Of a stretch of 64,000 nt of DNA, positions 1 to 64,000 are shown one piece after another. The stretch is taken from the NCBI GenBank assembly GCA_016183065.1, contig JACPFF010000006.1, positions 62,001 through 126,000 of the forward strand, written 5' to 3'. A model generated the notes under the pieces. That model ran no database searches. It worked only from the letters and a program-made list of their open reading frames with translations, and had not been told where the DNA came from. Origin of the DNA: Deltaproteobacteria bacterium (GTDB lineage: Bacteria > UBA10199 > GCA-002796325 > JACPFF01). The position numbers and the translations under genes were made by a program. Each line of letters begins with the position of its first letter. Position 1 is the stretch's first letter.

Positions 1-63
1 CGGCTGGAAGGTGAGCTCTTTACGATTGAAGTGCCGGCAACCACCGATATTGTACAGTGGTGA
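1..63 (+). CDS. 3' end of an unidentified gene
   Basis: Reading frame 1 is open from the window edge to a TGA at 61-63 and gives a 20-residue tail ending in DIVQW. The next gene starts 14 bases after this stop, so this is probably the last part of an upstream gene in the same operon as the peptide transporter. The fragment is too short to assign a family, and the start lies outside the window. Confidence 0.5.
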   Translation, partial: RLEGELFTIEVPATTDIVQW

Positions 64-77
64 GGGACAACGGACGT

Positions 78-1679
78 ATGCGAATCGGACGTGTCACGAT
101 GATGCTCACGCTCTGTGCCGTCGGGAGCGCCTGTCAATACCGCGTGGAGCGCGATCCACAGGTCATGGTGCGCTATTTTGGGAGCGATCCCTCGTCGCTC
201 AATCCGATTATTGCCACCGATGCCTATGAAAATGTCGCCAACCAATTCGTCATGGAGACCCTGCTCGAGCGCGACAATGCGACCATGGCGCTCCGTCCGA
301 AATTGGCGCAGGCGTGGGAGAGTGCTCCCGATCATCTCGAATACCGCTTTCACCTCCGTCCCGACGTGCACTGGCATGACGGGGTCCCGCTGACGGCCGC
401 CGATGTTGTCTATTCCTTTGACCGGATCAACGATCCGGAGGTGGGGGCCGGCCACCTCCGCTCCTATTTCTTGAAGGCCGGCATTATTGCCGCCGACGCG
501 ATCAATGCGCAGACGGTCCGCTTTCGTCTCGAGCGGCCCTATTTTTTGGCGCTGGAGACCATCGGCTGGATGCCGATCGTGGCCCGGCACGTCTTCGACG
601 ACGGGACGCCGTTCCGGACGCATCCTGCCGGCCGCGTGCCGATCGGGACCGGGCCGATGCGCTTTCGTGAATGGAAGGCGGGGCGCTATCTCGCCCTGGA
701 GCGGAATCCGCACTATTGGGGCCGGCCCATGGCCTTGCGCGGGATGACGTTCAAGGTTATCCCCGATCAGGGTGTGGCGTTTCAGGCCATGAAAAAGGGG
801 GAAATTGATTACACCGGCATTCGCCCCATTCAGTGGGCGCGCCAGACCGCATCGCCGGGATTTTTGGCCCGGTTTGTCAAAATGAAATATCTGCCGGACT
901 CGGCCGGATATTTTTATATCGGCTGGAATCTGACCCATCCCATTTTGGGGGACCAACAGGTCCGACAGGCCCTGACCATGCTCCTGCCGCGGCAATCCAT
1001 TCTCGCCGCGCTCCTCTTTGACCGCGGCGCGATGACGACCGGGCCCTTTTATCCGCGCGGTCCGCAATACGATCCGGCCATTCCGCCATGGCCCTATGAT
1101 CCTGCCGCCGCGGGCGAGCGCCTTGCCGCGGCCGGATGGAGCGATCACGACGGCGACGGCATTCGCGACAAAGGGGGGCGTCCCTTTGCCATCACGATCG
1201 TCTATCCCGGGCCCTCGCGGTTCTACGATGCGCTGGCCAATATTGTCCGCGAGGATTTTCGGCAGGCCGGCATTGCGGTCACGGCGCAGCTGATGGAATG
1301 GACGGTCTTTTTGAAAACCGTGAACGACAAAAAATACGACGCCTATTTCGGGGGTTGGGCCGGCGGCGGATATGAAATGGATCCGCACCAGATCTGGCAT
1401 TCCTCGCAGATCGAGCAGGGATCGAATTATGTCGGCTTTGTCAATGCCGAGGCCGATGCCCTGATCGACCGCGCCCGTCAGGAGTTTGATCCCGGGCGGC
1501 GCAATGCCATGTATCATCGCCTGCACCAGATCATTCACGAGGTCCAACCATACACCTTTCTCTATGTGTTGGAGGCCCTGGCCGTGCGTCATCACCGTTT
1601 TACCAATGTCATGCTCTACCCGAATGGTCCGGATCTGGCCGAGTGGGGTGTCGGCTCGAGCGGGCCATTGTTGCAGTAA
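78..1679 (+). CDS. Peptide ABC transporter substrate-binding lipoprotein
   Basis: A 533-residue extracytoplasmic solute-binding protein of family 5 (OppA/DppA type), which captures di- or oligopeptides in the periplasm for the permeases encoded next. Visible family marks are the N-terminal FGSDPSSLNPI segment, LRPDVHWHDGVPLTAADVVY near residue 100 and the PFAITIVYPG region. The ATG at 78 gives a short signal peptide with Cys19 as possible lipidation site (GSAC, a weak lipobox). A GTG at 57 is in frame but overlaps the previous stop, so 78 was chosen, with GAGG about 12 bases upstream. Eight bases after its stop codon the permease frame has its first possible start (GTG 1687). Substrate class is inferred from the family and the operon; nickel or sugar ligands occur in relatives. 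Confidence 0.88.
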   Translation: MRIGRVTMMLTLCAVGSACQYRVERDPQVMVRYFGSDPSSLNPIIATDAYENVANQFVMETLLERDNATMALRPKLAQAWESAPDHLEYRFHLRPDVHWHDGVPLTAADVVYSFDRINDPEVGAGHLRSYFLKAGIIAADAINAQTVRFRLERPYFLALETIGWMPIVARHVFDDGTPFRTHPAGRVPIGTGPMRFREWKAGRYLALERNPHYWGRPMALRGMTFKVIPDQGVAFQAMKKGEIDYTGIRPIQWARQTASPGFLARFVKMKYLPDSAGYFYIGWNLTHPILGDQQVRQALTMLLPRQSILAALLFDRGAMTTGPFYPRGPQYDPAIPPWPYDPAAAGERLAAAGWSDHDGDGIRDKGGRPFAITIVYPGPSRFYDALANIVREDFRQAGIAVTAQLMEWTVFLKTVNDKKYDAYFGGWAGGGYEMDPHQIWHSSQIEQGSNYVGFVNAEADALIDRARQEFDPGRRNAMYHRLHQIIHEVQPYTFLYVLEALAVRHHRFTNVMLYPNGPDLAEWGVGSSGPLLQ

Positions 1680-1698
1680 GGAGCGAGTGGACACCCGT

Positions 1699-2697
1699 AT
1701 GATGACCTATCTCATTCGTCGACTCCTCCTCATGGTTCCGACCTTGTTCGGCATCACCGTCATGACGTTTCTTATCGTCCATCTGACCCCGGGAGATCCC
1801 GCTGCTCTGCAGTCCGGGGAAGAAGGGATGAACGCCAATGTCGTGGCCAGCGAGGTGATCGAGCAGACGCGCAAACTGTACGGTCTCGATCAACCGATCC
1901 CGGTCCAATACGCCAAATGGGTGGGGCGACTCGTCCGCCTCGATTTTGGGACGTCGTTTGCCGACGACCGGCCGGTGTTGGACAAGATCTGGGAGGCGAT
2001 TCCGATCACGTTATTGCTGAATGTCCTCTCGATTCTCCTGATCTATCTCGTGGCGCTCCCGACGGGGGTCTTGAGTGCCTTGCGCTCCGGTCGGTGGCAG
2101 GACCAGGCGATTGCGCTCTTCTTGTATCTCCTCTATTCGCTGCCGACCTTTTGGGTCGCGAGCCTCCTCCTCACCTTTTTTTCCGTCGGCGATTATCTCG
2201 ACTGGTTTCCGCTCTTCGGGTATCTCTCCGACGGGGCCGGGCTGTTGCCTTGGTATCGCCGTGTGGCGAATGTCGCCTGGCACCTGGTCCTCCCCGTGAT
2301 CTGTCTGACGTACGGCGGGTTTGCCTTTCTCTCCCGGTTCGGACGGACGGTGATGCTCGAGGTCATTCGCCAGGATTACATCCGGACGGCCCGCGCCAAG
2401 GGGCTGCGGGAATGGGATGTCATTGTCCGCCACGGATTGCGCAATGCCCTCATCCCCTTTGTCACCCTGATGGGGACGATCCTCCCCGCGCTGCTGGGCG
2501 GCAGTATTATTATCGAACAGATCTTCGGCATCCCCGGCATGGGGAAGCTCAGTTTTGATGCCGTGATGGCGCGCGACTATCCGCTCGTCATGGGGATTGC
2601 GACCATTGATGCGGCACTCACCCTCTTCAGTTTGCTGGTGAGTGACCTGTTGTATGTCATGATCGATCCGCGCGTCAGTTTTGGGCGGCGGCTGTAG
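1699..2697 (+). CDS. Peptide ABC transporter permease (DppB/OppB type)
   Basis: A 332-residue inner-membrane permease with an N-terminal MMTYLIRRLLLMVPTLFGI helix and the typical PGDPAALQSG extracytoplasmic segment, followed by five further hydrophobic helices. The EAA loop that docks onto the ATPase is seen as ARAKGLREWDVIVRHGLRNA. ATG 1699 gives the usual family N-terminus; a GTG at 1687 is in frame and lies three bases after an AAGGAG (1678-1683), so a four-residue longer form is possible. It pairs with the DppC-type permease that starts four bases after its stop. Confidence 0.9.
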   Translation: MMTYLIRRLLLMVPTLFGITVMTFLIVHLTPGDPAALQSGEEGMNANVVASEVIEQTRKLYGLDQPIPVQYAKWVGRLVRLDFGTSFADDRPVLDKIWEAIPITLLLNVLSILLIYLVALPTGVLSALRSGRWQDQAIALFLYLLYSLPTFWVASLLLTFFSVGDYLDWFPLFGYLSDGAGLLPWYRRVANVAWHLVLPVICLTYGGFAFLSRFGRTVMLEVIRQDYIRTARAKGLREWDVIVRHGLRNALIPFVTLMGTILPALLGGSIIIEQIFGIPGMGKLSFDAVMARDYPLVMGIATIDAALTLFSLLVSDLLYVMIDPRVSFGRRL

Positions 2698-2700
2698 GCG

Positions 2701-3687
2701 ATGAGGGTCATCATGAAGCGAAAGCGATCTCGCGAGAGTTACTGGCGACTCGTGTGGCGGCAATTCCGGAAAAACCGGTTTGCCATGGCGGGATTCGTGC
2801 TGGTGCTTGCGCTCTGCGCCCTGGCGGTGCTGGCCCCGTGTATTGCCGGCTCGGTGCCACTCGTGGCGCAGTGGAAAGGCCGGTGGATTGTCCCAGTGTG
2901 GCGTGGGCTTCCCGAGGGCTGGAATGTGGCAGAGGCCACGCACGTGGTGATGCCGCCCATTCCCTATTCGCCCACCGAATATGATCTGCAGGCCACCCTG
3001 ATCCCCCCGAGTGCCGCACACTGGTTCGGGACCGACGATCAGGGACGCGATGTGGCCGCCCGACTCGTGCATGGGACCAAAATCTCGCTCACCATCGGCT
3101 TTGTGGCGGTCGGACTGGCGGCCGCGATCGGTATTGTGATCGGGGCCCTGGCCGGCTATTATGGCGGCTGGGTCGACATCATTGTCTCGCGGGCCATTGA
3201 GGTGATGTACTGTTTCCCGACTTTTTTTCTGATCCTCGCCGTGCTCGCCTTCATCCAACCGAGTATCTATAACATCATGATCGTCATTGGCGTGACGGGC
3301 TGGCCCGGCATTGCCCGCCTGATCCGCGGTGAATTTTTCAAGCTGCGCGACCAGGAATTCGTGGCGGCAAGCCGCGTCACCGGTGCCGGCGATCTGCGGG
3401 TCATGTTTCGGCACATGCTCCCCAATGCCATTGCGCCGGTATTGGTGAGCATTACGTTCGGGATCGCGTCGGCCATTCTGGTGGAATCGGGCCTGAGTTT
3501 TCTCGGGTTTGGCGTACCGCCCTATGAACCGAGTTGGGGAGGGATCCTGTCGCAATCGCGCGATTTTATCGACATCGCGTGGTGGCTCACGGTGGTCCCG
3601 GGATGCGCCATTTTTGTGACCATCACCGCGTACAATCTGGTGGGCGAGGGATTGCGCGATGCCATCGATCCACGGATGCGGGAGTGA
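2701..3687 (+). CDS. Peptide ABC transporter permease (DppC/OppC type)
   Basis: A 328-residue permease, the partner of the DppB-type protein. The N-terminus has the OppC_N pattern SYWRLVWRQFRKNRFAMAGF and first helix. The insert before WFGTDDQGRDVAARLVHGTK is longer than in short DppC proteins, with a QWKGRWIVPVWRGLPEGW stretch seen in deltaproteobacterial-type relatives. The EAA loop reads ASRVTGAGDLRVMFRHMLPN, and LSFLGFGVPPYEPSWG is diagnostic for the family. A second ATG lies at 2713. The gene is four bases from the upstream gene and four bases from the ATPase gene, so the set is one transcription unit. Confidence 0.9.
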   Translation: MRVIMKRKRSRESYWRLVWRQFRKNRFAMAGFVLVLALCALAVLAPCIAGSVPLVAQWKGRWIVPVWRGLPEGWNVAEATHVVMPPIPYSPTEYDLQATLIPPSAAHWFGTDDQGRDVAARLVHGTKISLTIGFVAVGLAAAIGIVIGALAGYYGGWVDIIVSRAIEVMYCFPTFFLILAVLAFIQPSIYNIMIVIGVTGWPGIARLIRGEFFKLRDQEFVAASRVTGAGDLRVMFRHMLPNAIAPVLVSITFGIASAILVESGLSFLGFGVPPYEPSWGGILSQSRDFIDIAWWLTVVPGCAIFVTITAYNLVGEGLRDAIDPRMRE

Positions 3688-3691
3688 CCGG

Positions 3692-4678
3692 ATGACATTG
3701 CTCGATGTGCGCGGATTGCGGACCCATTTTTTCACCGACGATGGCATCGTGAAGGCGGTCGATGATCTCTCGTTTTCGATCGCCGCGGGCGAGACTCTGG
3801 CCCTCGTCGGCGAAAGCGGATGCGGCAAGAGCATGACCGCACTGTCGCTCCTCCGGTTGGTTCCCGAACCGCCGGGTCGTATCGTTGATGGCGAGATCTG
3901 GTTCGAGGGACGCACGGGTCGTCACGACCTCTGTCGCCTGGCCCCGCCGGCACTGCGTGCCATCCGTGGGCGGGAGATCGCGATGATCTTTCAGGAGCCG
4001 ATGACGGCGCTCAATCCGGTCATGCGGATCGGGGAGCAGATTGCGGAGGCATTGACCATCCATCTGCCATTGGCACGCGAGGTGGTGCAGGCGCAAGTGG
4101 TTGAGGGATTGGCGCGCGTGGGGATTCCGGAACCCGCCCGACGGATGGCCGATTATCCGCATCAATTAAGTGGAGGGATGCGCCAGCGCGCCATGATTGC
4201 CATGGCCCTGGCCTGTCGTCCGCGCCTCCTGATTGCCGATGAGCCGACGACCGCCCTCGATGTCACCATTCAGGCGCAGATCCTCCATCTCCTGCGCCAG
4301 CTCCAGCGCGAGCTGCAGATGGCCATGCTCCTGATCACGCACGATCTCGGCGTGGTGGCAGCCGTCGCCGATCGCGTCGCCGTGATGTATGCCGGGATGA
4401 TTGTCGAAGTGGCGCCCGTGGAGACTCTCTTCTCCCGGCCGCGCCATCCCTATACCGTCGGGCTGTTACAAGCCATTCCTACCCTGCAACGCGGTCATGC
4501 GCGTGCTCGACTGGCGACGATTCCGGGCCGCGTCCCCCATCTCGCCCGGCTCCCGGTGGGGTGCCCCTTTCAGGAGCGGTGCCCGCGGGTGACCGCGGCC
4601 TGTCGTGAAGCGCTGCCGGAGCTGGCGTCGTGTGGTTCCGCCACCGCCGTCCGCTGCATCCACCCGCATGGGGAATGA
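3692..4678 (+). CDS. Peptide ABC transporter ATPase (DppD/OppD type)
   Basis: A 328-residue cytoplasmic ATPase that powers peptide import. It carries Walker A GESGCGKS (residues about 41-48), the Q-loop around [12 protein letters not shown], the signature [15 protein letters not shown], Walker [13 protein letters not shown] and the switch histidine in LLITHDLG. The C-terminal oligopeptide-ABC extension has the cysteine cluster [14 protein letters not shown] and a final Cys, which in relatives is linked to an iron-sulfur cluster. The ATG at 3692 follows the dppC stop by four bases. DppD/OppD proteins normally work with a DppF/OppF ATPase; here that gene is on the opposite strand at 5261-6277. 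Confidence 0.92.
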
Positions 4679-4694
4679 CAGACCCTCACAATGA

Positions 4695-5234
4695 TTATTC
4701 AGTCGATTCGCGGGCGTAGATGCGAATGATGGCGTTTAGGTTCGCACTGAAAAAATGGACCTCACGGAAATCGTCCAGCACGATATTGTTGGGAAAGAGG
4801 AGGTCGATGGCGTGCGTCTCTCCGAGTCCGATGTAGAGCGGATATTCGATCAATTGTTTGAGACGGGGGGGCAATGTGGTCCAGACATCCGGATCTTTAT
4901 GTCGCAGATTCAAGAGGGCACTCCGTTTGCTACCACGCCGATCGACAAGTCCCCAGCGATCTTCCAGGGGATTCAGCTGCACGACACGAATGGAACTGTT
5001 CGTGATCCCCACGGTCAGAATGTGGTAGCCGGGAATGATATGGTTTGTGGCGGGATCATAACTGACGTCAAAGGCCAATCCGAGTGCCGGGGACTGTGTC
5101 CCTGCCGGGACGACGATTTCCTGCGGTTTTTTCGCGGCGCTCTTGCTTCGCTCACCCGTCGTCGCACACCCGGCGAGGCTGACGATGGAGAGGAAGAGGA
5201 TGCCATGGAGCCGGGTCCGTTTCATCGGTGGCAT
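4695..5234 (-). CDS. Putative lipoprotein of unknown function
   Basis: A protein of about 179 residues with a basic N-terminus (KRTRLHG), a hydrophobic stretch and the clear lipobox SLAGC, so it should be a lipid-anchored envelope protein. I do not recognise the mature domain; it begins with a lysine-rich linker and continues with a probable beta-rich region. ATG 5234 was chosen; ATG 5225 gives an equally good signal peptide, and a TTG at 5264 is less likely. It lies 26 bases after the peptide ATPase gene on the same strand and ends convergently 16 bases from dppD, so it is probably co-transcribed with the ATPase and might be an accessory of the importer, which is inference from position only. 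Confidence 0.7.
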   Translation of the reverse strand: MPPMKRTRLHGILFLSIVSLAGCATTGERSKSAAKKPQEIVVPAGTQSPALGLAFDVSYDPATNHIIPGYHILTVGITNSSIRVVQLNPLEDRWGLVDRRGSKRSALLNLRHKDPDVWTTLPPRLKQLIEYPLYIGLGETHAIDLLFPNNIVLDDFREVHFFSANLNAIIRIYARESTE

Positions 5235-5260
5235 GCTTCTCGTCGCTTGTCTCCCTCTTG

Positions 5261-6277
5261 TCAAGACCGAGCATGGGGCAAGGAAGGAGAGCGTTCATCG
5301 TGAGCTGTGTGCGAATCGACGGGAAAGTGGCAGGCGGCATGCCGGTCACCCGCATGCGCCGTCATCGCCGGCATGGTCTCTGCACAGAGCGGGAGTTGGC
5401 GCCGCGGGCACCGCGGGTGAAAGGGGCATCCCCGCGGCGGAGCAATGGGGGAAGGGACATCACCCCCAATGGGGGAAATGGCGCGGGCCTGTGCCGGATT
5501 CGGCTCCGGGACCGAGGCCAGGAGCGCATGCGTATAGGGATGGCAGGCCCGCAATAGTTCCGCGGCCGGAAGCGTCTCGACAATGCGCCCCAAATACATC
5601 ACCGCAATGCGATGACTGATCTGCGCCACCACTTTGATGTCGTGGGCAATCAACAGATAGGCGAGCCCCAGCTGTTCCTGGAGATCGAGCAGCAGATTGA
5701 GGATTTCGCCCTGGACCGAGACGTCGAGCGCCGAGACCGGCTCGTCCGCAATCACCAGTTTTGGCCGCAACGCGATCGCACGGGCAATACCGATGCGTTG
5801 CCGCTCTCCACCGCTGAATTCATGCGGATACCGGTGCATGGCCTCTGCAGCGAGGCCGACGAGGTCCAGCAGTGCGGCCACGCGTCCAGGCCGATCCCGC
5901 CGTGTTCCCACCCGATGGATACGAAAGGGCTCCGCAAGGATCGCGCCGACGGTCATGCGCGGATTGAGACTGGCAAAGGGGTCCTGAAAGATCATCTGGA
6001 GGTCGCGACGGAGGGACTGCAAGGACCGCTGCGAGTCATGGGTGATGATCCGCCCGTCAAACATGATGGTGCCGGCATCGGGGGTCAGGAGTCGCACGAT
6101 GAGTCTGGCCAGTGTCGACTTCCCGCACCCGCTCTCCCCGACAAGGCCCAACGTCTCGCCCGGCGCAATGGTCAGAGAGACGCCACTGACCGCATGGACC
6201 TTCCCGGTCGTTTTCTGAAAAATCCCTGAATGGATGGGAAAATGTTTGACCAGATTGCGCACCACCAATTGGGACAT
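5261..6277 (-). CDS. Peptide ABC transporter ATPase (DppF/OppF type)
   Basis: A 338-residue ATPase, second nucleotide-binding subunit of the peptide importer. It has Walker [10 protein letters not shown]-loop MIFQDPFASLNPRM, signature FSGGERQRIGIARAI, Walker B LVIADEPVSALD and the H-loop LLIAHD. The C-terminal cysteine cluster CPFHPRCP is typical of oligopeptide ATPases. The start at 6277 gives the usual family N-terminus SQLVVRNLVKHFPI; the frame is open further upstream, but that stretch is AT-rich and lacks family similarity. The gene is on the strand opposite dppABCD, which is unusual because DppD and DppF are normally adjacent and co-directional. Confidence 0.9.
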   Translation of the reverse strand: MSQLVVRNLVKHFPIHSGIFQKTTGKVHAVSGVSLTIAPGETLGLVGESGCGKSTLARLIVRLLTPDAGTIMFDGRIITHDSQRSLQSLRRDLQMIFQDPFASLNPRMTVGAILAEPFRIHRVGTRRDRPGRVAALLDLVGLAAEAMHRYPHEFSGGERQRIGIARAIALRPKLVIADEPVSALDVSVQGEILNLLLDLQEQLGLAYLLIAHDIKVVAQISHRIAVMYLGRIVETLPAAELLRACHPYTHALLASVPEPNPAQARAISPIGGDVPSPIAPPRGCPFHPRCPRRQLPLCAETMPAMTAHAGDRHAACHFPVDSHTAHDERSPSLPHARS

Positions 6278-6584
6278 GGAATCGCTATACACGAGCGAAT
6301 GGTCAGGTGCAATCGGGATGGGGAACGTCTGCAGGGCATTCCCATCATGAGATAGACTGCGCGGCATGTCAAAAAAAACAACGATATCTTTCAATTGGTT
6401 GCAATTCGTTCTCAATATGAGAGTCTCCATCTATTTTATTAGGTAAAAAAGTAGTTCAATATCTTTCAAAATAAATTGCCAACTATTTGTTATTACACAT
6501 ATTAATATTATTATATAAACAGGGTGTAATTAAACTCTCACTGGCATGCTCCTTGCTCTGCAGTCTGTTCATAAGGAGGATGCC
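6278..6584. promoter_or_regulatory. AT-rich divergent intergenic region
   Basis: This 307-base gap separates the ATPase gene (-) from the first M30-like gene (+). From about 6370 to 6540 it is far more AT-rich than its surroundings. On + a possible sigma-70 promoter is TTGTTA at 6487-6492 with TATATA at 6512-6517 (19-base spacer); TTGCCA at 6476-6481 is an alternative -35. No start site can be fixed by eye. The + gene has an excellent ribosome site, AAGGAGGA at 6573-6580. Confidence 0.4.
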
Positions 6585-8219
6585 ATGCAGAGAGTCGGAG
6601 AGTGGGGCATGATCGGCACGGCCGTGATACTGGTCGGTTGTGGGAGTGAAGGTGGGGGGATACCGTGGGAAGGCTTGAACGCTGGTGCAGGCCAGGCCGC
6701 GTCCGTGACGAATCAGGTCTCCAGTCCTGGGAAGATGGGAGTGGGGGATATCTATCAGCTCCTCGTGGAAAAGGACCACCATGGCGTCATCGATTTTGGT
6801 GAGGTCGATCCGGATGCGGAATTTCTCCTCTCCGTGTTAAATCTGCATGCGACGGGGGCCAGCGGGACCGTACAGCTGGCGGGAAACTTGGCCGCGCCTT
6901 CGACCGGGAAGACGGTCACGCCCGTGTTGGAAGAGGGCGCGGTGTCCGATCCCGCCGACCTCTTTCACGGGGAGCTGCGCGAGATCGAGGCGCAGATGGC
7001 CGAACAACCGTTCGAGATGCTCCCCAACGTTGGGAAGGGGGCGAGCCAGGCCCCGGTACCGCAACACGGCGCGGTAGAGACCTTTCGGGTCATTGCCGGC
7101 CTCAGTGCGACCGGAGACTTTGTGGAGCGGGACGGCGTCCTCAGCTGCATCACAGATCGTCTCCTCTGGTATCGCGATCAGGAGATCCTGACCACGTCAC
7201 CGACGGCCATGTCGGAGGCGGAACTCGACCACCTCTGTCGCGGCTTTGACGCCTCGATCGCCGAGCTGGTCGATCTCGTCGGTGTATCGTCAGATGTCAA
7301 TGGAGATGGACGGGTTACGGTCTTCGAGACCCCGCAGGTGAATCGGCTCGGTGCCACGGGGGGTGGCATGGTCACCGGTTTTTTTCTCGCGAGCGATCTC
7401 TATCCCCGCGGCCCGGGTAATCCCTCAAGCAATGCCCGGGAAATCATCTATACGCTGACGCCCGATCCGTCCGGCATCTACGGGCTCCGGATCAGCCGGG
7501 AGTTGGCCCTCCACAATTTGCTCCCTGCCGTGCTCCCGCATGAATTGTTTCATGCCATTCTCTTTCATCAACATGTCTTGCTCCGTGGCGGGGCCTCGGA
7601 AGAAGACTGGCTCAATGAGGGACTGGCGCACTTGACGGAGGATCTGGTCCGTGTCGGGATCGAAAATCCGTCCCGCTACGATCTCTATCTGCGGCGGACG
7701 TCGGTCCATCCCATTGTGACCTCGCATTCGCCGGGATTGGCCGAGCGTGGCGGTATTTTCCTCTTTCTCCGCTATCTCTTTGAACAACATCCCGAGCGCG
7801 CGGAATTTTTGCGGACATTGGTGCAGACCGATCTGACAGGGGTCGAGAATCTGGAACAAGCCTATGGGTCATTGGACGAGGGTTTCGACCAGTTCGCGGA
7901 ATTTTTTCTCCGATGGAGTGCCACGCTCGGCCTGAATGATCAGGGACTGACGCTCGATCCCTCGTTCCGGTATCAGGAGCGCGTGTGGGACCAGCTGGCG
8001 GGCGAATTCAGTGGCGTCTGCACGATCTGCAATGCCGCGGATGGACGGAATACGCTCTTGGGCGGCGTCGCACCGATGCCGTTTGGTGCGGAGACGGCAC
8101 TTTCATTGCGTCCGGCCACGCAGGCCTACTACCGGGTCTCTGCGGCACATCGGCAGATCACCCTCGCCACGAAAGATCCCAGCGGACACTATGGGGCGGT
8201 GTTGATGCGGACCCGATGA
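6585..8219 (+). CDS. M30-like zinc metalloprotease lipoprotein (copy 1)
   Basis: A 544-residue exported lipoprotein: the signal peptide ends in the lipobox ILVGC (Cys19). The C-terminal half holds a zinc-protease site HELFH (residues 319-323) followed by WLNEGLAHL with Glu345 as probable third ligand, in the arrangement of peptidase family M30 (hyicolysin type). Upstream DVNGDGRVTVFETPQVN and REIIYTLTP also match that family. The N-terminal 150 residues are not recognised. ATG 6585 sits behind AAGGAGGA at 6573-6580. A paralogue with the same spacing of zinc ligands follows at 8617, so the pair arose by tandem duplication. Target proteins are unknown; an outer-membrane-anchored protease acting on surface or environmental proteins is inference. 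Confidence 0.8.
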   Translation: MQRVGEWGMIGTAVILVGCGSEGGGIPWEGLNAGAGQAASVTNQVSSPGKMGVGDIYQLLVEKDHHGVIDFGEVDPDAEFLLSVLNLHATGASGTVQLAGNLAAPSTGKTVTPVLEEGAVSDPADLFHGELREIEAQMAEQPFEMLPNVGKGASQAPVPQHGAVETFRVIAGLSATGDFVERDGVLSCITDRLLWYRDQEILTTSPTAMSEAELDHLCRGFDASIAELVDLVGVSSDVNGDGRVTVFETPQVNRLGATGGGMVTGFFLASDLYPRGPGNPSSNAREIIYTLTPDPSGIYGLRISRELALHNLLPAVLPHELFHAILFHQHVLLRGGASEEDWLNEGLAHLTEDLVRVGIENPSRYDLYLRRTSVHPIVTSHSPGLAERGGIFLFLRYLFEQHPERAEFLRTLVQTDLTGVENLEQAYGSLDEGFDQFAEFFLRWSATLGLNDQGLTLDPSFRYQERVWDQLAGEFSGVCTICNAADGRNTLLGGVAPMPFGAETALSLRPATQAYYRVSAAHRQITLATKDPSGHYGAVLMRTR

Positions 8220-8237
8220 AGGCGCATGTCCCGGTGC

Positions 8238-8394
8238 ACTATTGGGGAGCTCGCGTTCCCCAGCGCGCCCCGCGCGCGAGAGGGGGGGCTCCATCACACT
8301 CCGCAAAGTCTTCGACTTTGCTTCGCGGCCCAGCACAGCTGGGCCTTGACCCGGCTTTGCCCGTTGGGGGGGCGACGTGAGCCCCTCCAATAGT
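8238..8394 (+). repeat. Dispersed palindromic repeat, copy A
   Basis: A 157-base GC-rich element with short terminal inverted repeats, ACTATTGGGGAG on the left and CTCCAATAGT on the right. The right part (GGGGGGGCGACGTGAG to the end) is shared with the copies at 14471-14563 (opposite orientation) and 59015-59098. This copy is longest and contains extra internal hairpins (GCAAAGTC/GACTTTGC and GGCCCAG/CTGGGCC). It encodes no protein. It could be a miniature inverted-repeat element or a REP-like element. Confidence 0.75.
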
Positions 8395-8440
8395 AACTAT
8401 CCGGAACCGATGGGCTTCTCGCTCCGTAGTCCCATGCGTT

Positions 8441-8470
8441 CTCACCCATTTTCCCTAAATATAGGGTGAG
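8441..8470 (+). terminator. Possible hairpin terminator
   Basis: CTCACCC at 8441-8447 pairs perfectly with GGGTGAG at 8464-8470 around a 16-base loop that can form an inner CCCT/AGGG stem. A CCCTTTTTA stretch starts nine bases later, so termination of the upstream M30-like transcript is possible, but the distance to the T run is larger than in a classic intrinsic terminator. A protein-binding operator is an alternative. Confidence 0.35.
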
Positions 8471-8616
8471 AATAAACCCTTTTTATCCGACGAATTCATT
8501 ATGATTATAAAATCAGAAACTCATAACAAATTGAAATGTATCACTTTTTTTGTCACAAATCGTTATCCGTCTAGTGGCATGAGCGTTGCAGTGTCCTTTA
8601 TGCGACGAGGTGTCGC

Positions 8617-10254
8617 GTGGGGGAACGACGGCAAGGAGCGATTCTTTGGAAAGGGGCACGGTGGGGGGTGTCCCTTTGCCTGATCGGGTGCTCCGCCTGC
8701 GGTTCCGATAGCACGAGTAGTAACAGGGGAGCTGCCGTGACGACCGACGGCGGGAACAACATCGAAATCGCCGGTGAGACCGATGTGGTGGGCAATGTGG
8801 CAGCGTTGGAACATGGCGATATCTATCTGGTCGACTTGAGCAGTGGTTCCGCAGTACTCGATTTTTCCAGTTTTCCATCGACCGCGGAATTTCAGCTGGT
8901 GGTCCAATCGACACGGACGGTCGCCGGGTCGCAACAGGTGAGCGTGAGTGATGTGGCCGCAGCCATTCCGCCATCGGTCTCCAAAGCGGTTGCGTTGGGG
9001 AATACGCTGGCGGTGCAGGAATATTTCGACGCACATTTGCGCGAGGTCGAAGCCTCGATGGACGCGGATACCGCGGTGACGCCGGTGATCGGGGCAAAGG
9101 GGGTGTCCAAGGCGGTGACCGTGGGGAGTACGGAGACCTTCCGGGTCTTGTCCTCACTGACCACGACGAGCGCCTATACATCGGTATCCGCGACCGTGCG
9201 TTGCATGACCTCCCAGATTGCGCTCTATCTGGACGACGAGGTTTCGACGTCGCTTACTGAGTCCCAGCTCGCCACGCTGTGCGACCAATTTTCCGATGCC
9301 CTCCAGACCGAGTTCACCGTGCTGGGCGATCCGCCCGATATCAATACCGACGGGGTCATCGCGGTCCTCATGACCAAGGCGGTCAATGAATTGGGGGGGA
9401 GTCTCGGCGGGATTGTCACCGGATTCTTTTTTGGCGGTGATTTGCTCTCGCGGTCCTCGTCAAATCCCGCGAGCAATGAGCGGGAGATTATTTTTACGTT
9501 GGTCCCCGATCCTGCCGGGACGTACGGCGTGAAGATCCCCACGAATTTCGCCATGGACAATTTGTTGACGGCCGTTGTGCCGCATGAGGTGCAACATCTC
9601 CTCAGTTATTCTTCGCATGTCATTACCAAAAAAGGTGCCTCAGAGACCACATGGCTCAATGAAGCGCTCTCGCACCTGATCGAGGATGTGGTCGGGTATG
9701 GGCAGGAGAATCCCTCCCGCGTCGAACTCTTTCTCGCATCCACCGATGACACGGCCTTGATCCCCTCGGGATCACCGGGATTGACGGAGCGCGGGGCGTC
9801 TTATCTCTTTCTCCGCTTTCTCTATGAGCAGCACAGCAACCGCTCGAACTTTCTCAATACCCTGGTCAATACCACCGAGACCGGCGTCAGCAATGTGGTC
9901 TCCTCGTATGGCGGCGGTGTCGAGGCCTTTGATGCGTGGGACGAGTTTTTGATGCGGTGGGGCGTGGCCCTGGCGGTGACGAATCAAAATGTGACGAGTG
10001 ATGCGCGCTACATTTACAACTCGCGTGTCTATAATAGTGGTACTGGGCATTGGCAGGGCGTCTGTCTGATGTGCGATACCGAAGATGGACGGAGCACAGC
10101 GTTATCGGGTCCCGCGACGTTTTCGGCCAATGGGGCGACATTGTCCTTGGTGGCGGGGGCCAATGCCGTGATCGATCTCGCCAATCCCGCCACCACGGTC
10201 ACTCTGGAGGCTGCCGGTGCTGACCTGCAAGGGATCCTCATTCGCACGCAGTGA
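8617..10254 (+). CDS. M30-like zinc metalloprotease lipoprotein (copy 2)
   Basis: A 545-residue paralogue of the preceding gene. The signal peptide ends in the lipobox CLIGC. The zinc site is HEVQH (residues 323-327) with WLNEALSHL and Glu349, giving the same 26-residue spacing between first His and distal Glu as copy 1. DINTDGVIAVLMTKAVN, VTGFFFGGDLL and REIIFTLVPDP match the corresponding copy 1 segments, while the N-terminal third differs more and is serine/threonine rich. The start is a GTG behind GAGG at 8607-8610; no in-frame ATG exists near it. Function as in copy 1; the divergence outside the catalytic core suggests different targets, which is inference. Confidence 0.78.
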   Translation: MGERRQGAILWKGARWGVSLCLIGCSACGSDSTSSNRGAAVTTDGGNNIEIAGETDVVGNVAALEHGDIYLVDLSSGSAVLDFSSFPSTAEFQLVVQSTRTVAGSQQVSVSDVAAAIPPSVSKAVALGNTLAVQEYFDAHLREVEASMDADTAVTPVIGAKGVSKAVTVGSTETFRVLSSLTTTSAYTSVSATVRCMTSQIALYLDDEVSTSLTESQLATLCDQFSDALQTEFTVLGDPPDINTDGVIAVLMTKAVNELGGSLGGIVTGFFFGGDLLSRSSSNPASNEREIIFTLVPDPAGTYGVKIPTNFAMDNLLTAVVPHEVQHLLSYSSHVITKKGASETTWLNEALSHLIEDVVGYGQENPSRVELFLASTDDTALIPSGSPGLTERGASYLFLRFLYEQHSNRSNFLNTLVNTTETGVSNVVSSYGGGVEAFDAWDEFLMRWGVALAVTNQNVTSDARYIYNSRVYNSGTGHWQGVCLMCDTEDGRSTALSGPATFSANGATLSLVAGANAVIDLANPATTVTLEAAGADLQGILIRTQ

Positions 10255-10263
10255 CACGCCATC

Positions 10264-10307
10264 AACGCCAACGTCATCCCGACGAACGTCCGGATGATGT
10301 TGGCGTT
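10264..10307 (+). terminator. Strong hairpin after the second M30-like gene
   Basis: Bases 10264-10279 and 10292-10307 form a 16-base stem with a single G-T wobble and a 12-base loop, starting nine bases after the stop codon. There is no T run after it, so it is more likely an mRNA 3'-end stabiliser, a Rho-associated element or a bidirectional hairpin than a classic intrinsic terminator. Confidence 0.4.
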
Positions 10308-10370
10308 GGCGGGATGATGAGGGAGTTTCTCCTTTACATTCCCGCCCCCCCTTTCTAGGATACGGCCCGC

Positions 10371-11159
10371 ATGCACCCGATATTATTTACGATCCCGCTC
10401 TTTGGTGGTCTCACGATCTACACATACGGGGTCCTCGTGGCGACCGCCTTTCTGGTCGGCATGTTCTGGGTCGACCGTGAGGCCCGGCGGGTCGGCGAGA
10501 ACCCGGCCCGTGCCACGGATCTGGTCTTCTACATCATCGTGGCAGCCATCGTCGGGTCCCGAATTGTTTACGTCCTCGTCTCCGAGCGGGAGCAATTTTT
10601 CCAAGACCCCTTGAGCTTCTTTCGCATTTGGGAAGGCGGCCTTGTTTTCTACGGCGGTTTCCTCGGGGCCCTGCTCGTGGCCCTCTGGTACATCCAAAAA
10701 CATCACCTCAATTTTTGGCGCACCGCGGATATCTTTGTCCCTGGCGTGGCGCTTGGGCATGCGATTGGACGTGTCGGATGCCTCATGGCCGGCTGCTGCC
10801 ATGGACGGCCCGCGCTCCATAACGCGTGGTGGACGCTCACGTTTCCGCCCCATGAGCATGGGTTCGCCCCGCCCGGGGTTCCGCTCTATCCCACGCAGCC
10901 ACTCGAGTCGATCGCGGAGCTCCTGATCTTTGCGATCTTGGTGGTCGTTGGCCGGCGGAAACGGTTCGAGGGAGAGGTCTTTGCCACCTATCTGTTTCTC
11001 TATGCCATTGTGCGAACGGCCCTTGAGACCGTGCGGGGCGATGCCGTCCGCGGGTTTCTCTTTGGCGGCCTCCTATCGACGAGTCAGGCGATCAGCCTCC
11101 TCCTCGGGTTCGCGGCCATCGGGATTTGGGTCGTCCGTCGTCGAAAGGATCCTGCATGA
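10371..11159 (+). CDS. lgt: Prolipoprotein diacylglyceryl transferase
   Basis: A 262-residue polytopic inner-membrane enzyme that transfers diacylglycerol from phosphatidylglycerol to the lipobox cysteine of prolipoproteins, the first step of lipoprotein maturation. Seen here are the N-terminal PLFGGLTIYTYGVLVA helix, the EGGLVFYGGFLGALL segment that corresponds to the catalytic loop (with Tyr where E. coli Lgt has His), and HAIGRVGCLMAGCCHG, the delta-type version of the RIGN motif. Its stop overlaps the start of the next lipoprotein gene (ATGA). A second, more divergent Lgt-like protein is encoded at 15107-15904. Confidence 0.9.
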   Translation: MHPILFTIPLFGGLTIYTYGVLVATAFLVGMFWVDREARRVGENPARATDLVFYIIVAAIVGSRIVYVLVSEREQFFQDPLSFFRIWEGGLVFYGGFLGALLVALWYIQKHHLNFWRTADIFVPGVALGHAIGRVGCLMAGCCHGRPALHNAWWTLTFPPHEHGFAPPGVPLYPTQPLESIAELLIFAILVVVGRRKRFEGEVFATYLFLYAIVRTALETVRGDAVRGFLFGGLLSTSQAISLLLGFAAIGIWVVRRRKDPA

Positions 11160-11659
11160 TGCGTGTTCGTTCCGCGTCGGTGTGGTGGTCACTGCTGCTC
11201 GGGATTGCCTGCATCGGCATGGGGAGCGGGTGTGCGAAACCACTTGTCCGCGGCAATGTCGAGGCCATGCCACCGGTGACGAAGACGTTTTCCGCCGGAC
11301 CCAATGCCATTTATTATGGTGTCCGGTGGGCTCTGGCCGAGCGCGGCTATCCGGTCGGGTTCGAGGATCTGCATGGCGGGGTGATTACGACCGCCTGGGT
11401 GCCGGTGGGGGCGAATTCCCATTATCTCCGTCCCTTCAAGACGCCGGACTATGGGACGACCGGCGCCTATCATCAGTTGGAAGTGCGGGTGATGCCGACC
11501 GGTGGCGGAGGGACAACCGTTTCGGTTGTCTCACGCGTCAACAGTATTATTCGCGGCCTCCACTCGAGTGGACGTGAGGAGGCCGGGGTGCTGGAGGAGA
11601 TTCAACATTATCTCCATGGGAGTGGTGTGGAAGTGACCAACATCGGTGTGGAGGAGTGA
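11156..11659 (+). CDS. Small putative lipoprotein of unknown function
   Basis: A 167-residue protein with a signal peptide ending in MGSGC, so a probable lipoprotein. The mature part has FSAGPNAIYYGVRWALAERG, then a glycine-rich segment and VSVVSRVNSI; this layout resembles small alpha/beta lipoproteins of the DUF4136/DUF799 size class, but no family can be named with confidence. It starts with ATG 11156 overlapping the lgt stop (ATGA), so translation is probably coupled to lgt. ATG 11159 is an alternative. The ileS gene follows 25 bases downstream. Confidence 0.75.
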   Translation: MMRVRSASVWWSLLLGIACIGMGSGCAKPLVRGNVEAMPPVTKTFSAGPNAIYYGVRWALAERGYPVGFEDLHGGVITTAWVPVGANSHYLRPFKTPDYGTTGAYHQLEVRVMPTGGGGTTVSVVSRVNSIIRGLHSSGREEAGVLEEIQHYLHGSGVEVTNIGVEE

Positions 11660-11684
11660 CCACCACGTGATAGTGCCGGCCGCT

Positions 11685-14461
11685 ATGGATTACAAATCAA
11701 CACTCAATTTGCCACAGACGGCATTCCCCATGAAGGCGGAACTCGCGCAGCGCGAACCGCTCATGGTGGAGCGCTGGCGTGAAGGACGGGTCTACGACGC
11801 CATGCTGGCCGCGCGAAAGCTGGCCCCGCCGTTTGTGCTGCACGACGGTCCCCCCTATGCCAATGGGCACATCCACTTTGGGCACATCCTGAACAAGGTG
11901 TTGAAAGATATCGTCATCAAGTCGCGTGCCATGGCCGGGGCCTACACGCCATTTCTCCCCGGATGGGATTGTCATGGCCTGCCGATTGAATTGGCCGTCG
12001 AGAAAGGACTGGGAGGACGACATCGGGATCACGATGTGATCGCGGTGCGGAAGGCGTGCCGTGCCTATGCCGAACAGTACATCCATATCCAGCGCGAGGA
12101 GTTTCGACGCCTCGGCTGTCTGGCGGCCTGGGAGACACCCTATTGCACCATGGACTTTCGCTATCAGGCGGAGATTGCGCGGCGCTTTGCCGCCGTGGTG
12201 GAGCGGGGGGCCGTCTATAGCGGTCGGCGTCCCATCTATTGGTGCCCCTCCTGTCAGACGGCCCTTGCCGAGGCCGAAGTCGAATATGCCACGCACACCT
12301 CACCGTCCATCTACGTCAAGTTCCCGCTCACGGATATCGATGATCTTCGGGCCCGGTGGGGGATCGGCGATCCGCCGGTCTTTGTCGTGATCTGGACCAC
12401 GACCCCGTGGACGATTCCCGCAAACCTTGGCGTCGCATTGCATCCTGATCTTTCGTATAGTGCGGTGGCCGTGGACCGTGAGGTCTGGATTGTGGCCGAA
12501 GGGCGGTGCGAGGCCATGTTCCGCGACATCGGTCGCACCGACTATCGCGTCCTTGGGCCCGTCCGCTCGGCAGATCTGGAACGCCGCCATGCCCGCCATC
12601 CGCTCGTGGACCGCCCATCGCTCGTGATGCTCGGGACCATGGTCACGCTCGACGCCGGGAGCGGCTGTGTCCATGTGGCGCCAGGGCACGGGGAAGAAGA
12701 CTTTGCCCTCGGCATGACCTACGGCCTGGAGGCCTTTGCGCCGATCGATGACCGCGGGGCCTTCACGCCAGACGTTGGACTGCCATGGCTCGTCGGGATG
12801 AACACCGGGACGGCCAATCCGCGGATTCTCGAGGCATTGCGGGCGGAGGACCGGTTGATTCACGCCGGGAAGGTCGAACACCAATATCCCCATTGTTGGC
12901 GATGCAAACAACCGATCCTCTTTCGTGTCACCGAGCAGTGGTTTGTCTCCATGGAGAGCACAGGGTTGCGGCGTGCGGCCTTGGCAGCGATCGATGCCGT
13001 GACATGGATTCCGGCGTGGGGGAGAGCGCGGATCCACGGGATGATGGAAAACCGGCCGGACTGGTGCATTTCGCGCCAACGGAGTTGGGGCGTCCCCCTT
13101 ATTGCGGTGCGGTGCGGAGCGTGCGGTGCGCGGAGCACGACGGCCGATTTTGTCCGTCGCGTGGCGGATCGCATCGCCACCGCCGGGGCCGACTGTTGGT
13201 ACACCGAACCGTTGAGCGCGCTCTTGCCGCCAGAGTATCGCTGTCCGCACTGCCACGAGAGCGGGGCCTTCACCAAAGAATACGATATCCTCGATGTCTG
13301 GTTCGACTCCGGGAGTTCCTTTGCCGCAGTCATCCGCCAGATGCTCGGGATGCAGGGACCGGCGGATCTCTATCTGGAGGGGAGCGATCAGCACCGGGGA
13401 TGGTTCCATACCTCGTTGCTGGTGGGACTCGAGACCGAAGGGGTCGCGCCCTATCGGAGCGTGTTGACCCACGGTTTTGTGGTCGATGGCGAGGGGAAGA
13501 AATATTCAAAGTCGGCCAAGAATTATCTCCCCCCCGACCAGGTGCTCTCGCGCTATGGGGCCGAAATCCTGCGACTCTGGGTCGCGGCGGAGGATTATAG
13601 CGGGAAATCATCACGCGATTGGCCGATGCCTATCGGAAGATCCGGAATACCTGGCGGTTTCTCTTGGGGAACCTCCACGATTTTTCTCCCGCCCGTGATC
13701 GCGTGCCCTATGCGGCGCTCGAGTCGCTTGACCGGTGGATTCTTGCCGAGAGCAATCGACTCGTGGTCCGCTGTCGCCGCGCCTACGACGGATACGAGTT
13801 TCACCATGTCTACCACGCGGTAAACACCTTTTGCACCGTGCAACTGAGCGCGCGCTATCTCGATATTTGCAAGGACCGTCTCTACTGCGAGGGCGCGGCG
13901 AGTGTCACACGCCGCGCTGCGCAGACGACGATGTGGTGCGTGGGAGAGACGCTCGTACGCATGATGGCGCCGATCCTTTCGTTTACGGCCGAAGAGGTGT
14001 GGGACCATCTCCCCGGCGGCGGGACCGAGCAGGGATCGGTTTTTCTCGCGCCGCTTCCGACGATCGTGGCCGAGTGGAGCGATGACCCCCTCATCGCGCG
14101 GTGGAACCGCCTCTGGGAGGTGCGGGAGATCGTCAACAAGAGTCTGGAGACGGCACGGGCGGAGAAGCGCATTGGCAATGCCCTGGGGGCGATGGTCACC
14201 ATTGCCTGTCCGGAAGAGTCGCGCGGATTTCTCGCCTCGTTTGGCCCACAGTTGGCCGACCTCTTGATCGTCTCCGAAATTCGCTTTGACACTGGCCCCG
14301 AGGCTGCCGCAGGAGAGACCGCTGGCGACGTGGTCGTGCAGGTGGCACCGGCCGCGGGGAAGAAGTGTGTCCGCTGCTGGAAATGGAGTCGCGCAGTGGG
14401 GACGCATGCCGGGCATCCGGAGCTGTGCGAGCGGTGCACCACGGTGGTGATGCATGCCTGA
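11685..14461 (+). CDS. ileS: Isoleucyl-tRNA synthetase, single-base frameshift
   Basis: Class I synthetase that charges tRNA-Ile. The N-terminus DYKSTLNLPQTAFPMKAELA, the HIGH signature as HIHFGH, the second class I motif as KYSKS (KMSKS in most) and the C-terminal zinc site CVRCWKW...CERC are all present. The frame that starts at ATG 11685 runs through LRLWVAAEDYSG and then goes wrong at about 13602-13605; the proper continuation (RLADAYRKIRNTW) is in another frame to 14461. Restoring one G in the GGG at 13602-13604 joins both parts exactly: 2777 bases become 2778, or 925 residues, normal for the family. Because the enzyme is essential, an assembly or sequencing error is more likely than a real mutation, unless another ileS exists. 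Confidence 0.93.
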
Positions 14462-14470
14462 CTTGCGTCT

Positions 14471-14563
14471 ACTATTGGAGGGGCTCACGTCGCCCCCCCA
14501 ACGGGCAAAGCCCGTTGGGCCCCCCCCTCTCGCGCGCTGTGCGCGCTGGGGAACTTCCAACAC
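14471..14563 (-). repeat. Dispersed palindromic repeat, copy B
   Basis: Reverse-oriented copy of the element at 8238-8394, filling the gap between ileS and lspA. It begins with ACTATTGGAG (14471-14480) and includes a perfect 10-base hairpin, CCCAACGGGC/GCCCGTTGGG, at 14498-14520. The 60-odd bases from the G run to the ATAGT end are nearly identical to copy C at 59015-59098. The far end (ACTTCCAACAC) is a degenerate partner of the terminal repeat. No coding content. Confidence 0.75.
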
Positions 14564-14575
14564 GGGGCGACCGCA

Positions 14576-15100
14576 ATGAAATTTGCCTATCGTCCCCTCT
14601 GCATTGTCACGCCGCTCGTCTTTCTCCTCGACCAATGGACGAAATGGATGGTTGTTCGCCATATTCCCCTCGGTCATGGCCTGGCCATCCTCCCGGGGTA
14701 CATCGACCTCGTCCACGTGCGGAATCGCGGGGCGGCCTTCGGGCTCTTTGCCGGCGGGGACTCCCCGTGGCGGGCGCCATTTTTTTATCTCGTCTCCATC
14801 GTGGCCGTCGGGGTCATTCTCTGGATTGTCCGCCATCTGCGCGAGACGGAACGCCTGATGGCGGTGACCATGGCGCTGATCCTCGGGGGGATCTTTGGCA
14901 ACCTCCTCGATCGGCTCCGGCTCGGTGCGGTCACCGATTTTTTGTCCTGCCACTTTCGTGATGTCGTGATCGACGGGACGCTCCTCGGGTTTCGTATCCG
15001 GTTTCCCCTCGACTGGCCCGCCTTCAATGTTGCCGATAGCGCCATCACGATCAGTATGCTACTGTTGGCGTACCATATTGTGCGATCTCCACACCAGTGA
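14576..15100 (+). CDS. lspA: Lipoprotein signal peptidase II
   Basis: A 174-residue inner-membrane aspartyl protease that removes the signal peptide from diacylated prolipoproteins. Four hydrophobic helices are visible. The catalytic aspartates lie in GNLLDRLRLGAVTDF and in WPAFNVADSAI, both classic LspA motifs, and VHVRNRGAAFGLF matches the family. It lies 12 bases past repeat copy B, which separates it from ileS, and is followed six bases later by the second lgt-like gene. Clustering of lspA with lgt-like genes is consistent with one lipoprotein-processing operon. Confidence 0.95.
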   Translation: MKFAYRPLCIVTPLVFLLDQWTKWMVVRHIPLGHGLAILPGYIDLVHVRNRGAAFGLFAGGDSPWRAPFFYLVSIVAVGVILWIVRHLRETERLMAVTMALILGGIFGNLLDRLRLGAVTDFLSCHFRDVVIDGTLLGFRIRFPLDWPAFNVADSAITISMLLLAYHIVRSPHQ

Positions 15101-15106
15101 GGACCC

Positions 15107-15904
15107 ATGCGCCCCATCCTATTTTATATCGGTGATACCCCCATTTATCCGTTCTTCCTGACGATCATGGTGGGGGCCCTGATTGCCACATTCGTTGCCG
15201 CCCGCATGGCCCGCAAAGCGGGGCTCTCCCCGGTGGCGATTATCGATATGGGGATCATTGCGATGATCCTGTCGGTGATCGGCTCGCGCGTGTTCCACAT
15301 CCTCTTTGAATACCCCATGTATTATTGGGAACATCCGATGCGGGTCTTTGATTTTCTTGCCGGGGGCTTTGTGTCGCTGGGGGCGTACATCTTTTCCGCG
15401 GCCGGTTGGTTCTGCTATTTTCGCCGCAAGCAGCTCCCGATCCTCCCCTATTTCGACCTGATCGTCCGCGTGGTCCCGGTGGTGATGTTCTTTGTCCGCC
15501 TCGGCTGTCTCCTGACCGGTTGCTGTTATGGACGTCCGACCGATTTCTTTTTTCACCTTGTGTTCAAGCCGGGATCGACCGCCTACTATTTTCACCAGGA
15601 CACCCCACTCCATGCGAGCCAGGTCTATGCCATGGCCTGTTCCATCGTGATTTTTGTGGTGTTGCAACGGCTCTATCACCGGCGGAAATTCCATGGACAG
15701 GTCCTGGCAGTCTATCTCATGTGTGCCGGGGTGACGCGGTTTCTGTTCGAGTTTACGCGCGGTGACGTGGATCGTGGTGTCTATCTCCCGGAGATTTTCC
15801 CCCCGTACGGCATTTCCACCGGCCAGATCGTGATGCTCCTCTTCTTCGGTGTCGGTGTCTGGCTCTATCGAACCGGGCGACGGCGGTATCCGCTCCATGG
15901 CTAG
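15107..15904 (+). CDS. Divergent Lgt-like diacylglyceryl transferase paralogue
   Basis: A 265-residue polytopic membrane protein of the Lgt family. The N-terminal PIYPFFLTIMVGALIATF helix, FFVRLGCLLTGCCYGRPTD and the C-terminal RFLFEFTRGD segment align with the lgt gene at 10371. Two features differ: the EGGLVFYGGFLG loop is replaced by AGGFVSLGAYIFSAAG, and the conserved HAIGR before the cysteine motif is MFFVR. It may be a second Lgt with other substrates or may have lost transferase activity; the sequence alone cannot decide. It sits six bases after lspA and overlaps the CPBP protease gene by eight bases. Confidence 0.82.
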   Translation: MRPILFYIGDTPIYPFFLTIMVGALIATFVAARMARKAGLSPVAIIDMGIIAMILSVIGSRVFHILFEYPMYYWEHPMRVFDFLAGGFVSLGAYIFSAAGWFCYFRRKQLPILPYFDLIVRVVPVVMFFVRLGCLLTGCCYGRPTDFFFHLVFKPGSTAYYFHQDTPLHASQVYAMACSIVIFVVLQRLYHRRKFHGQVLAVYLMCAGVTRFLFEFTRGDVDRGVYLPEIFPPYGISTGQIVMLLFFGVGVWLYRTGRRRYPLHG

Positions 15905-16568
15905 CACCGGGAAGGGGGCACTGCTGCTCGAAGTCCTGGCCGCGACTGCGGCGCTGGTGTTGTTGCTCCGTCTGTTGCATCACGTGTCGTGGGGCCCCAT
16001 CCATGCCTATAGCAGCGTGATCTTCCTGGCCGTCGCGATCTACGGACCATGGCTGTTGCTCCGATGGCGGGGTCGGTCGGTCGACTTCCTCGAGGTGTCA
16101 CCCGGGGCCATGGGCCGGAGTCTCTGGAGCTATCTGCTCTTTTCCTGTGCTATCTTTCCGGCATTCCTGGTCGCGGCCCATGGCTGGCAGTGGCTTGTCG
16201 AAGGCCGCTCGCTGGCGTCATCGCTGGTCTGGTGGCCGGGGACGCCTGCGGTCGTTGCACAAATTATCCTCGTGGCATTGCCGGAGGAATTTTTTTTCCG
16301 CGGATATGTCCAGAGTACACTCGACAAAATTTTCCACGCACGCTGGCGGCTTTTTGGTGCGCGACTCGGGTGGAGCTGGCTCCTGACTGCCGGGCTCTTT
16401 GCGCTGGCCCACAGCATGATTTTCTATCAGTGGTGGCATTTTGCCATTCTCTTTCCGGGGCTCGCCTTTGGGTATCTCCGGGCCCGTACCAACGGGATTC
16501 TGGCATCGACCCTCTTTCACGCGAGCGCGAATCTTGTGATGTGGTGGGTGGGGAGTAACTATCGGTAA
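15897..16568 (+). CDS. CPBP-family intramembrane protease
   Basis: A 223-residue protein with about six hydrophobic helices and the three CPBP (CAAX/Rce1-like, ABI) motifs: EEFFFR with the paired glutamates, FALAHSMIFYQWWH, and HASAN near the C-terminus. Such glutamic intramembrane proteases cleave membrane proteins or process peptides; some serve sorting systems. ATG 15897 overlaps the end of the upstream lgt-like gene by eight bases, so the two are coupled. Its position behind lspA and lgt suggests a role in envelope protein processing, which is inference. Confidence 0.85.
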   Translation: MASTGKGALLLEVLAATAALVLLLRLLHHVSWGPIHAYSSVIFLAVAIYGPWLLLRWRGRSVDFLEVSPGAMGRSLWSYLLFSCAIFPAFLVAAHGWQWLVEGRSLASSLVWWPGTPAVVAQIILVALPEEFFFRGYVQSTLDKIFHARWRLFGARLGWSWLLTAGLFALAHSMIFYQWWHFAILFPGLAFGYLRARTNGILASTLFHASANLVMWWVGSNYR

Positions 16569-16690
16569 TGACATCCCCGAAGATGTACGGGGTCAGGAAG
16601 AGTGAACAGACCATAATTATCAATGATATTGAATTGTTATAGGACATCCTTGGACATTTTATCCGGATGTGACTATGTGGGCGGCGGCGT
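16569..16690 (+). promoter_or_regulatory. AT-rich leader region upstream of rng
   Basis: The 122-base gap starts with an imperfect hairpin (CCCCG at 16575-16579 with CGGGG at 16588-16592) and then turns AT-rich at 16610-16670. TTGGAC at 16650-16655 and TATGTG at 16674-16679 with an 18-base spacer could form a promoter, but the match is modest and the resulting leader would be very short. Confidence 0.3.
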
Positions 16691-18265
16691 ATGGCAAATG
16701 AATTGATCGTCAATGTCACATTGGGTGAAACCCGGGTCGCGCGTCTGGAGAACGGTGTGGTGGCCGAGCTCTACATTGAACGGGCCCGTGATACCGGGAT
16801 TCTCGGGAATATCTACAAGGGGAAAGTGGTTCGTGTCCTGCCGGGGATGCAGGCGGCATTTGTCGATCTCGGGCTTGAGCGCACCGGATTTCTCCATGTC
16901 GCCAATATCCTCTCCCCGGATGTGGCCGGAGAATCGCCCTTTCCCGCCATGACCGATGATGAGGACGAGACCGCCCCCGTGTTGGAGGAATCCGCCGAGG
17001 AGACGGCGCCCCGTGAAAAACCCTCCACGCGCGGCCGCCGCAGGCGTCGCAATGGTGGGTACCGGCAGATCCAGGATCTGGTGAAGGAGGGGGAAGAGAT
17101 CCTCGTGCAGGTCGTGAAAGAGCCGATCAGCACGAAAGGGGCGCGGCTCAATTCTTATCTCTCCCTCCCCGGGCGTCATCTGGTCTATATGCCCTCGGTC
17201 GATCATATCGGCGTCTCGCGGCGGATTGGCGATGACAAAGAACGCCGACGACTGCGGGCCCTCATTGCCCAACATAAGCCCAAGGGGGCCGGATTCATCA
17301 TTCGCACCGCCTCGGAGGGGGTCAGTGATGCGGAGATTGTCGCCGATATCGAATATCTGGGACGGATTGGCGGCAAGATCGAGAAGGCCACGGCGCAAGC
17401 CAAGGCGCCGGCGCTGGTCCATGCGGAACTCGACATCATCCTTCGCGTGGTTCGGGACCTGTTTACCACCGATATCGATCGCCTCGTGATCGACTCCGAC
17501 AAGGAATACGAGCGGATTCGCGAGTTCGTCGATACCTTCATGCCGAGTCTGAAAAAGAACATCCAGCTCTACACCGCAGAAGAACCGATCTTCGATCGTT
17601 TTGCCATCGAAGTGGAGATCAACCGGGCGATGGGACAGAAGGTCTGGCTCAAATCCGGTGGCTATATCATTATCGAGCAGACCGAGGCCCTCACCGCGAT
17701 CGATGTCAACACCGGACGATTCGTGGGGCGGGGTAATGTCGAGGATACGATCCTCAAAACGAATCTGGAAGCGGTCAAAGAGGTTGTTTACCAACTCCGA
17801 TTGCGCAATATCGGGGGACTGATCATCCTCGATTTTATCGACATGGATCGCCAGGCGGATCGCACGAAAGTCTACAACGTCCTGAAAGAGGCGTTGGAGA
17901 GCGACCGGGCGCGGACCAATATCACCAAGATTTCCGAGCTCGGCCTCGTGGAGATGACGCGCAAGCGGACCCGGGAGGATCTCCGGCGCCAACTGGGCGA
18001 CCCCTGTCCCTATTGTGAGGGGAAAGGCTTTCTCAAAAGCCCGGCCACGGTCTGTTACGAGATTTTCCGCGAGATTATCCGCGAGGCGCGTCATATGGAG
18101 GGACGGCAACTCACGGTACTGGCGCATCCCACGGTGACCAACGCCCTCTTTGACGAGGAACGCGCGGCCCTTGAAGATGTGGAGCGGCGGATCAAAAAGC
18201 GCGTGCAGGTCCAAGCCGTCAACGACTTCCACCTCGAGCAATTCGAAGTCGCCGAGATGACGTAG
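16691..18265 (+). CDS. rng: Ribonuclease E/G
   Basis: A 524-residue endoribonuclease for rRNA maturation and mRNA decay. The N-terminal ANELIVNVTLGETRVARLEN is typical of RNase G. An S1 domain spans roughly residues 35-130 (NIYKGKVVRVLPGMQAAFVD) and is split by an acidic then arginine-rich insert (about residues 80-125). Catalytic aspartates are in TAIDVNTGRF and LDFIDMD, and the Zn-link cysteines are CPYC (CPxC type). Length matches RNase G rather than the long RNase E, because the C-terminal scaffold is absent. No strong Shine-Dalgarno is seen before ATG 16691. A hairpin-T terminator for it lies at 18318-18348. Confidence 0.93.
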   Translation: MANELIVNVTLGETRVARLENGVVAELYIERARDTGILGNIYKGKVVRVLPGMQAAFVDLGLERTGFLHVANILSPDVAGESPFPAMTDDEDETAPVLEESAEETAPREKPSTRGRRRRRNGGYRQIQDLVKEGEEILVQVVKEPISTKGARLNSYLSLPGRHLVYMPSVDHIGVSRRIGDDKERRRLRALIAQHKPKGAGFIIRTASEGVSDAEIVADIEYLGRIGGKIEKATAQAKAPALVHAELDIILRVVRDLFTTDIDRLVIDSDKEYERIREFVDTFMPSLKKNIQLYTAEEPIFDRFAIEVEINRAMGQKVWLKSGGYIIIEQTEALTAIDVNTGRFVGRGNVEDTILKTNLEAVKEVVYQLRLRNIGGLIILDFIDMDRQADRTKVYNVLKEALESDRARTNITKISELGLVEMTRKRTREDLRRQLGDPCPYCEGKGFLKSPATVCYEIFREIIREARHMEGRQLTVLAHPTVTNALFDEERAALEDVERRIKKRVQVQAVNDFHLEQFEVAEMT

Positions 18266-18311
18266 GTCTGCTGCAGTCGGGATGACAACCTGTAGTGGAT
18301 AATGAATATGA

Positions 18312-19739
18312 TTAGGACACGGGTCCTGAATACCCGTGCGCTTTTTTTGCATGCACCAAAGCCTGCTCGATCCGGTGGAGCACGGTTGTTTTTCCCATGA
18401 TGGTCAAGACATCATAGATCCCGGGACTTGTCGTCGTGCCGGTGAGGGCCACGCGGAGCGGTTGCGCGACCTGCAGAAATTTCACGTTTTCGCGGGCCTG
18501 AAGGGCGCTGAACGTCTCTTTCAGCGCATCCGCATTCCACGTCTCGACGGAGTGCAACATCGGTGTCATGGCCTGCAGGATGCGCTGGCCATCGGCATCG
18601 AGCCACTTGGCGACCGCCGGGGCATCCCACACGACGCTCGGGCGGAAATAGAAGGCCGAAATCTCGGCCAGTTCGCGCAGAGTCTTGGCGCGCTCCCGTT
18701 CGCTGGCAATGGCGCGCGCGGCATAGTCCCGGTCGTGCGGCACCAGTCCCATCTCCGCCAAAAACGGTTCGACGCGGGCCGCGAGTTCTTCATCGGAAAA
18801 AGACTTCATATGCGCCATATTGACCCAATCGAGTTTTTCCGGATTAAAAATGGCGCCGGCCCTCCCGACATGGTCGAAGGAAAAAGCCCGGACCATCTCC
18901 TCCAGCGTGAAGATCTCCTGGTCGCCGTGGGACCAGCCGAGCCGGGCCAGATAATTGAGCAAAGCCTGTGGCAGGTAGCCGGTCTGTTGATACGCAATGA
19001 CCGATGTGGCGCCGTGACGCTTTGAGAGCCGTTTCCGATCGCTCCCCAAAATCATCGGGAGGTGTGCAAAAAGGGGCGTGGGATAGTTGAACGCGGCATA
19101 GAGGAGCATCTGTCGCGGCGTATTGTTGAGATGATCATCACCGCGAATGACGTGTGTGATCTGCATGGTCACGTCATCGACCACCACGACAAAGTTGTAT
19201 GTCGGCGTGCCGTCACTGCGTGCCAGGATGAGATCGTCGAGTTCCTTGTTGTCGAATGTGACGGTGCCGCGCACCATATCCTGGACGACCGTTTGTCCCG
19301 TCAGGGGAGCCTTGAATCGGATGCAACAGGGGCGCGTGTCGTGGGCGTCTGGCGTGAGGTCCCGGCATCGACGGTCGTAGGTCGGTTTCCTCCCGGCCGC
19401 CAGGGCCTCTGTCCGAAGTTGTTCCAATCGCTCCGGCGTGCAGAAACAGCGATAGGCATTCTCCTCGCGCAAGAGCTGGTTGAGGTGCGTGTGATAGATC
19501 TGTGCACGATCGGTTTGGTAAATGGGGCCCTCGTCCCAATCGAGACCGAGCCAGCGCATACCATCGAGGATGGAGTGCGTATATTCTTCGGTCGATCGTT
19601 CCCGATCGGTATCTTCAATACGGAGGATGAACGTCCCATGGTGCTGACGGGCGTAAAGCCAGTTGTAGAGGGCCGTGCGCGCGCCGCCGATATGGAGATG
19701 TCCGGTGGGTGAGGGGGCAAAACGGACACGAACGGTCAT
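18312..19739 (-). CDS. gltX: Glutamyl-tRNA synthetase
   Basis: A 475-residue class I synthetase that charges tRNA-Glu. The N-terminus VRVRFAPSPTGHLHIGGART carries the HIGH motif (HIGG), and the KMSKS loop reads KRLSKRHGA. The C-terminal anticodon-binding helical domain is present and ends in KKAHGYSGPVS. The cysteine motif CRDLTPDAHDTRPC around residues 115-130 is a possible zinc site. ATG 19739 has AGGAG upstream and overlaps the stop of the ilvC-like frame (ATGA), so gltX is probably in an operon with it and the M16 peptidase gene. The frame extends upstream only because it is open; family similarity begins at this start. Confidence 0.95.
   Translation of the reverse strand: MTVRVRFAPSPTGHLHIGGARTALYNWLYARQHHGTFILRIEDTDRERSTEEYTHSILDGMRWLGLDWDEGPIYQTDRAQIYHTHLNQLLREENAYRCFCTPERLEQLRTEALAAGRKPTYDRRCRDLTPDAHDTRPCCIRFKAPLTGQTVVQDMVRGTVTFDNKELDDLILARSDGTPTYNFVVVVDDVTMQITHVIRGDDHLNNTPRQMLLYAAFNYPTPLFAHLPMILGSDRKRLSKRHGATSVIAYQQTGYLPQALLNYLARLGWSHGDQEIFTLEEMVRAFSFDHVGRAGAIFNPEKLDWVNMAHMKSFSDEELAARVEPFLAEMGLVPHDRDYAARAIASERERAKTLRELAEISAFYFRPSVVWDAPAVAKWLDADGQRILQAMTPMLHSVETWNADALKETFSALQARENVKFLQVAQPLRVALTGTTTSPGIYDVLTIMGKTTVLHRIEQALVHAKKAHGYSGPVS
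18318..18348 (+). terminator. Rho-independent terminator of rng, inside gltX
   Basis: CACGGGT at 18318-18324 and ACCCGTG at 18332-18338 form a perfect 7-base stem with a 7-base loop, followed by CGC and seven T (18342-18348) on the + strand. It lies 53 bases after the rng stop and falls within the last codons of the convergent gltX gene, so coding and termination signals overlap. Confidence 0.75.
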
Positions 19740-20562
19740 GAGGAGGGCTCCTGTGTGGATGGGGGATGTGCGATGAGATGATTGGCCCAGGGTGATGCCG
19801 GCATGGCGGGGTGTGCCGCGCATTCTGTCGCAAAGGCCCCGGATCGGATCTCCGACAAAATACGGCGGAGTGTCTGCCGCACCCGTTCGTCAATCACCCG
19901 TGGACCGCGGGTCAGCGCACCATAGCGGGCCGTGGTGCTGATCTGGGCAAAGGCCCCATCCAGACCGTGTTCGGCGTAGAGTTTTGCCAGGTTGGCCGGT
20001 TCTGTGACCGCCGTGTAGTAGGCAACGGTCGGATCGTATCCGGCCTCCACGAGTGTCTCGTACGTCGCCAGGATCAAATGCGCCAGTCCGCCACAGAGGA
20101 GCACCTGCTCGCTGAAGAGGTCTGTCTCGGTCTCCTCGGCCACCGTGGTGGGGATCTCTCGGTATCGGTCTTTCGTGAGCGCTGCGAGATACGCCGTGAG
20201 CGTCTTCCGTCCGCTCCCCGTGGCATCCTGTGCAATGGCCGTGAGGACGGGGACGGGCCGCTGGTCCAATGGAGATGGTACCCGTGCGCGAAGATCAGCG
20301 TGGCCGCGGGCGGGAGATGCGGGCGGAGAACGGTCTCCCACATGGCCGGCTGTGCTGGATCGGCGACGAGCAGTGCACAACACTGGGCGTCACTCGCTGC
20401 CGCACGGAGATCGGTGATGACCCGCATGCCATCGGCCATGGCGGCGCGATGCGACGGTCCGTCGGCACGGACCGCGATAGTGACCTCCCATCCGCTCTCG
20501 GCGAGGTTTTGTCCCTGTGCACGTCCCTGGGATCCATAGCCGCATATCGTGATGGCTGGCAT
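19736..20562 (-). pseudogene. ilvC: Damaged ketol-acid reductoisomerase-like gene
   Basis: Two frames together resemble class I ketol-acid reductoisomerase (branched-chain amino acid synthesis). The first, from ATG 20562, has the NADP-binding GYGSQGRAQGQNLAESG and reaches IFAHGYHLHW at about 20266. The second continues with PVPVLTAIAQDATG, EETETDLFSEQVLLCGG and RYGALTRGPRVID to a TGA at 19736. At the junction (about 20260-20270) some 30 residues, including the usual VAPKGPGH segment, are missing and the frame shifts, so an out-of-frame deletion of about 90 bases is implied. The N-terminus also lacks about 15 residues. Metal-ligand motif EETETD is intact. Either a recent pseudogene or a local assembly collapse; no other ilv gene is in the window. 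Confidence 0.75.
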
Positions 20563-20638
20563 GGTCACGTTCTCTAGCAGGCCGGCCATGGGGCGTCTAT
20601 GGCCGATTGATGGGATGAGGCGTGGCATGCCATGGCGA

Positions 20639-20713
20639 TCAGGCCGCCATGGCCACAAAGGCGGCTATGGCGGTGAGAAAGAGCCCTGTCGGATTGTACC
20701 AATAGCGTTTCAT
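20639..20713 (-). CDS. Candidate 24-residue membrane peptide
   Basis: An ATG at 20713 overlaps the stop codon of the M16 peptidase gene (ATGA) and opens a 24-codon frame ending in TGA at 20639. The peptide begins MKRYWYNPTG and continues with a purely hydrophobic stretch rich in Ala and Phe, enough for one membrane helix. It is too short for standard gene finders. Overlap with the upstream stop would allow coupled translation by terminating ribosomes. No family is recognised. The frame could be chance in GC-rich DNA; the start-stop overlap and the clean basic-then-hydrophobic pattern are what argue for it. Confidence 0.4.
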   Translation of the reverse strand: MKRYWYNPTGLFLTAIAAFVAMAA

Positions 20714-23259
20714 GGACGGACGATGGAACAGACCGCACGGTCCTCACGAAAATAGCGTTGCGCCACACGGAGGAGATCCTTGGGCGTAACGGCCAAAATG
20801 CGTGAGGCATATTTTTCCGCGGCATCCAAGCCCAGCTCATAGAGGACGTCGAGTGCATGGATGGCGGCCACGCTATCGTTGCGTTGCAGGTCGAGTTCAT
20901 AGGTCCCCACAAGATATTGCTGGGCACGCCGCAATTCAGTCTGGCTGACAAGATCGTCGGTGAGCCGCGCGAGTTCGTGTTTGATCCCGTCGAGTGCGTG
21001 ATCGAGTTTCGACGGTTCGGTCCCGATGTAGACCGAAAAATATCCGGGATCGATCCCCAGCTGGTGACTGGCATGGACGGCGTAGGCGAGGCTCATGCGA
21101 TCGCGCAGGGTGCGAAAGAGGCGGCCGCCCTGTCCGGCCAGGATCTGGTTCAATACCGCCAAGGCATACCGCTCCGGCGCCGTGACCGTCGAGCCGCGCA
21201 CGCCGTAGATCAGGTGGGCCTGCTGCCGTTCCCTCCGGTGTGTCACGACGGTGACCGGCTCGACGGGGGCCATGGGGCGCAATCGGATTGCGGCCACTTT
21301 CTGTGCGGTCAAATCATGAAAGTAGTGCGTGATCAATTCCTGCGCCATCTCCAGTTCGATGTCGCCACTCAGGGCCAATACCATCTGTTGGGGCTGTAAC
21401 AGGCGCCGATAGTAGTGCGCCAGGGTCTGGTGCGAGAGACGCCGTACGGATGCCGCTGTCCCCAGCCGCGGGAGGGCATACGGATGTGTCCCAAAGAGGG
21501 CTTTGCAAAAATGGAGCAAGGCGAGCGAGGGGAGATTGTCTTTCTGATTCCGGATGGCCTCCAGTTGCTGCGTCTGCTCCTTGGCGACTTCCACACGTGC
21601 AAAGGCGGGTTGTCGCACGATTTCGCTGAAGAGCGCCAGCCCTTCGCTCAGCTTTTCACTCAAAAATTCGGCCCGAATCCCGAACGTATTCAGACCCGCG
21701 GCTGCGCCGACGTCGCCGGCAATGGCATCGGTCGATTCCGCAATCATCCGGGCGTCGCGAAGGAGGGTCCCTTTGGTCATCGTGGCTGCCAATAAGGTGT
21801 TGATGCCATTGGTCTGGGGCGTTTCATGGCGCGTACCACCAACCATGAAGAGTTTGCAGGCCAGGAGCGGGAGTCGGTGTTCCGGGCGGACAATCACCCG
21901 GAGGCCATTCGGCAGGGCAAAAAGATGCGGACGAAGTCTTTTCATCGCGGACCGACGAGCGGAACGCGTCTTGACCGACGTGCGGATGAGCTGCCGGGTC
22001 TTGACACCCGTGGGGACGGTCGCTTCCTTTGGCGCAAGCCAGGTGAGGGTTGCGCGCCGGGCATCAAGATAATGACCGGCCGCCTTCCGGATCTCTTCCG
22101 CCGTTGTGCGGCGAATGGCCTCAAAATACTGCTCTTCAAAGGTATGATTTCCGACCGTTGCCAGGACATAGGCATATTTTCCACCCTGTCCGCCAACGGT
22201 TTCACGCTCATAGAGGGCTGTCGACGTGATATTGAGTTTGGCGCGGGAGAGTTCGGCGGTGCTGACGGCCGTGCGACAGAGACGATCGATCTCCCCGCGA
22301 ATGGCCGGCAGTGCACGCGTCATCTGGCGTGTATTGGCGGTCCCGCCGACGAGGAAGAGGCCGGCCCCGCGGGGGGTATAGGCATAACTATAGATCGATT
22401 GCACCAGCTGTTGCACCTCTTTCACCTGCAGTTCGAGACGGGACGAATCGCTCCCGCCAAGAATATGCGACAGGATATCGAGCGCCGGAATATCGGCATG
22501 CGTAATGGATGGAATGGGAAAACTGAGCGCAAAATAATGACTCTCAATATTCGCTCGATGGAGATGGGTCTGGGGTGTGTCGACGGCAATCGTGTGCGAG
22601 GGGTATGTAACGGCCGGCGGTTGACGGCGCGGCATCTTGCCGAAGAGGGCCTGAAGTTTCTTGCAGTAGACTTCCGTCTCCAGAGCGCCCACGGCAATAA
22701 AAACCATATTGTCCGGTGTATACCAGCGTTCCCAATAATTACGCAGGTCGCGCTGTGTAAAGGACTTGACGGTCTTCACGGAGCCGATGATGGGCCGTCC
22801 ATACGGATGCGTGCCATAGGTGTGGGCAAAGAGAAACTCAGAGAGCTGATGCCCAGGGTTGTCTTCACTGCGACGAATCTCCTCACAGATGACTTCAGCC
22901 TCGCGGGTAATTTCCGCGGATGCAAAGAGGGGATGCTGCACGGCATCGGCGAGGATCGCGAGCCCTTCGTCGGCGTACCGTGAGGCCATGTTGATATAGT
23001 AGACCGTCTGATCGAAACTGGTATAGGCGTTGATATCGCCCCCGGCCGCCTCCACATCATGGGCGATCTCCCCGGTGGGACGGGTGGGGGTCCCTTTGAA
23101 GAGCATGTGTTCGATAAAATGGGAGATCCCAGCCTCGTGGGTCTGCTCCATGGCGCTCCCGACCTTGACGAGGAGATTGAGGGCAATCACGGGGGCGCTA
23201 TGGTTTTCTTCCAACAGAACCGTCAGACCGTTGTCGAGTGTGTGGAGTGTGGTTTTCAT
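20710..23259 (-). CDS. Double-domain M16 zinc peptidase
   Basis: An 849-residue protein with two M16 (pitrilysin/processing peptidase) units in one chain. The N-terminal unit is catalytic: HFIEH at residues 47-51 and Glu127 in CEEIRRSED form the zinc site. The second unit starts near residue 440 (LFALPNGLRVIVRPEHRLPL) and lacks the HxxEH motif (GINTLLAAT in its place), so it is a non-catalytic partner half, as in other fused M16 proteins. No signal peptide is seen, so it may be cytoplasmic, or exported by other means. It is the first gene of a - strand unit with the 24-codon frame, ilvC-like gene and gltX. No good Shine-Dalgarno precedes ATG 23259. Confidence 0.9.
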   Translation of the reverse strand: MKTTLHTLDNGLTVLLEENHSAPVIALNLLVKVGSAMEQTHEAGISHFIEHMLFKGTPTRPTGEIAHDVEAAGGDINAYTSFDQTVYYINMASRYADEGLAILADAVQHPLFASAEITREAEVICEEIRRSEDNPGHQLSEFLFAHTYGTHPYGRPIIGSVKTVKSFTQRDLRNYWERWYTPDNMVFIAVGALETEVYCKKLQALFGKMPRRQPPAVTYPSHTIAVDTPQTHLHRANIESHYFALSFPIPSITHADIPALDILSHILGGSDSSRLELQVKEVQQLVQSIYSYAYTPRGAGLFLVGGTANTRQMTRALPAIRGEIDRLCRTAVSTAELSRAKLNITSTALYERETVGGQGGKYAYVLATVGNHTFEEQYFEAIRRTTAEEIRKAAGHYLDARRATLTWLAPKEATVPTGVKTRQLIRTSVKTRSARRSAMKRLRPHLFALPNGLRVIVRPEHRLPLLACKLFMVGGTRHETPQTNGINTLLAATMTKGTLLRDARMIAESTDAIAGDVGAAAGLNTFGIRAEFLSEKLSEGLALFSEIVRQPAFARVEVAKEQTQQLEAIRNQKDNLPSLALLHFCKALFGTHPYALPRLGTAASVRRLSHQTLAHYYRRLLQPQQMVLALSGDIELEMAQELITHYFHDLTAQKVAAIRLRPMAPVEPVTVVTHRRERQQAHLIYGVRGSTVTAPERYALAVLNQILAGQGGRLFRTLRDRMSLAYAVHASHQLGIDPGYFSVYIGTEPSKLDHALDGIKHELARLTDDLVSQTELRRAQQYLVGTYELDLQRNDSVAAIHALDVLYELGLDAAEKYASRILAVTPKDLLRVAQRYFREDRAVCSIVRP

Positions 23260-23335
23260 AAGTCTTGATATTTGTTTTGGTTTTCGTTAACAGGACGCCG
23301 ACCGCTAGCAAGGATCGTGGGAGAAAGGAAGGGAA

Positions 23336-23989
23336 ATGTTCGAACTCTTACTCGTCCGACACGGAGAGACCGACTGGAATGCCCGGCGCCGCGTCATGGG
23401 GATGCGTCCCATCGGCCTCAATGAGCATGGACGTGCGCAGGTGACGGCGCTCGCTGCGGCGTTGCGGAGCATTCCTCTGGAGGCGATCTATGCCAGTCCG
23501 GCGCAACGGACGATGGAGTCTGCGGAGATCCTGGCAGACGGGCGGGTTCCGGGAGCGGTGACGCCGACCCCCGCGTTTGCGGAGATCGATTATGGCGATT
23601 GGATCGGTGAGCCATTTACCGCGATAGAAGAGACAACGGCCTTTGCCGACTATCTCTTTCGCCCCAGCACATTCACGATTCCCGGCGGAGAGGTGGTCGT
23701 GGCCGTACAGGAACGGGCGGTGGCCGGTGTCCGTCAATTGCAGGAGCGCCATGAGGCGGGACGGATCCTCATCGTGACGCATGCGGATATTGTGAAGGCG
23801 ATTGTGACGCACTTTCTCCATCTCTCACTGGACCACTGGCAGCTCTGTGCCGTGGATAACGCGTCGCTCGCCGTCTTCCGGTTGCACGGGGCACGGGGAC
23901 GGTTATTGGCATTGAATCTCCACCCAACATGGGGCCGTCTCTTTCATCGCGATGGCCATCCGGCCGACCGGTTCGTGCTTGGGGGGTAA
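23336..23989 (+). CDS. Histidine phosphatase family protein
   Basis: A 217-residue member of the phosphoglycerate-mutase-like branch 1. The N-terminal LLVRHGETDWN carries the catalytic RHG (His9), and ILIVTHADIVKA contains the second histidine. The RAQVTALAAALRSIPLEAIYASPAQRT stretch follows the family pattern (shown here in part only). Related proteins are cofactor-dependent phosphoglycerate mutases, alpha-ribazole phosphatases or broad acid phosphatases; the substrate cannot be told. A ribosome site GGAAGGGA lies just before ATG 23336. It heads a five-gene operon with ligA, nadA, yqgF and mltG; ligA starts three bases after its stop. Confidence 0.85.
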   Translation: MFELLLVRHGETDWNARRRVMGMRPIGLNEHGRAQVTALAAALRSIPLEAIYASPAQRTMESAEILADGRVPGAVTPTPAFAEIDYGDWIGEPFTAIEETTAFADYLFRPSTFTIPGGEVVVAVQERAVAGVRQLQERHEAGRILIVTHADIVKAIVTHFLHLSLDHWQLCAVDNASLAVFRLHGARGRLLALNLHPTWGRLFHRDGHPADRFVLGG

Positions 23990-23992
23990 GCA

Positions 23993-25921
23993 ATGCGACG
24001 TGCGAAGTACGAAACGTGGCCGGTTGCGCAACTCGAGAAGGCAATCCGTCGCCACAATCACCGCTACTTTGTCGAACACGCGCCGGAGATCACCGATGCG
24101 GAATTCGACCGGATCGTCGCGATCTTGCGCCGGCGTGCACCGCAGTCGCCGGTTATGCAGGAGATCGGATCGGATGTCGCATCGACCGGCGCGGCCACGG
24201 TGATGCACGACGTCCCGATGCTCTCCCTCGACAAATGTTATGAGCTGGGGGACCTGGTCGATTGGGCCGAAAAATTTTCCGGCGGCATTGTCGCATCGCC
24301 AAAAATCGATGGAGTCGCGTTGGCCCTGCGCTACGATGTATCGGGGGCGCTGGTGTTGGCCGCGACGCGCGGCACGGGGACACGCGGGGAAAATGTGACC
24401 GCCAATGTTCGGCATATCGCGCAGATCCCGCAGTCGATTGGGCGGCACGGCCGGCGCACCCCGGTCGAGATCCGCGGGGAGGTCTATCTTCCGCTCTCGG
24501 TCTTCCGTGCCCGCTTTGCGGAGGATTTTGCCAATCCCCGCAACCTGGCCGCCGGTGCGATCAAACAAAAAAACGCGCACAAAACGGCAGACTATCAGCT
24601 CAATTTTTTTGCGTACGATCTGTTGGGTGTTGCCTGCGAGACCGAAGACGCCAAGCGCCACTGGTTGCAGCAGGCGGGATTGATCGTCGTGCCGTGGCAG
24701 GTCGGTGATGCAACGCGGGTCAAAAAAATCTGCGAGGCGTATTTTGCACGCCGCGACGACTATGATTTTGAAACCGATGGGGTGGTCTTGAAGGTCAATC
24801 GCATCGCAGAGCAAGAACAGGTCGGGGCGACTCCCCACCATCCACGGTATGCCATTGCCTATAAGTTCCATGGAGACTCGGCCACGACCACGTTGCGGGC
24901 GATCGAATGGAGCGTCTCCCGGACCGGGACGATCACGCCGGTCGGGGTCGTCGATCCCGTCGTGCTCTCCGGTGCCACGGTCTCCCGCATGTCCCTCCAC
25001 AATGTCGGCCTGGCCCGCCGTCTCGGTGTCGGTGTCGGGGCCACGGTCGTGGTCATGCGGCGGGGTGGCGTGATCCCCCATTTGGAGACCGTGGTACATG
25101 CCGGGAGCGCATCGCTCCGGGCTCCCCGGCGGTGTCCCGCGTGCGGTGGTCGGGTGGTGCGCGTGGAGGACTTCCTCTACTGTGCCCATCCCGATGGGTG
25201 TCTGACAGCCCGGGTGGGGATGTTGCAACATTTTCTGAGCGTGATTGAATGCGACGGTTTCGGCCCGAAAATCTTGGAGCAGATCGTGACCGCCGGATTG
25301 GCCAGGGATCCTGCCGACCTTTTTACCGTGACGGTCGAAGCACTGTTGCCCCTGGAGCGGATGGGTCAGACGCTCGCGGCCAAACTCGTTGCACGGCTTG
25401 AGGAGAGTCGGAGCATGACGCTGGAACGCTTTCTCCAGGCCCTGGGCGTGCCGATGCTCGCGCGTCAGACCGCCAGAATCCTGGCCGGTTTTGGATCGCT
25501 CGACCAGGTCTTGCGGGTGACGCGCGAGGAGCTCGCCGATATCCACGGCATTGGAGCGCGGAGCGCTGATGCTTTGGTGACGGGGATCTGCGAGCGACGG
25601 CCCCTCATTGACAAATTACGGAGATATGTAAAAATACGGCCTGTCGGGACGACAGCGCATCAGACCGATAGCCCATTGGCCGGGAAAACCTTTCTTTTTA
25701 CAGGAACGTTGGCGGCGATGCAGCGGAAGGCGGCCATGGCACTGGTCGAAAAACAGGGAGGGCGGATTGCCAGCGGTGTGCATGCAACGCTCGATTATCT
25801 CGTGATCGGGAGTGAGGGTCATCCAGGGAGTAAGTTGTCCAAGGCCCGGACATATGTGGCAGAGGGTGCGGAGCTCCGTATTCTGACAGAAAAAGAATTT
25901 TTGGCCATGGTGCGATCATGA
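23993..25921 (+). CDS. ligA: NAD-dependent DNA ligase
   Basis: A 642-residue replicative and repair ligase. In order: Ia domain, adenylation domain with the KIDG nucleophile (Lys104), OB fold (VGATPHHPRYAIAYKF upstream of it), a four-cysteine zinc finger (CPACGG...CAHPDGC), helix-hairpin-helix repeats (FGSLDQVLRVTREELADIHG) and a C-terminal BRCT domain (LAGKTFLFTGTLAAMQRK). Full length is slightly shorter than E. coli LigA (671). ATG 23993 lies three bases after the phosphatase stop, and the stop overlaps the nadA start (ATGA). Confidence 0.96.
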   Translation: MRRAKYETWPVAQLEKAIRRHNHRYFVEHAPEITDAEFDRIVAILRRRAPQSPVMQEIGSDVASTGAATVMHDVPMLSLDKCYELGDLVDWAEKFSGGIVASPKIDGVALALRYDVSGALVLAATRGTGTRGENVTANVRHIAQIPQSIGRHGRRTPVEIRGEVYLPLSVFRARFAEDFANPRNLAAGAIKQKNAHKTADYQLNFFAYDLLGVACETEDAKRHWLQQAGLIVVPWQVGDATRVKKICEAYFARRDDYDFETDGVVLKVNRIAEQEQVGATPHHPRYAIAYKFHGDSATTTLRAIEWSVSRTGTITPVGVVDPVVLSGATVSRMSLHNVGLARRLGVGVGATVVVMRRGGVIPHLETVVHAGSASLRAPRRCPACGGRVVRVEDFLYCAHPDGCLTARVGMLQHFLSVIECDGFGPKILEQIVTAGLARDPADLFTVTVEALLPLERMGQTLAAKLVARLEESRSMTLERFLQALGVPMLARQTARILAGFGSLDQVLRVTREELADIHGIGARSADALVTGICERRPLIDKLRRYVKIRPVGTTAHQTDSPLAGKTFLFTGTLAAMQRKAAMALVEKQGGRIASGVHATLDYLVIGSEGHPGSKLSKARTYVAEGAELRILTEKEFLAMVRS

Positions 25922-26886
25922 ACGTGCAGACCCCCAATTATGCCGCGTTGCGCGCATTACTCCCTGAGCCGGAGTTCGCACTGGCCCGTCCCCTCATCGA
26001 GGAAATCAATGCCCTCAAGCGGGAACGGGATGTCGTCATTCTGGTGCATAATTACCAGATCCCGTCCATCTATCATGGCATCGCGGACTACACGGGCGAC
26101 TCTTTGGGTCTCAGTGTTGAGGCGGCAAAGACGCGCGCAGCGACCATCCTCTTTTGTGGCGTCCATTTCATGGCCGAGACCGCGAAGATTGTCAGTCCGG
26201 AGAAGCAGGTCCTGATCCCGGATCTCGAGGCCGGCTGTTCCCTCTCCGAGAGTATCACCCCGGACGATGTCCGTACGCTCCGGGCCCTCCATCCCGGAGT
26301 GCCCGTGGTCTGCTATGTGAATACGGAGGCCGATATCAAGGCGGAGTCCGACGTCTGTTGCACCTCCGCAAATGCCGCAAAGGTGGTGCGCAGTCTGCCG
26401 GGGCGGCAGGTCATTTTTATTCCCGATGCCTATCTCGGACAGAATGTCGGTCGGGAGACCGGCAAAGAGGTGATTGTGCACGACGGACGGTGCATTGTGC
26501 ATCAAGAATTCACCGCCGAGCAGATCGCGGCCTATCGCGCGCAATTTCCGGGGATTTATGTCGTGGCCCATCCGGAGTGTCATCCCTCGGTGGTGGCTGC
26601 GGCGGATTTCACCGGCAGTACCAGTCAAATGGTGGCCGCCCTGCAACGGATCCGTCCCGGGAAGGCAATGCTCATCACCGAGTGCAGCATGGCGGCCAAT
26701 ATCCAGCTGGAGGTGAAGCATATCGATTTTGATATGCCGTGCACACTCTGTCCGCACATGAAACGGATTACCCTGGAAAAAGTCCTGCGATCCTTGCAGG
26801 ACGACGTGTACGAAGTCGAGGTCCCTGAACCGACACGTTCCCGTGCCGCTGCCGCCATCCATCGGATGCTCGAGATCGGGGCGTGA
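25918..26886 (+). CDS. nadA: Quinolinate synthase
   Basis: A 322-residue iron-sulfur enzyme that condenses iminoaspartate with dihydroxyacetone phosphate to quinolinate in NAD synthesis. Family segments seen are VHNYQIPSI, CGVHFMAETAK, PDLEAGCSL, CCTSANAAKVVRSL, VAHPECHPSVVAAADF, TECSMAANI and PCTLCPHMKRITL. The cluster cysteines are expected in the CGVHFM, CCTSAN and CTLCPH segments. ATG 25918 overlaps the ligA stop by four bases, so translation is coupled. Its placing beside a NAD-consuming ligase may be fortuitous. No nadB or nadC is in the window. Confidence 0.95.
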   Translation: MNVQTPNYAALRALLPEPEFALARPLIEEINALKRERDVVILVHNYQIPSIYHGIADYTGDSLGLSVEAAKTRAATILFCGVHFMAETAKIVSPEKQVLIPDLEAGCSLSESITPDDVRTLRALHPGVPVVCYVNTEADIKAESDVCCTSANAAKVVRSLPGRQVIFIPDAYLGQNVGRETGKEVIVHDGRCIVHQEFTAEQIAAYRAQFPGIYVVAHPECHPSVVAAADFTGSTSQMVAALQRIRPGKAMLITECSMAANIQLEVKHIDFDMPCTLCPHMKRITLEKVLRSLQDDVYEVEVPEPTRSRAAAAIHRMLEIGA

Positions 26887-26888
26887 AT

Positions 26889-27329
26889 ATGCGCTATATG
26901 GCCCTTGATGTCGGGGATCGACGGATCGGTGTGGCGGTGACCGATCCCCTCGGATGGACGGTGCAACCGCTCGCGACCCTTGAACGGACGCGGTTGGAGC
27001 GGGACCTCGATGCGTTGGCGACCTACATCCAGGAATATCATGTCCAATGTGTGGTGATCGGAGTGCCGTTGCGGACCGAAGAAGGGATTGTCGGCATCCA
27101 GGCCAAAAAGGTCCGAACATTTGCGGAACAGTTGCGGCACTATTGCGGAAGCCGCACTGTGCAGGCCACGTTTGTCGAATGGGATGAGAGCATGACGACA
27201 AAAGACGCCGAATCGCTGTTGTGGGCCCAGAAAGTGACACGGCGCCGGCGCAAACAGGCCGTGGACCAGCTGGCTGCGGTCTTGCTGTTGCAAAGTTATT
27301 TGGCGGCACAATCGGAGAGCGGGGTATGA
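26889..27329 (+). CDS. yqgF: YqgF/RuvX family putative pre-16S rRNA nuclease
   Basis: A 146-residue RNase H-fold protein. The N-terminal MALDVGDRRIGVAVTDPLG has the first catalytic Asp, VVIGVPLRTEEGIVG the second motif, and WDESMTTKDAE the third. In other bacteria the protein trims the 5' end of 16S rRNA precursor; a Holliday junction resolvase role was proposed earlier. ATG 26889 gives the family N-terminus; a GTG at 26883 that overlaps the nadA stop is an alternative two residues longer. The mltG start overlaps its stop (ATGA), a common pairing in bacteria. Confidence 0.92.
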   Translation: MRYMALDVGDRRIGVAVTDPLGWTVQPLATLERTRLERDLDALATYIQEYHVQCVVIGVPLRTEEGIVGIQAKKVRTFAEQLRHYCGSRTVQATFVEWDESMTTKDAESLLWAQKVTRRRRKQAVDQLAAVLLLQSYLAAQSESGV

Positions 27330-28330
27330 GGCGTGTCGGACGATGGATCTGGCGGACCGCGCTCACCGGATTTCTCGGTGCGGGGATACTCCTCGTCGCC
27401 CTCGAAGGATATATGCGCGCCCCCCTGTCGCATCCGGAACGCGTCATCGATGTCCGGCCCGGCACATCGATGGGCCGTGTGGCGCGCCAACTCGAACAGA
27501 TGGGAGTGATCCGGTTTTATCCCGCGCTCCTCCTCTACGGGCGTTTGCGCGGTGAAGATCGGCGGATGAAGGCCGGCGAGTACCTCTTCGAATCCGGGCT
27601 CACCCCGCATCAGGTCTATACCAAATTGACGACAGGCGCCTTTCGGACCTTCGAGATCCGGCTGATCGAGGGGTGGACCTATCGCCAAATGGCGCGCTAT
27701 CTGGCGCAGCAGTCCTTTATCACCATTCCGCATTTTGAGGCCGCCTTTATTGCCGCGTGCGAGGAGCCGGCACGGGTGGCGAAACTGGGCATTGCCGCGT
27801 CATCGCTCGAGGGGTTTCTCTTTCCCAATACCTATCGCCTCCACCGCCCGCGCAGCGCGGGTGAGATTGTCGATCTCTTAACGACAGAATTTCAGCGGCA
27901 GTATACCGAGGCCATGGGGGCGCAGGCCACGACAGTGGGCCTCTCCCTGTTACAGGCGGTGACGCTTGCCTCCATTATCGAGAAAGAAACGGGTGACCCC
28001 CGGGAACGTCCCCTGGTGAGTGCGGTGTTTCATAATCGGTTACAGAAAGGGATGAAGTTGGAGACCGATCCCACCGTGGTCTACGGTATTCCCCAGTACG
28101 ATGGCGTTATCCATCGGTCGGATTTGGCGAATCCGCATCCCTATAATACCTACGTCCACCAAGGGCTGCCACCAGGCCCGATCGCGAATCCCGGTCGGGC
28201 CTCGCTCGAAGCCGCCATCAATCCCGCGCCGGTGCGTTATCTCTATTTTGTCTCCCGCAATGACGGGACCCACGTCTTTAGCGAAGACTTTCGCGATCAC
28301 GCGAATGCGGTGCAGGAATATCAGCGCTAA
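27326..28330 (+). CDS. mltG: Endolytic murein transglycosylase
   Basis: A 334-residue inner-membrane protein that cleaves nascent glycan strands in peptidoglycan. One N-terminal membrane helix (LTGFLGAGILLVALEGYM) is followed by a LysM-like part and the YceG domain. The catalytic glutamate is in LASIIEKETG, and the family motifs NRLQKGMKLETDPTVVYG and SPYNTY-like NPHPYNTYVHQGLPPGPI are intact. ATG 27326 overlaps the yqgF stop. Its own stop overlaps the end of the convergent ApbE-like gene by four bases, and it closes the operon that began at 23336. Confidence 0.95.
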   Translation: MRRVGRWIWRTALTGFLGAGILLVALEGYMRAPLSHPERVIDVRPGTSMGRVARQLEQMGVIRFYPALLLYGRLRGEDRRMKAGEYLFESGLTPHQVYTKLTTGAFRTFEIRLIEGWTYRQMARYLAQQSFITIPHFEAAFIAACEEPARVAKLGIAASSLEGFLFPNTYRLHRPRSAGEIVDLLTTEFQRQYTEAMGAQATTVGLSLLQAVTLASIIEKETGDPRERPLVSAVFHNRLQKGMKLETDPTVVYGIPQYDGVIHRSDLANPHPYNTYVHQGLPPGPIANPGRASLEAAINPAPVRYLYFVSRNDGTHVFSEDFRDHANAVQEYQR

Positions 28331-29220
28331 AACCCTTTGGACTTATGGAGGCGACCGCCACGGTCGCGGACAAGGGCATGGACATGTGGAAGCCGGTTGG
28401 CCATGCGAAGACCGTCTTCGAGTTCCATGGTGCTTAAGGCCGAGGCCAGTGCGTCTGCAAGGGCCGCATCGTCGGTGATGACTGTCGCACTCTGCACCCC
28501 CTTGGCGGGGCCGGTCCCCTTGCGCGCCACGGTCGAGGTCGCGGCATTCGAAAAGGTGATCGTCATCCCCTGGCCCGCATAGCGGCCCGCAACATCGGTC
28601 ACGGTCTTCTGCCACGACCCGACAATATTACTCCCCACACTGCGCGAGGCCTTCCCCACTTCGACCATGGCATTGTCGATGTTTGCCTTCCAGAGCATGG
28701 CCATGAGACGATCGGCAAAGAATCCGTCGAGGACCGGGGCCACATTGATCTCCATCTCCGGCTTGAGAAACGCCACGGTCCGTTGGTGTTTGTTGATGGT
28801 AATATCGAGTGCCGTGCCACCGCTGGTGATATCGAAGGCGCCATCGGTCATGCGACGGGCCTTTTGCGCCATCTTGAGCAGTTCCATGGTGGTGGGCGCT
28901 ACCGTGACCGGAGATTTTCCCGCCCCGGCATTGATGCGGGCGAGATCGCTCTTGGGATTGCCGGCATCAAATTGTGCGGCGACTGCGGAGAGGTCGCGCA
29001 AGGCCACATCGAAGACATTCTGGATGGCGGCGGCGTGCTTTTGCAGACCCAACACCGTGGCATGGACGACCTGGCCCGTGGGGAGCTTTGCCTGCTGGCT
29101 GAATTCCCGGAGATCCTCCGGGGAAAACGTCTCGGTGGTGGAGGCTGCGGGACTCCAGACTGCGCCACTGAGGAGACTCGTGAGGACAACGAGACACTGC
29201 AACGATCGAACCGGACGCAT
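28327..29220 (-). CDS. ApbE-like protein, divergent, secreted
   Basis: A 297-residue protein with an N-terminal signal peptide (VVLTSLLSGAVWSPAAS). Its body follows the ApbE FMN-transferase pattern: DLSAVAAQFDAGNPKSDLARIN, then MTDGAFDITSGG where ApbE has AFDPTVGPL, then DGFFADRLMAML where ApbE has KGYAVDR, and VQSATVITDDAALADALASAL matching the C-terminal metal-binding stretch. The Lys-Gly of the second motif is Asp-Gly and the following GG is VGKAS, so flavin transfer may be altered or lost. Whole-family membership is fairly secure; enzymatic activity is uncertain. It is convergent with mltG (four-base overlap) and lies 33 bases after uvrA on the same strand. Confidence 0.75.
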   Translation of the reverse strand: MRPVRSLQCLVVLTSLLSGAVWSPAASTTETFSPEDLREFSQQAKLPTGQVVHATVLGLQKHAAAIQNVFDVALRDLSAVAAQFDAGNPKSDLARINAGAGKSPVTVAPTTMELLKMAQKARRMTDGAFDITSGGTALDITINKHQRTVAFLKPEMEINVAPVLDGFFADRLMAMLWKANIDNAMVEVGKASRSVGSNIVGSWQKTVTDVAGRYAGQGMTITFSNAATSTVARKGTGPAKGVQSATVITDDAALADALASALSTMELEDGLRMANRLPHVHALVRDRGGRLHKSKGF

Positions 29221-29253
29221 GCTTCCTCCCTGTGATGAACGAATGAGTGCGTC

Positions 29254-32070
29254 TCATAACAGATGTTTTAGATAGTGGCCAGTAAAAGATGTCGGGTGTT
29301 TTGCGATGACCTCAGGGGGGCCCGCCACGACCACGGTGCCACCTGCGTCGCCGCCCTCCGGGCCGAGGTCGACAATGTAATCGGCCGATTTGATCACATC
29401 GAGGTTATGTTCAATGATGACGATGCTATTGCCCGTATCGACCAGGCGGTTCAACACGGCAAGGAGCTGGCGGATGTCGTCAAAATGGAGTCCGGTCGTC
29501 GGTTCGTCGAGGAGATACAACGTCCGTCCGGTCGCGCGCTTGGAGAGCTCTCGGGCGAGCTTGATCCGCTGGGCTTCTCCGCCGGAAAGGGTTGTGGCCG
29601 ACTGTCCCAATTCAATGTAGCCCAATCCGACATCGGTCAATGTCTGCAGCTTCGATTGAATCGCGGGAATCGTCGCGAACAATTCGGCGGCCTGTTCCAC
29701 GGTCAAGGCGAGGATGTCGGCAATGGTTTTTCCCTTGTAGAGGATCTCGAGCGTTTCCCGGTTGAACCGCTCCCCGTTGCAGATCTCGCACGGGACATAG
29801 ACATCGGGGAGAAATTGCATCTCGATTTTGAGAATTCCGTCTCCCTCGCACGCCTCGCAACGGCCCCCCTTGACATTGAACGAGAACCGGCCCGGCTTGT
29901 AGCCGCGGGCCTTGGAGGATGGCAGTTGCGCAAAGAGTTCGCGGATATGCGAAAATACTCCCGAGTATGTGGCGGGATTCGAGCGCGGCGTCCGTCCAAT
30001 CGGCGATTGATCGATATTGATGACCTTGTCGAGAAATTCGATCCCCTCCAGCGCGTCGTGTGCGCCCGCCGTGACATGGGTCCTCTGCAACCGCTGACAG
30101 AGCGCCGGAAAGAGGGTCTCGTTGATCAGCGTGCTCTTGCCCGAACCGGAGACGCCGGTGATGCAGGTCATGCGGCCCATCGGGATGTCGAGGTCGATCC
30201 GCTTGAGATTGTGGGCCCGGGCACCGCGCAATCGCAACCACCGTCCGTCCGGCTCGCGACGGCGTGCCGGGCGCGGAATCGTCCGTTTCCCCGTGAGATA
30301 CTGGCCCGTCAGGGAGCTCGGCGTGGCCATGATCTCCTGCGGCGTCCCGGTTGCCACAATGGTTCCCCCATGCACCCCGGCCCCGGGGCCGATGTCGATC
30401 ACGTGGTCGGCGGCAAGGATGGTGTCGCGATCATGTTCGACGACGAGCACGGTGTTGCCAAGATCGCGAAGACGGATCAGGGTGTCGAGCAGGCGATGAT
30501 TGTCGCGCTGATGCAGTCCGATGCTCGGCTCATCAAGGATGTAGAGCACGCCGGTCAAGGCCGAGCCGATCTGCGTTGCCAGCCGGATGCGTTGCGCCTC
30601 GCCGCCGGAGAGCGTCCCCGCCGACCGGTCGAGGGTCAGATAGGCGAGTCCCACTTTGTGCAGGAACTGGAGTCGTTCGCGGATTTCGCGCAGGATGCGC
30701 TTTGCAATGGTCTCCTCTTTGGCCGAGAGGGTGAGCGCTGCCAGGACTGTTGCGCAATCATCGATCGAGCGCTGTGTGAGTGAGGCAATCGTTTCCCCGT
30801 GAATCCTGATATGGAGACTCTCGCGCCGCAATCGCGCCCCATGACACGCCGGGCAGGGACGGATATTCATGAATCGTTCGATATCGTGCCGGATCCAGTC
30901 CGAGGTGGTCTCTTCATACCGCCGTTCGAGGTACGGGATGACGCCGCGAAACGGGCTGGAGTACCGCTCCCGACGTCCATGGCGTTCGATCAACCACTGA
31001 ATTTCCTCGTCCCCGGAACCCCAGAGCATCAGGTGTTGGAGTGCCTCGGTAAGGGTGCGCCACGGGGTGGCGGCGTTGAAATGAAAATGTTCCGCCAGAT
31101 TGAGATAGACTTGGGGATAATACGATGATGTCTCGGAGCGCCATGGTGCAATGGCCCCCTCACGCAGCGAGAGATGCGGATTTGGCACAATCAGCGCCGG
31201 ATCGAAATAGTGTTTCGTCCCGAGCCCGGCGCATGTTGCACAGGCCCCGAGCGGACTGTTGAAGGAAAACATCTGCGGCGTCAGTGCGGGGTAACTGATG
31301 CCGCACGTGACACATGCCGCCCGCTCGCTGAGCAAAATCGGGGCATGTGCACCCTGCGGTTCGATCACGGCCACTCCCTCGCCATGCTTCAGCGCGGTCT
31401 CGAGCGAGTCCGGCAGGCGATTGCCCAGCGTTGGGCGAATGATGAGCCGGTCGACGAGGAGGTCGATCGTATGCTTCTTTTTTTTGTCGAGCGTGATCGC
31501 GGTAGAGAGTTCGTGAATCGTGCCGTTGATCCGCACGCGGGCAAAACCGGCCTTGCGCAGGGCATCGAGCTCCTTGCTGTGGCTCCCCTTGCGGGCCCGG
31601 ATGACCGGGGCAAGGATCGTGAGCCTGGTCCCTTCCGGAAGCGCGAGAATGCGGTCGACCATTTGCGAGATGGTCTGGCTCGCAATCGGCGCTCCGCACT
31701 GGTAACAGTGCGGGACGCCGATCCGTGCAAAGAGGAGCCGGAAATAATCGTAAATCTCCGTCACGGTCCCGACCGTCGACCGGGGATTGTTGCTGGTCGT
31801 CTTCTGTTCGATGGAAATCGCGGGGGAGAGGCCGTCGATCGATTCGACATCGGGCTTGTGCATCTGCCCGAGAAATTGGCGGGCATAGGAGGAAAGCGAT
31901 TCCACATACCGGCGCTGTCCTTCGGCATAGATGGTGTCAAATGCGAGGGTCGATTTTCCCGAGCCGGAAATGCCGGTCATCACCACCAGGTGATTCCTCG
32001 GGATGTCGAGGTCGATCCCCTTGAGGTTGTGCTCGCGGGCCCCGCGAATCATGATGGCACGTGGTTCCAT
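29254..32070 (-). CDS. uvrA: Excinuclease ABC subunit A
   Basis: A 938-residue ATPase that recognises DNA damage in nucleotide excision repair and loads UvrB. It has two ABC modules: Walker A GISGSGKS at residues 33-40 and GVSGSGKST near residue 640, two signatures ([16 protein letters not shown] and [15 protein letters not shown]) and two DEP Walker B boxes. Zinc sites are [13 protein letters not shown] with CATCAGLG, and CEACEG with CEICNG. Length is normal for the family. ATG 32070 opens [20 protein letters not shown], as expected. UvrB and UvrC are not in this window. Confidence 0.97.
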
Positions 32071-32156
32071 GGCAACCGGTGATCATGCCGGGGCTGGTGA
32101 CAGAGTGCAAGGGGAAAGGGCCACGAAAAACCGAAGACCCTTGAGGGCCGGGGGAA

Positions 32157-32193
32157 CACGACCCTTCAGCGCCGCAGTGCGGCTTGGGTCGTG
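32157..32193. repeat. Perfect stem-loop downstream of the M49-like gene
   Basis: CACGACCC (32157-32164) pairs with GGGTCGTG (32186-32193), and inside it GCCGC pairs with GCGGC around AGT. It lies in the 145-base gap between the M49-like remnant and uvrA. On the - strand a T run follows only about 25 bases later, so it is at best a weak terminator. The outer arm with the adjacent GGGGCCCCAC resembles bases 38632-38662 upstream of the rhodanese-MoeB gene. Confidence 0.45.
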
Positions 32194-32215
32194 GGGCCCC
32201 ACAGAAAGTCCGGAC

Positions 32216-32614
32216 TCAATCGAGCCCGGTGACCTCGTAATCAAAGAGGACCGAGGGCATGCCTCCCATGACCGCTTGGAGCCGATCGCGATGGAGGTGT
32301 TGAAACCCTGCGCCGGTGATGTAATACTGGAAGGCCTCATCGGTCTCTTGAAAGTGGTCCTGCGCATAATGCCGGAGTGTCCATTGCGCCAACGTGCGCG
32401 TTGCCGGGATCATTTTTTCAAAATCCACTGTCCAGTACCCGTACTCTTCGTTCCACTCGATTGGGCGCTCGCGTTCTGGCAGACTCGCCAGGAATCCGAT
32501 CTGGATCGCCGCAAGCTTTGAATAGGATCCACCCTGGAACGTCTCCCCGCGTGTCGCACGCATGACCATGCGGAGTCCCCAGCCCATGAGTGTGCGGAGT
32601 GTCGTCGTGCGATA
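32216..32614 (-). pseudogene. C-terminal part of M49-like peptidase after in-frame TGA
   Basis: Directly in frame with the gene at 32615-34216, a 132-codon stretch follows the TGA at 32615-32617 and ends at 32216. It holds GGSYSKLAAIQIGFLASLP and YWTVDFEKMIPATRTLAQW, which look like the C-terminal part of M49-type (dipeptidyl peptidase III-like) proteins. An internal ATG at 32587 could start a separate 123-residue product, but no Shine-Dalgarno precedes it. The simplest reading is that the parent gene of 666 codons is interrupted by a nonsense change or a sequencing error; suppression of TGA is possible but unsupported. Confidence 0.65.
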
Positions 32615-34216
32615 TCACTGTTCGGTCTCGGCAAGTTTCTCCGGCGCCATCTCGCCTGCCGCGACCCGTTCCCGGGCGCGCAGCACCAGCCATCCGGGAA
32701 GATCAATGCCATAATTTTGGCCCTTAAATTCTTCGATCGTGCCGGCCCACGAGGTCTCCTTTGTCCGCAATCCGCTGCCGAATTCGGCGGAACTTCCCGG
32801 TTTTGGTTTGCCGAGTTGAGGTCCCAGATTATGCCCCAATTCGTGCAAGATGGTTGCATCGGGGCCAATCTTCTGCAGGAAATCTGCATGATGCGCTGGA
32901 TTGAGGAGCGGGAAGAGATATCTGGCCATCATCTCGGGTTTGTACGCGCTCTCTTCTTTATTCTTGAAAATCATTGTGAGGCGTCCACACGGTTCTTGCA
33001 GGCCATCGCTTCCACACCAATTGGGGAGTGTCTGGCCGATTACGGTCCCGGCTGGACCGCCAACGGCATCACCAACCGAATAGATGATATCCCAGAAAAG
33101 TGGCATCGACATCGCTGCCGTCCCTTCCACGTACAACGCGGGATCCCCGATCAGTTCGGCGGTGTATTTTTCCCAGGCCTGCACATGGGGTTTGTAGGTG
33201 TCGCTCGTCTTTGCGGCCGCAAAGTTCTTGATCCCGATGCTCATCGAGTACCGGGCTTTCCGTTCGCAGTGATCGCCAATCGTGTCTCCGCCGACTTCAT
33301 CCGCCCCGACACGGACGTACAGGATCGAGGCAGATCGGCCATGTTGCCGCCAGGCCTCGTCCGACGTTTCGTACGGAAAGGGCTTGCGACTCTCCAAGGC
33401 CTCGGCCGCGGCCGTGAGATAGGTGACCAGTGCGGCTTCTCGCGGAATCTGTGCAAAGGCCCTTGCGGCCTCCCGCAGCTGTTGTGCGACCGGTTGCTGG
33501 ATATGCGCAAAGTGTTCTGCATAGGGGACGGCGCGTTGCCATCCGTTGGCATCAACGACGTCGGCGCTGAACGGATTCCCGAGACTGAGCATGTTGTTTC
33601 CCACATCGGCGCATGAAATCCGTGGATCCACCACGCCGGCCTGCGTGCGCTTCGGCAGCGAGGGGAGGGCCACACAGAACGAACTGGTGTTGCTGAGACA
33701 CCACGGATGGCCATAGCGGCTGAGCAGGTCGGCATCTGCGGTGGTCCGCGCGGATTCGCCGCACAGCGTATCCGAATATCCGATCTGCTCTCCATAACCC
33801 TGGCTCATCCATGGACCCGCGCGGAGCAATGCCTTAATGCCCGTCTTGTACTGTGCAATCTCGGCCTCGGTAATACCAACCTCTTTGGGAAGACCACGGA
33901 GCCATGCATCCATATCGGTCGTCATCTTTTCCCGGTACGTCAGGGTCAGCTCTTCCCCGACCAATTCCTGCCGATACGCTTCCACCATGCCACGATAAAA
34001 TTGCGCGAATCGCGCGTTAAACCGGAGTGTGCCATCGACGGTTTCCGTGAAGCGCTCTGCATGTGCCGTCAGTTCTTCCGGTTCGATCTGCTGATCCCCA
34101 TCGGCATCATGCCACTGCGGGGCATCTGCTGCTGGTGTGCCCGCCTGTGACTTGGCAAGGCGATTGAACGGTTGTTCTGGGATATGGGGGAGGCCGAAAA
34201 TGCGGTCTGCGGTCAC
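32615..34216 (-). CDS. M49-like zinc metallopeptidase, N-terminal and catalytic part
   Basis: A 533-residue frame with the zinc motif HELGHNLGP near residue 460 and IEEFKGQNYGIDLPGW downstream, where the M49 (dipeptidyl peptidase III) family carries its third ligand (EExKAD type). Residues about 35-50 include an EF-hand-like calcium loop (DADGDQQIEPEE). The cysteines in TLCGE, PWCLSN, ISCADV, DHCERK and NWCGSDGLQEPCG suggest disulfides. There is no signal peptide at the GTG start 34216, although AAGGAA lies six bases before it; the ATPase-like exported relatives have one. A strong promoter (34270-34298) supports expression. The frame stops at TGA 32615 and homology appears to continue in frame, see 32216-32614. 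Metal binding should be kept; the missing C-terminal part may impair the enzyme. Confidence 0.7.
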   Translation of the reverse strand: MTADRIFGLPHIPEQPFNRLAKSQAGTPAADAPQWHDADGDQQIEPEELTAHAERFTETVDGTLRFNARFAQFYRGMVEAYRQELVGEELTLTYREKMTTDMDAWLRGLPKEVGITEAEIAQYKTGIKALLRAGPWMSQGYGEQIGYSDTLCGESARTTADADLLSRYGHPWCLSNTSSFCVALPSLPKRTQAGVVDPRISCADVGNNMLSLGNPFSADVVDANGWQRAVPYAEHFAHIQQPVAQQLREAARAFAQIPREAALVTYLTAAAEALESRKPFPYETSDEAWRQHGRSASILYVRVGADEVGGDTIGDHCERKARYSMSIGIKNFAAAKTSDTYKPHVQAWEKYTAELIGDPALYVEGTAAMSMPLFWDIIYSVGDAVGGPAGTVIGQTLPNWCGSDGLQEPCGRLTMIFKNKEESAYKPEMMARYLFPLLNPAHHADFLQKIGPDATILHELGHNLGPQLGKPKPGSSAEFGSGLRTKETSWAGTIEEFKGQNYGIDLPGWLVLRARERVAAGEMAPEKLAETEQ

Positions 34217-34269
34217 GGCGGGTTCCTTTCGATCATGTCATGAGGTCTGACATGGGGCTGTTTGAGCGG

Positions 34270-34298
34270 TGTCTAGTTCTGCGATGCCCGTCTGTCAA
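34270..34298 (-). promoter_or_regulatory. Sigma-70 promoter of the M49-like gene
   Basis: Read on the - strand, TTGACA (34298-34293) is followed by a 17-base spacer and TAGACA (34275-34270). The -35 box is a perfect consensus, and the start codon lies 53 bases beyond the -10 box with AAGGAA in between. This is the best sigma-70 match I saw in the window. Confidence 0.6.
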
Positions 34299-34308
34299 CG
34301 ATTTCCCG

Positions 34309-35700
34309 TCAGGCGATTCCGATGAGGCGCTGGGCCTCGCCCAGCAGGGCCTCGACCTCATCGGGTGACGCGGCTTCGGCGTAGGTGCGGAAGAGCGGTT
34401 CTGTGCCCGATGCGCGGACGAGGAGCCAGCTGTCGTCTTCGCGGAGGAAGTGATACCCATCGATGCGATTGACCCGGGTGACGCGTTTCCCGCAGAGTGT
34501 GGTGGGGAGCGGTTTCTCCAGCCGTTCTTGTGCGGTGTGCATCTGGGCGGGGGTCAGTTTCAGATCGATGCGTCGATAGTGTGTGGGTCCGTAGGTCTGC
34601 TGCAGTTCGGCCACCAGTGCGCCGATCTTTTTTCCGCGGACCGCACAGAGCTCGAGCAGCAGGAGGGCGCAGAAGAGGCCGTCGCGTTCGCAGACATGGC
34701 GGGGAAATCCGAAGCCGCCGCTCTCTTCGCCACCCACCAGCATGTGCGGGGCGTTGAGTGCCGGGCTGATGTGTTTGAAGCCGACCGGGGTGACCTGCAA
34801 GGCGAGCTGAAACGTGCGGCAGATACGGTCGATCATCTGCGTGGTCGTGATCGATTTGACGACATTGCCGGTCCACTGTTTATGGGTCAGCACATGCTGC
34901 AGCAGGAGGCCGTAGATCTCGTGGGTCGTGATGTACCGCCCGCGCTCGTCGATGGCGCCGATGCGGTCGGCATCGCCATCGGTGATGACGCAGAGGTCAA
35001 AGTCGCCGGTGCGCATGGTTTCCATGGCTTCGTTGACATATGGGACGATCGGCTCCGGATGGAGTCCGCCAAAGGCCACATCGCGGTTCCCGTGGATTTC
35101 GGTGACGTCATCCACCAGCTGCTGAAGGAGTCCCGCACCGGCGCCATAGAGCGGATCAAAGAGGAGACGGAGATGCGCCCGACCGATGGCCTTCAGATCG
35201 ACCAGACCGCGCAGATGCGCCAGATAGGCATCACACGTGAGTGACGTGAGTGGCGCGGCACGCGGTGGCCTTGGCGGGGGACCTTCCCGCTGAGTGCGGA
35301 CGATTTGCGCCTCAATCAGATTCGTGAATGCGGCTGCGGCTGCGCCGCCGTAGCTCTCCTTGAATTTGATCCCGTTCCACCTCGGGGGATTATGGCTCGC
35401 CGTGATCATGATCCCTGCGGTGGCGTGGCGCTGGACGACACTCCAGGAGACGAACGGGGTCGGGACATAGGTCGCGGCCAGCGCGGTCGGGATGCCATGG
35501 GTCGTGAGGAGGTCGGCCACGAGTCGTGCCATCTCCGGGGACTGGTCGCGACGGTCATAGCCGACGACCACACCGTGGCCGCTGTGGGGAAGCGAGGGAT
35601 AGAGGTCTGCAAAGGCGTGGATCACATGGGCGACATTTTCGGGCGTGAAGTCCTGACCGATCACCGCGCGCCATCCGTCGGTCCCAAATCGAATAGTCAT
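34309..35700 (-). CDS. Phosphoglucomutase/phosphomannomutase
   Basis: A 463-residue alpha-D-phosphohexomutase that interconverts hexose 1- and 6-phosphates. The N-terminal IRFGTDGWRAVIGQDFT, the phosphoserine loop TASHNPPRWNGIKFK, the metal loop DGDADRIGA, the sugar-binding GGEESGGFG and the C-terminal RASGTEPLFRTYAEA are all intact. It probably acts as a phosphoglucomutase, taking glucose-1-phosphate from the glucan phosphorylase encoded at 43354, but phosphomannomutase or phosphoglucosamine activity cannot be excluded. ATG 35700 overlaps the pdxA stop (ATGA). It is the last gene of the ppiC-surA-pdxA-pgm unit. Confidence 0.93.
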   Translation of the reverse strand: MTIRFGTDGWRAVIGQDFTPENVAHVIHAFADLYPSLPHSGHGVVVGYDRRDQSPEMARLVADLLTTHGIPTALAATYVPTPFVSWSVVQRHATAGIMITASHNPPRWNGIKFKESYGGAAAAAFTNLIEAQIVRTQREGPPPRPPRAAPLTSLTCDAYLAHLRGLVDLKAIGRAHLRLLFDPLYGAGAGLLQQLVDDVTEIHGNRDVAFGGLHPEPIVPYVNEAMETMRTGDFDLCVITDGDADRIGAIDERGRYITTHEIYGLLLQHVLTHKQWTGNVVKSITTTQMIDRICRTFQLALQVTPVGFKHISPALNAPHMLVGGEESGGFGFPRHVCERDGLFCALLLLELCAVRGKKIGALVAELQQTYGPTHYRRIDLKLTPAQMHTAQERLEKPLPTTLCGKRVTRVNRIDGYHFLREDDSWLLVRASGTEPLFRTYAEAASPDEVEALLGEAQRLIGIA

Positions 35701-36614
35701 GTCAATCTCCCCCGTGCCAGTTGTGCGGCGAGCCGGATCGCTGCACACAGATTTGAGGGATCGGCCCGACCCGTGCCAGCAATGTCTTCCGCGGTTCCAT
35801 GTCCGACACTGGTGCGGACAAATGGGAGGCCCATCGTTACATTGACCGCTTCTGTGGGTGCAAGCATTTTGATCGGAATCAACCCCTGGTCGTGATAGAG
35901 GGCAATGACCGCATCGTAGGGAGTGCCGCTGTGCCAATGGCGAAAGAAGCCATCGGCCGGGAATGGTCCGGCAATGTCAAGGCCGGCTGCTTGGAGCGCC
36001 GCCACCGTCGGTGCGATGGTCGAGAATTCTTCTCTCCCGATCAGCCCCCCTTCCCCGGCATGGGGATTGAGTCCCAGGCAGGCAAGCCGCGGCCGGGGAA
36101 TGTGCAGCCGTTGTTGCAGGAATGCCGCGGTGATCGTCACGGTCTCGCGCAATCGTTCGACCGTGAGATGCCCTGGCACATCCTGCAGCGGAATATGCGC
36201 CGTCGCCAATGCGATGCGGAGGCGCCCGGCCACAAAGAGCATGCGCGTCTGCGGGGGCTGCGCCGGATTGGCCAGTGCGGCAAGCCACTCCGTGTGTCCG
36301 GCGGCCGGAATCCCTGCGGCACGCCACCGGGCCTTGTTGATCGGCGCGGTGACCACGGCATCGATCCTGCCGTGCCGGAGGTCATCCACGGCGCGATTGA
36401 CCGCATCCGCGCTGATCCGCCCGGCGGTTGCATCCGGCATGTGCCAGTCAGGCCCGGTACGCTCGCGATCCCCATAGATGGTCAATCGCATCGTCGGATC
36501 GGCGTGGAATCGCACGGCGGCGGTTGCGACGATTTCCGGTCCAATCCCCTTGGGATCTCCTTGCGTGATGCCAATGCACAGAGGGCGATCGGATTTGTTG
36601 GGGGAGAGAGGCAT
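35697..36614 (-). CDS. pdxA: 4-hydroxythreonine-4-phosphate dehydrogenase
   Basis: A 305-residue NAD-dependent enzyme of pyridoxal phosphate synthesis (DXP-dependent route). The N-terminal IGITQGDPKGIGPEI, TAPINKARW, the zinc histidine in AGHTEWLA, LNPHAGEGG and YHDQGLIPIKML all match PdxA. Length is slightly below the usual 330. It follows the surA-like gene by 24 bases, as in the surA-pdxA arrangement of many proteobacteria. It overlaps the mutase gene start by four bases. Confidence 0.95.
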   Translation of the reverse strand: MPLSPNKSDRPLCIGITQGDPKGIGPEIVATAAVRFHADPTMRLTIYGDRERTGPDWHMPDATAGRISADAVNRAVDDLRHGRIDAVVTAPINKARWRAAGIPAAGHTEWLAALANPAQPPQTRMLFVAGRLRIALATAHIPLQDVPGHLTVERLRETVTITAAFLQQRLHIPRPRLACLGLNPHAGEGGLIGREEFSTIAPTVAALQAAGLDIAGPFPADGFFRHWHSGTPYDAVIALYHDQGLIPIKMLAPTEAVNVTMGLPFVRTSVGHGTAEDIAGTGRADPSNLCAAIRLAAQLARGRLT

Positions 36615-36638
36615 ACGGAGACCCGCACCGGTGTCCGG

Positions 36639-37586
36639 TTATTCGAGGATTTCGATATAGGCCTTGGCACGGAGTCTTCCCAGATACTGGGTCAGTGCGC
36701 CGGACATTTTTGATTGGTAGAGCGCCTGCTGTAATACCGGTCTGTATTGCTCGAAATCTTTTTGTCCGGCGGCCGGACGTTCCAACACCTTTACGATGTA
36801 GACGCCCCGCCCTGTGACAATGGGGTCACTGACCTGCCCAATGCCGAGGCGCCGACTCGCCGTGGCCAGGACGGGATCAAGGTTCTCGATGGCCACCAGG
36901 CCATGATCGCCGCCGCTCGCGGCGGTCGGACTCTGGGAGTGCTTTTTGGCCACGGCCGCAAAATCACCGGCCCGCGCTGCTGCCGCGAGTTTTTTGGCCT
37001 CCCGCACGGTCCGTCGCTGGTCACGCGGCGTGGCGTCGTCCGTGAAGGAGAGGAAAATCTCGGCAAAACGGATCTGTGCAAGGCTGGAGGCCGTCGTCGG
37101 GCGGTGTTGCTGCCGGAGGTAGAGGTTGTACAATTCGCGTTCACTCAGCTGGATTTCATTCCCCAGCGTGGACTGCAGGAATTTCATCTGGCGCAACTGA
37201 CCGGAGATCTGCCGCTCGAACCCTTCCATCGACATGCCACGCTGGGCCAGTGCCTGTTGGAGTTGGTCCCGTGTGATGCCGTTCTGCTGGAGAAAGCGCC
37301 GCAAGGCCTCGGTCAGTTCCGCATCGTCAATGGTGACGTCTCCCTTGTCCATCTCGCGCTTGATGAGGCGATCATCGATCAGTTGCTCGATCGCAGCGTG
37401 GCGCGTTGCGGTCCCACCGCGGCCAGATCCATTCCCGCGAAAATCTGCGAGGACCTGATCAAGCTCCTGTTGTGTAATGACGTCATTGTCGACAATGGCG
37501 ACCACGCGATCGACCAGTTGTGCCGACAGCGCGGGAGTGGCCATCATCCCCATCAGGGCTATGCAGAGGCTTCGGACTTGCCACAT
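36639..37586 (-). CDS. surA: SurA-type periplasmic chaperone/peptidyl-prolyl isomerase
   Basis: A 315-residue exported protein with a signal peptide ending near PALSAQ. The SurA N-domain pattern LVDRVVAIVDNDVITQQELD follows, then one PpiC/parvulin domain (QIRFAEIFLSF to GVYIVKVLE, with GGDHGLVA). E. coli SurA has two parvulin domains, and this protein has one, as in many SurA-like proteins. It should help outer-membrane protein folding. ATG 37586 is preceded by GGAGGAG. Sixteen bases separate it from the upstream paralogue on the same strand. Confidence 0.88.
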   Translation of the reverse strand: MWQVRSLCIALMGMMATPALSAQLVDRVVAIVDNDVITQQELDQVLADFRGNGSGRGGTATRHAAIEQLIDDRLIKREMDKGDVTIDDAELTEALRRFLQQNGITRDQLQQALAQRGMSMEGFERQISGQLRQMKFLQSTLGNEIQLSERELYNLYLRQQHRPTTASSLAQIRFAEIFLSFTDDATPRDQRRTVREAKKLAAAARAGDFAAVAKKHSQSPTAASGGDHGLVAIENLDPVLATASRRLGIGQVSDPIVTGRGVYIVKVLERPAAGQKDFEQYRPVLQQALYQSKMSGALTQYLGRLRAKAYIEILE

Positions 37587-37602
37587 ACGCGCTCCTCCTT
37601 CA

Positions 37603-38565
37603 TTACGGTGCCGGCGGGGATTGTTGCGGTGGTCCCGACGTATGCACGACGGTCTGTGTGAAGAGATCATCCACGATATCAATTGCGGCCCGATGTCGCA
37701 ACGTCTCCAATGTTGTGTGATAGGCGGAGAGGAGCGCCTCGTGATGGAGCCGTTCCCGGATCGTCTCCCGGACCTCCGCAAAAGCGATGGGGCCGCGACG
37801 TCGACGCGCTTTCACCTTGAAGAGATGATAGCCATACGGGCTGGTGACCACGGTACTCATGGCCCCGACGGGGAGACGGAAACAGGTCTCCTCAAAGACC
37901 GCCGGATACGTTCCCCGTTCGATCCAGCCGAGGTCGCCCCCGTGCTGTGACTCGGGACTCATGGAAAATTCCATGGCCAGCTTGGCAAAATTCTCTCCGG
38001 CGAGCAATCGTTGGTAGAGCGCCTTTGCCGTCTTTTCCTCATCAACGACAATATGGCGAACGGCCACCGCATCCGGGTGCTGAAACTCGTCCCGGTGGGC
38101 CTCATAATAGGCGCGAACATCTTTCGGGGTGATGATGATCGTCGGCGCAATGACCTGGGCGATGTAGCGCTCCGTGAGGAGGTGGTATTGCTGCTCGCGA
38201 CGCCATTGGGTTTCATCAATGGCATGGCTGCGCAAGACCTCGGTGAGTGTGCGGGCGTTGTATTGTGCAAGCGATTGGGTGACGAAGGCGTCGATCTCGT
38301 CCGAGGCCAGGGTAATGCCTGCGGCACGGGCCGCCTGGGCAATGAGCCGGCGATCGATCAGTTCCTGCAGGACGGTCGACGTGAATGTTTTGTGATAATC
38401 TTTCCCTTTCAGGCGGATCGGATCTGCCCGGTGCTGCATCATCATGGCCGCGGTTTCGAGTTCGGACGTGGTAATGGCCTCGCCATCGACGCGCGCCACC
38501 ACATCGCCGCGACACGCGGCCATGCCGAGGCCCACCAGCAGGAGGATCGAATATCTCTTGAACAC
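37603..38565 (-). CDS. Parvulin-type foldase lipoprotein
   Basis: A 320-residue protein with a lipobox (GMAAC, Cys18), so probably a membrane-anchored foldase resembling PrsA/SurA. The N-terminal DVVARVDGEAITTSELE and SurA_N helices precede a PpiC domain (VRHIVVDEEKTAKALYQ to GYHLFKVKARR, with HGGDLGWIERG). The C-terminus is proline-rich (GPPQQSPPAP). It is the first gene of the - strand foldase-pdxA-pgm unit and lies divergent from the rhodanese-MoeB gene, 114 bases away. Substrates are unknown, but outer-membrane or secreted proteins are likely. Confidence 0.87.
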   Translation of the reverse strand: MFKRYSILLLVGLGMAACRGDVVARVDGEAITTSELETAAMMMQHRADPIRLKGKDYHKTFTSTVLQELIDRRLIAQAARAAGITLASDEIDAFVTQSLAQYNARTLTEVLRSHAIDETQWRREQQYHLLTERYIAQVIAPTIIITPKDVRAYYEAHRDEFQHPDAVAVRHIVVDEEKTAKALYQRLLAGENFAKLAMEFSMSPESQHGGDLGWIERGTYPAVFEETCFRLPVGAMSTVVTSPYGYHLFKVKARRRRGPIAFAEVRETIRERLHHEALLSAYHTTLETLRHRAAIDIVDDLFTQTVVHTSGPPQQSPPAP

Positions 38566-38679
38566 AGCTGGCCGCTAGCATAGGAAATGTGGGGGTTCAA
38601 GCGCTTTCTGCGACGTAGGTTTCCCTGGGAAGTGGGCCCCACGACCGAGCCGCGCAGCGCGTCAGGAGTGGATGTCGTC

Positions 38680-39819
38680 ATGGAAGTCACACAGATCACG
38701 TGTGCCGAGGTGCAGGGACGGATGGTCGCCGATCCAGCGACCGTCCTCCTCGATGTGCGTGAAAGCGGAGAATGGGAACTGGGCCATATCCCGGGGGCCC
38801 GGCATCTGCCTCGCAGCGAGATTCCCGGGCGCGTTGCCGAGATGATCCCCGATCGTGCCACAGCGATCATCTGCTACTGTGCACATGGCGTCCGCTCGGC
38901 GCGCGCGGTCGAGACGTTGCACGGGCTCGGGTATCATCAGGTGACCCACATGGCGGGTGGTTTTGTCGCATGGGAGGATGCCCAGTTGCCGACCGTGGCC
39001 ACGGCCGTTCTGAGCGATGAGGAGCGCGTGCGCTATCAACGCCATATCACACTCCCGCACGTCGGCGCGACCGGACAGGTCCGCCTGCGTCAAGCGCGAG
39101 TGTTGCTCGTCGGCGCCGGAGGCCTCGGGTCCCCGGCAGCCCTCTATCTGGCCGCAGCCGGGGTCGGAACCCTCGGCATCGTCGACCACGATATCGTCGA
39201 TCCGTCGAATCTGCAGCGGCAGATTCTTCATACCACTGAACGGATCGGTGCCGCGAAAATCGAGTCCGCGCAGGTCACCTTGCGGGGACTCAATCCCCTC
39301 GTCACCATTGAACCGCACCACGTCCGTGTCACGCAGAAGAATGCGCAGTCGCTCTGTGAGACCTACGATATCATTCTCGACGGCAGCGACAATTTTCCAA
39401 CACGCTATCTCCTCAATGAGTGCGCAGTGACGCTGCGCAAACCGATGGTCCACGGCAGTGTCTATCGGTTCGAGGGGCAGGTCACGGTCTTTTGGCCCGG
39501 TCGCGGACCTTGTTATCGCTGTCTCTATCGGGAGGCCCCCCCGCCGGCCATGGCGCCGTCCTGTGCCGAAGCAGGGGTGCTCGGGGTGTTACCGGGCGTG
39601 ATCGGACTCTTGCAGGCCGTAGAGACCATCAAGTTGATCCTCGCATGTGGGGAATCGCTGGTCGGGCGCCTGATCTGCTATGAAGCCCTCCAGGCGCGGT
39701 TTCACGAATTGCAGGTTCCCCGCGATCCGGCGTGTCCTACCTGTAAGGGGTTGTTGCAAGAAAGATCTGGAGATAGGTGCTCGCCGCCAGCAACAATTCG
39801 AGGGCGATCGCCACGGTGA
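38680..39819 (+). CDS. moeB: Rhodanese-MoeB/ThiF fusion (rhodanese N-terminal)
   Basis: A 379-residue protein. Residues about 5-105 form a rhodanese domain with the active loop CAHGVR (Cys67). After SDEERVRYQRHITLPHVG comes an E1-like adenylating domain with VGAGGLGSPAALYLAAAG for ATP binding, DNFPTRYLLN, and zinc cysteines CYRC and CPTC. In most MoeZ/MoeBR proteins the rhodanese is at the C-terminus, so the domain order is reversed here. The protein should adenylate and thiolate a sulfur-carrier such as ThiS (58586-58786) or MoaD. ATG 38680 has AGGAG 11 bases upstream; an in-frame ATG at 38587 is less likely. Its last 83 bases overlap the convergent PycTM-like gene. Confidence 0.88.
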   Translation: MEVTQITCAEVQGRMVADPATVLLDVRESGEWELGHIPGARHLPRSEIPGRVAEMIPDRATAIICYCAHGVRSARAVETLHGLGYHQVTHMAGGFVAWEDAQLPTVATAVLSDEERVRYQRHITLPHVGATGQVRLRQARVLLVGAGGLGSPAALYLAAAGVGTLGIVDHDIVDPSNLQRQILHTTERIGAAKIESAQVTLRGLNPLVTIEPHHVRVTQKNAQSLCETYDIILDGSDNFPTRYLLNECAVTLRKPMVHGSVYRFEGQVTVFWPGRGPCYRCLYREAPPPAMAPSCAEAGVLGVLPGVIGLLQAVETIKLILACGESLVGRLICYEALQARFHELQVPRDPACPTCKGLLQERSGDRCSPPATIRGRSPR

Positions 39820-40276
39820 AGGCGAGCAGGCTCCGCTGGATCCACCGATGTTTGAAGGCATTAATTTTTCCGACGGTAAAGATGCTGTCGGCAAAGATGT
39901 GGAAGACCGCATCGGGATCTTCAATGAAACTTCGCAGGTGTTTTTCGTAGGCCCCGGCATGAGCACACTGGGCAATGCCGCCAAAAAACGTCGGATTGGC
40001 CCCGACCTGTGGAAGGTGTGTGTGATCGATGCGTGGGGTAATGACCCGCAACAGGGCAATGAGGGTGATAAAGGTGGCGAGGAGATAACTACAGACGAGT
40101 CCGAATGCGAGAGGGGTCAGCGAAATTTTTTGAAAATGTGCCAGAAAAAAAACCAGAATGACGCCCAGGGCCGACAACAGATGGAGGGCCTTTTGATCGG
40201 TCCGTTGGGCAATCTGCTGTTCGCTGGAGAGGATCTGAAATAAGGTCGTCAACGTGTCCATCGATTGTGTCGGCAT
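39737..40276 (-). CDS. PycTM/DUF5706-like membrane protein
   Basis: A 179-residue protein matching the Pycsar effector transmembrane domain (DUF5706, PycTM). It has the N-terminal EQQIAQRTDQKALHLLSALG segment, two adjacent hydrophobic helices (about residues 38-80), the TPRIDH motif, FFGGIAQ, a soluble helical part and a last helix near the C-terminus. In Pycsar anti-phage systems such effectors are paired with a pyrimidine nucleotide cyclase and damage the membrane on cNMP binding. No cyclase gene is near here, so this is an orphan or has another role. A promoter ends six bases before the ATG (see 40283-40311). A second in-frame ATG lies at 40261. Confidence 0.72.
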   Translation of the reverse strand: MPTQSMDTLTTLFQILSSEQQIAQRTDQKALHLLSALGVILVFFLAHFQKISLTPLAFGLVCSYLLATFITLIALLRVITPRIDHTHLPQVGANPTFFGGIAQCAHAGAYEKHLRSFIEDPDAVFHIFADSIFTVGKINAFKHRWIQRSLLAFTVAIALELLLAASTYLQIFLATTPYR

Positions 40277-40282
40277 GCAGAG

Positions 40283-40311
40283 ATTTTATCATGGGGAACC
40301 GGTGCCGGCAA
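40283..40311 (-). promoter_or_regulatory. Sigma-70 promoter of the PycTM-like gene, apparently leaderless
   Basis: On the - strand TTGCCG (40311-40306), a 17-base spacer and TAAAAT (40288-40283) stand only six bases before the ATG at 40276. Transcription would start at or next to the start codon, so the mRNA would be leaderless, or translation would start at the second ATG (40261) with a 15-base leader. No Shine-Dalgarno is present before either ATG. Confidence 0.55.
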
Positions 40312-40328
40312 TACCCTCGTGCGGTCGC

Positions 40329-40362
40329 GCCAGAAAGGCATTTCCCGCCTTGCGCCTCTGGC
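40329..40362. repeat. Bulged stem-loop between divergent genes
   Basis: GCCAGA and AAGGC (40329-40339) pair with GCCTT and TCTGGC (40347-40362) with a five-base bulge and a seven-base loop. It lies between the PycTM-like gene and the DUF2064-like gene, upstream of both promoters as far as can be seen. Its role is unknown. Confidence 0.3.
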
Positions 40363-40423
40363 GGAGAAGGCTTATGTGGATGTCGCGTGAGGGCTCTGGG
40401 GGAGTGCACGAGGGAGCATGCTG

Positions 40424-40936
40424 ATGGACACAGTCATTCTCTTTGTCACCGCCTGTGCTGCCACCGAAGCGCGTCGCGTTGAGGTTGCAGCGGTGGTGCA
40501 GCGCACAGCGCCAGAGCACGGAACATATCGACAGGTGCTCGCTGTGGATCCCGCGGTGGCCAAGGTATTTGCCACCTGGTTTCCCGATATCCCGCAAATG
40601 TCCCAGTGTGGTGGCGATTACGGCGAACGTCTCTCTGCGGTATTGCACGAGGCCACGCGTCACGGCGGACGGGCCATCGTGATTGGCATGGAGTCTCTGG
40701 AGATCGATCGGGAGACTCTGGCGGAGGCCTTTGCCGCCCTCGAGACCTTTGATCTCGTCGTCGGTCCGACACCGGAGGGTGGGTATTATCTGCTCGGCGG
40801 GCACCGTGCGGAGCCGCGCCTGTTTGAGGGGATCGCCTGGGGGACGGAGACCGTCTGTGCCGCGCTCCTTGCCCGCGCAACGGCCGGTGGTGTGCGCACA
40901 GCACTCCTGCGACCCCGCGGGGGGACCGAGTCGTGA
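40424..40936 (+). CDS. DUF2064 (glycosyltransferase-like) protein, shortened
   Basis: A 170-residue protein whose middle matches the DUF2064/TIGR04282 family, a nucleotidyl- or glycosyltransferase-like fold: QCGGDYGERLSAVLHEA, GPTPEGGYYLLGG and GIAWGTETVCAALL. The N-terminal family motif with APVPGRVKTRL is missing, GSDCP is GMESL, and the usual final acidic DVDTPEDL is absent (the protein ends RGGTES). It may be a reduced, perhaps inactive member. ATG 40424 has AGGGAG seven bases upstream; ATG 40418 is too close to it. Confidence 0.7.
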   Translation: MDTVILFVTACAATEARRVEVAAVVQRTAPEHGTYRQVLAVDPAVAKVFATWFPDIPQMSQCGGDYGERLSAVLHEATRHGGRAIVIGMESLEIDRETLAEAFAALETFDLVVGPTPEGGYYLLGGHRAEPRLFEGIAWGTETVCAALLARATAGGVRTALLRPRGGTES

Positions 40937-41026
40937 TCGGTGCATGCGTTGTGGACGCCGAAATGATATGATCCGTTCACTTTTCGTGAGGAGACGCATC
41001 TCGCGTGGCCCCATGCTATGAATAGA

Positions 41027-41056
41027 TTGACCGCAACATGGCATCACGACTATGTT
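41027..41056 (+). promoter_or_regulatory. Sigma-70 promoter for the small protein at 41119
   Basis: TTGACC (41027-41032), an 18-base spacer and TATGTT (41051-41056). The start codon lies 62 bases beyond the -10 box and has an excellent ribosome site. The gap 40937-41118 otherwise shows nothing recognisable. Confidence 0.5.
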
Positions 41057-41118
41057 TGCGTGGCATTGAATGAATCATCAGGTGTCGCGATCGCTCGCGC
41101 ACCAGGAGGGGAGGTATT

Positions 41119-41448
41119 ATGACGGCATTTCCACTGTTCCGTTCCGAACGGCAGGTGTTGTTGACACATCGCAATGCCATTGCAACGGACCGTACGCTGG
41201 TACTCATACGGCATGTCGTTTACGGGATTGACTCCTCCTGGAAGAAATGGCTCACGAAGGAGCCTTACGCAGCCGATGCCTGGATGCGTGCTTGGAATGA
41301 AGGATCGGTGTCTGGCATGGTGAGCGCCTGTGAGACCCATATTCGCTCAACGAAGCTCGTCCATTCCGGTGGCGATCCGCGGCGTATCGGCGATTATCCT
41401 GGATGGAGGGGATTCCACGGGATATGGAAGGAAGAACGCCGTAGGTAA
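41119..41448 (+). CDS. Small protein of unknown function
   Basis: A 109-residue frame with a purine-rich, very strong ribosome site (AGGAGGGGAGG at 41102-41112) and a good upstream promoter. The protein is basic (it ends KEERRR), has no signal peptide or membrane helix, and shows no family I recognise; RSERQVLLTHRNAIATD near the N-terminus and EPYAADAWMRAWNEGSVSG in the middle are the most compositionally protein-like parts. Evidence that it is a gene rests mainly on its promoter and ribosome site. It ends 132 bases before the tRNA gene. Confidence 0.5.
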   Translation: MTAFPLFRSERQVLLTHRNAIATDRTLVLIRHVVYGIDSSWKKWLTKEPYAADAWMRAWNEGSVSGMVSACETHIRSTKLVHSGGDPRRIGDYPGWRGFHGIWKEERRR

Positions 41449-41500
41449 CGATGTTCGACCGCGACGCCTTTTCGGGTCCCCCGATATTTCGGCGGAACAA

Positions 41501-41537
41501 TCATTGTATCGGTGATCATTCGTTGTATCCGCGATCA
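41501..41537 (+). repeat. Direct repeat upstream of the tRNA-Arg promoter
   Basis: TCATTGTATCGGTGATCA (41501-41518) and TCGTTGTATCCGCGATCA (41520-41537) are two imperfect copies with a period of 19 bases. They end just before the -35 box of the tRNA promoter, a position where activator or repressor sites occur. Confidence 0.45.
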
Positions 41538-41539
41538 CA

Positions 41540-41568
41540 TTGACCCACCCTGCGAATTCTCGTAGGGA
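41540..41568 (+). promoter_or_regulatory. Promoter of tRNA-Arg
   Basis: TTGACC (41540-41545), a 17-base spacer and TAGGGA (41563-41568), 12 bases before the first base of the tRNA. The -35 box equals that of the promoter at 41027. Confidence 0.5.
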
Positions 41569-41580
41569 TTCTCCGTCGAT

Positions 41581-41654
41581 GTGCCCGTAGCTCAGTCGGA
41601 TAGAGCACAAGCCTTCTAAGCTTGGGGTCGCAGGTTCGAATCCTGCCGGGCACG
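41581..41654 (+). tRNA. tRNA-Arg (anticodon TCT)
   Basis: Full cloverleaf: acceptor GTGCCCG with CGGGCAC, D stem GCTC with GAGC, anticodon stem CAAGC with GCTTG around loop CTTCTAA (anticodon TCT at 34-36, decoding AGA), T stem GCAGG with CCTGC around TTCGAAT, and discriminator G. CCA is not encoded. The 3' half is overlapped on the opposite strand by the end of the GH13 gene. Confidence 0.95.
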
Positions 41655-43361
41655 CAGGACCTCCAGAATCCACACGTCGCCTGGATCGAGCGGGACGGGG
41701 AGTTGTGGAGGGTGGGAGGCCACCGTTTCTCCGCTCAAGACGTCACGAAACTGGCACGGAGTGTCGAGGCCGGGGAGTGCAGTGAGGTCCACGGCGAGCT
41801 GGTGTGCGTGATAGATATCGAGATTGGCGAAGATCAGATAGGCCACGTTCCCTCCATCGTTCAGGCGCGCGGCACCGATAATGGCCCGGTGGTTGCCATC
41901 GATGAAGCGCAGGTTGCCGGGGATGTGAAAAGAGCGGCTGCTGCTGGTCAGATGATTGAGTGCGGTGAGTAATCTGGCGATTTCCGCGTGGTGTGCCAAG
42001 TGGAGGCGCCCCTTGCGTCCGATGAAATCAATCCGTTTCTCCAGACCGAATTCGACACCTTGGGTCACGCCCGACGGCCCGGGGCCGAGGAGTGTCGAAA
42101 TCACCAAACGTGGGAGTGTCGAGATGACATCGCCAAATTCCTGTGCCGGCGATCCGCTGTCGTGCGAGGAGATCGGGAAGTAATAGCGCACCTTCTGGTC
42201 CGCCCGATGGAGGTCCTGGATGTATCCGCGCAGTTCCGGCAGGAATTTGTGTTCCCATGGCGTGGCCAGGATGAGGTGGAGGCCGTATTTGAGGACGAGG
42301 CGTTCAACCACGGGGGGATCCGCGAAGATTTCGCCAAAGAGGATCAGATCGGGGTGTTCACTCCGGATGGCACAGAGGAGATGTTCCGTGAAGCCTTCAT
42401 GACTGGAGTGTAAATTGTCGAGGCGGATCATCCCCTCATTTTTTGCCGCAAGGCGACTCCACAAGAGCCCATATTCGGTCATGTAGTGCCACAAGGCCGT
42501 CCGTTCCCGCTGATCCGGCAGGTCGTAGTCGAGGAGCGCGAGATCGTGCCACTTGTGCCATGCCCGGCCGTCAGACCAGCCGCTCCGGCGGATTCCATCG
42601 GCCTCGTCCGCGTCTTCGGCACACCAGGTCGGATGATGTGCGACAATGGGACTCTCGATGCCCACGTGATTGATCACGAGGTCAACGGCGAGCTTGAAAC
42701 CCATCTGCCGGGCCTCACTGAGAAAGCGGTCGAGTTGCGACCAAGCGGTGGCGCGATCCTTGGGGTCGACGTACGCGGGATCGATCGCAAAGTGGTCGCG
42801 CACGGCATAGGGCGACTCGGAGGTGTCCATGGTCGTGATCGGGAGGAGGTGGATCATGTTGAAGCCCAACGTCCGTAATCGGGGCAGATCCCGGCGCCAC
42901 TCTCCCATATGTCCGCTCGCCGTGGGGATGAGCGTGTAGATGCGCAGATCGGGAATCGTCACGGGATCGACCACGTAGTAGGCATAGGGCATGCGATCCC
43001 AATACCACTGCCTGCCGATCTGGTATTTGATCTTGAAGCGGTGGACCCCGCACTGTTCGGTGGGAAGCCAGAGATGATAGTGACCCTCATGCTGCGTGCA
43101 CGGCAATTCCGCGGTTATCGCGCGTCCGGTGGCGAGCCATTCGTGGACCAGGATCGGCGGTGCATTGAGGGCAACCTCCGGTCGAAACCAGAATTCCAGG
43201 GGGACGGCATCGTGCTGGAGCAGGCGGAAGAAATTCGTCTGTCCGCAGGAATAACTCCGTTTGGCAATGGCATCACCCCCGCGGATCACGACTGGCGGAC
43301 GCCGGTGGAGCCGGGGAGTCGGCGACGAACGCCACGACGGCCAGCGGAAGAAATTATTCAT
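41616..43361 (-). CDS. GH13 alpha-amylase-family glycosidase
   Basis: A 581-residue TIM-barrel enzyme that acts on alpha-glucans. The N-terminal 150 residues look like a CBM48/E-set domain. The four GH13 regions are DLVINHVGIE, GMIRLDNLH with the nucleophile Asp315, LILFGEIF with the acid/base Glu, and ISSHDSGSPA (the usual NHD reads SHD). No signal peptide, so it is cytoplasmic. ATG 43361 overlaps the upstream phosphorylase stop by eight bases. The last 11 residues (ARQDSNLRPQA) are antisense to the tRNA-Arg gene and its stop lies inside that gene, so the true end of the protein may have been extended there. Last gene of the glucan operon. Confidence 0.88.
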   Translation of the reverse strand: MNNFFRWPSWRSSPTPRLHRRPPVVIRGGDAIAKRSYSCGQTNFFRLLQHDAVPLEFWFRPEVALNAPPILVHEWLATGRAITAELPCTQHEGHYHLWLPTEQCGVHRFKIKYQIGRQWYWDRMPYAYYVVDPVTIPDLRIYTLIPTASGHMGEWRRDLPRLRTLGFNMIHLLPITTMDTSESPYAVRDHFAIDPAYVDPKDRATAWSQLDRFLSEARQMGFKLAVDLVINHVGIESPIVAHHPTWCAEDADEADGIRRSGWSDGRAWHKWHDLALLDYDLPDQRERTALWHYMTEYGLLWSRLAAKNEGMIRLDNLHSSHEGFTEHLLCAIRSEHPDLILFGEIFADPPVVERLVLKYGLHLILATPWEHKFLPELRGYIQDLHRADQKVRYYFPISSHDSGSPAQEFGDVISTLPRLVISTLLGPGPSGVTQGVEFGLEKRIDFIGRKGRLHLAHHAEIARLLTALNHLTSSSRSFHIPGNLRFIDGNHRAIIGAARLNDGGNVAYLIFANLDIYHAHQLAVDLTALPGLDTPCQFRDVLSGETVASHPPQLPVPLDPGDVWILEVLRARQDSNLRPQA

Positions 43362-45906
43362 ACCAGGTAATGAGTCCGGGGAGCATGTTGGTGGCCAGAT
43401 TCGTATGTCCGGGAATCACGCGGACCGTGTAACCGTATCGTCCGCCGTGCGTGCAGGTGATGGCGGCCGTGAAATGCTGGATGCCGTCATTGTCTCCCGT
43501 GAGCGCCATGGGGGTCCGCATGCCGTCAACGATCTCGTGATGCGGACTGAGCGGACCGTGGTAACATTCCACGCGGATGTGATGCGATGGAATCGAGCCG
43601 AGGCGCACCGCGCTGCGGATGGTCAGTTCGTCCCCCTTGCGCACAAAGCCGACCTTGTCCGATTCCACGTCGGCAATGGCAATTTCCGGCCACGCCTGCC
43701 GGAGACCGGTCCGCCATTGATGGAGCTCTTTTGCGCCGTGACAGCCGTTGCCGGTGAGGTTGTCGTGGAGTGTCAGCATCGGGCGGTAGTACCGGGAAAA
43801 ATATTCCTCGACCATCCGGTTGGCATTGAATTGGTCACCGAGTCGTCGCATGGCCGTGCGCATCATCTCGATCCATTGGCGCGGCAGGTTTTTTTTGTCA
43901 CGGTCATAGTAGAGCGGGATAATGTTGTTCTCGAGCAGCCGATAGAGCTGCCGGCTTTCGATCGCATCCTCGGTTTTCTGGTCGGCATAGCGTTCGCGAC
44001 CACCAATGGCCCAGCCGCACTCCGGCACGAAGGCCTCGTCCCACCAGCCGTCGAGGACCGAGAGATTGAGGCCGCCATTCATGGCGGCCTTCATGCCGGA
44101 GGTGCCCGAGGCCTCCTGGGGCCGGAGCGGGGTGTTGAGCCAGACGTCGACCCCTTGCACCAGATGTTGTGCCACATTAATGTCATAGTTTTCCACGAAG
44201 ACGATCCGTCGCCGCAAGTCGGCGTCGCTCGCGATCTCGTGGATCCGCTGGATGATCTCCTTCCCGTGCTGATCGGCCGGATGGGCCTTTCCCGCGATAA
44301 TCACCTGGACCGGGGACGCGGGATTGCAGAGGATGCGCCGGAGGCGTTCCGGATCGCTGAAGAGGAGATAGGCCCGTTTATAGGCGGTAAACCGCCGCGC
44401 AAAACCGATGGTCAGGACATGCGGCTGGAGAATCTCCTCGATCACCTTTTGTTCGCCACTCCCCAGTCCGCTCCGCTGATATTGTGCGCGGAGACGCTCG
44501 TGGATGTAATCGACGAGCTGGACCTTGAGCAGTTCCTTGATGTCCCAGAGATCTTCGTCTTTCAAATGTTCCACGGCCTCCCAGAGATGGAGATCGATCA
44601 GCTCATTGGGGACGGTGCGCGGGACATAGCGGGCCAGGAGGGTGTGAAAGTGGCCGTTGAGCCACGTACTCGTATGCACGCCATTCACAATATGTCCGAT
44701 CGGTATTTCATGTTCCGGGATGTTGGGATAGAGATCGCGCCACATGTGCCGTGACACAGCGCCGTGCAATTGTGACACGCCATTGGCATGTGCAGCAAGA
44801 CGGAGCGCGAGGACCGTCATGCAGAATTCGTCCTTGGCGCTTTCGGTCGGTTCACGTCCCAGTTCGAGAAAATTCTCCCACGGGATTTGCAGTTCCTTGG
44901 CGTACTGCGAAAAATACTGCTGTAACAGTGGCACCGCAAATCGCTCATTGCCGGCGGCCACGGGGGTATGCGTGGTGAAGAGTGAGGTCGCCCAGACAAT
45001 CTCGCGCGCCTCATCACACGAGAGGTGTTCCGTCTGCATGATCTGCCGGATCCGTTCGACCAGGAGAAAGGCGGAATGACCCTCGTTAATATGATAGCTG
45101 CCCGGTGCATACCCCAGTTGTTGCAGGGCGCGGACGCCCCCGATGCCGAGGAGCATCTCCTGTTGGAGGCGGATTTCGCGACTGGGATCGTAGAGGGATT
45201 TCGTGATGTCCCGGTATTTCGGGGCATTCTCATGGAGGTTTGAATCGAGGAGCAGCAAGAAGGTCCGTCCCACATCGACCCGCCAGATCTGGAAGTGCAC
45301 GGTATCGCCCATGACGGGGATATGGCTGCGGATCGGCTTTCCCCCGGCATCGGTCACCAGCCGGACCGGCATGCTGTGCCAATCGTTTTCTAGGTATTCT
45401 TCCTGCTGGATCCCCTCCGGGGTGAGCGATTGCTGAAAGTATCCCTGCCGATAGAGGAGACCGACGCCGACCAGGGGGACGCCCAGATCGCTGGCCGTCT
45501 TCATGTGATCCCCGGCCAGGACGCCGAGTCCGCCGGAGTAGGTGGGGAGGGATTCATGAAACGCAAACTCCGCCGAAAAATAGGCAATCTGCGGCGCATG
45601 ACTGGGGCCGTGTTGCCGGGCGTGCCATGTGGGGGCGTCCATATATTGTCGGAACCGTTCGTAGATCGCCGCGGCTTCCACAAGATAGCTTTCGTTCTCG
45701 ACGGCGGCATTTAGCGTCTCCTGCGGGAGCATGGAGAGCATGCGTACGGGGTTGGCATGGACCGATGTCCAGAGCTCGGGATCGAGTTGCTCGAAGAGTT
45801 GGAGCACTTCGGGGGTCCAGGAAAAATAGAGATTGTAGGCCAGTTCATTCAGGCACTTCAGTTTTTCCGGTGTGTCGGGCAAGACGACAAAACTCTCGAT
45901 CTTCAT
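43354..45906 (-). CDS. glgP: Alpha-glucan (glycogen/maltodextrin) phosphorylase
   Basis: An 850-residue PLP enzyme (GT35, short bacterial/archaeal type) that releases glucose-1-phosphate from alpha-glucan chains. Visible are the N-terminal DUF3417-like part (LNELAYNLYFSWTPEVLQLF), PQIAYFSAEFAFHESLPTYS, GGLGVLAGDHMK, and the PLP-lysine segment EASGTSGMKAAMNGG with Lys606. ATG 45906 was chosen because AGAGG lies nine bases before it; ATG 45915 is immediately after that site. Glucose-1-phosphate would go to the mutase at 34309. It stands between GH57 and GH13 genes in one operon. Confidence 0.94.
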   Translation of the reverse strand: MKIESFVVLPDTPEKLKCLNELAYNLYFSWTPEVLQLFEQLDPELWTSVHANPVRMLSMLPQETLNAAVENESYLVEAAAIYERFRQYMDAPTWHARQHGPSHAPQIAYFSAEFAFHESLPTYSGGLGVLAGDHMKTASDLGVPLVGVGLLYRQGYFQQSLTPEGIQQEEYLENDWHSMPVRLVTDAGGKPIRSHIPVMGDTVHFQIWRVDVGRTFLLLLDSNLHENAPKYRDITKSLYDPSREIRLQQEMLLGIGGVRALQQLGYAPGSYHINEGHSAFLLVERIRQIMQTEHLSCDEAREIVWATSLFTTHTPVAAGNERFAVPLLQQYFSQYAKELQIPWENFLELGREPTESAKDEFCMTVLALRLAAHANGVSQLHGAVSRHMWRDLYPNIPEHEIPIGHIVNGVHTSTWLNGHFHTLLARYVPRTVPNELIDLHLWEAVEHLKDEDLWDIKELLKVQLVDYIHERLRAQYQRSGLGSGEQKVIEEILQPHVLTIGFARRFTAYKRAYLLFSDPERLRRILCNPASPVQVIIAGKAHPADQHGKEIIQRIHEIASDADLRRRIVFVENYDINVAQHLVQGVDVWLNTPLRPQEASGTSGMKAAMNGGLNLSVLDGWWDEAFVPECGWAIGGRERYADQKTEDAIESRQLYRLLENNIIPLYYDRDKKNLPRQWIEMMRTAMRRLGDQFNANRMVEEYFSRYYRPMLTLHDNLTGNGCHGAKELHQWRTGLRQAWPEIAIADVESDKVGFVRKGDELTIRSAVRLGSIPSHHIRVECYHGPLSPHHEIVDGMRTPMALTGDNDGIQHFTAAITCTHGGRYGYTVRVIPGHTNLATNMLPGLITWYE

Positions 45907-45918
45907 ACGTCCCATCCT

Positions 45919-47124
45919 CTAGCCGCACGCAATATGGCGCTGCCGCAGCCGCTCCCGAATGTCGTTGAGTACATTGGTGTAGGTGACATAGGCTTGGTGC
46001 GGCGTGTCGTACGGGTTGAAATATTTGTGTACGTCGCCGTCGCTGAACCATTTCGTGCACATATAGTAATAATGGTCGGAGGTCTGCAGTTTTCGCCAAT
46101 CGTGGATGAGCGCCACATCATGCGAATCATGCACGGCCCGTTCCAGGCTATAGAGGTATTCCGCGGCGGAATCTTGCATCGGATTCCCCAACCATGCCGT
46201 TGTGTCACGCTCAATGTCTGCCCATGAAATCGTGTACGGTATATCAATTTTTGCGACGGGTGGATAGTACATAGCGACTTCGCGTGGCGTCCGAAAGACA
46301 AAATCCGGATGTTTCAGGATTTCCCCCGGCATATGGCGGAGAAACTCGAAGATCCCCGTGTCGGCCCACTGATGTTCCCCGAACGTTTCATAATCCATGA
46401 AGAGATTGATTACCTCGCCATTCCCCGCGGTGGCCGTGATCCACCGCGCATATTTTTCTGCATTGAGGGGAAACTCATCCCAGTCCCGGTTGGAAAACCG
46501 GAACGCCACATCATCGGAGAGCTTGTAATTTTTGAGAAGGAGGCGGAGCCTGTACGACGGCGCGGGTTGATAGACAAAATTCGGGTTGCGCCAGCCGAGA
46601 ATATGGTCCGCACCCTCAGTGAGAATCACCCGATATCCCAGTTGTTCAATCGCGGCGGCGAGGGCATTGTTGTAAATCAACTCGGTATTCCGGAAGGTGT
46701 CGCACGGATCGACCGAAAAACATTCGCGGACTTTCTCGCGATGTGCCGCAACCTGCGCCCGGAATTCCTGCGGCGAAAAAAGAAAGGCGAGTGAATGATA
46801 ATAGGTCTCCCCGAGCAGTTCAACGCACCCCGTGGCCACCAGGGCCTGAAAGGATTCAAGGACTTCGGGGGCATAGCGGGCGAATTGCTCCAGGGCCACG
46901 CCGCTCAGCGAATAACTGATGCGGAAGGCCCCCTCATGCCGGTCGATCAGCTCGCGCATGATCGCATTGGCCGGGAGGTAACACTTCGCGGCGACCTTTT
47001 GGATGATGGCGCGATTGGTGGCATCGTCGTCGTACTGGTGGTGGAGACCGATATCGAAAAACCGGTAATCCTTGCGGAGACGAAAGGGTTGATGGACCTG
47101 AAAGTAGCAACAGACCGCGATCAT
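45919..47124 (-). CDS. GH57 alpha-glucan-acting enzyme
   Basis: A 401-residue GH57 protein. Family motifs in order: YFQVHQPFR, GETYYHSLAFL, RNTELIYNN with the expected catalytic Glu, and FMDYETFGEHQW with the catalytic Asp. GH57 members are alpha-amylases, 4-alpha-glucanotransferases or branching enzymes; the short length and neighbours suit a cytoplasmic alpha-amylase of glycogen metabolism. ATG 47124 overlaps the stop of the glycosyltransferase gene (ATGA). The GDE-GT4-GH57 triad also occurs in Bacteroidota, which I know as a recurring arrangement. Confidence 0.9.
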   Translation of the reverse strand: MIAVCCYFQVHQPFRLRKDYRFFDIGLHHQYDDDATNRAIIQKVAAKCYLPANAIMRELIDRHEGAFRISYSLSGVALEQFARYAPEVLESFQALVATGCVELLGETYYHSLAFLFSPQEFRAQVAAHREKVRECFSVDPCDTFRNTELIYNNALAAAIEQLGYRVILTEGADHILGWRNPNFVYQPAPSYRLRLLLKNYKLSDDVAFRFSNRDWDEFPLNAEKYARWITATAGNGEVINLFMDYETFGEHQWADTGIFEFLRHMPGEILKHPDFVFRTPREVAMYYPPVAKIDIPYTISWADIERDTTAWLGNPMQDSAAEYLYSLERAVHDSHDVALIHDWRKLQTSDHYYYMCTKWFSDGDVHKYFNPYDTPHQAYVTYTNVLNDIRERLRQRHIACG

Positions 47125-48422
47125 GGGCGACACAGCTCCTCGTAGAGTCGGCGGCAGTGACCAGCGGCGCTATCCCAGCTGACCTGTTCCAGTTCCGCGG
47201 CTCCACGTCGCACCAATTCCCGACTGAATGTGCTGTCGGAGAGCACCTGGATGATCTTCGCGGCCAGCATCTGTATGTCCCAAAAATCGACCTTGATGGC
47301 GCTCTGCAGGACCTCGGCAATGCCGGACTGTTTCGAGACAATCGTCGGCACATGATAGAGCATGGCCTCGAACGGCGTCACGCCAAAGGGTTCGGAGACC
47401 GACGGCATGACATAGAGGTCGCTCATGGCATAGATCTGTTCAACCTCGCGTCCCTGCAGGAATCCCGTGAAATGAAACGCCTTCTGCAGACGATAGGCTG
47501 CCACCCGCTCGATCAGCCGCGGCAACATGTCGCCGGTCCCGGCCATGACAAATCGGACATGGGGGAGCGCCTGGAGCACCAGCCGGGCGGCCTCGACAAA
47601 ATAGTCGGGACCCTTTTGCAGGGTGACGCGGCCAAGAAAGAGAACCAGTTGTTCCGAAAATCCCTTTTTGATCTGGTCCCGTTCCAGCTGTTTTTCCTTG
47701 CTGACGGCGTTGTGGATCACCGCAATTTTGTCGGGAGGAAGCCCGTAGCGCGCGATGAGCATCTCCCTGGTCCGGTGACTGACGGCAATGATGCGGTCGG
47801 CCTGTTCCAGGCCATACCGTTCGATGTCGTAGATCTCCTGGTTCGGATGCTCGCCGGTACGGTCAAATTCGGTGGCATGGACATGGCAGATCATCGGGCG
47901 TCCGCTGACACGCTTCGCCTCAATGGCCGCGGGAAAGGTGATCCAGTCATGGGCATGGATGATGTCGAACGTTTCCTGCAGTCCCAGGACGCTCCCGATG
48001 ATGGCATACCGCCGGACTTCCTCCAACAGATCGCGGCCATATCCGCCATGCAACGCCAGCCGTTCTCCACGTCCCTGTTGCGCCGCCTGGTACTCCTGAA
48101 TCCGTCGTGCCAGCGTGCGTACATGGAGGGAATAACTCTCGAGGGTGTCGTACGGTTGCAGTAGGCTGTCGATCCGGAGGAGCTTGAGCGTTTCCGGTGA
48201 GAGCCGTTCATAGAGATGGACGACACTGTTGGAGAGGGCGATTTCATTGGCGCCGATCAGCCGGAAGTGTGGAGAAACGGGACGATTCCCATTCACACAC
48301 GGCATGACAAAGAGAATGTCTATCCCCTGTCCGCTTAAGTGCGAGGTGAGGGCCTTGCAGACGGTGCCAAGACCGCCGCTCATCTGTGGGGGGAATTCCC
48401 AGCCAAACATCAGCGCCCTCAT
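47121..48422 (-). CDS. GT4-type glycosyltransferase of glucan metabolism
   Basis: A 433-residue GT-B glycosyltransferase. The start MRALMFGWEFPPQMSGGLGT contains the donor-binding GGLG seen in glycogen synthases and GT4 enzymes. LFLGRVTLQKGPDYFVEAA and PSVSEPFGVTPFEAM are the C-terminal nucleotide-sugar binding segments. The size is below the usual glycogen synthase (about 480), and the protein may be a GT4-type glucan or maltose-phosphate synthase; the acceptor is unknown. ATG 48422 overlaps the upstream debranching gene stop (ATGA). Confidence 0.85.
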   Translation of the reverse strand: MRALMFGWEFPPQMSGGLGTVCKALTSHLSGQGIDILFVMPCVNGNRPVSPHFRLIGANEIALSNSVVHLYERLSPETLKLLRIDSLLQPYDTLESYSLHVRTLARRIQEYQAAQQGRGERLALHGGYGRDLLEEVRRYAIIGSVLGLQETFDIIHAHDWITFPAAIEAKRVSGRPMICHVHATEFDRTGEHPNQEIYDIERYGLEQADRIIAVSHRTREMLIARYGLPPDKIAVIHNAVSKEKQLERDQIKKGFSEQLVLFLGRVTLQKGPDYFVEAARLVLQALPHVRFVMAGTGDMLPRLIERVAAYRLQKAFHFTGFLQGREVEQIYAMSDLYVMPSVSEPFGVTPFEAMLYHVPTIVSKQSGIAEVLQSAIKVDFWDIQMLAAKIIQVLSDSTFSRELVRRGAAELEQVSWDSAAGHCRRLYEELCRP

Positions 48423-50416
48423 GACCGCTCCGTTTGGTGCAATGCGTGCCAGGCCCGCAGTACTTCCGCCACGCTCCACGCTTGGGCAATCGTCCCGCGT
48501 GGCCGATGTGGTGGTGCGGCATCAAACACTTCCGATACACTCCCCAAGCCGCGGATATAGGGATGTTCGAGGAAGAGGGGACGAAACTGCCGGAGGAGTG
48601 TCGTGCGCGTCGTCTCCCAATCTGTGGCCACACGTCGCTCGGCATCGACGTAGGCCCCGATCAGCCATGGCCAAATGGTCCCCTGGTGATAGGCCGCATC
48701 GCGTTCGGCCGGTCCTCCGACATAGGCCTTCCGGTAGGCCGGATGGTTCGGGGCCAGTGTCCGTAGGCCATAGGGGGTCACGAGATGCGTGCGGATTTGC
48801 TCCATGACCCCCTCTTGTTGATCCGCAGAGAGCGGTGACGCCGGAAGTGCGACGGCAAAGAGCTGGTTGGGTCGGATGGCCGGATCTCCCCCGTGTTCAT
48901 TGACGACATCCGCCAGAGCACGGGACTCCGCCAACCAAAACGTGGTGCCAAAACTGGTGTACATGGCATCAAGCGCCTGGGAGAGTCGTCCATCGATGGA
49001 AAGGCCCGCTTCAAGGGCGAGCGCCCGGTGAAAGAGGAGGGCATTGAACCAGAGGGCGTTGATTTCCACGGCGTATCCGTGCCGGGGCGTCACGGGGACC
49101 CCCTGGTCCTTGGCATCCATCCACGTCAACTGTGTGTCCGGGCTGCCGGTCCACAAGAGCCCCTGCGAATGGCACGCGACGTTGGGGACTGCGCCCGTGG
49201 CGTAGCTGTGCAACAGGTCCGTGATGAGCGGCAACCAGCGCTGCCGGAAGGCCGGGCGCTCCTTGGCGAGTGGCGCGAGTCGTTGCAGCGCCAAGATCAT
49301 CCACAGGCTCGTATCGACGGCATTATAGGCATGATGCGATTCATCGATCGCCAAAAAATTGGGAATGACGCCGTGGTGTCGTCGCGACACAAAAGTCTGG
49401 AGGATCGGTTCGGCCATGGCTGCGAATCCGCAATGATAGGCCAGCCCGGGCACGGCGATCATGGCATCGCGACCCCAGGCATCGAACCACGGATAGCCGG
49501 CAAGAATGGCGGGTTCCCCGGAGGGATGGGTCATCACAAAGTCCTCGCCTTTCACCATAAGATGCCGGATGGGGAGCGGTGCATCCGTGAACGCATCCCA
49601 CCGGGTCTCACGTCGGGTCACTTCGCGGGTCCATTGCTTTGCAATCGGCGCGTGTGGTTCTTGCAGTGTTGCGCGGAGAAAGAGCGTGTTTCCCCGGTGC
49701 AGGGTTGCCTCGAGGATGCCGGGGCAAAAGAGATCCTCTTGATAGGGAAATCCCCGCGCACGTTCCTTCAGATATTCGACGTTGTGGACCCAATAGGGCC
49801 CCGGATAGAAGACCGTTGCCGGCATGGTATCGAAAAAGAGTGGCGGCAACCCTTCGTAGGGGTGAATGGTATTGTACGTGTCATGCACGAAGGTCCGGAC
49901 GCGGAGCGCCATGTTTTGCCGCGTGAGCGCGTGAATGTTCCGGAAGGCGAGCCAGAGATGGAGTTGCAGCGTGACAGGAGACGAGGCCGACAAGACCTCG
50001 AAACGGAGGAGGAGCGTGTGTTCGCCGCGCACCAAGAGGAGCGCGCGGCGCAAACGGACGTCCCCGACCCGGTACGTGACTTCCGGATGGCAAAGAAATG
50101 CGGCCGATTCGATATATTGATGTCCGGTGGGATGAAAGACTCCCGGATATTTATTGGTGGAGAGGGGAAACGGTTTGCCGCCCAGCAGGAGGATCGGCTC
50201 GACTTTTGATACGAACAGTTGTCGCTCATTGACGGTCGCAACCGGGGCGCTGAGCAGACCATGGTATTTCCGCGTATGACAATCGAGAATGGTACTCGAG
50301 GCATAGCCGCCACACCCGTCGGTTTCGAGCCACTCATGCCGGAGTGCGGACTCCAGATTGAGACACTCCTCCCGAGAAAAATTCGGCGGCTGCGATGTCG
50401 TCCGTTCCCCCTCCAT
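48419..50416 (-). CDS. Glycogen debranching enzyme (amylo-alpha-1,6-glucosidase)
   Basis: A 665-residue protein with an N-terminal GDE_N domain (LETDGCGGYASSTILDCHTRKYHGLL, in part) and a C-terminal (alpha/alpha)6 barrel with GYPWFDAWGRDAMIAVPGL and EINALWFNALLF. It removes alpha-1,6 branch points left by the phosphorylase. It heads the five-gene operon that runs to 41616, with ATGA overlaps between several genes. The start ATG 50416 has no strong ribosome site; the 66-base gap upstream shows nothing clear. Confidence 0.92.
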   Translation of the reverse strand: MEGERTTSQPPNFSREECLNLESALRHEWLETDGCGGYASSTILDCHTRKYHGLLSAPVATVNERQLFVSKVEPILLLGGKPFPLSTNKYPGVFHPTGHQYIESAAFLCHPEVTYRVGDVRLRRALLLVRGEHTLLLRFEVLSASSPVTLQLHLWLAFRNIHALTRQNMALRVRTFVHDTYNTIHPYEGLPPLFFDTMPATVFYPGPYWVHNVEYLKERARGFPYQEDLFCPGILEATLHRGNTLFLRATLQEPHAPIAKQWTREVTRRETRWDAFTDAPLPIRHLMVKGEDFVMTHPSGEPAILAGYPWFDAWGRDAMIAVPGLAYHCGFAAMAEPILQTFVSRRHHGVIPNFLAIDESHHAYNAVDTSLWMILALQRLAPLAKERPAFRQRWLPLITDLLHSYATGAVPNVACHSQGLLWTGSPDTQLTWMDAKDQGVPVTPRHGYAVEINALWFNALLFHRALALEAGLSIDGRLSQALDAMYTSFGTTFWLAESRALADVVNEHGGDPAIRPNQLFAVALPASPLSADQQEGVMEQIRTHLVTPYGLRTLAPNHPAYRKAYVGGPAERDAAYHQGTIWPWLIGAYVDAERRVATDWETTRTTLLRQFRPLFLEHPYIRGLGSVSEVFDAAPPHRPRGTIAQAWSVAEVLRAWHALHQTERS

Positions 50417-50482
50417 ACTTCTTGCTCACTTCCGACAGCGCACGTTCATGATCATGCGCACGGCACGCGTTTTCCGCAATCA

Positions 50483-50731
50483 TCAATGGATCGACCGGTG
50501 GGCTTCCAGATAGAGACCGATTTCATCCCGGGCTTCCTGCGTGGTGACCCACTCTTGGAACCCCTGTAGTTCTAAATTGTGCAGGAGCGAGAGCCATTCA
50601 TCGTGATTCCAGCCACGGCGATCCCGTAGCCAGTCGTTCAGTTCTTTCTTCGGGAATCGTTTCCCTCCCCGTCGTTGTTGCAGTGCCAGTTGCATCGGTT
50701 CCTCCCTCTTGGTGCGTGCGAGCCACGTCAT
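50483..50731 (-). CDS. Small conserved-type protein of unknown function
   Basis: An 82-residue basic protein with a perfect ribosome site (AAGGAGG, five bases before ATG 50731). It has ELNDWLRDRRGWNHDEWLSLL in the middle, helical and rich in Trp, and no signal peptide. I do not recognise a family. An internal ATG at 50695 is also preceded by GAGGAA. It lies 66 bases upstream of the debranching gene on the same strand and may be part of that transcript. Confidence 0.6.
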   Translation of the reverse strand: MTWLARTKREEPMQLALQQRRGGKRFPKKELNDWLRDRRGWNHDEWLSLLHNLELQGFQEWVTTQEARDEIGLYLEAHRSIH

Positions 50732-50860
50732 CGTCTCCTCCTTAGGTGATCATGATAGTCAATCATTGTGTGGAATCGATCTTCATGCACCCGCACTCTA
50801 TGCGCTGCTCTCCGTGCGATCGCAACAATATTTTGGTGAACTGTGGATCACGGTGTGCTG

Positions 50861-51493
50861 TTATGCGGCGAGAACCGGGAAGAGCATCTGGAGTCCCTCG
50901 GCAATAAATTCCACAGCAATGGCGGCCAGGATGAGTCCCATCACGCGGATGATGATGTTGAGGCCGGTCCGTCCGAGACGACTGACGAGGGGGGTGGAAA
51001 AACGGAGCGAGAGAAAGACGATGGCCGCCACAAGGCAGATATTCCCGACCAAGATCAGATAGTCTTCCCAGGTATTGGCCTGGTGTCGATAGAGAATCAC
51101 GGTGCTGATCGATCCCGGTCCTGCCAGGAGTGGAATGCCTAAGGGGACGACGGAAAATTCGGCCTTGTGTTGGACCTCCGCCCGTTCCTCCCGGGATTGC
51201 TTGGCGCCGGAGCGCCGTGCATGCAACATGGCAATGGCCATGAGGAGAATGAGAATGCCGCCGCCCACGCGAAACGAGGCAATACTGATCCCGAAAAAAT
51301 GGAGAAGATGTTCGCCGGCAAAGGCCGCGATGAGCAAGACGACCACGACTGTGAGTGCCGTGGTCCTCGCGGCAATGGACCGCTCCCGGGATGGCAGGGC
51401 CTCCGAGAGCGAGGCAAAGATGGGAATCGCGCCCAACGGATTCAGGACCGCCACCAAGGCGGCAAAGAGTTTCAGAAAATGCGTGAATTCCAT
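50861..51493 (-). CDS. marC: MarC-family integral membrane protein
   Basis: A 210-residue polytopic membrane protein of the MarC (UPF0056) family: LKLFAALVAVLNPLGAIPIF at the N-terminus, FRVGGGILILLMAIAML, and PLGIPLLAGPGSISTVILY, all diagnostic. Six membrane helices are likely. The function of the family is not established, and a link to antibiotic resistance was withdrawn. It is divergent from pgi, 149 bases away; the gap has AAGGACGTCC just before the start. Confidence 0.9.
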   Translation of the reverse strand: MEFTHFLKLFAALVAVLNPLGAIPIFASLSEALPSRERSIAARTTALTVVVVLLIAAFAGEHLLHFFGISIASFRVGGGILILLMAIAMLHARRSGAKQSREERAEVQHKAEFSVVPLGIPLLAGPGSISTVILYRHQANTWEDYLILVGNICLVAAIVFLSLRFSTPLVSRLGRTGLNIIIRVMGLILAAIAVEFIAEGLQMLFPVLAA

Positions 51494-51642
51494 GGACGTC
51501 CTTCTAGCCGATCATCATCGGGACGCAAGATAATAAAGGGATTCCATGGACACCTCGCGGCGTTGATGGGTGGTGGTCGTCTTCGCAGTGGTTCCGCTTC
51601 CCACCTTGACTTTACTCTCCGCGTTCGGCACGGTGCACGGCG

Positions 51643-52977
51643 ATGGAGAAGATCACCCTCGATATGACCGGTGTCTTGGCCGATGCCATCGGGGAGCCGC
51701 ATGGTATCACCGCGCAGGAATGGGACGCCATGCTGCCGCGATTACGCACGGCGCAGCAGCGCCTTTGCGAACGGCATGCCATGCATCAGCTCGGCTTTGC
51801 CGAACTCCCCTTTGATCAGGCGACGGTCGAGTCGATCCTGAAGGTTGCGCAGCAAGTCCGGTATCGCTTTGACCATGTGGTCGTTTTGGGCATTGGCGGA
51901 TCGGCCTTAGGTCTGCGCGCCATGTTGGAGGCGTTGCTCAATCCGTCCGTTGTCATGCATGATAGCCTCGATCGGCGATCGGTCCCGACGCTCTCCATTT
52001 TCGACAATGTCGATCCGGACGCCTTTGTCCCGGGTATTCAACAACTCGATTGGCGAATGACGTGCGTCAATGTCGTCAGCAAATCGGGAAAGACCGTGGA
52101 GACGGGGGCGCAATGGCTGATTGTGCGGGAGCTATTGCAGAAGCGATTCGGGTCGCAGCGATGGAAAGACCATGTCATCGTGACGACAGATCCGGCCACC
52201 GGCCCGCTCCGGGCCATGGTGATTTGCGAAGGCCTCAGGAGTTTTGAGGTGCCACCCAATGTGGGGGGGCGATTTTCCGCATTGACGCCCGTGGCACTTT
52301 TTCCCGCCGCGTGTGCCGGCATTGATATTGCCGAGATGATCGCCGGCGCACAGGCCATGGCAGAGCGGTGTTTCAGCGAGGCCATCGAGGAAAACAGTGC
52401 CGCCCAGTTGGCCGGGATCCATTATCTCCTCGATACCGCGCACCAGAAGTCCATGGCGGTCATGATGCCGTATGCCCAGGCTCTGCGCCGTTTCACGGAC
52501 TGGTATGTCCAGCTGCTGGCGGAGAGTCTGGGCAAGCAGGGGCTGGGGCAGACGCCGATCCCCGCCGTCGGGGCCACGGACCAGCATTCTCAACTCCAGC
52601 TCTTTGTTGACGGGCCGAACAACAAGGTGGTCACCATCATGACTGTTGCCCATCACAATTGTGCGGTGACCATCCCGCACACGGATGAGCCGTCTTTTGC
52701 CTTTCTCGGCGGACACGACATGGCAACCTTGCTGCAGGGAGAGGCCATGGCCACGCGCCAGTCCCTGCAGGAGGCGCAGCGACCGACCCTCCATCTCCAG
52801 CTGCCGCGATTATCCCCGCACACCTTCGGTGCATTGCTCTTCTGCTATGAATGGCACGTTGCACTGTTGGGGGAGTTGTACGGGCTTAACGCGTTCGACC
52901 AGCCTGGCGTTGAACGCGGGAAACAGTTGACGCGCGAGCATCTCCGGCAGCAGCGACCAATGCCCTCCGTTGCGTGA
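51643..52977 (+). CDS. pgi: Glucose-6-phosphate isomerase
   Basis: A 444-residue enzyme of glycolysis and gluconeogenesis. The SIS-type motifs VVLGIGGSALGLRAM, NVVSKSGKTVETGAQW, VGGRFSALTPVALFP and QLQLFVDGPNNK are intact. The size matches short bacterial Pgi. Together with the mutase (34309) and the glucan phosphorylase it closes the route from glycogen to fructose-6-phosphate. Its last 92 bases overlap the convergent acyltransferase gene. Confidence 0.94.
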   Translation: MEKITLDMTGVLADAIGEPHGITAQEWDAMLPRLRTAQQRLCERHAMHQLGFAELPFDQATVESILKVAQQVRYRFDHVVVLGIGGSALGLRAMLEALLNPSVVMHDSLDRRSVPTLSIFDNVDPDAFVPGIQQLDWRMTCVNVVSKSGKTVETGAQWLIVRELLQKRFGSQRWKDHVIVTTDPATGPLRAMVICEGLRSFEVPPNVGGRFSALTPVALFPAACAGIDIAEMIAGAQAMAERCFSEAIEENSAAQLAGIHYLLDTAHQKSMAVMMPYAQALRRFTDWYVQLLAESLGKQGLGQTPIPAVGATDQHSQLQLFVDGPNNKVVTIMTVAHHNCAVTIPHTDEPSFAFLGGHDMATLLQGEAMATRQSLQEAQRPTLHLQLPRLSPHTFGALLFCYEWHVALLGELYGLNAFDQPGVERGKQLTREHLRQQRPMPSVA

Positions 52978-53842
52978 GTCCCTCCCCGACCATCTGCTGA
53001 ATCGTCTGCCGGAGTTCCTCGGTGAGCGTATGAATCCGCAACGGATCCTGGAGGAGCTGTTGTGGCAGGCGGTCATAGCGGATCGGTTTTCCAAAGATCA
53101 TGACCCATTGCGACGGGAGGGGGATGAGCCCCATTGGGCCGAGCCAGGGAAAGGTCGGGGTGATGGGAAGGAAGGGGAGGCCAAAAAGTTTTGCAAAGAG
53201 GTGGGTCTTCCACAGGATCGGATGGATCTCTTCTGCACCGACCACGGCGCACGGAATGATGGGGGTCCGCGTCCGGATCGCCAACCGCACCACGCCACCC
53301 CGGCCGAAACGGGAGAGGCGATACCGGTCTTTGTACAGTTTGCTGATCCCCTTGACCCCCTCGGGAAATACCGTGAGGAGTTCGTCATGTTTGAGGAGGC
53401 GTTCCGCATTTTCCGGACAGGCGCGGACACCGCCGACCCGATTGAAGAACGTCCCGATGAACGGCAGATACTGGATCAAATCCTCGACCAGAAACCGGGT
53501 CATGCGATGCTGACGATGGTGCTTGAAGACGGCCATGTGAATCATCGCCCCGTCATAGGCGAGGGTGCCGGAGTGGTTGGCGACGATCAAGGCGCGTCCC
53601 TTGGCGGGAATATGATGCACCCCGCGGGCCTGGACCCGCCAATAGGTGTCATACATAAAATCGAACAGGGGACGGACGCGTTCCATAAAGCCCAAGTCGC
53701 GGCCGAATTCGTCGACATCGTCATCCAGGGCGTTGGGCGCGGCAAACGAGTGCCAGGCGCGTGCGACATGCTCCAGCAATTCCAGTAACTGGGGATGGTC
53801 ACGCACTGTCTGATGCAGCAGTGTCTTCAGTGGTGTCGTCAT
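52886..53842 (-). CDS. PlsC-like lysophospholipid acyltransferase
   Basis: A 318-residue acyltransferase. The catalytic block reads NHSGTLAYDGAM, an H-x6-D version of the usual HX4D motif found in a subfamily with NHSG, and the substrate motif is VFPEGVKG. RPLFDFMYDTYWRVQARGVHHIP stands upstream, as in that subfamily. The acyl chain and acceptor are unknown. ATG 53842 overlaps the SDR gene by 44 bases. The 3' end overlaps pgi by 92 bases, and the final 30 residues, which lie in that overlap, are probably not conserved. Confidence 0.85.
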   Translation of the reverse strand: MTTPLKTLLHQTVRDHPQLLELLEHVARAWHSFAAPNALDDDVDEFGRDLGFMERVRPLFDFMYDTYWRVQARGVHHIPAKGRALIVANHSGTLAYDGAMIHMAVFKHHRQHRMTRFLVEDLIQYLPFIGTFFNRVGGVRACPENAERLLKHDELLTVFPEGVKGISKLYKDRYRLSRFGRGGVVRLAIRTRTPIIPCAVVGAEEIHPILWKTHLFAKLFGLPFLPITPTFPWLGPMGLIPLPSQWVMIFGKPIRYDRLPQQLLQDPLRIHTLTEELRQTIQQMVGEGLTQRRALVAAAGDARASTVSRVQRQAGRTR

Positions 53843-54794
53843 GGCCTTGCCCTTCCTGAAAACTGAAGAGGACCTCCTGTAATGAATAGACGGGATGAAA
53901 GGCGAGCGCTTTTTTTGCCTTCTCCCCATCGGCAATGCAGGGATACTGCAAAAAATGGATGTGGGAGGGGGGCGTCGGTTGCAAATTCAGATGCCACAAG
54001 GTTTGAAAGGTGTTCCACAGCACGGCACGTGGCAGGGGAATCCGGACCTTGCCGACCGTGGCCAGTGCGCGGGAGAGTGGCAAGACGCCATCGCCGACGA
54101 TATTGAATGCCCCGGCGGCATCTTTCTCAATCGCCAGGAGAAAGGCGCGCAGGACGTCGTTTTCGTGGACATATTGCACCAGCGGATCAAAACCGAGCAC
54201 GGTCGGAATGACCGGTTTTTTCAGCAGGTGTGTCTTGTAGTTGCGGATCTTGGGACCCAAGATCGTGCAGGGACGCATGATGGTCACGACAGAGTGCGGA
54301 TGCTGTCTGGCAAAGGTCGCGACCTGTTCCTCCACATCGATCTTGTCACGGAGAAACGCACTGAGACTGCCACCCCGCAGCGGATGCGTCTCCGACAGAA
54401 AGTTGGGATTGTCGGGAAAGGCGCCGTAGACTTCCGTCGTTGAACTCAGGATCACCTTGCGGATCTTGGCGGCATTCACCGCGTGGAGCAGGTGCATGGT
54501 GCCGATCGACTGGAGTTCGTGCGAATATTCCTCGTGACGCTTCGGCTGGGAGTGGAGCGCGGCGTGGACCACGAGATCGCACTGGTGCCGCCGCAGAATC
54601 TCCGCCAGGTGCTCGTTTGCGTATGGTGCCGTCAGGTCACAGTCGATACCTTCCACCCGCGGTGCGGTGATGGGCGGCGGCAGCCGGTCGATGGCGAGGC
54701 ACCGCGGCCCCCGTTTGCGGCTCGACAAGGCCTCGAGGAGCATCTTGCCGATAAATCCGGTCGTGCCGGTGATGGCAATGCTACGGTGCTTCAT
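53799..54794 (-). CDS. NAD-dependent epimerase/dehydratase-like SDR
   Basis: A 331-residue extended SDR. The NAD-binding ITGTTGFIGKMLLEALSS is clear, as are CDLVVHAAL and VILSSTTEVYGAFP. The active-site YxxxK appears as FLRDK, so the Tyr is Phe; some SDR_e relatives beside acyltransferase genes show the same. Sugar epimerase activity is therefore doubtful. It is coupled to the acyltransferase gene, and the pair recurs in deltaproteobacterial-type genomes (recalled, not checked). Confidence 0.82.
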   Translation of the reverse strand: MKHRSIAITGTTGFIGKMLLEALSSRKRGPRCLAIDRLPPPITAPRVEGIDCDLTAPYANEHLAEILRRHQCDLVVHAALHSQPKRHEEYSHELQSIGTMHLLHAVNAAKIRKVILSSTTEVYGAFPDNPNFLSETHPLRGGSLSAFLRDKIDVEEQVATFARQHPHSVVTIMRPCTILGPKIRNYKTHLLKKPVIPTVLGFDPLVQYVHENDVLRAFLLAIEKDAAGAFNIVGDGVLPLSRALATVGKVRIPLPRAVLWNTFQTLWHLNLQPTPPSHIHFLQYPCIADGEKAKKALAFHPVYSLQEVLFSFQEGQGHDDTTEDTAASDSA

Positions 54795-54945
54795 GCGATG
54801 GCGGGGAGACTAGCATAGGGGCCATGGTCATCACAAGCAAACTGCGGGGGACATGAGAGTGAGATCGATGGGTTTTCATCGAATAATTTTAGGTAGATCT
54901 AATGATGCTTCGTGGGCAAGGCTCTGTAGGTCCGCAAGACTCATT

Positions 54946-55010
54946 ATCGGAAATGATATTGGCAATATTTAGTATTTACAATTTCCGATATTACCGATAT
55001 ATTGCCAGTA
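54946..55010 (+). repeat. Two interleaved inverted repeats upstream of the AlbA_2 regulator
   Basis: ATCGGAAAT (54946-54954) is the perfect inverse of ATTTCCGAT (54981-54989). TATTGGCAATAT (54957-54968) is the near-perfect inverse (11 of 12) of ATATTGCCAGTA (54999-55010). The order is A-B-A'-B', and B' ends on the A of the start codon at 55010. This looks like an operator for an autoregulating DNA-binding protein. Confidence 0.6.
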
Positions 55011-56329
55011 TGGCAAAATTGACGATAGCGCAACTGGTGCAAGAAGGGGAAGGATACCTGGTCGAGTTTAAGGAATCTCCGGCACATCTCGAAAAGGAGA
55101 TGACTGCATTTGCCAATGCCAATGGAGGAACGATTTATATCGGGATTTCCGATCGGGGAAAGATTGTGCCAATTGCCCTGACGAACCGACTTCGGGCACA
55201 GATACAGGCTGCGGCCCGAAGCTGTGAACCACCGCCGGGCGTCCAGCTCGGGAGCCATGGCCCCTTGATCGCAGTGCATGTACAGGAAAGTTCCGACAAG
55301 CCCGTCCGCGCCCCCAACGGGTTCTTTCTCCGCATTGGTGCCAGTTCACAGAAACTCACCAGGAACGAAATCTTTGCCTTTGCTGTCAAAGAGGCGAAAA
55401 TATTATTTGATACGCAACTGTATGTTGAACACCCCGCAAACGAACTCTTAAATATTCGGCAGCTTGAACATTTTCGTGATCAGGCCCGTCTTGAGATCAA
55501 TGTCGACAATCTCACCTTGCTGGAAAATTTGGGCTGTCTGAAAAGACAGAAACAGACACCATATTTGACGTATGCAGGCATTTTACTTTTTTCACAGGAT
55601 CCGCAGAAAATATTTCCCCATGCCATCATTACTATGCTGCATATGGAAGATGTGGCGACCATTGCCGAACAAAAAATTTTCGGCGGTACCCTATTGCATC
55701 AGGTCGAACAGGCCTTCCGTTTCTTGACGACACATCTGCGGTCTCATCCCTCCATCGAGACGTTGCGCCGTTCGGAACACTTAGAACTTCCCGAATCTGT
55801 ATTGCGAGAGTTATTGGTCAATGCGGTGGTGCATCGAGATTATTTTGAGCGATCGGCGGATGTGACTGTGAAAATCCTTCCCGATTCCATTGAATTTTCA
55901 AATCCAGGCCGTGTCAGCGATCATATTCCTCTCGATGCCGTCTATGGGAAAAGCTATCGCCGCAATCCGATGATTGCGGACCTCTTTTACCGCGCGCGGT
56001 ATATTGAACGTGCTGGGACCGGTCTGCTGCGCGTGAAAAAAGTGCTCAATGATCTCGGGCTTCCTGATTTGCGCATTGAGGAGGAGGGACCATTTGTCAT
56101 TGCAACGTTGACTCGCCGCACGGGTGCCTTCATTCGAGCCGAACTCACAGACCGACAACAGCAGTTCATGCAAATGCCCTCGACATTCTTTCCGTTCTCC
56201 GCAGCGGCGTATGCCCGCCATTTTTGTATTAGTGAACGTGCAGCGCGCCTCGATATCAAATCATTAGTGCAGAAAAAAATACTGATTACGATTCGACATG
56301 GTCGACACATTCGTTATGCGTTGGCGTGA
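55010..56329 (+). CDS. AlbA_2-HATPase_c_4 putative transcriptional regulator
   Basis: A 439-residue protein. The N-terminal AlbA_2 (Schlafen-like, DUF4062-class relatives) domain shows EFKESPAHLEKEMTAFANAN and GGTIYIGISDRG. The middle carries the RecG-type HATPase_c_4 domain with LRELLVNAVVHRDYFERS and SIEFSNPGRVSDHIP. The C-terminus may be a winged helix. Its base composition is more AT-rich than the neighbours, and it stands alone between oppositely oriented genes, so transfer is likely. Such proteins are annotated as transcriptional regulators or ATP-binding proteins, and some belong to defence islands; no partner gene is beside it. Autoregulation through the repeats at 54946-55010 is inference. 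Confidence 0.85.
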   Translation: MAKLTIAQLVQEGEGYLVEFKESPAHLEKEMTAFANANGGTIYIGISDRGKIVPIALTNRLRAQIQAAARSCEPPPGVQLGSHGPLIAVHVQESSDKPVRAPNGFFLRIGASSQKLTRNEIFAFAVKEAKILFDTQLYVEHPANELLNIRQLEHFRDQARLEINVDNLTLLENLGCLKRQKQTPYLTYAGILLFSQDPQKIFPHAIITMLHMEDVATIAEQKIFGGTLLHQVEQAFRFLTTHLRSHPSIETLRRSEHLELPESVLRELLVNAVVHRDYFERSADVTVKILPDSIEFSNPGRVSDHIPLDAVYGKSYRRNPMIADLFYRARYIERAGTGLLRVKKVLNDLGLPDLRIEEEGPFVIATLTRRTGAFIRAELTDRQQQFMQMPSTFFPFSAAAYARHFCISERAARLDIKSLVQKKILITIRHGRHIRYALA

Positions 56330-56374
56330 GATTTGCGAGACGGCTGCAAAACAGCGCATACTGTGCAGAGGCCC

Positions 56375-57769
<1,395 letters not shown>

Positions 57770-58543
57770 TTATCCCGCGGCGACGAGCTGTTCCATGGGG
57801 CTGCTGGGACTGGCATGCAGGCGCACCGGCATGCGTCCCGCCAGATAGGCGAGGCGTCCGGCATCAATCGCGTACCGCATGGCCCGGGCCATGGTGATGG
57901 GATCCTCGGCCTCTGCCACCGCCGTATTCATCAAGACGGCCGTGCATCCGAGTTCCATGGCAATGGCCGCATCGGACGCCGTTCCCACGCCCGCGTCGAC
58001 AATGACGGGGATCTGGGCGCGTGCCACGATCAGCCGGATGTTGTGCGGATTCCGCACGCCCTGGCCTGAGCCGATCGGCGCTGCAAGCGGCATCACGGCC
58101 GCGCAGCCCACGTCTTCCAATTTTTTGCAGACGATGGGGTCGTCCGTACAATAGGGGAGGACCGTAAAGCCCTCTTTCACCAGTGACGCCGCGGCCTCGA
58201 GTGTTGCCTCGTTGTCGGGGAAGAGCGTCTCCGGGTCGCCGATCACCTCAATCTTGACGAGCGGGGTGTCGAGCAACTCCCGCGCCAGATGGGCGGTGAA
58301 GAGCGCGTCCTTCACGCTATAGCACCCGGCGGTATTCGGGAGGATCGTATAGCGAGCCCGATCGAGGTGATGGAGCAGATTTTCCTCCGGCCGTCCATCG
58401 CGCTTGACGCGCCGAATGGCGACCGTGACCATCTCGGTGCCACTCGTCTCCAGGGCCTCGCGCATGTGCTCAAAGGACGTATACTTACCTGTGCCAAGAA
58501 TCAGTCGCGATGCCATGGTGTGACAACCAATGGTATACGTCAT
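57770..58543 (-). CDS. thiG: Thiazole synthase
   Basis: A 257-residue TIM-barrel enzyme that builds the thiazole phosphate moiety from DXP, dehydroglycine and ThiS thiocarboxylate. [38 protein letters not shown], and [21 protein letters not shown] are diagnostic, with the Schiff-base lysine expected in [11 protein letters not shown] 58543 follows AAAGGAG; a 13-residue longer form is less likely. It follows thiS after 42 bases. Dehydroglycine would come from ThiO or ThiH, neither of which is in the window. Confidence 0.95.
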
Positions 58544-58585
58544 CTGCGGCTCCTTTTGTCGGTGTCTCTCTGCTATCGTCATGAC

Positions 58586-58786
58586 TTACCCTCCACCAAC
58601 GGCCTGGACGACCTCAACATGATCCCCGTCGCTGAGACGGACGTCCGCATAGGTTGATCGTGGAATCACGCGATCGTTAATGGCCACGGCCATATGCCCA
58701 TACATCCGCACGTGCTCTGCGAGCACCGCGGCCAGCGTTGCGGTGTCAGTGATGTCGAGTGTCCGGTCGTTGAGTGTGATCTGCAT
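58586..58786 (-). CDS. thiS: Sulfur carrier protein ThiS
   Basis: A 66-residue beta-grasp protein ending in VVQAVGGG, with the Gly-Gly tail that is adenylated and thiocarboxylated. VRMYGHMAVAINDRVIPRSTYADVRL matches family spacing (partial). The first gene after the riboswitch, it has GGGAGGG seven bases before ATG 58786. No ThiF is encoded beside it, so the rhodanese-MoeB fusion at 38680 is a possible activator. Confidence 0.94.
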   Translation of the reverse strand: MQITLNDRTLDITDTATLAAVLAEHVRMYGHMAVAINDRVIPRSTYADVRLSDGDHVEVVQAVGGG

Positions 58787-58832
58787 CGCTTCCCTCCCGC
58801 CAGTCGTGCTGGCGAGTCCGTCGGATTCAGAG

Positions 58833-58901
58833 ACGGACGCTGGTGTCAGCCAGATCAGGTTCTAAGGGTTTTTCTCAGCCAGTATTGGCACCCCTAGCGA
58901 C
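58833..58901 (-). promoter_or_regulatory. TPP riboswitch (THI element)
   Basis: Read on the - strand, GGGGTGCC, GGCTGAGA, AACCTGATCTGG and ACCAGCG occur in the order and spacing of the thiamine pyrophosphate aptamer, here with a GTCGCT/AGCG closing stem. Downstream, TCCGTC and GACGGA (58817-58837) can pair only when the end of the aptamer is open, and CGCCAG/CTGGCG (58798-58814) abuts the thiS ribosome site. Translation of thiS is therefore the likely target, with TPP turning it off, as is usual. Confidence 0.92.
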
Positions 58902-59014
58902 GTCCACGTGCGTATCAGGGCCTCTCACGACTGTCAATTCTTCTGACCATGGGGGACCTCGAAAAACCGCCCATCTGCGTTGTTGCCCGCGCACTCGCCG
59001 TCTGGCCATGTCGT

Positions 59015-59098
59015 GGGGCCCAGCGCGCACCGCGCGCGAGAGGGGGGGACCCAACGGGCTTTGCCCGTTGGGGGGGCGACGTGAGCCCCTCCAATAGT
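59015..59098 (+). repeat. Dispersed palindromic repeat, copy C
   Basis: Third copy of the element at 8238 and 14471, upstream of the metallo-hydrolase stop and beyond the TPP riboswitch. From CGCGCGAGAG to AATAGT it matches copy B at nearly every base. The left end, before CAGCGCGCACC, differs (GTCGTGGGGCC). The 10-base hairpin CCCAACGGGC/GCCCGTTGGG is kept. The remaining bases of the 320-base gap 58787-59106 hold the riboswitch, its leader and no gene. Confidence 0.75.
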
Positions 59099-59106
59099 CG
59101 CCCTGT

Positions 59107-59883
59107 TCACGCCGTCATGAACGGCACGTCGAGCCCCTCACCCGGCTCGACAATATGGAGCCGATGCTGCAGATTGCGCTGTGACGACAATCGTGCGAGG
59201 CGCTGGATCTCCCGCCGGCTGCCACCGAGTCCGTGAAAGGTCCCCCAGTGGATCGGCACGGCGTGCGCGGCCTGCAGGTCACTCATGGCCCGCAACCATT
59301 CTTCGGCGTTGATGGGGCGGGCAGGAGAGGCCCAACGCGGGAGAAATCCGCCCAAGGGGAGCAACGCGAGTGCCACAGGTCCCAGGTGTCCGACTTCGGC
59401 AAAGTGGGTGCCATAGCTCGAATCCGCGGCATAATAAAGGGCGTGGGATCCCCACTGGATTCGGTAGCCGTTCACCCCGCGAAAACGCCAGCCCGGAATC
59501 AGTCGTCCCCCATAATGTCGCACGGGAACCGGGGTAATCGTCAGTGTGGCTGTCAGGGGATGGGAGATCCAATGCGCGACTTCGAGCACGGGATTTTGGA
59601 TGAACGGATGGAGTGCCGCTGCAGTGCCGGTAGGGACAATCATCGGGACGTCGCGCGGGAAATACTTGAATGCCGAGATGTCGAGGTGATCATAATGCGT
59701 ATGCGTAAGGAGGACCGCTGTGATCGGCGGCAGCATGGCGGGATCGACCGTGAGCGACTTGCATCGCCGCGCCCAGAGAACGCGGGTGCCAAAATGCGGG
59801 TCGGTGAGGAGTGCTTCGCCGGCCATCTCGATCAGGCATGTGGCATGACCAATGTAGGTAATATGTGCCGGTGCATCCCCCAT
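59107..59883 (-). CDS. Metallo-beta-lactamase-fold hydrolase (UlaG/NAPE-PLD-like)
   Basis: A 258-residue metal-dependent hydrolase. The N-terminal TYIGHATCLIEMAGEALLTDP and the metal site THTHYDHLDI are typical, followed by ADSSYGTHFAEVG and HWGTFHGLG with the last ligand histidine. Relatives are N-acyl-phosphatidylethanolamine phospholipase D-like proteins and UlaG lactonases; the substrate is unknown. Family similarity starts at ATG 59883, although the frame is open far upstream; that part is antisense to alr. No clear ribosome site is seen. Confidence 0.85.
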   Translation of the reverse strand: MGDAPAHITYIGHATCLIEMAGEALLTDPHFGTRVLWARRCKSLTVDPAMLPPITAVLLTHTHYDHLDISAFKYFPRDVPMIVPTGTAAALHPFIQNPVLEVAHWISHPLTATLTITPVPVRHYGGRLIPGWRFRGVNGYRIQWGSHALYYAADSSYGTHFAEVGHLGPVALALLPLGGFLPRWASPARPINAEEWLRAMSDLQAAHAVPIHWGTFHGLGGSRREIQRLARLSSQRNLQHRLHIVEPGEGLDVPFMTA

Positions 59884-59994
59884 CGCCGAACGGTTGTATG
59901 ATTCAGACGTCGCGGATGGCAAGGAGAAAAGGACGACCACAAAAGGAGAAAAGGACGACTTGCACTTGTCTCCCGACCGTTCTACAACGTCCCG

Positions 59995-61212
59995 ATGATC
60001 GACACCGTCGTGCACACGTCGAACATGGGACACCACCTTCGTCCGACATGGGTCGAAATTCATCAGTCCGCCTTGCAACGGAATTTCCACGTGGTGCGTG
60101 AGAGTGTGGGCCAGGCGATCGGGATCATCGCCATGGTCAAGGCCGATGCCTATGGGCATGGGGCGGTCCCTGTTGCGCGCTGGTGTGTGGAGGCTGGTGC
60201 AGAGGCCCTGGGCGTTGCCACCTTGGAAGAGGGGATCGAACTGCGCGATGCCGGTCTGACCTGTCCGATTCTCGTCATGTGTGGACTCGCAGGACAGGGG
60301 GCGGTGGCAGCGGACGTTGCTGTGGCACAGAATTTCACCTGCGTGGTCCATTCCGCAGAGACGCTCCGCCTCTTGGACACGGCGGCAAAGCGCCGCAGCA
60401 GCGCGGCGTCGGTCCATCTCAAGATCGATACCGGGATGACCCGGATGGGGATGCGACCGGAATCCCTCATGCATCTGCTCGATGCGCTGGACCAGTCCCC
60501 CGCGGTCCGGGTCGCTGGGGTCATGACGCACTTGGCCCACGTGGTGGATCGGGAGAGTACAGCGCGGCAAGTGGCGTGCTTTACGGAAACGGCGGCGATC
60601 ATTCGTCGCCATCTCCGCGGCCCCCTCGTGTGGCATCTCGGGAATAGCGCAGCGGTGTTGGAACGCCGTCTTGGACGGGAGGAGTGGTGTGCCCCGTTTG
60701 CCCTGGCCGCCGGGGATCGTTTCGCGGTACGCCCCGGGATTATGCTCTATGGCATTCTCCCGTTTTCCAAATATGCCGGTGGTACGCCGCTTGCACCGGT
60801 CATGTCGCTCAAGAGCCGCTGGATCCTGATCAAGCACGTCCCTGCGGACACGGCTGTGAGTTACAGCGGGACATGGCGTACGGCACGGCCGTCGCGACTG
60901 GCGGTGCTCCCCGTGGGCTATGCCGACGGCTATCCCTGGGGATTGGCCAATCACGGCGTGGTCCTCGCGTGCGGGCGTCGGCTGCCGGTGGTGGGACGCG
61001 TCACCATGGATATGACGATCTGCGATGTCACCGATCTTGCGCAGGCGCGCGTCGGTGACACCGTGACCCTGCTCGGTGCCGAGGGAAACGATGTGATGAC
61101 GGCGGAAGAGATGGCCGAGCGGTGCCAGACGATTCCCTACGAGATTGTCTGCCGCATGTCGAAACGGGTCCCGCGCATCTATCTCCCTGCTCTGTCATCG
61201 GAGGCCCCGTAA
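59995..61212 (+). CDS. alr: Alanine racemase
   Basis: A 405-residue PLP enzyme that makes D-alanine for peptidoglycan. The PLP lysine is in MVKADAYGHG (Lys49), the substrate-loop lysine segment is LKIDTGMTRMG, GIMLYGILP matches the family, and the C-terminal VGRVTMDMTICDVTDL is intact. It is a little longer than usual at the N-terminus, so ATG 60025 is an alternative start; neither ATG has a good ribosome site. Its stop overlaps the mlaE start by one base. Confidence 0.94.
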   Translation: MIDTVVHTSNMGHHLRPTWVEIHQSALQRNFHVVRESVGQAIGIIAMVKADAYGHGAVPVARWCVEAGAEALGVATLEEGIELRDAGLTCPILVMCGLAGQGAVAADVAVAQNFTCVVHSAETLRLLDTAAKRRSSAASVHLKIDTGMTRMGMRPESLMHLLDALDQSPAVRVAGVMTHLAHVVDRESTARQVACFTETAAIIRRHLRGPLVWHLGNSAAVLERRLGREEWCAPFALAAGDRFAVRPGIMLYGILPFSKYAGGTPLAPVMSLKSRWILIKHVPADTAVSYSGTWRTARPSRLAVLPVGYADGYPWGLANHGVVLACGRRLPVVGRVTMDMTICDVTDLAQARVGDTVTLLGAEGNDVMTAEEMAERCQTIPYEIVCRMSKRVPRIYLPALSSEAP

Positions 61213-62027
61213 TGGAACGGCTGCTGGGCCTGGTGCAACCAGTCGTGACGCCATTGGGCGAGGTCGTTGTCTTGACGCTCCGGGCCCTCGGACGCTGGTG
61301 TCTCTTTGCGCGGGAAGTGATCCGCTGGATGCCGCGACGACCACGGCGGTGGCATCTCTTTTTTGAATCGTGCGAATTTGTCGGTGTGCAGTCGACGCCG
61401 ATTATTGTGCTGACCGGGGTCTTTGTCGGGATGGTTTTTGCCTTGCAAACCGGGAAGGCCTTTGCCCTCTTCAATGCGGAAAATCTCGTGGGGGCGACCA
61501 TCGGACTGTCGCTGACGCGGGAGATCGGGCCGGTCTTTACCGCCCTGATGGTCGTGGCACGGGCCTGTTCCTCCATGGCCGCCCAGATCGGGAGCATGCG
61601 CGTCACGGAACAGATCGATGCCCTGGAGACTCTGGCGGTGGATCCCATCCATTATCTGGCGGTGCCCCGGGTCGTGGCGACCACGATCATGACGCCGCTC
61701 CTCACGGCCCTCTTCAATTTTGTCGGCGTCATTGGCGGCTATATGGTCGCGGTCGGCATTCTGCAGATCGACGAGGGCCCCCTCCTCGATCGGCTCTATC
61801 ATTATGTGGATATGGAAGACCTGTGGGGCGGTCTCTGCAAGGCCGCGTGCTTTGGATTTCTCATTTCGGTGATCAGTTGTTACAGTGGCTATACCACGCG
61901 GGGCGGCGCCCAGGGCGTTGGGCGGGCGACAACGCGCGCCGTGGTGATTTCCAGCGTCACGATTCTCGTCGTCGATTACTTTCTGACCGCGTGGATTCTC
62001 GAATTTATTTCACCGCCGAGCATGTGA
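61212..62027 (+). CDS. mlaE: Phospholipid ABC transporter permease MlaE
   Basis: A 271-residue inner-membrane permease of the Mla lipid transport system. The family pattern is STPIIVLTGVFVGMVFALQ, SLTREIGPVFTALMVVAR, and the C-terminal LISVISCYSGYTTRGGAQGVG with the conserved glycine pattern. An N-terminal amphipathic helix precedes it. ATG 61212 overlaps the alr stop by one base and its own stop overlaps the mlaF start, so alr-mlaE-mlaF-mlaD is one operon. Confidence 0.94.
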   Translation: MERLLGLVQPVVTPLGEVVVLTLRALGRWCLFAREVIRWMPRRPRRWHLFFESCEFVGVQSTPIIVLTGVFVGMVFALQTGKAFALFNAENLVGATIGLSLTREIGPVFTALMVVARACSSMAAQIGSMRVTEQIDALETLAVDPIHYLAVPRVVATTIMTPLLTALFNFVGVIGGYMVAVGILQIDEGPLLDRLYHYVDMEDLWGGLCKAACFGFLISVISCYSGYTTRGGAQGVGRATTRAVVISSVTILVVDYFLTAWILEFISPPSM

Positions 62028-62794
62028 TGATCGAACTGGCAGAGGTCCATAAATCGTTTGGCCGGCAACATGTGTTGCGCGGGGTCACTCTGACCATTCC
62101 GCCGGGAAAGATCACCGTCATTATCGGGCCGAGCGGGACCGGCAAATCGGTCACCTTGCGTCATATGATCGGGCTGACGCAGCCCGATCGTGGACGGGTG
62201 CTCGTGGACGGCATCAATGTCGCCACCCTCGATCGTCGTGGCCTGACGCAATTCCGCCGCCGGTTTGGCATGGTCTTTCAACATGCGGCACTCTTTGATT
62301 CCATGACGGTCTATGAGAACCTCGCGTTTCCACTCCGGGAAGATGGGGGGCATACCGAAGCCGCCATTCGCACGCGCGTCCGCGAGCGGTTACAGGCGGT
62401 GGGACTCTCCGGCATCGAGGAGAAAATGCCGTCGGAACTCTCCGGTGGCATGCGCAAACGGGTTGGCATTGCGCGCGCCCTGGTGTTGCAACCCGCCATC
62501 CTCTTATATGATGAGCCGACCACGGGTCTCGATCCACTCATGACCGATGCTATTGACAAGTTGATCATGGCCATGCAGCATGAGCGCCCGATCACATCGG
62601 TGGTGATCAGTCACGATGTGGAATCGACCTTTCGTATTGCCGATCAGATTGCGATGTTGAGCGGGGGGCGCATTGTGGAGGCCGGCGCGCCGGAGACTTT
62701 TCGGCGGTCGGGCCATCCGATCGTCCGCCGGTTTTTGGAAGGCCGGAGCGAGGGGACGCCCGGCGATCCCGCGATTGATGAAACCATGAGATAG
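62027..62794 (+). CDS. mlaF: Phospholipid ABC transporter ATPase MlaF
   Basis: A 255-residue ATPase driving the MlaE/MlaD lipid transporter. Walker A is GPSGTGKS (residues about 35-42), the Q-loop lies in GMVFQHAALFDSMTV, the signature is LSGGMRKRVGIARAL, Walker B is ILLYDEPTTGLDP, and the H-loop is VVISHDVEST. ATG 62027 overlaps the mlaE stop (TGATG). mlaD starts 16 bases after its stop. Confidence 0.95.
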   Translation: MIELAEVHKSFGRQHVLRGVTLTIPPGKITVIIGPSGTGKSVTLRHMIGLTQPDRGRVLVDGINVATLDRRGLTQFRRRFGMVFQHAALFDSMTVYENLAFPLREDGGHTEAAIRTRVRERLQAVGLSGIEEKMPSELSGGMRKRVGIARALVLQPAILLYDEPTTGLDPLMTDAIDKLIMAMQHERPITSVVISHDVESTFRIADQIAMLSGGRIVEAGAPETFRRSGHPIVRRFLEGRSEGTPGDPAIDETMR

Positions 62795-62809
62795 TGCTAC
62801 GAGGGGCGC

Positions 62810-64000
62810 ATGCGGCATTGGCAGATTGAGGCAAAAGTCGGACTCTTTGCGGCAATTATCCTCATCATTGTGGCATTCTCGACCATTCGGATCAGTGAGG
62901 GGCCACTCTTTTTTGGCGGGGGCTATACCGTCTCCGTGGTGGTGGAGAGTGCGTTGGGGATCGACAACAAGACGAAGGTCGAGATTGCCGGAATCCGCGT
63001 CGGCCAAATCGAGGGTGTCCGTCTGGCCGAGGATGGCCGTCGCGCAATCGTCACCATCCATATCGATCGCAGTGACCTCCGGTTGCCCGAGGGGACCAAG
63101 GCGGTCGTACGTGCCAAGGGATTTCTTGGCGATACCTTTGTCGAGTTGGTGCCGGGGGACTCTGCCGACCATATTGCCCCGGGCGGGACCCTTGCATTTG
63201 GGGGTGTCGGTGGCGATGTCAACATGATGATCAGCCGGTTTAACGAGATTGCCGACGATATGAAGGTCGTGAGTGGGGTCATTCGCGAGATGATCGAGGC
63301 CGAAGATGCCCCCATTCGGAGTACCGTCGCCAACATGGAACAGTTCACCAAAACCATGAAGGATCTGGTGGAACGGAACGAGCGGAATATCAACCGGATC
63401 ACGGAAAACTTTGCGGTCTTGAGCGAACAATTGCGCTCCACGGTGGCCGAAGCGCGGCGCGATGCGGTGGAGTCCTTCTCCAATGTGGCGAGCATTACGC
63501 GCAAGATTGACGAGGGCGAAGGGACCGTCGGTCGATTGATCAACGACGAATCGACGGTCAACAAGGTCAACGACACGCTCGACTCGGTCAATGAGGCCAT
63601 AGGGGGTTTTCGCACGCTGGAGACGGAACTCGGCTATCACTCGGAGTTTCTCGGTTCGACGAAAGATTTCAAACACTACATCCACTTCGATCTCTGGCCG
63701 CGCCCTGACCAGGCCTTTCTCTTCGAGTTTGTGGAAGATCGGTCCCCCTCCGCCAATCGCGTGACGCGGACCACGACCGTGACGTCCGGGGCGGCGACAT
63801 CCACCGTGACCGCCGATACCGAGACCGTTGAGCGGAACCGCTTTCGTGTGTCCGCGCAGCTCGCCAAGAAGTTGTACGACTTTACGCTGCGCGGCGGGAT
63901 CATCGAATCCCGCGGCGGCGTGGGGCTCGATTATGACAAGGGTCCGGTGCGACTCTCCGCGAGTGCCTTTGATTTCAATACGCAGCAGGGGAACAAGCCG
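62810..64000 (+). CDS. mlaD: MCE-domain protein MlaD (3' end beyond the window)
   Basis: Open from ATG 62810 to the window edge, at least 397 codons. An N-terminal membrane anchor (GLFAAIILIIVAFST) is followed by one MCE domain (VESALGIDNKTKVEIAGIRV and AKGFLGDTFVELVPG), then helical and coiled-coil segments (about residues 140-270) and a beta-rich, Thr/Ser-containing region at about residues 285-397 with LRGGIIESRGGVGLDYD. It is longer than E. coli MlaD (183) and resembles long MCE proteins with a large C-terminal part. It should bridge inner and outer membranes in lipid transport. Confidence 0.88.
   Translation, partial: MRHWQIEAKVGLFAAIILIIVAFSTIRISEGPLFFGGGYTVSVVVESALGIDNKTKVEIAGIRVGQIEGVRLAEDGRRAIVTIHIDRSDLRLPEGTKAVVRAKGFLGDTFVELVPGDSADHIAPGGTLAFGGVGGDVNMMISRFNEIADDMKVVSGVIREMIEAEDAPIRSTVANMEQFTKTMKDLVERNERNINRITENFAVLSEQLRSTVAEARRDAVESFSNVASITRKIDEGEGTVGRLINDESTVNKVNDTLDSVNEAIGGFRTLETELGYHSEFLGSTKDFKHYIHFDLWPRPDQAFLFEFVEDRSPSANRVTRTTTVTSGAATSTVTADTETVERNRFRVSAQLAKKLYDFTLRGGIIESRGGVGLDYDKGPVRLSASAFDFNTQQGNKP

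Follow-up and report, generated by a model that had tools for sequence, protein, structure and literature searches.

The segments that share a palindromic core in the window (the whole 64-kb stretch of DNA analyzed here) are most probably copies of a miniature mobile element, 78-80 bp long, that is GC-rich and non-autonomous and forms hairpins, a reading to which we assign a probability of roughly 0.8. The element is an insertion, dispersed and repeatedly inserted, and its family is widespread over several phyla of uncultured bacteria.

Anatomy of the element and its copies in the window

Scanning the window with a covariance model of the element, R1, returned exactly three copies: A at 8259-8393 (minus strand, E = 9e-15), B at 14472-14550 (plus strand, E = 2e-31) and C at 59019-59097 (minus strand, E = 4e-30). 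The three shared segments described in an earlier sequence-only reading of this DNA are real (Table 1). Copies B and C, described there as nearly identical, share 98% identity over 80 nt, the length of the unit common to the three segments, and lie 44 kb apart in inverted orientation. Copy A matches them in blocks of 43 and 39 nt separated by an internal insert of ~60 nt; its core is found in two pieces (~8353-8394 and ~8255-8288) with an element of a second family, M3, nested between them. The ends are also as described earlier. Copy A carries two inverted ACTATT ends, the extra one being ACTATTGGGGAG at 8238-8254, whereas the simple copies B and C have one such end and no terminal inverted repeats.

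Table 1. Positions of the element copies in the window.
Feature	Position	Strand	Basis or remark
Copy A, composite core element	8238..8394	-	Sequence comparison and covariance model R1
M3, second double-hairpin element nested in the second hairpin of copy A	8289..8352	-	Boundaries approximate
Copy B, simple core element (ACTATTGGAGGGGCTCACGTCGCCCCCC...GCGCGCTGGGG)	14471..14550	+
Copy C, simple core element	59019..59098	-	98% identical to copy B

Copy A lies 18 bp past the stop codon of the ORF at 6546-8219. The CTATT end of copy B is 9 bp past the stop codon (14461) of the 3' part of ileS, with the lspA start at 14576, and that of copy C is 8 bp from, and facing, the stop codon of a metallo-beta-lactamase-fold ORF (59107-60954, minus strand). 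No direct repeats above chance surround the three window copies. The ileS gene itself (11646-14461, plus strand) appears to be split over two frames, encoding the catalytic domain (11646-13823) and the anticodon-binding domain (13619-14461), which points to a frameshift or an assembly error near 13.6-13.8 kb.

The core consensus reads CTATTATA GGGGCTCGCGTCGCCCCC TCCACCGGC-AAA-GCCGGTGGA GCCTCCCCCTC TCGCTCGC-TTT-GCTCGCTGG. One terminus is fixed, with CTATTATA abutting GGGG, and corresponds to TATAATAG on the sense strand. Copies hardly differ in the first hairpin and the linker, while the second stem varies freely with compensation and the third hairpin is likewise variable between copies. In the second stem 96.2% of the cells are paired, and double changes number 91, compared with 19 in shuffled alignments and 4-13 in slid controls. 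G-U pairs occupy about 0.5% of the cells, and double changes far exceed G-U changes. The near-absence of G-U pairs suggests that the palindrome is maintained at the DNA level and is conserved as DNA. Conservation as a structured RNA, which had been raised earlier, is disfavored by this excess of double changes and by an Rfam scan of the window in which tRNA alone matched.

At four loci in the set (L054, L093, L122, and L144), ORFs heading towards the CTATT end terminate within the CTATTATAG-like terminus of the element, which therefore seems to supply their stop codon.

Copy number, insertion sites and orientation

Searching the draft genome that contains the window (G000, 1.97 Mb) with the 84-nt core gave 63 BLAST matches, and R1 found at least 103 copies. 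Repetition on this scale far exceeds chance. The expectation of many copies per genome is borne out, and confinement of the element to the three window copies is excluded. Within the class, R1 detected copies in 24 of 46 genomes, with numbers ranging from 0 to at least 103 per genome (G024, 76; G028, 21; G033, 18; G001, 13; G014, 9; zero in many others). A pattern scan of GTDB representatives returned, among the matches listed, MAGs labelled Nitrospirae (including Ca. Troglogloeales) as well as Syntrophus/Syntrophorhabdales, Deltaproteobacteria and Bdellovibrionales MAGs; viral contigs, plasmids and phages searched for the core element gave no match. The genomes in question are mostly, if not all, assembled from metagenomes, and single loci could therefore be misassembled, yet the same geometry recurs in many genomes. 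We propose that the element spreads horizontally across lineages, helped by homologous recombination of its flanks.

Evidence for insertion comes from two genomes of one genus. Five loci are filled in G019, whereas the same genes are free of the element in G007; one of these copies (L032) lies in frame in a PBP1A-like protein. Together with the unrelated flanks of the many copies in G000, the near-identity of B and C, and near-identical flanking duplications in relatives, these empty sites bear out the earlier proposal of a miniature mobile element that is still spreading.

The copies show a marked bias in orientation. Between co-directional neighbors, called with the element masked, 106 copies are in the sense and 33 in the antisense orientation (p = 4e-10); genes were called by a simple ORF method that may misplace some of them, although the bias is large. 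A separate, cruder classification of intergenic copies gave 51 sense and 17 antisense. The bias could reflect selection instead of insertion. This sense bias in relatives, and the position of G000 copies a few bases past stop codons, would suit a cis-acting element (a terminator, an mRNA stabilizer or a chromosome organizer) that is selectively maintained and is not selfish DNA. We consider such a role very unlikely: no T-tract follows the hairpins, copies lie within leuS- and rsmA-type frames, and copy number varies across the class from none to over a hundred, with almost none in G007 and seven in its congener G019.

In G033 (L094, L095, L102, and L103) the core forms part of a larger dispersed repeat, ~290 bp in length, whose inverted ends are ACAATTCAGTCTCGG / CCGAAACTGAATTGT, indicating that it also hitchhikes in another miniature element.

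In-frame copies, the second family and composites

Of 173 copies in the relatives, 21 are embedded in open frames that continue for 240 nt or more to either side, a few of these 21 being the same locus counted twice. Nineteen of the 21 are on one strand and nearly all are in one reading frame, which translates as xSExxEREGEAPxALPxEGATRAPx and adds about 26 residues. The peptides predicted from the elements in LeuRS/DnaX-type proteins are of the EGEAPTALPAEGATR or GQDPALPGR type. Set against a solved structure, SufS has 35 extra residues cleanly inserted where the element lies (query 328 to 364, chain 329 to 330); in RsmA and LeuRS, the segments at the element do not align with solved structures. 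Other in-frame hosts, recognized by eye, are MetRS, an Era-like GTPase, a GltD-like protein, a molybdopterin oxidoreductase and a RecB-like protein with two in-frame copies. The translated frames show that in many relatives the element is read through, as predicted protein, within conserved proteins.

The coding frame requires CGA where some copies have TGA. The CGA variant is present in 15 of 16 in-frame copies and in 101 of 148 others (p = 0.04). Copies in G000 mostly have TGA (CACGTC instead of CGCGTC), and the ones inspected by eye lie mainly in spacers. With TGA in its coding frame, the common G000 version would be mainly a spacer element, often lying a few bases past stop codons. Surviving insertions would be those between genes, those in frame, and those in which a duplicated target restores the gene end. 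The element may offer new peptide segments a route into essential proteins, and gene models and alignments drawn from these MAGs contain foreign inserts of about 19-40 residues.

The family nested in copy A, with the consensus GTCAAGGCCCAGCTTTGCTGGGCCGCGAAGCAAAGTCGAAGACTTTGCGGAGTATAATAG, also occurs free-standing in relatives. M3 is 57-60 nt long with the consensus GTCAAGGCCCAGC-TTT-GCTGGGCCGCGAAGCAAAGTC-GAA-GACTTTGCGGAGTATAATAG and reaches up to 39 matches in G024. The dnaX gene of that genome (L349, contig 131, 5200-6900) contains three in-frame copies of this 57-bp element, unrelated to the core, two of which stand in tandem ahead of the zinc-binding motif. Aligned with structures of E. coli DnaX, the G024 protein shows gaps, of about 40 residues and of exactly 19. 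GlmS in relatives carries one in-frame M3 copy.

Many core copies in G000 are followed by further hairpin modules in a fixed order, and two of these modules, M3 and M2, are free-standing elements in relatives. The core/M3 junction of copy A recurs at many loci, which makes it probable that the composite is amplified as a whole. The G000 element would have merged with other hairpin modules into composites, each amplifying as one. A third hairpin module, ACTTCCTCGTCCACCCGC..GCGGGTACCCGGACTCGGTCGTCG (L339-L344), is dispersed in G001, G002, G003, G010, and G014. M3 and the core are unrelated in sequence and have similar, TATAATAG-like 3' ends; this shared end may be what a single mover recognizes.

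Flanking repeats, candidate movers and known systems

Direct repeats flank 17 of 214 copies (about 8%) above the 99.8% level of mismatched pairs. There is no target duplication of a fixed short length: copies have either none or one of 17-61 bp, which abuts the CTATTATA end. In 16 of the 17 cases the left repeat copy ends 4-12 nt before the GGGG at the end of the element. This left repeat is truncated at the element, while the other is continuous with the gene or tRNA. Fresh repeats are identical or nearly so (22/22, 23/23, 29/29, 42/43, and 60/61); L179, L181, and L247 have identical duplications. Codon differences in the older ones comprise 28 synonymous and 7 nonsynonymous changes. A neutral relic is expected to change mostly nonsynonymously, and both repeat copies therefore look like alleles of living genes; plain target duplication followed by neutral decay is disfavored as the origin of the long repeats. 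From these differences we infer one of two events: homologous recombination with alleles that lack the insertion, or the arrival of a foreign tail integrated along with the element. Inserted alleles would pass between strains by homologous recombination of their flanks, and this passage is our proposed source of the synonymous differences between the two copies of a duplicated tail. Essentially no flanking duplications were found in the 35 copies of M3. At one locus of G019 (L127, the same as L165) the rplL 3' end occurs three times in succession, with differing synonymous codons and stop codons.

The geometry of the repeats also invites an account by homology-facilitated illegitimate recombination, in which incoming related-strain DNA that ends at the element recombines through the homologous gene tail and is joined, end to end, at the element terminus, giving the order foreign tail, element, own tail. 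The gene-proximal repeat is indeed intact, the repeat next to CTATTATA is cut short precisely at the element border, and the repeats differ mostly synonymously, as would alleles of different strains. We judge this account unlikely nonetheless, given the identical duplications at the three loci named above, the lack of any duplication at most copies, and the in-frame insertions without duplications. Duplications at only 8% of copies may come from a side process instead of the mechanism of insertion itself. For the miniature mobile element, we suppose that insertion proceeds mostly without target duplication and at times with a long, variable one.

Genes matching Y1_Tnp are present in 35 of 40 genomes, the window's own included. 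This is a point in favor of a REP/REPIN/BIME element mobilized by a REP-associated Y1 tyrosine transposase (RAYT), as are the short, intergenic and often composite palindromes. However, no element flanks the Y1 loci examined (the best locus per genome plus two loci in G000), and the closest copy in the window's own genome lies roughly 1.2 kb past the Y1 match. The two are also uncoupled in distribution: G036 and G038 carry the element without a Y1 match, while G003 has eight Y1 genes and no element. Long flanking duplications, such as the 17-61 bp repeats seen here, do not fit IS200/IS605 insertion, and the 81-copy alignment has no GTAG-type tag at a hairpin end. With Y1 loci neither flanked by the element nor tracking its copy number, Y1_Tnp/RAYT was rejected as the mover, and mobilization of this kind appears improbable. 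The REP/BIME-type label of the sequence-only reading is accordingly not upheld: the element has no GTAG tag, and no Y1/RAYT gene adjoins it among the loci examined.

SINE-like retrotransposition, with the element RNA priming at a nicked target, would leave insertions that are fixed at the 3' end, ragged at the 5' end and accompanied by variable target duplications. The fixed TATAATAG end, the variable spacer at the other end, the range of duplication lengths and the sense bias all resemble this outcome. On the other hand, a search for RVT_1 gave no match in four draft genomes rich in the element (G001, G014, G024, and G033, with 13, 9, 76, and 18 copies), the stems covary without G-U pairs, pointing to DNA, and most copies have no duplication. 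Such a mechanism is very improbable indeed. Clustering of all ORFs around 214 loci gave only kinases, ABC transporters and housekeeping genes as recurrent neighbors, and these searches found no linked Y1 transposase, reverse transcriptase, other linked gene or parent IS. We favor movement of the miniature element as folded DNA, through an unlinked enzyme acting in trans and supplied by the host or a third party.

To our knowledge, in-frame palindromic elements have been treated mainly as an oddity of Rickettsia and Wolbachia, with no mover known since their discovery. A literature search for the present family returned only papers on RPE, REP, MITE and mitochondrial hairpin elements. The Rickettsia palindromic elements (RPE; reviewed in PMC2229807) are likewise palindromic miniature elements, both intergenic and in frame in conserved protein genes, and also in RNA genes, with no known transposase and uncertain target duplication. 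RPE-4 and RPE-6 are CGTC-REPs, characterized by a terminal CGTC, an 8-9 bp stem starting with AT pairs and a CCA tail (PMC3733652). In contrast, the 81-copy alignment has CGTC only internally, in a loop, and no AT-starting 8-9 bp stem with a CCA tail. The present elements have no sequence relation to RPE, are shorter (57-80 bp compared with 105-146 bp), occur in several phyla, sometimes with long flanking duplications, and fuse several families into composites.

Yeast mitochondrial GC clusters and the double-hairpin and repetitive hairpin elements of fungal and sponge mtDNA (PMC4478555, PMC2800124) are also GC-rich, sporadically present hairpins that lie in genes without removal, have modules that are merged and shuffled, are exchanged by recombination in their flanks and have no known mover. 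The present elements share their variable stems and merging modules, a likeness and not a descent as that group is defined in mitochondria; they differ in residing on bacterial chromosomes, in forming one conserved family across phyla, and in target duplications of up to 61 bp, compared with 2-3 nt in mitochondrial GC clusters. REP/REPIN/BIME elements with RAYT (PMC2817692, PMC3116915) are likewise short, high-copy extragenic palindromes in composite arrangements; the present elements differ in having neither the GTAG tag nor an adjacent RAYT, and in their in-frame coding copies and one-sided conserved terminus. Bacterial MITEs (Correia, ERIC, RUP; PMC2229807) are non-autonomous, under 200 bp and in some cases read in frame, whereas the present elements are GC-rich, lack true terminal inverted repeats in simple copies and a fixed short target duplication, and have no parent IS that we could find. 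By sequence, then, the element belongs with neither the GTAG-REPs nor the CGTC-REPs/RPE; in the way it works, it resembles RPE and the mitochondrial GC clusters and double-hairpin elements. We file the core and M3 as putative new families of protein-coding palindromic elements, marked by a broad phyletic spread, fusion of modules and long repeats at their flanks.

A broader conjecture, which we advance tentatively and think more apt to be wrong than right, is a cross-phylum guild of double-hairpin elements. It would comprise at least two unrelated families with a TATAATAG-like 3' end that insert sense-wise into transcribed genes by an undescribed mechanism able to duplicate 17-61 bp, to rebuild the 3' end of a gene with a different tail allele, and to colonize essential genes without killing the host. 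Abundant families with hundreds of copies, sharp ends, empty sites and fresh duplications in several uncultured phyla make the insertion mechanism testable by comparison. Homologous cinA/thpR-type neighbors occur at four loci (L099, L116, L166, and L229), by coincidence or as a hot spot.
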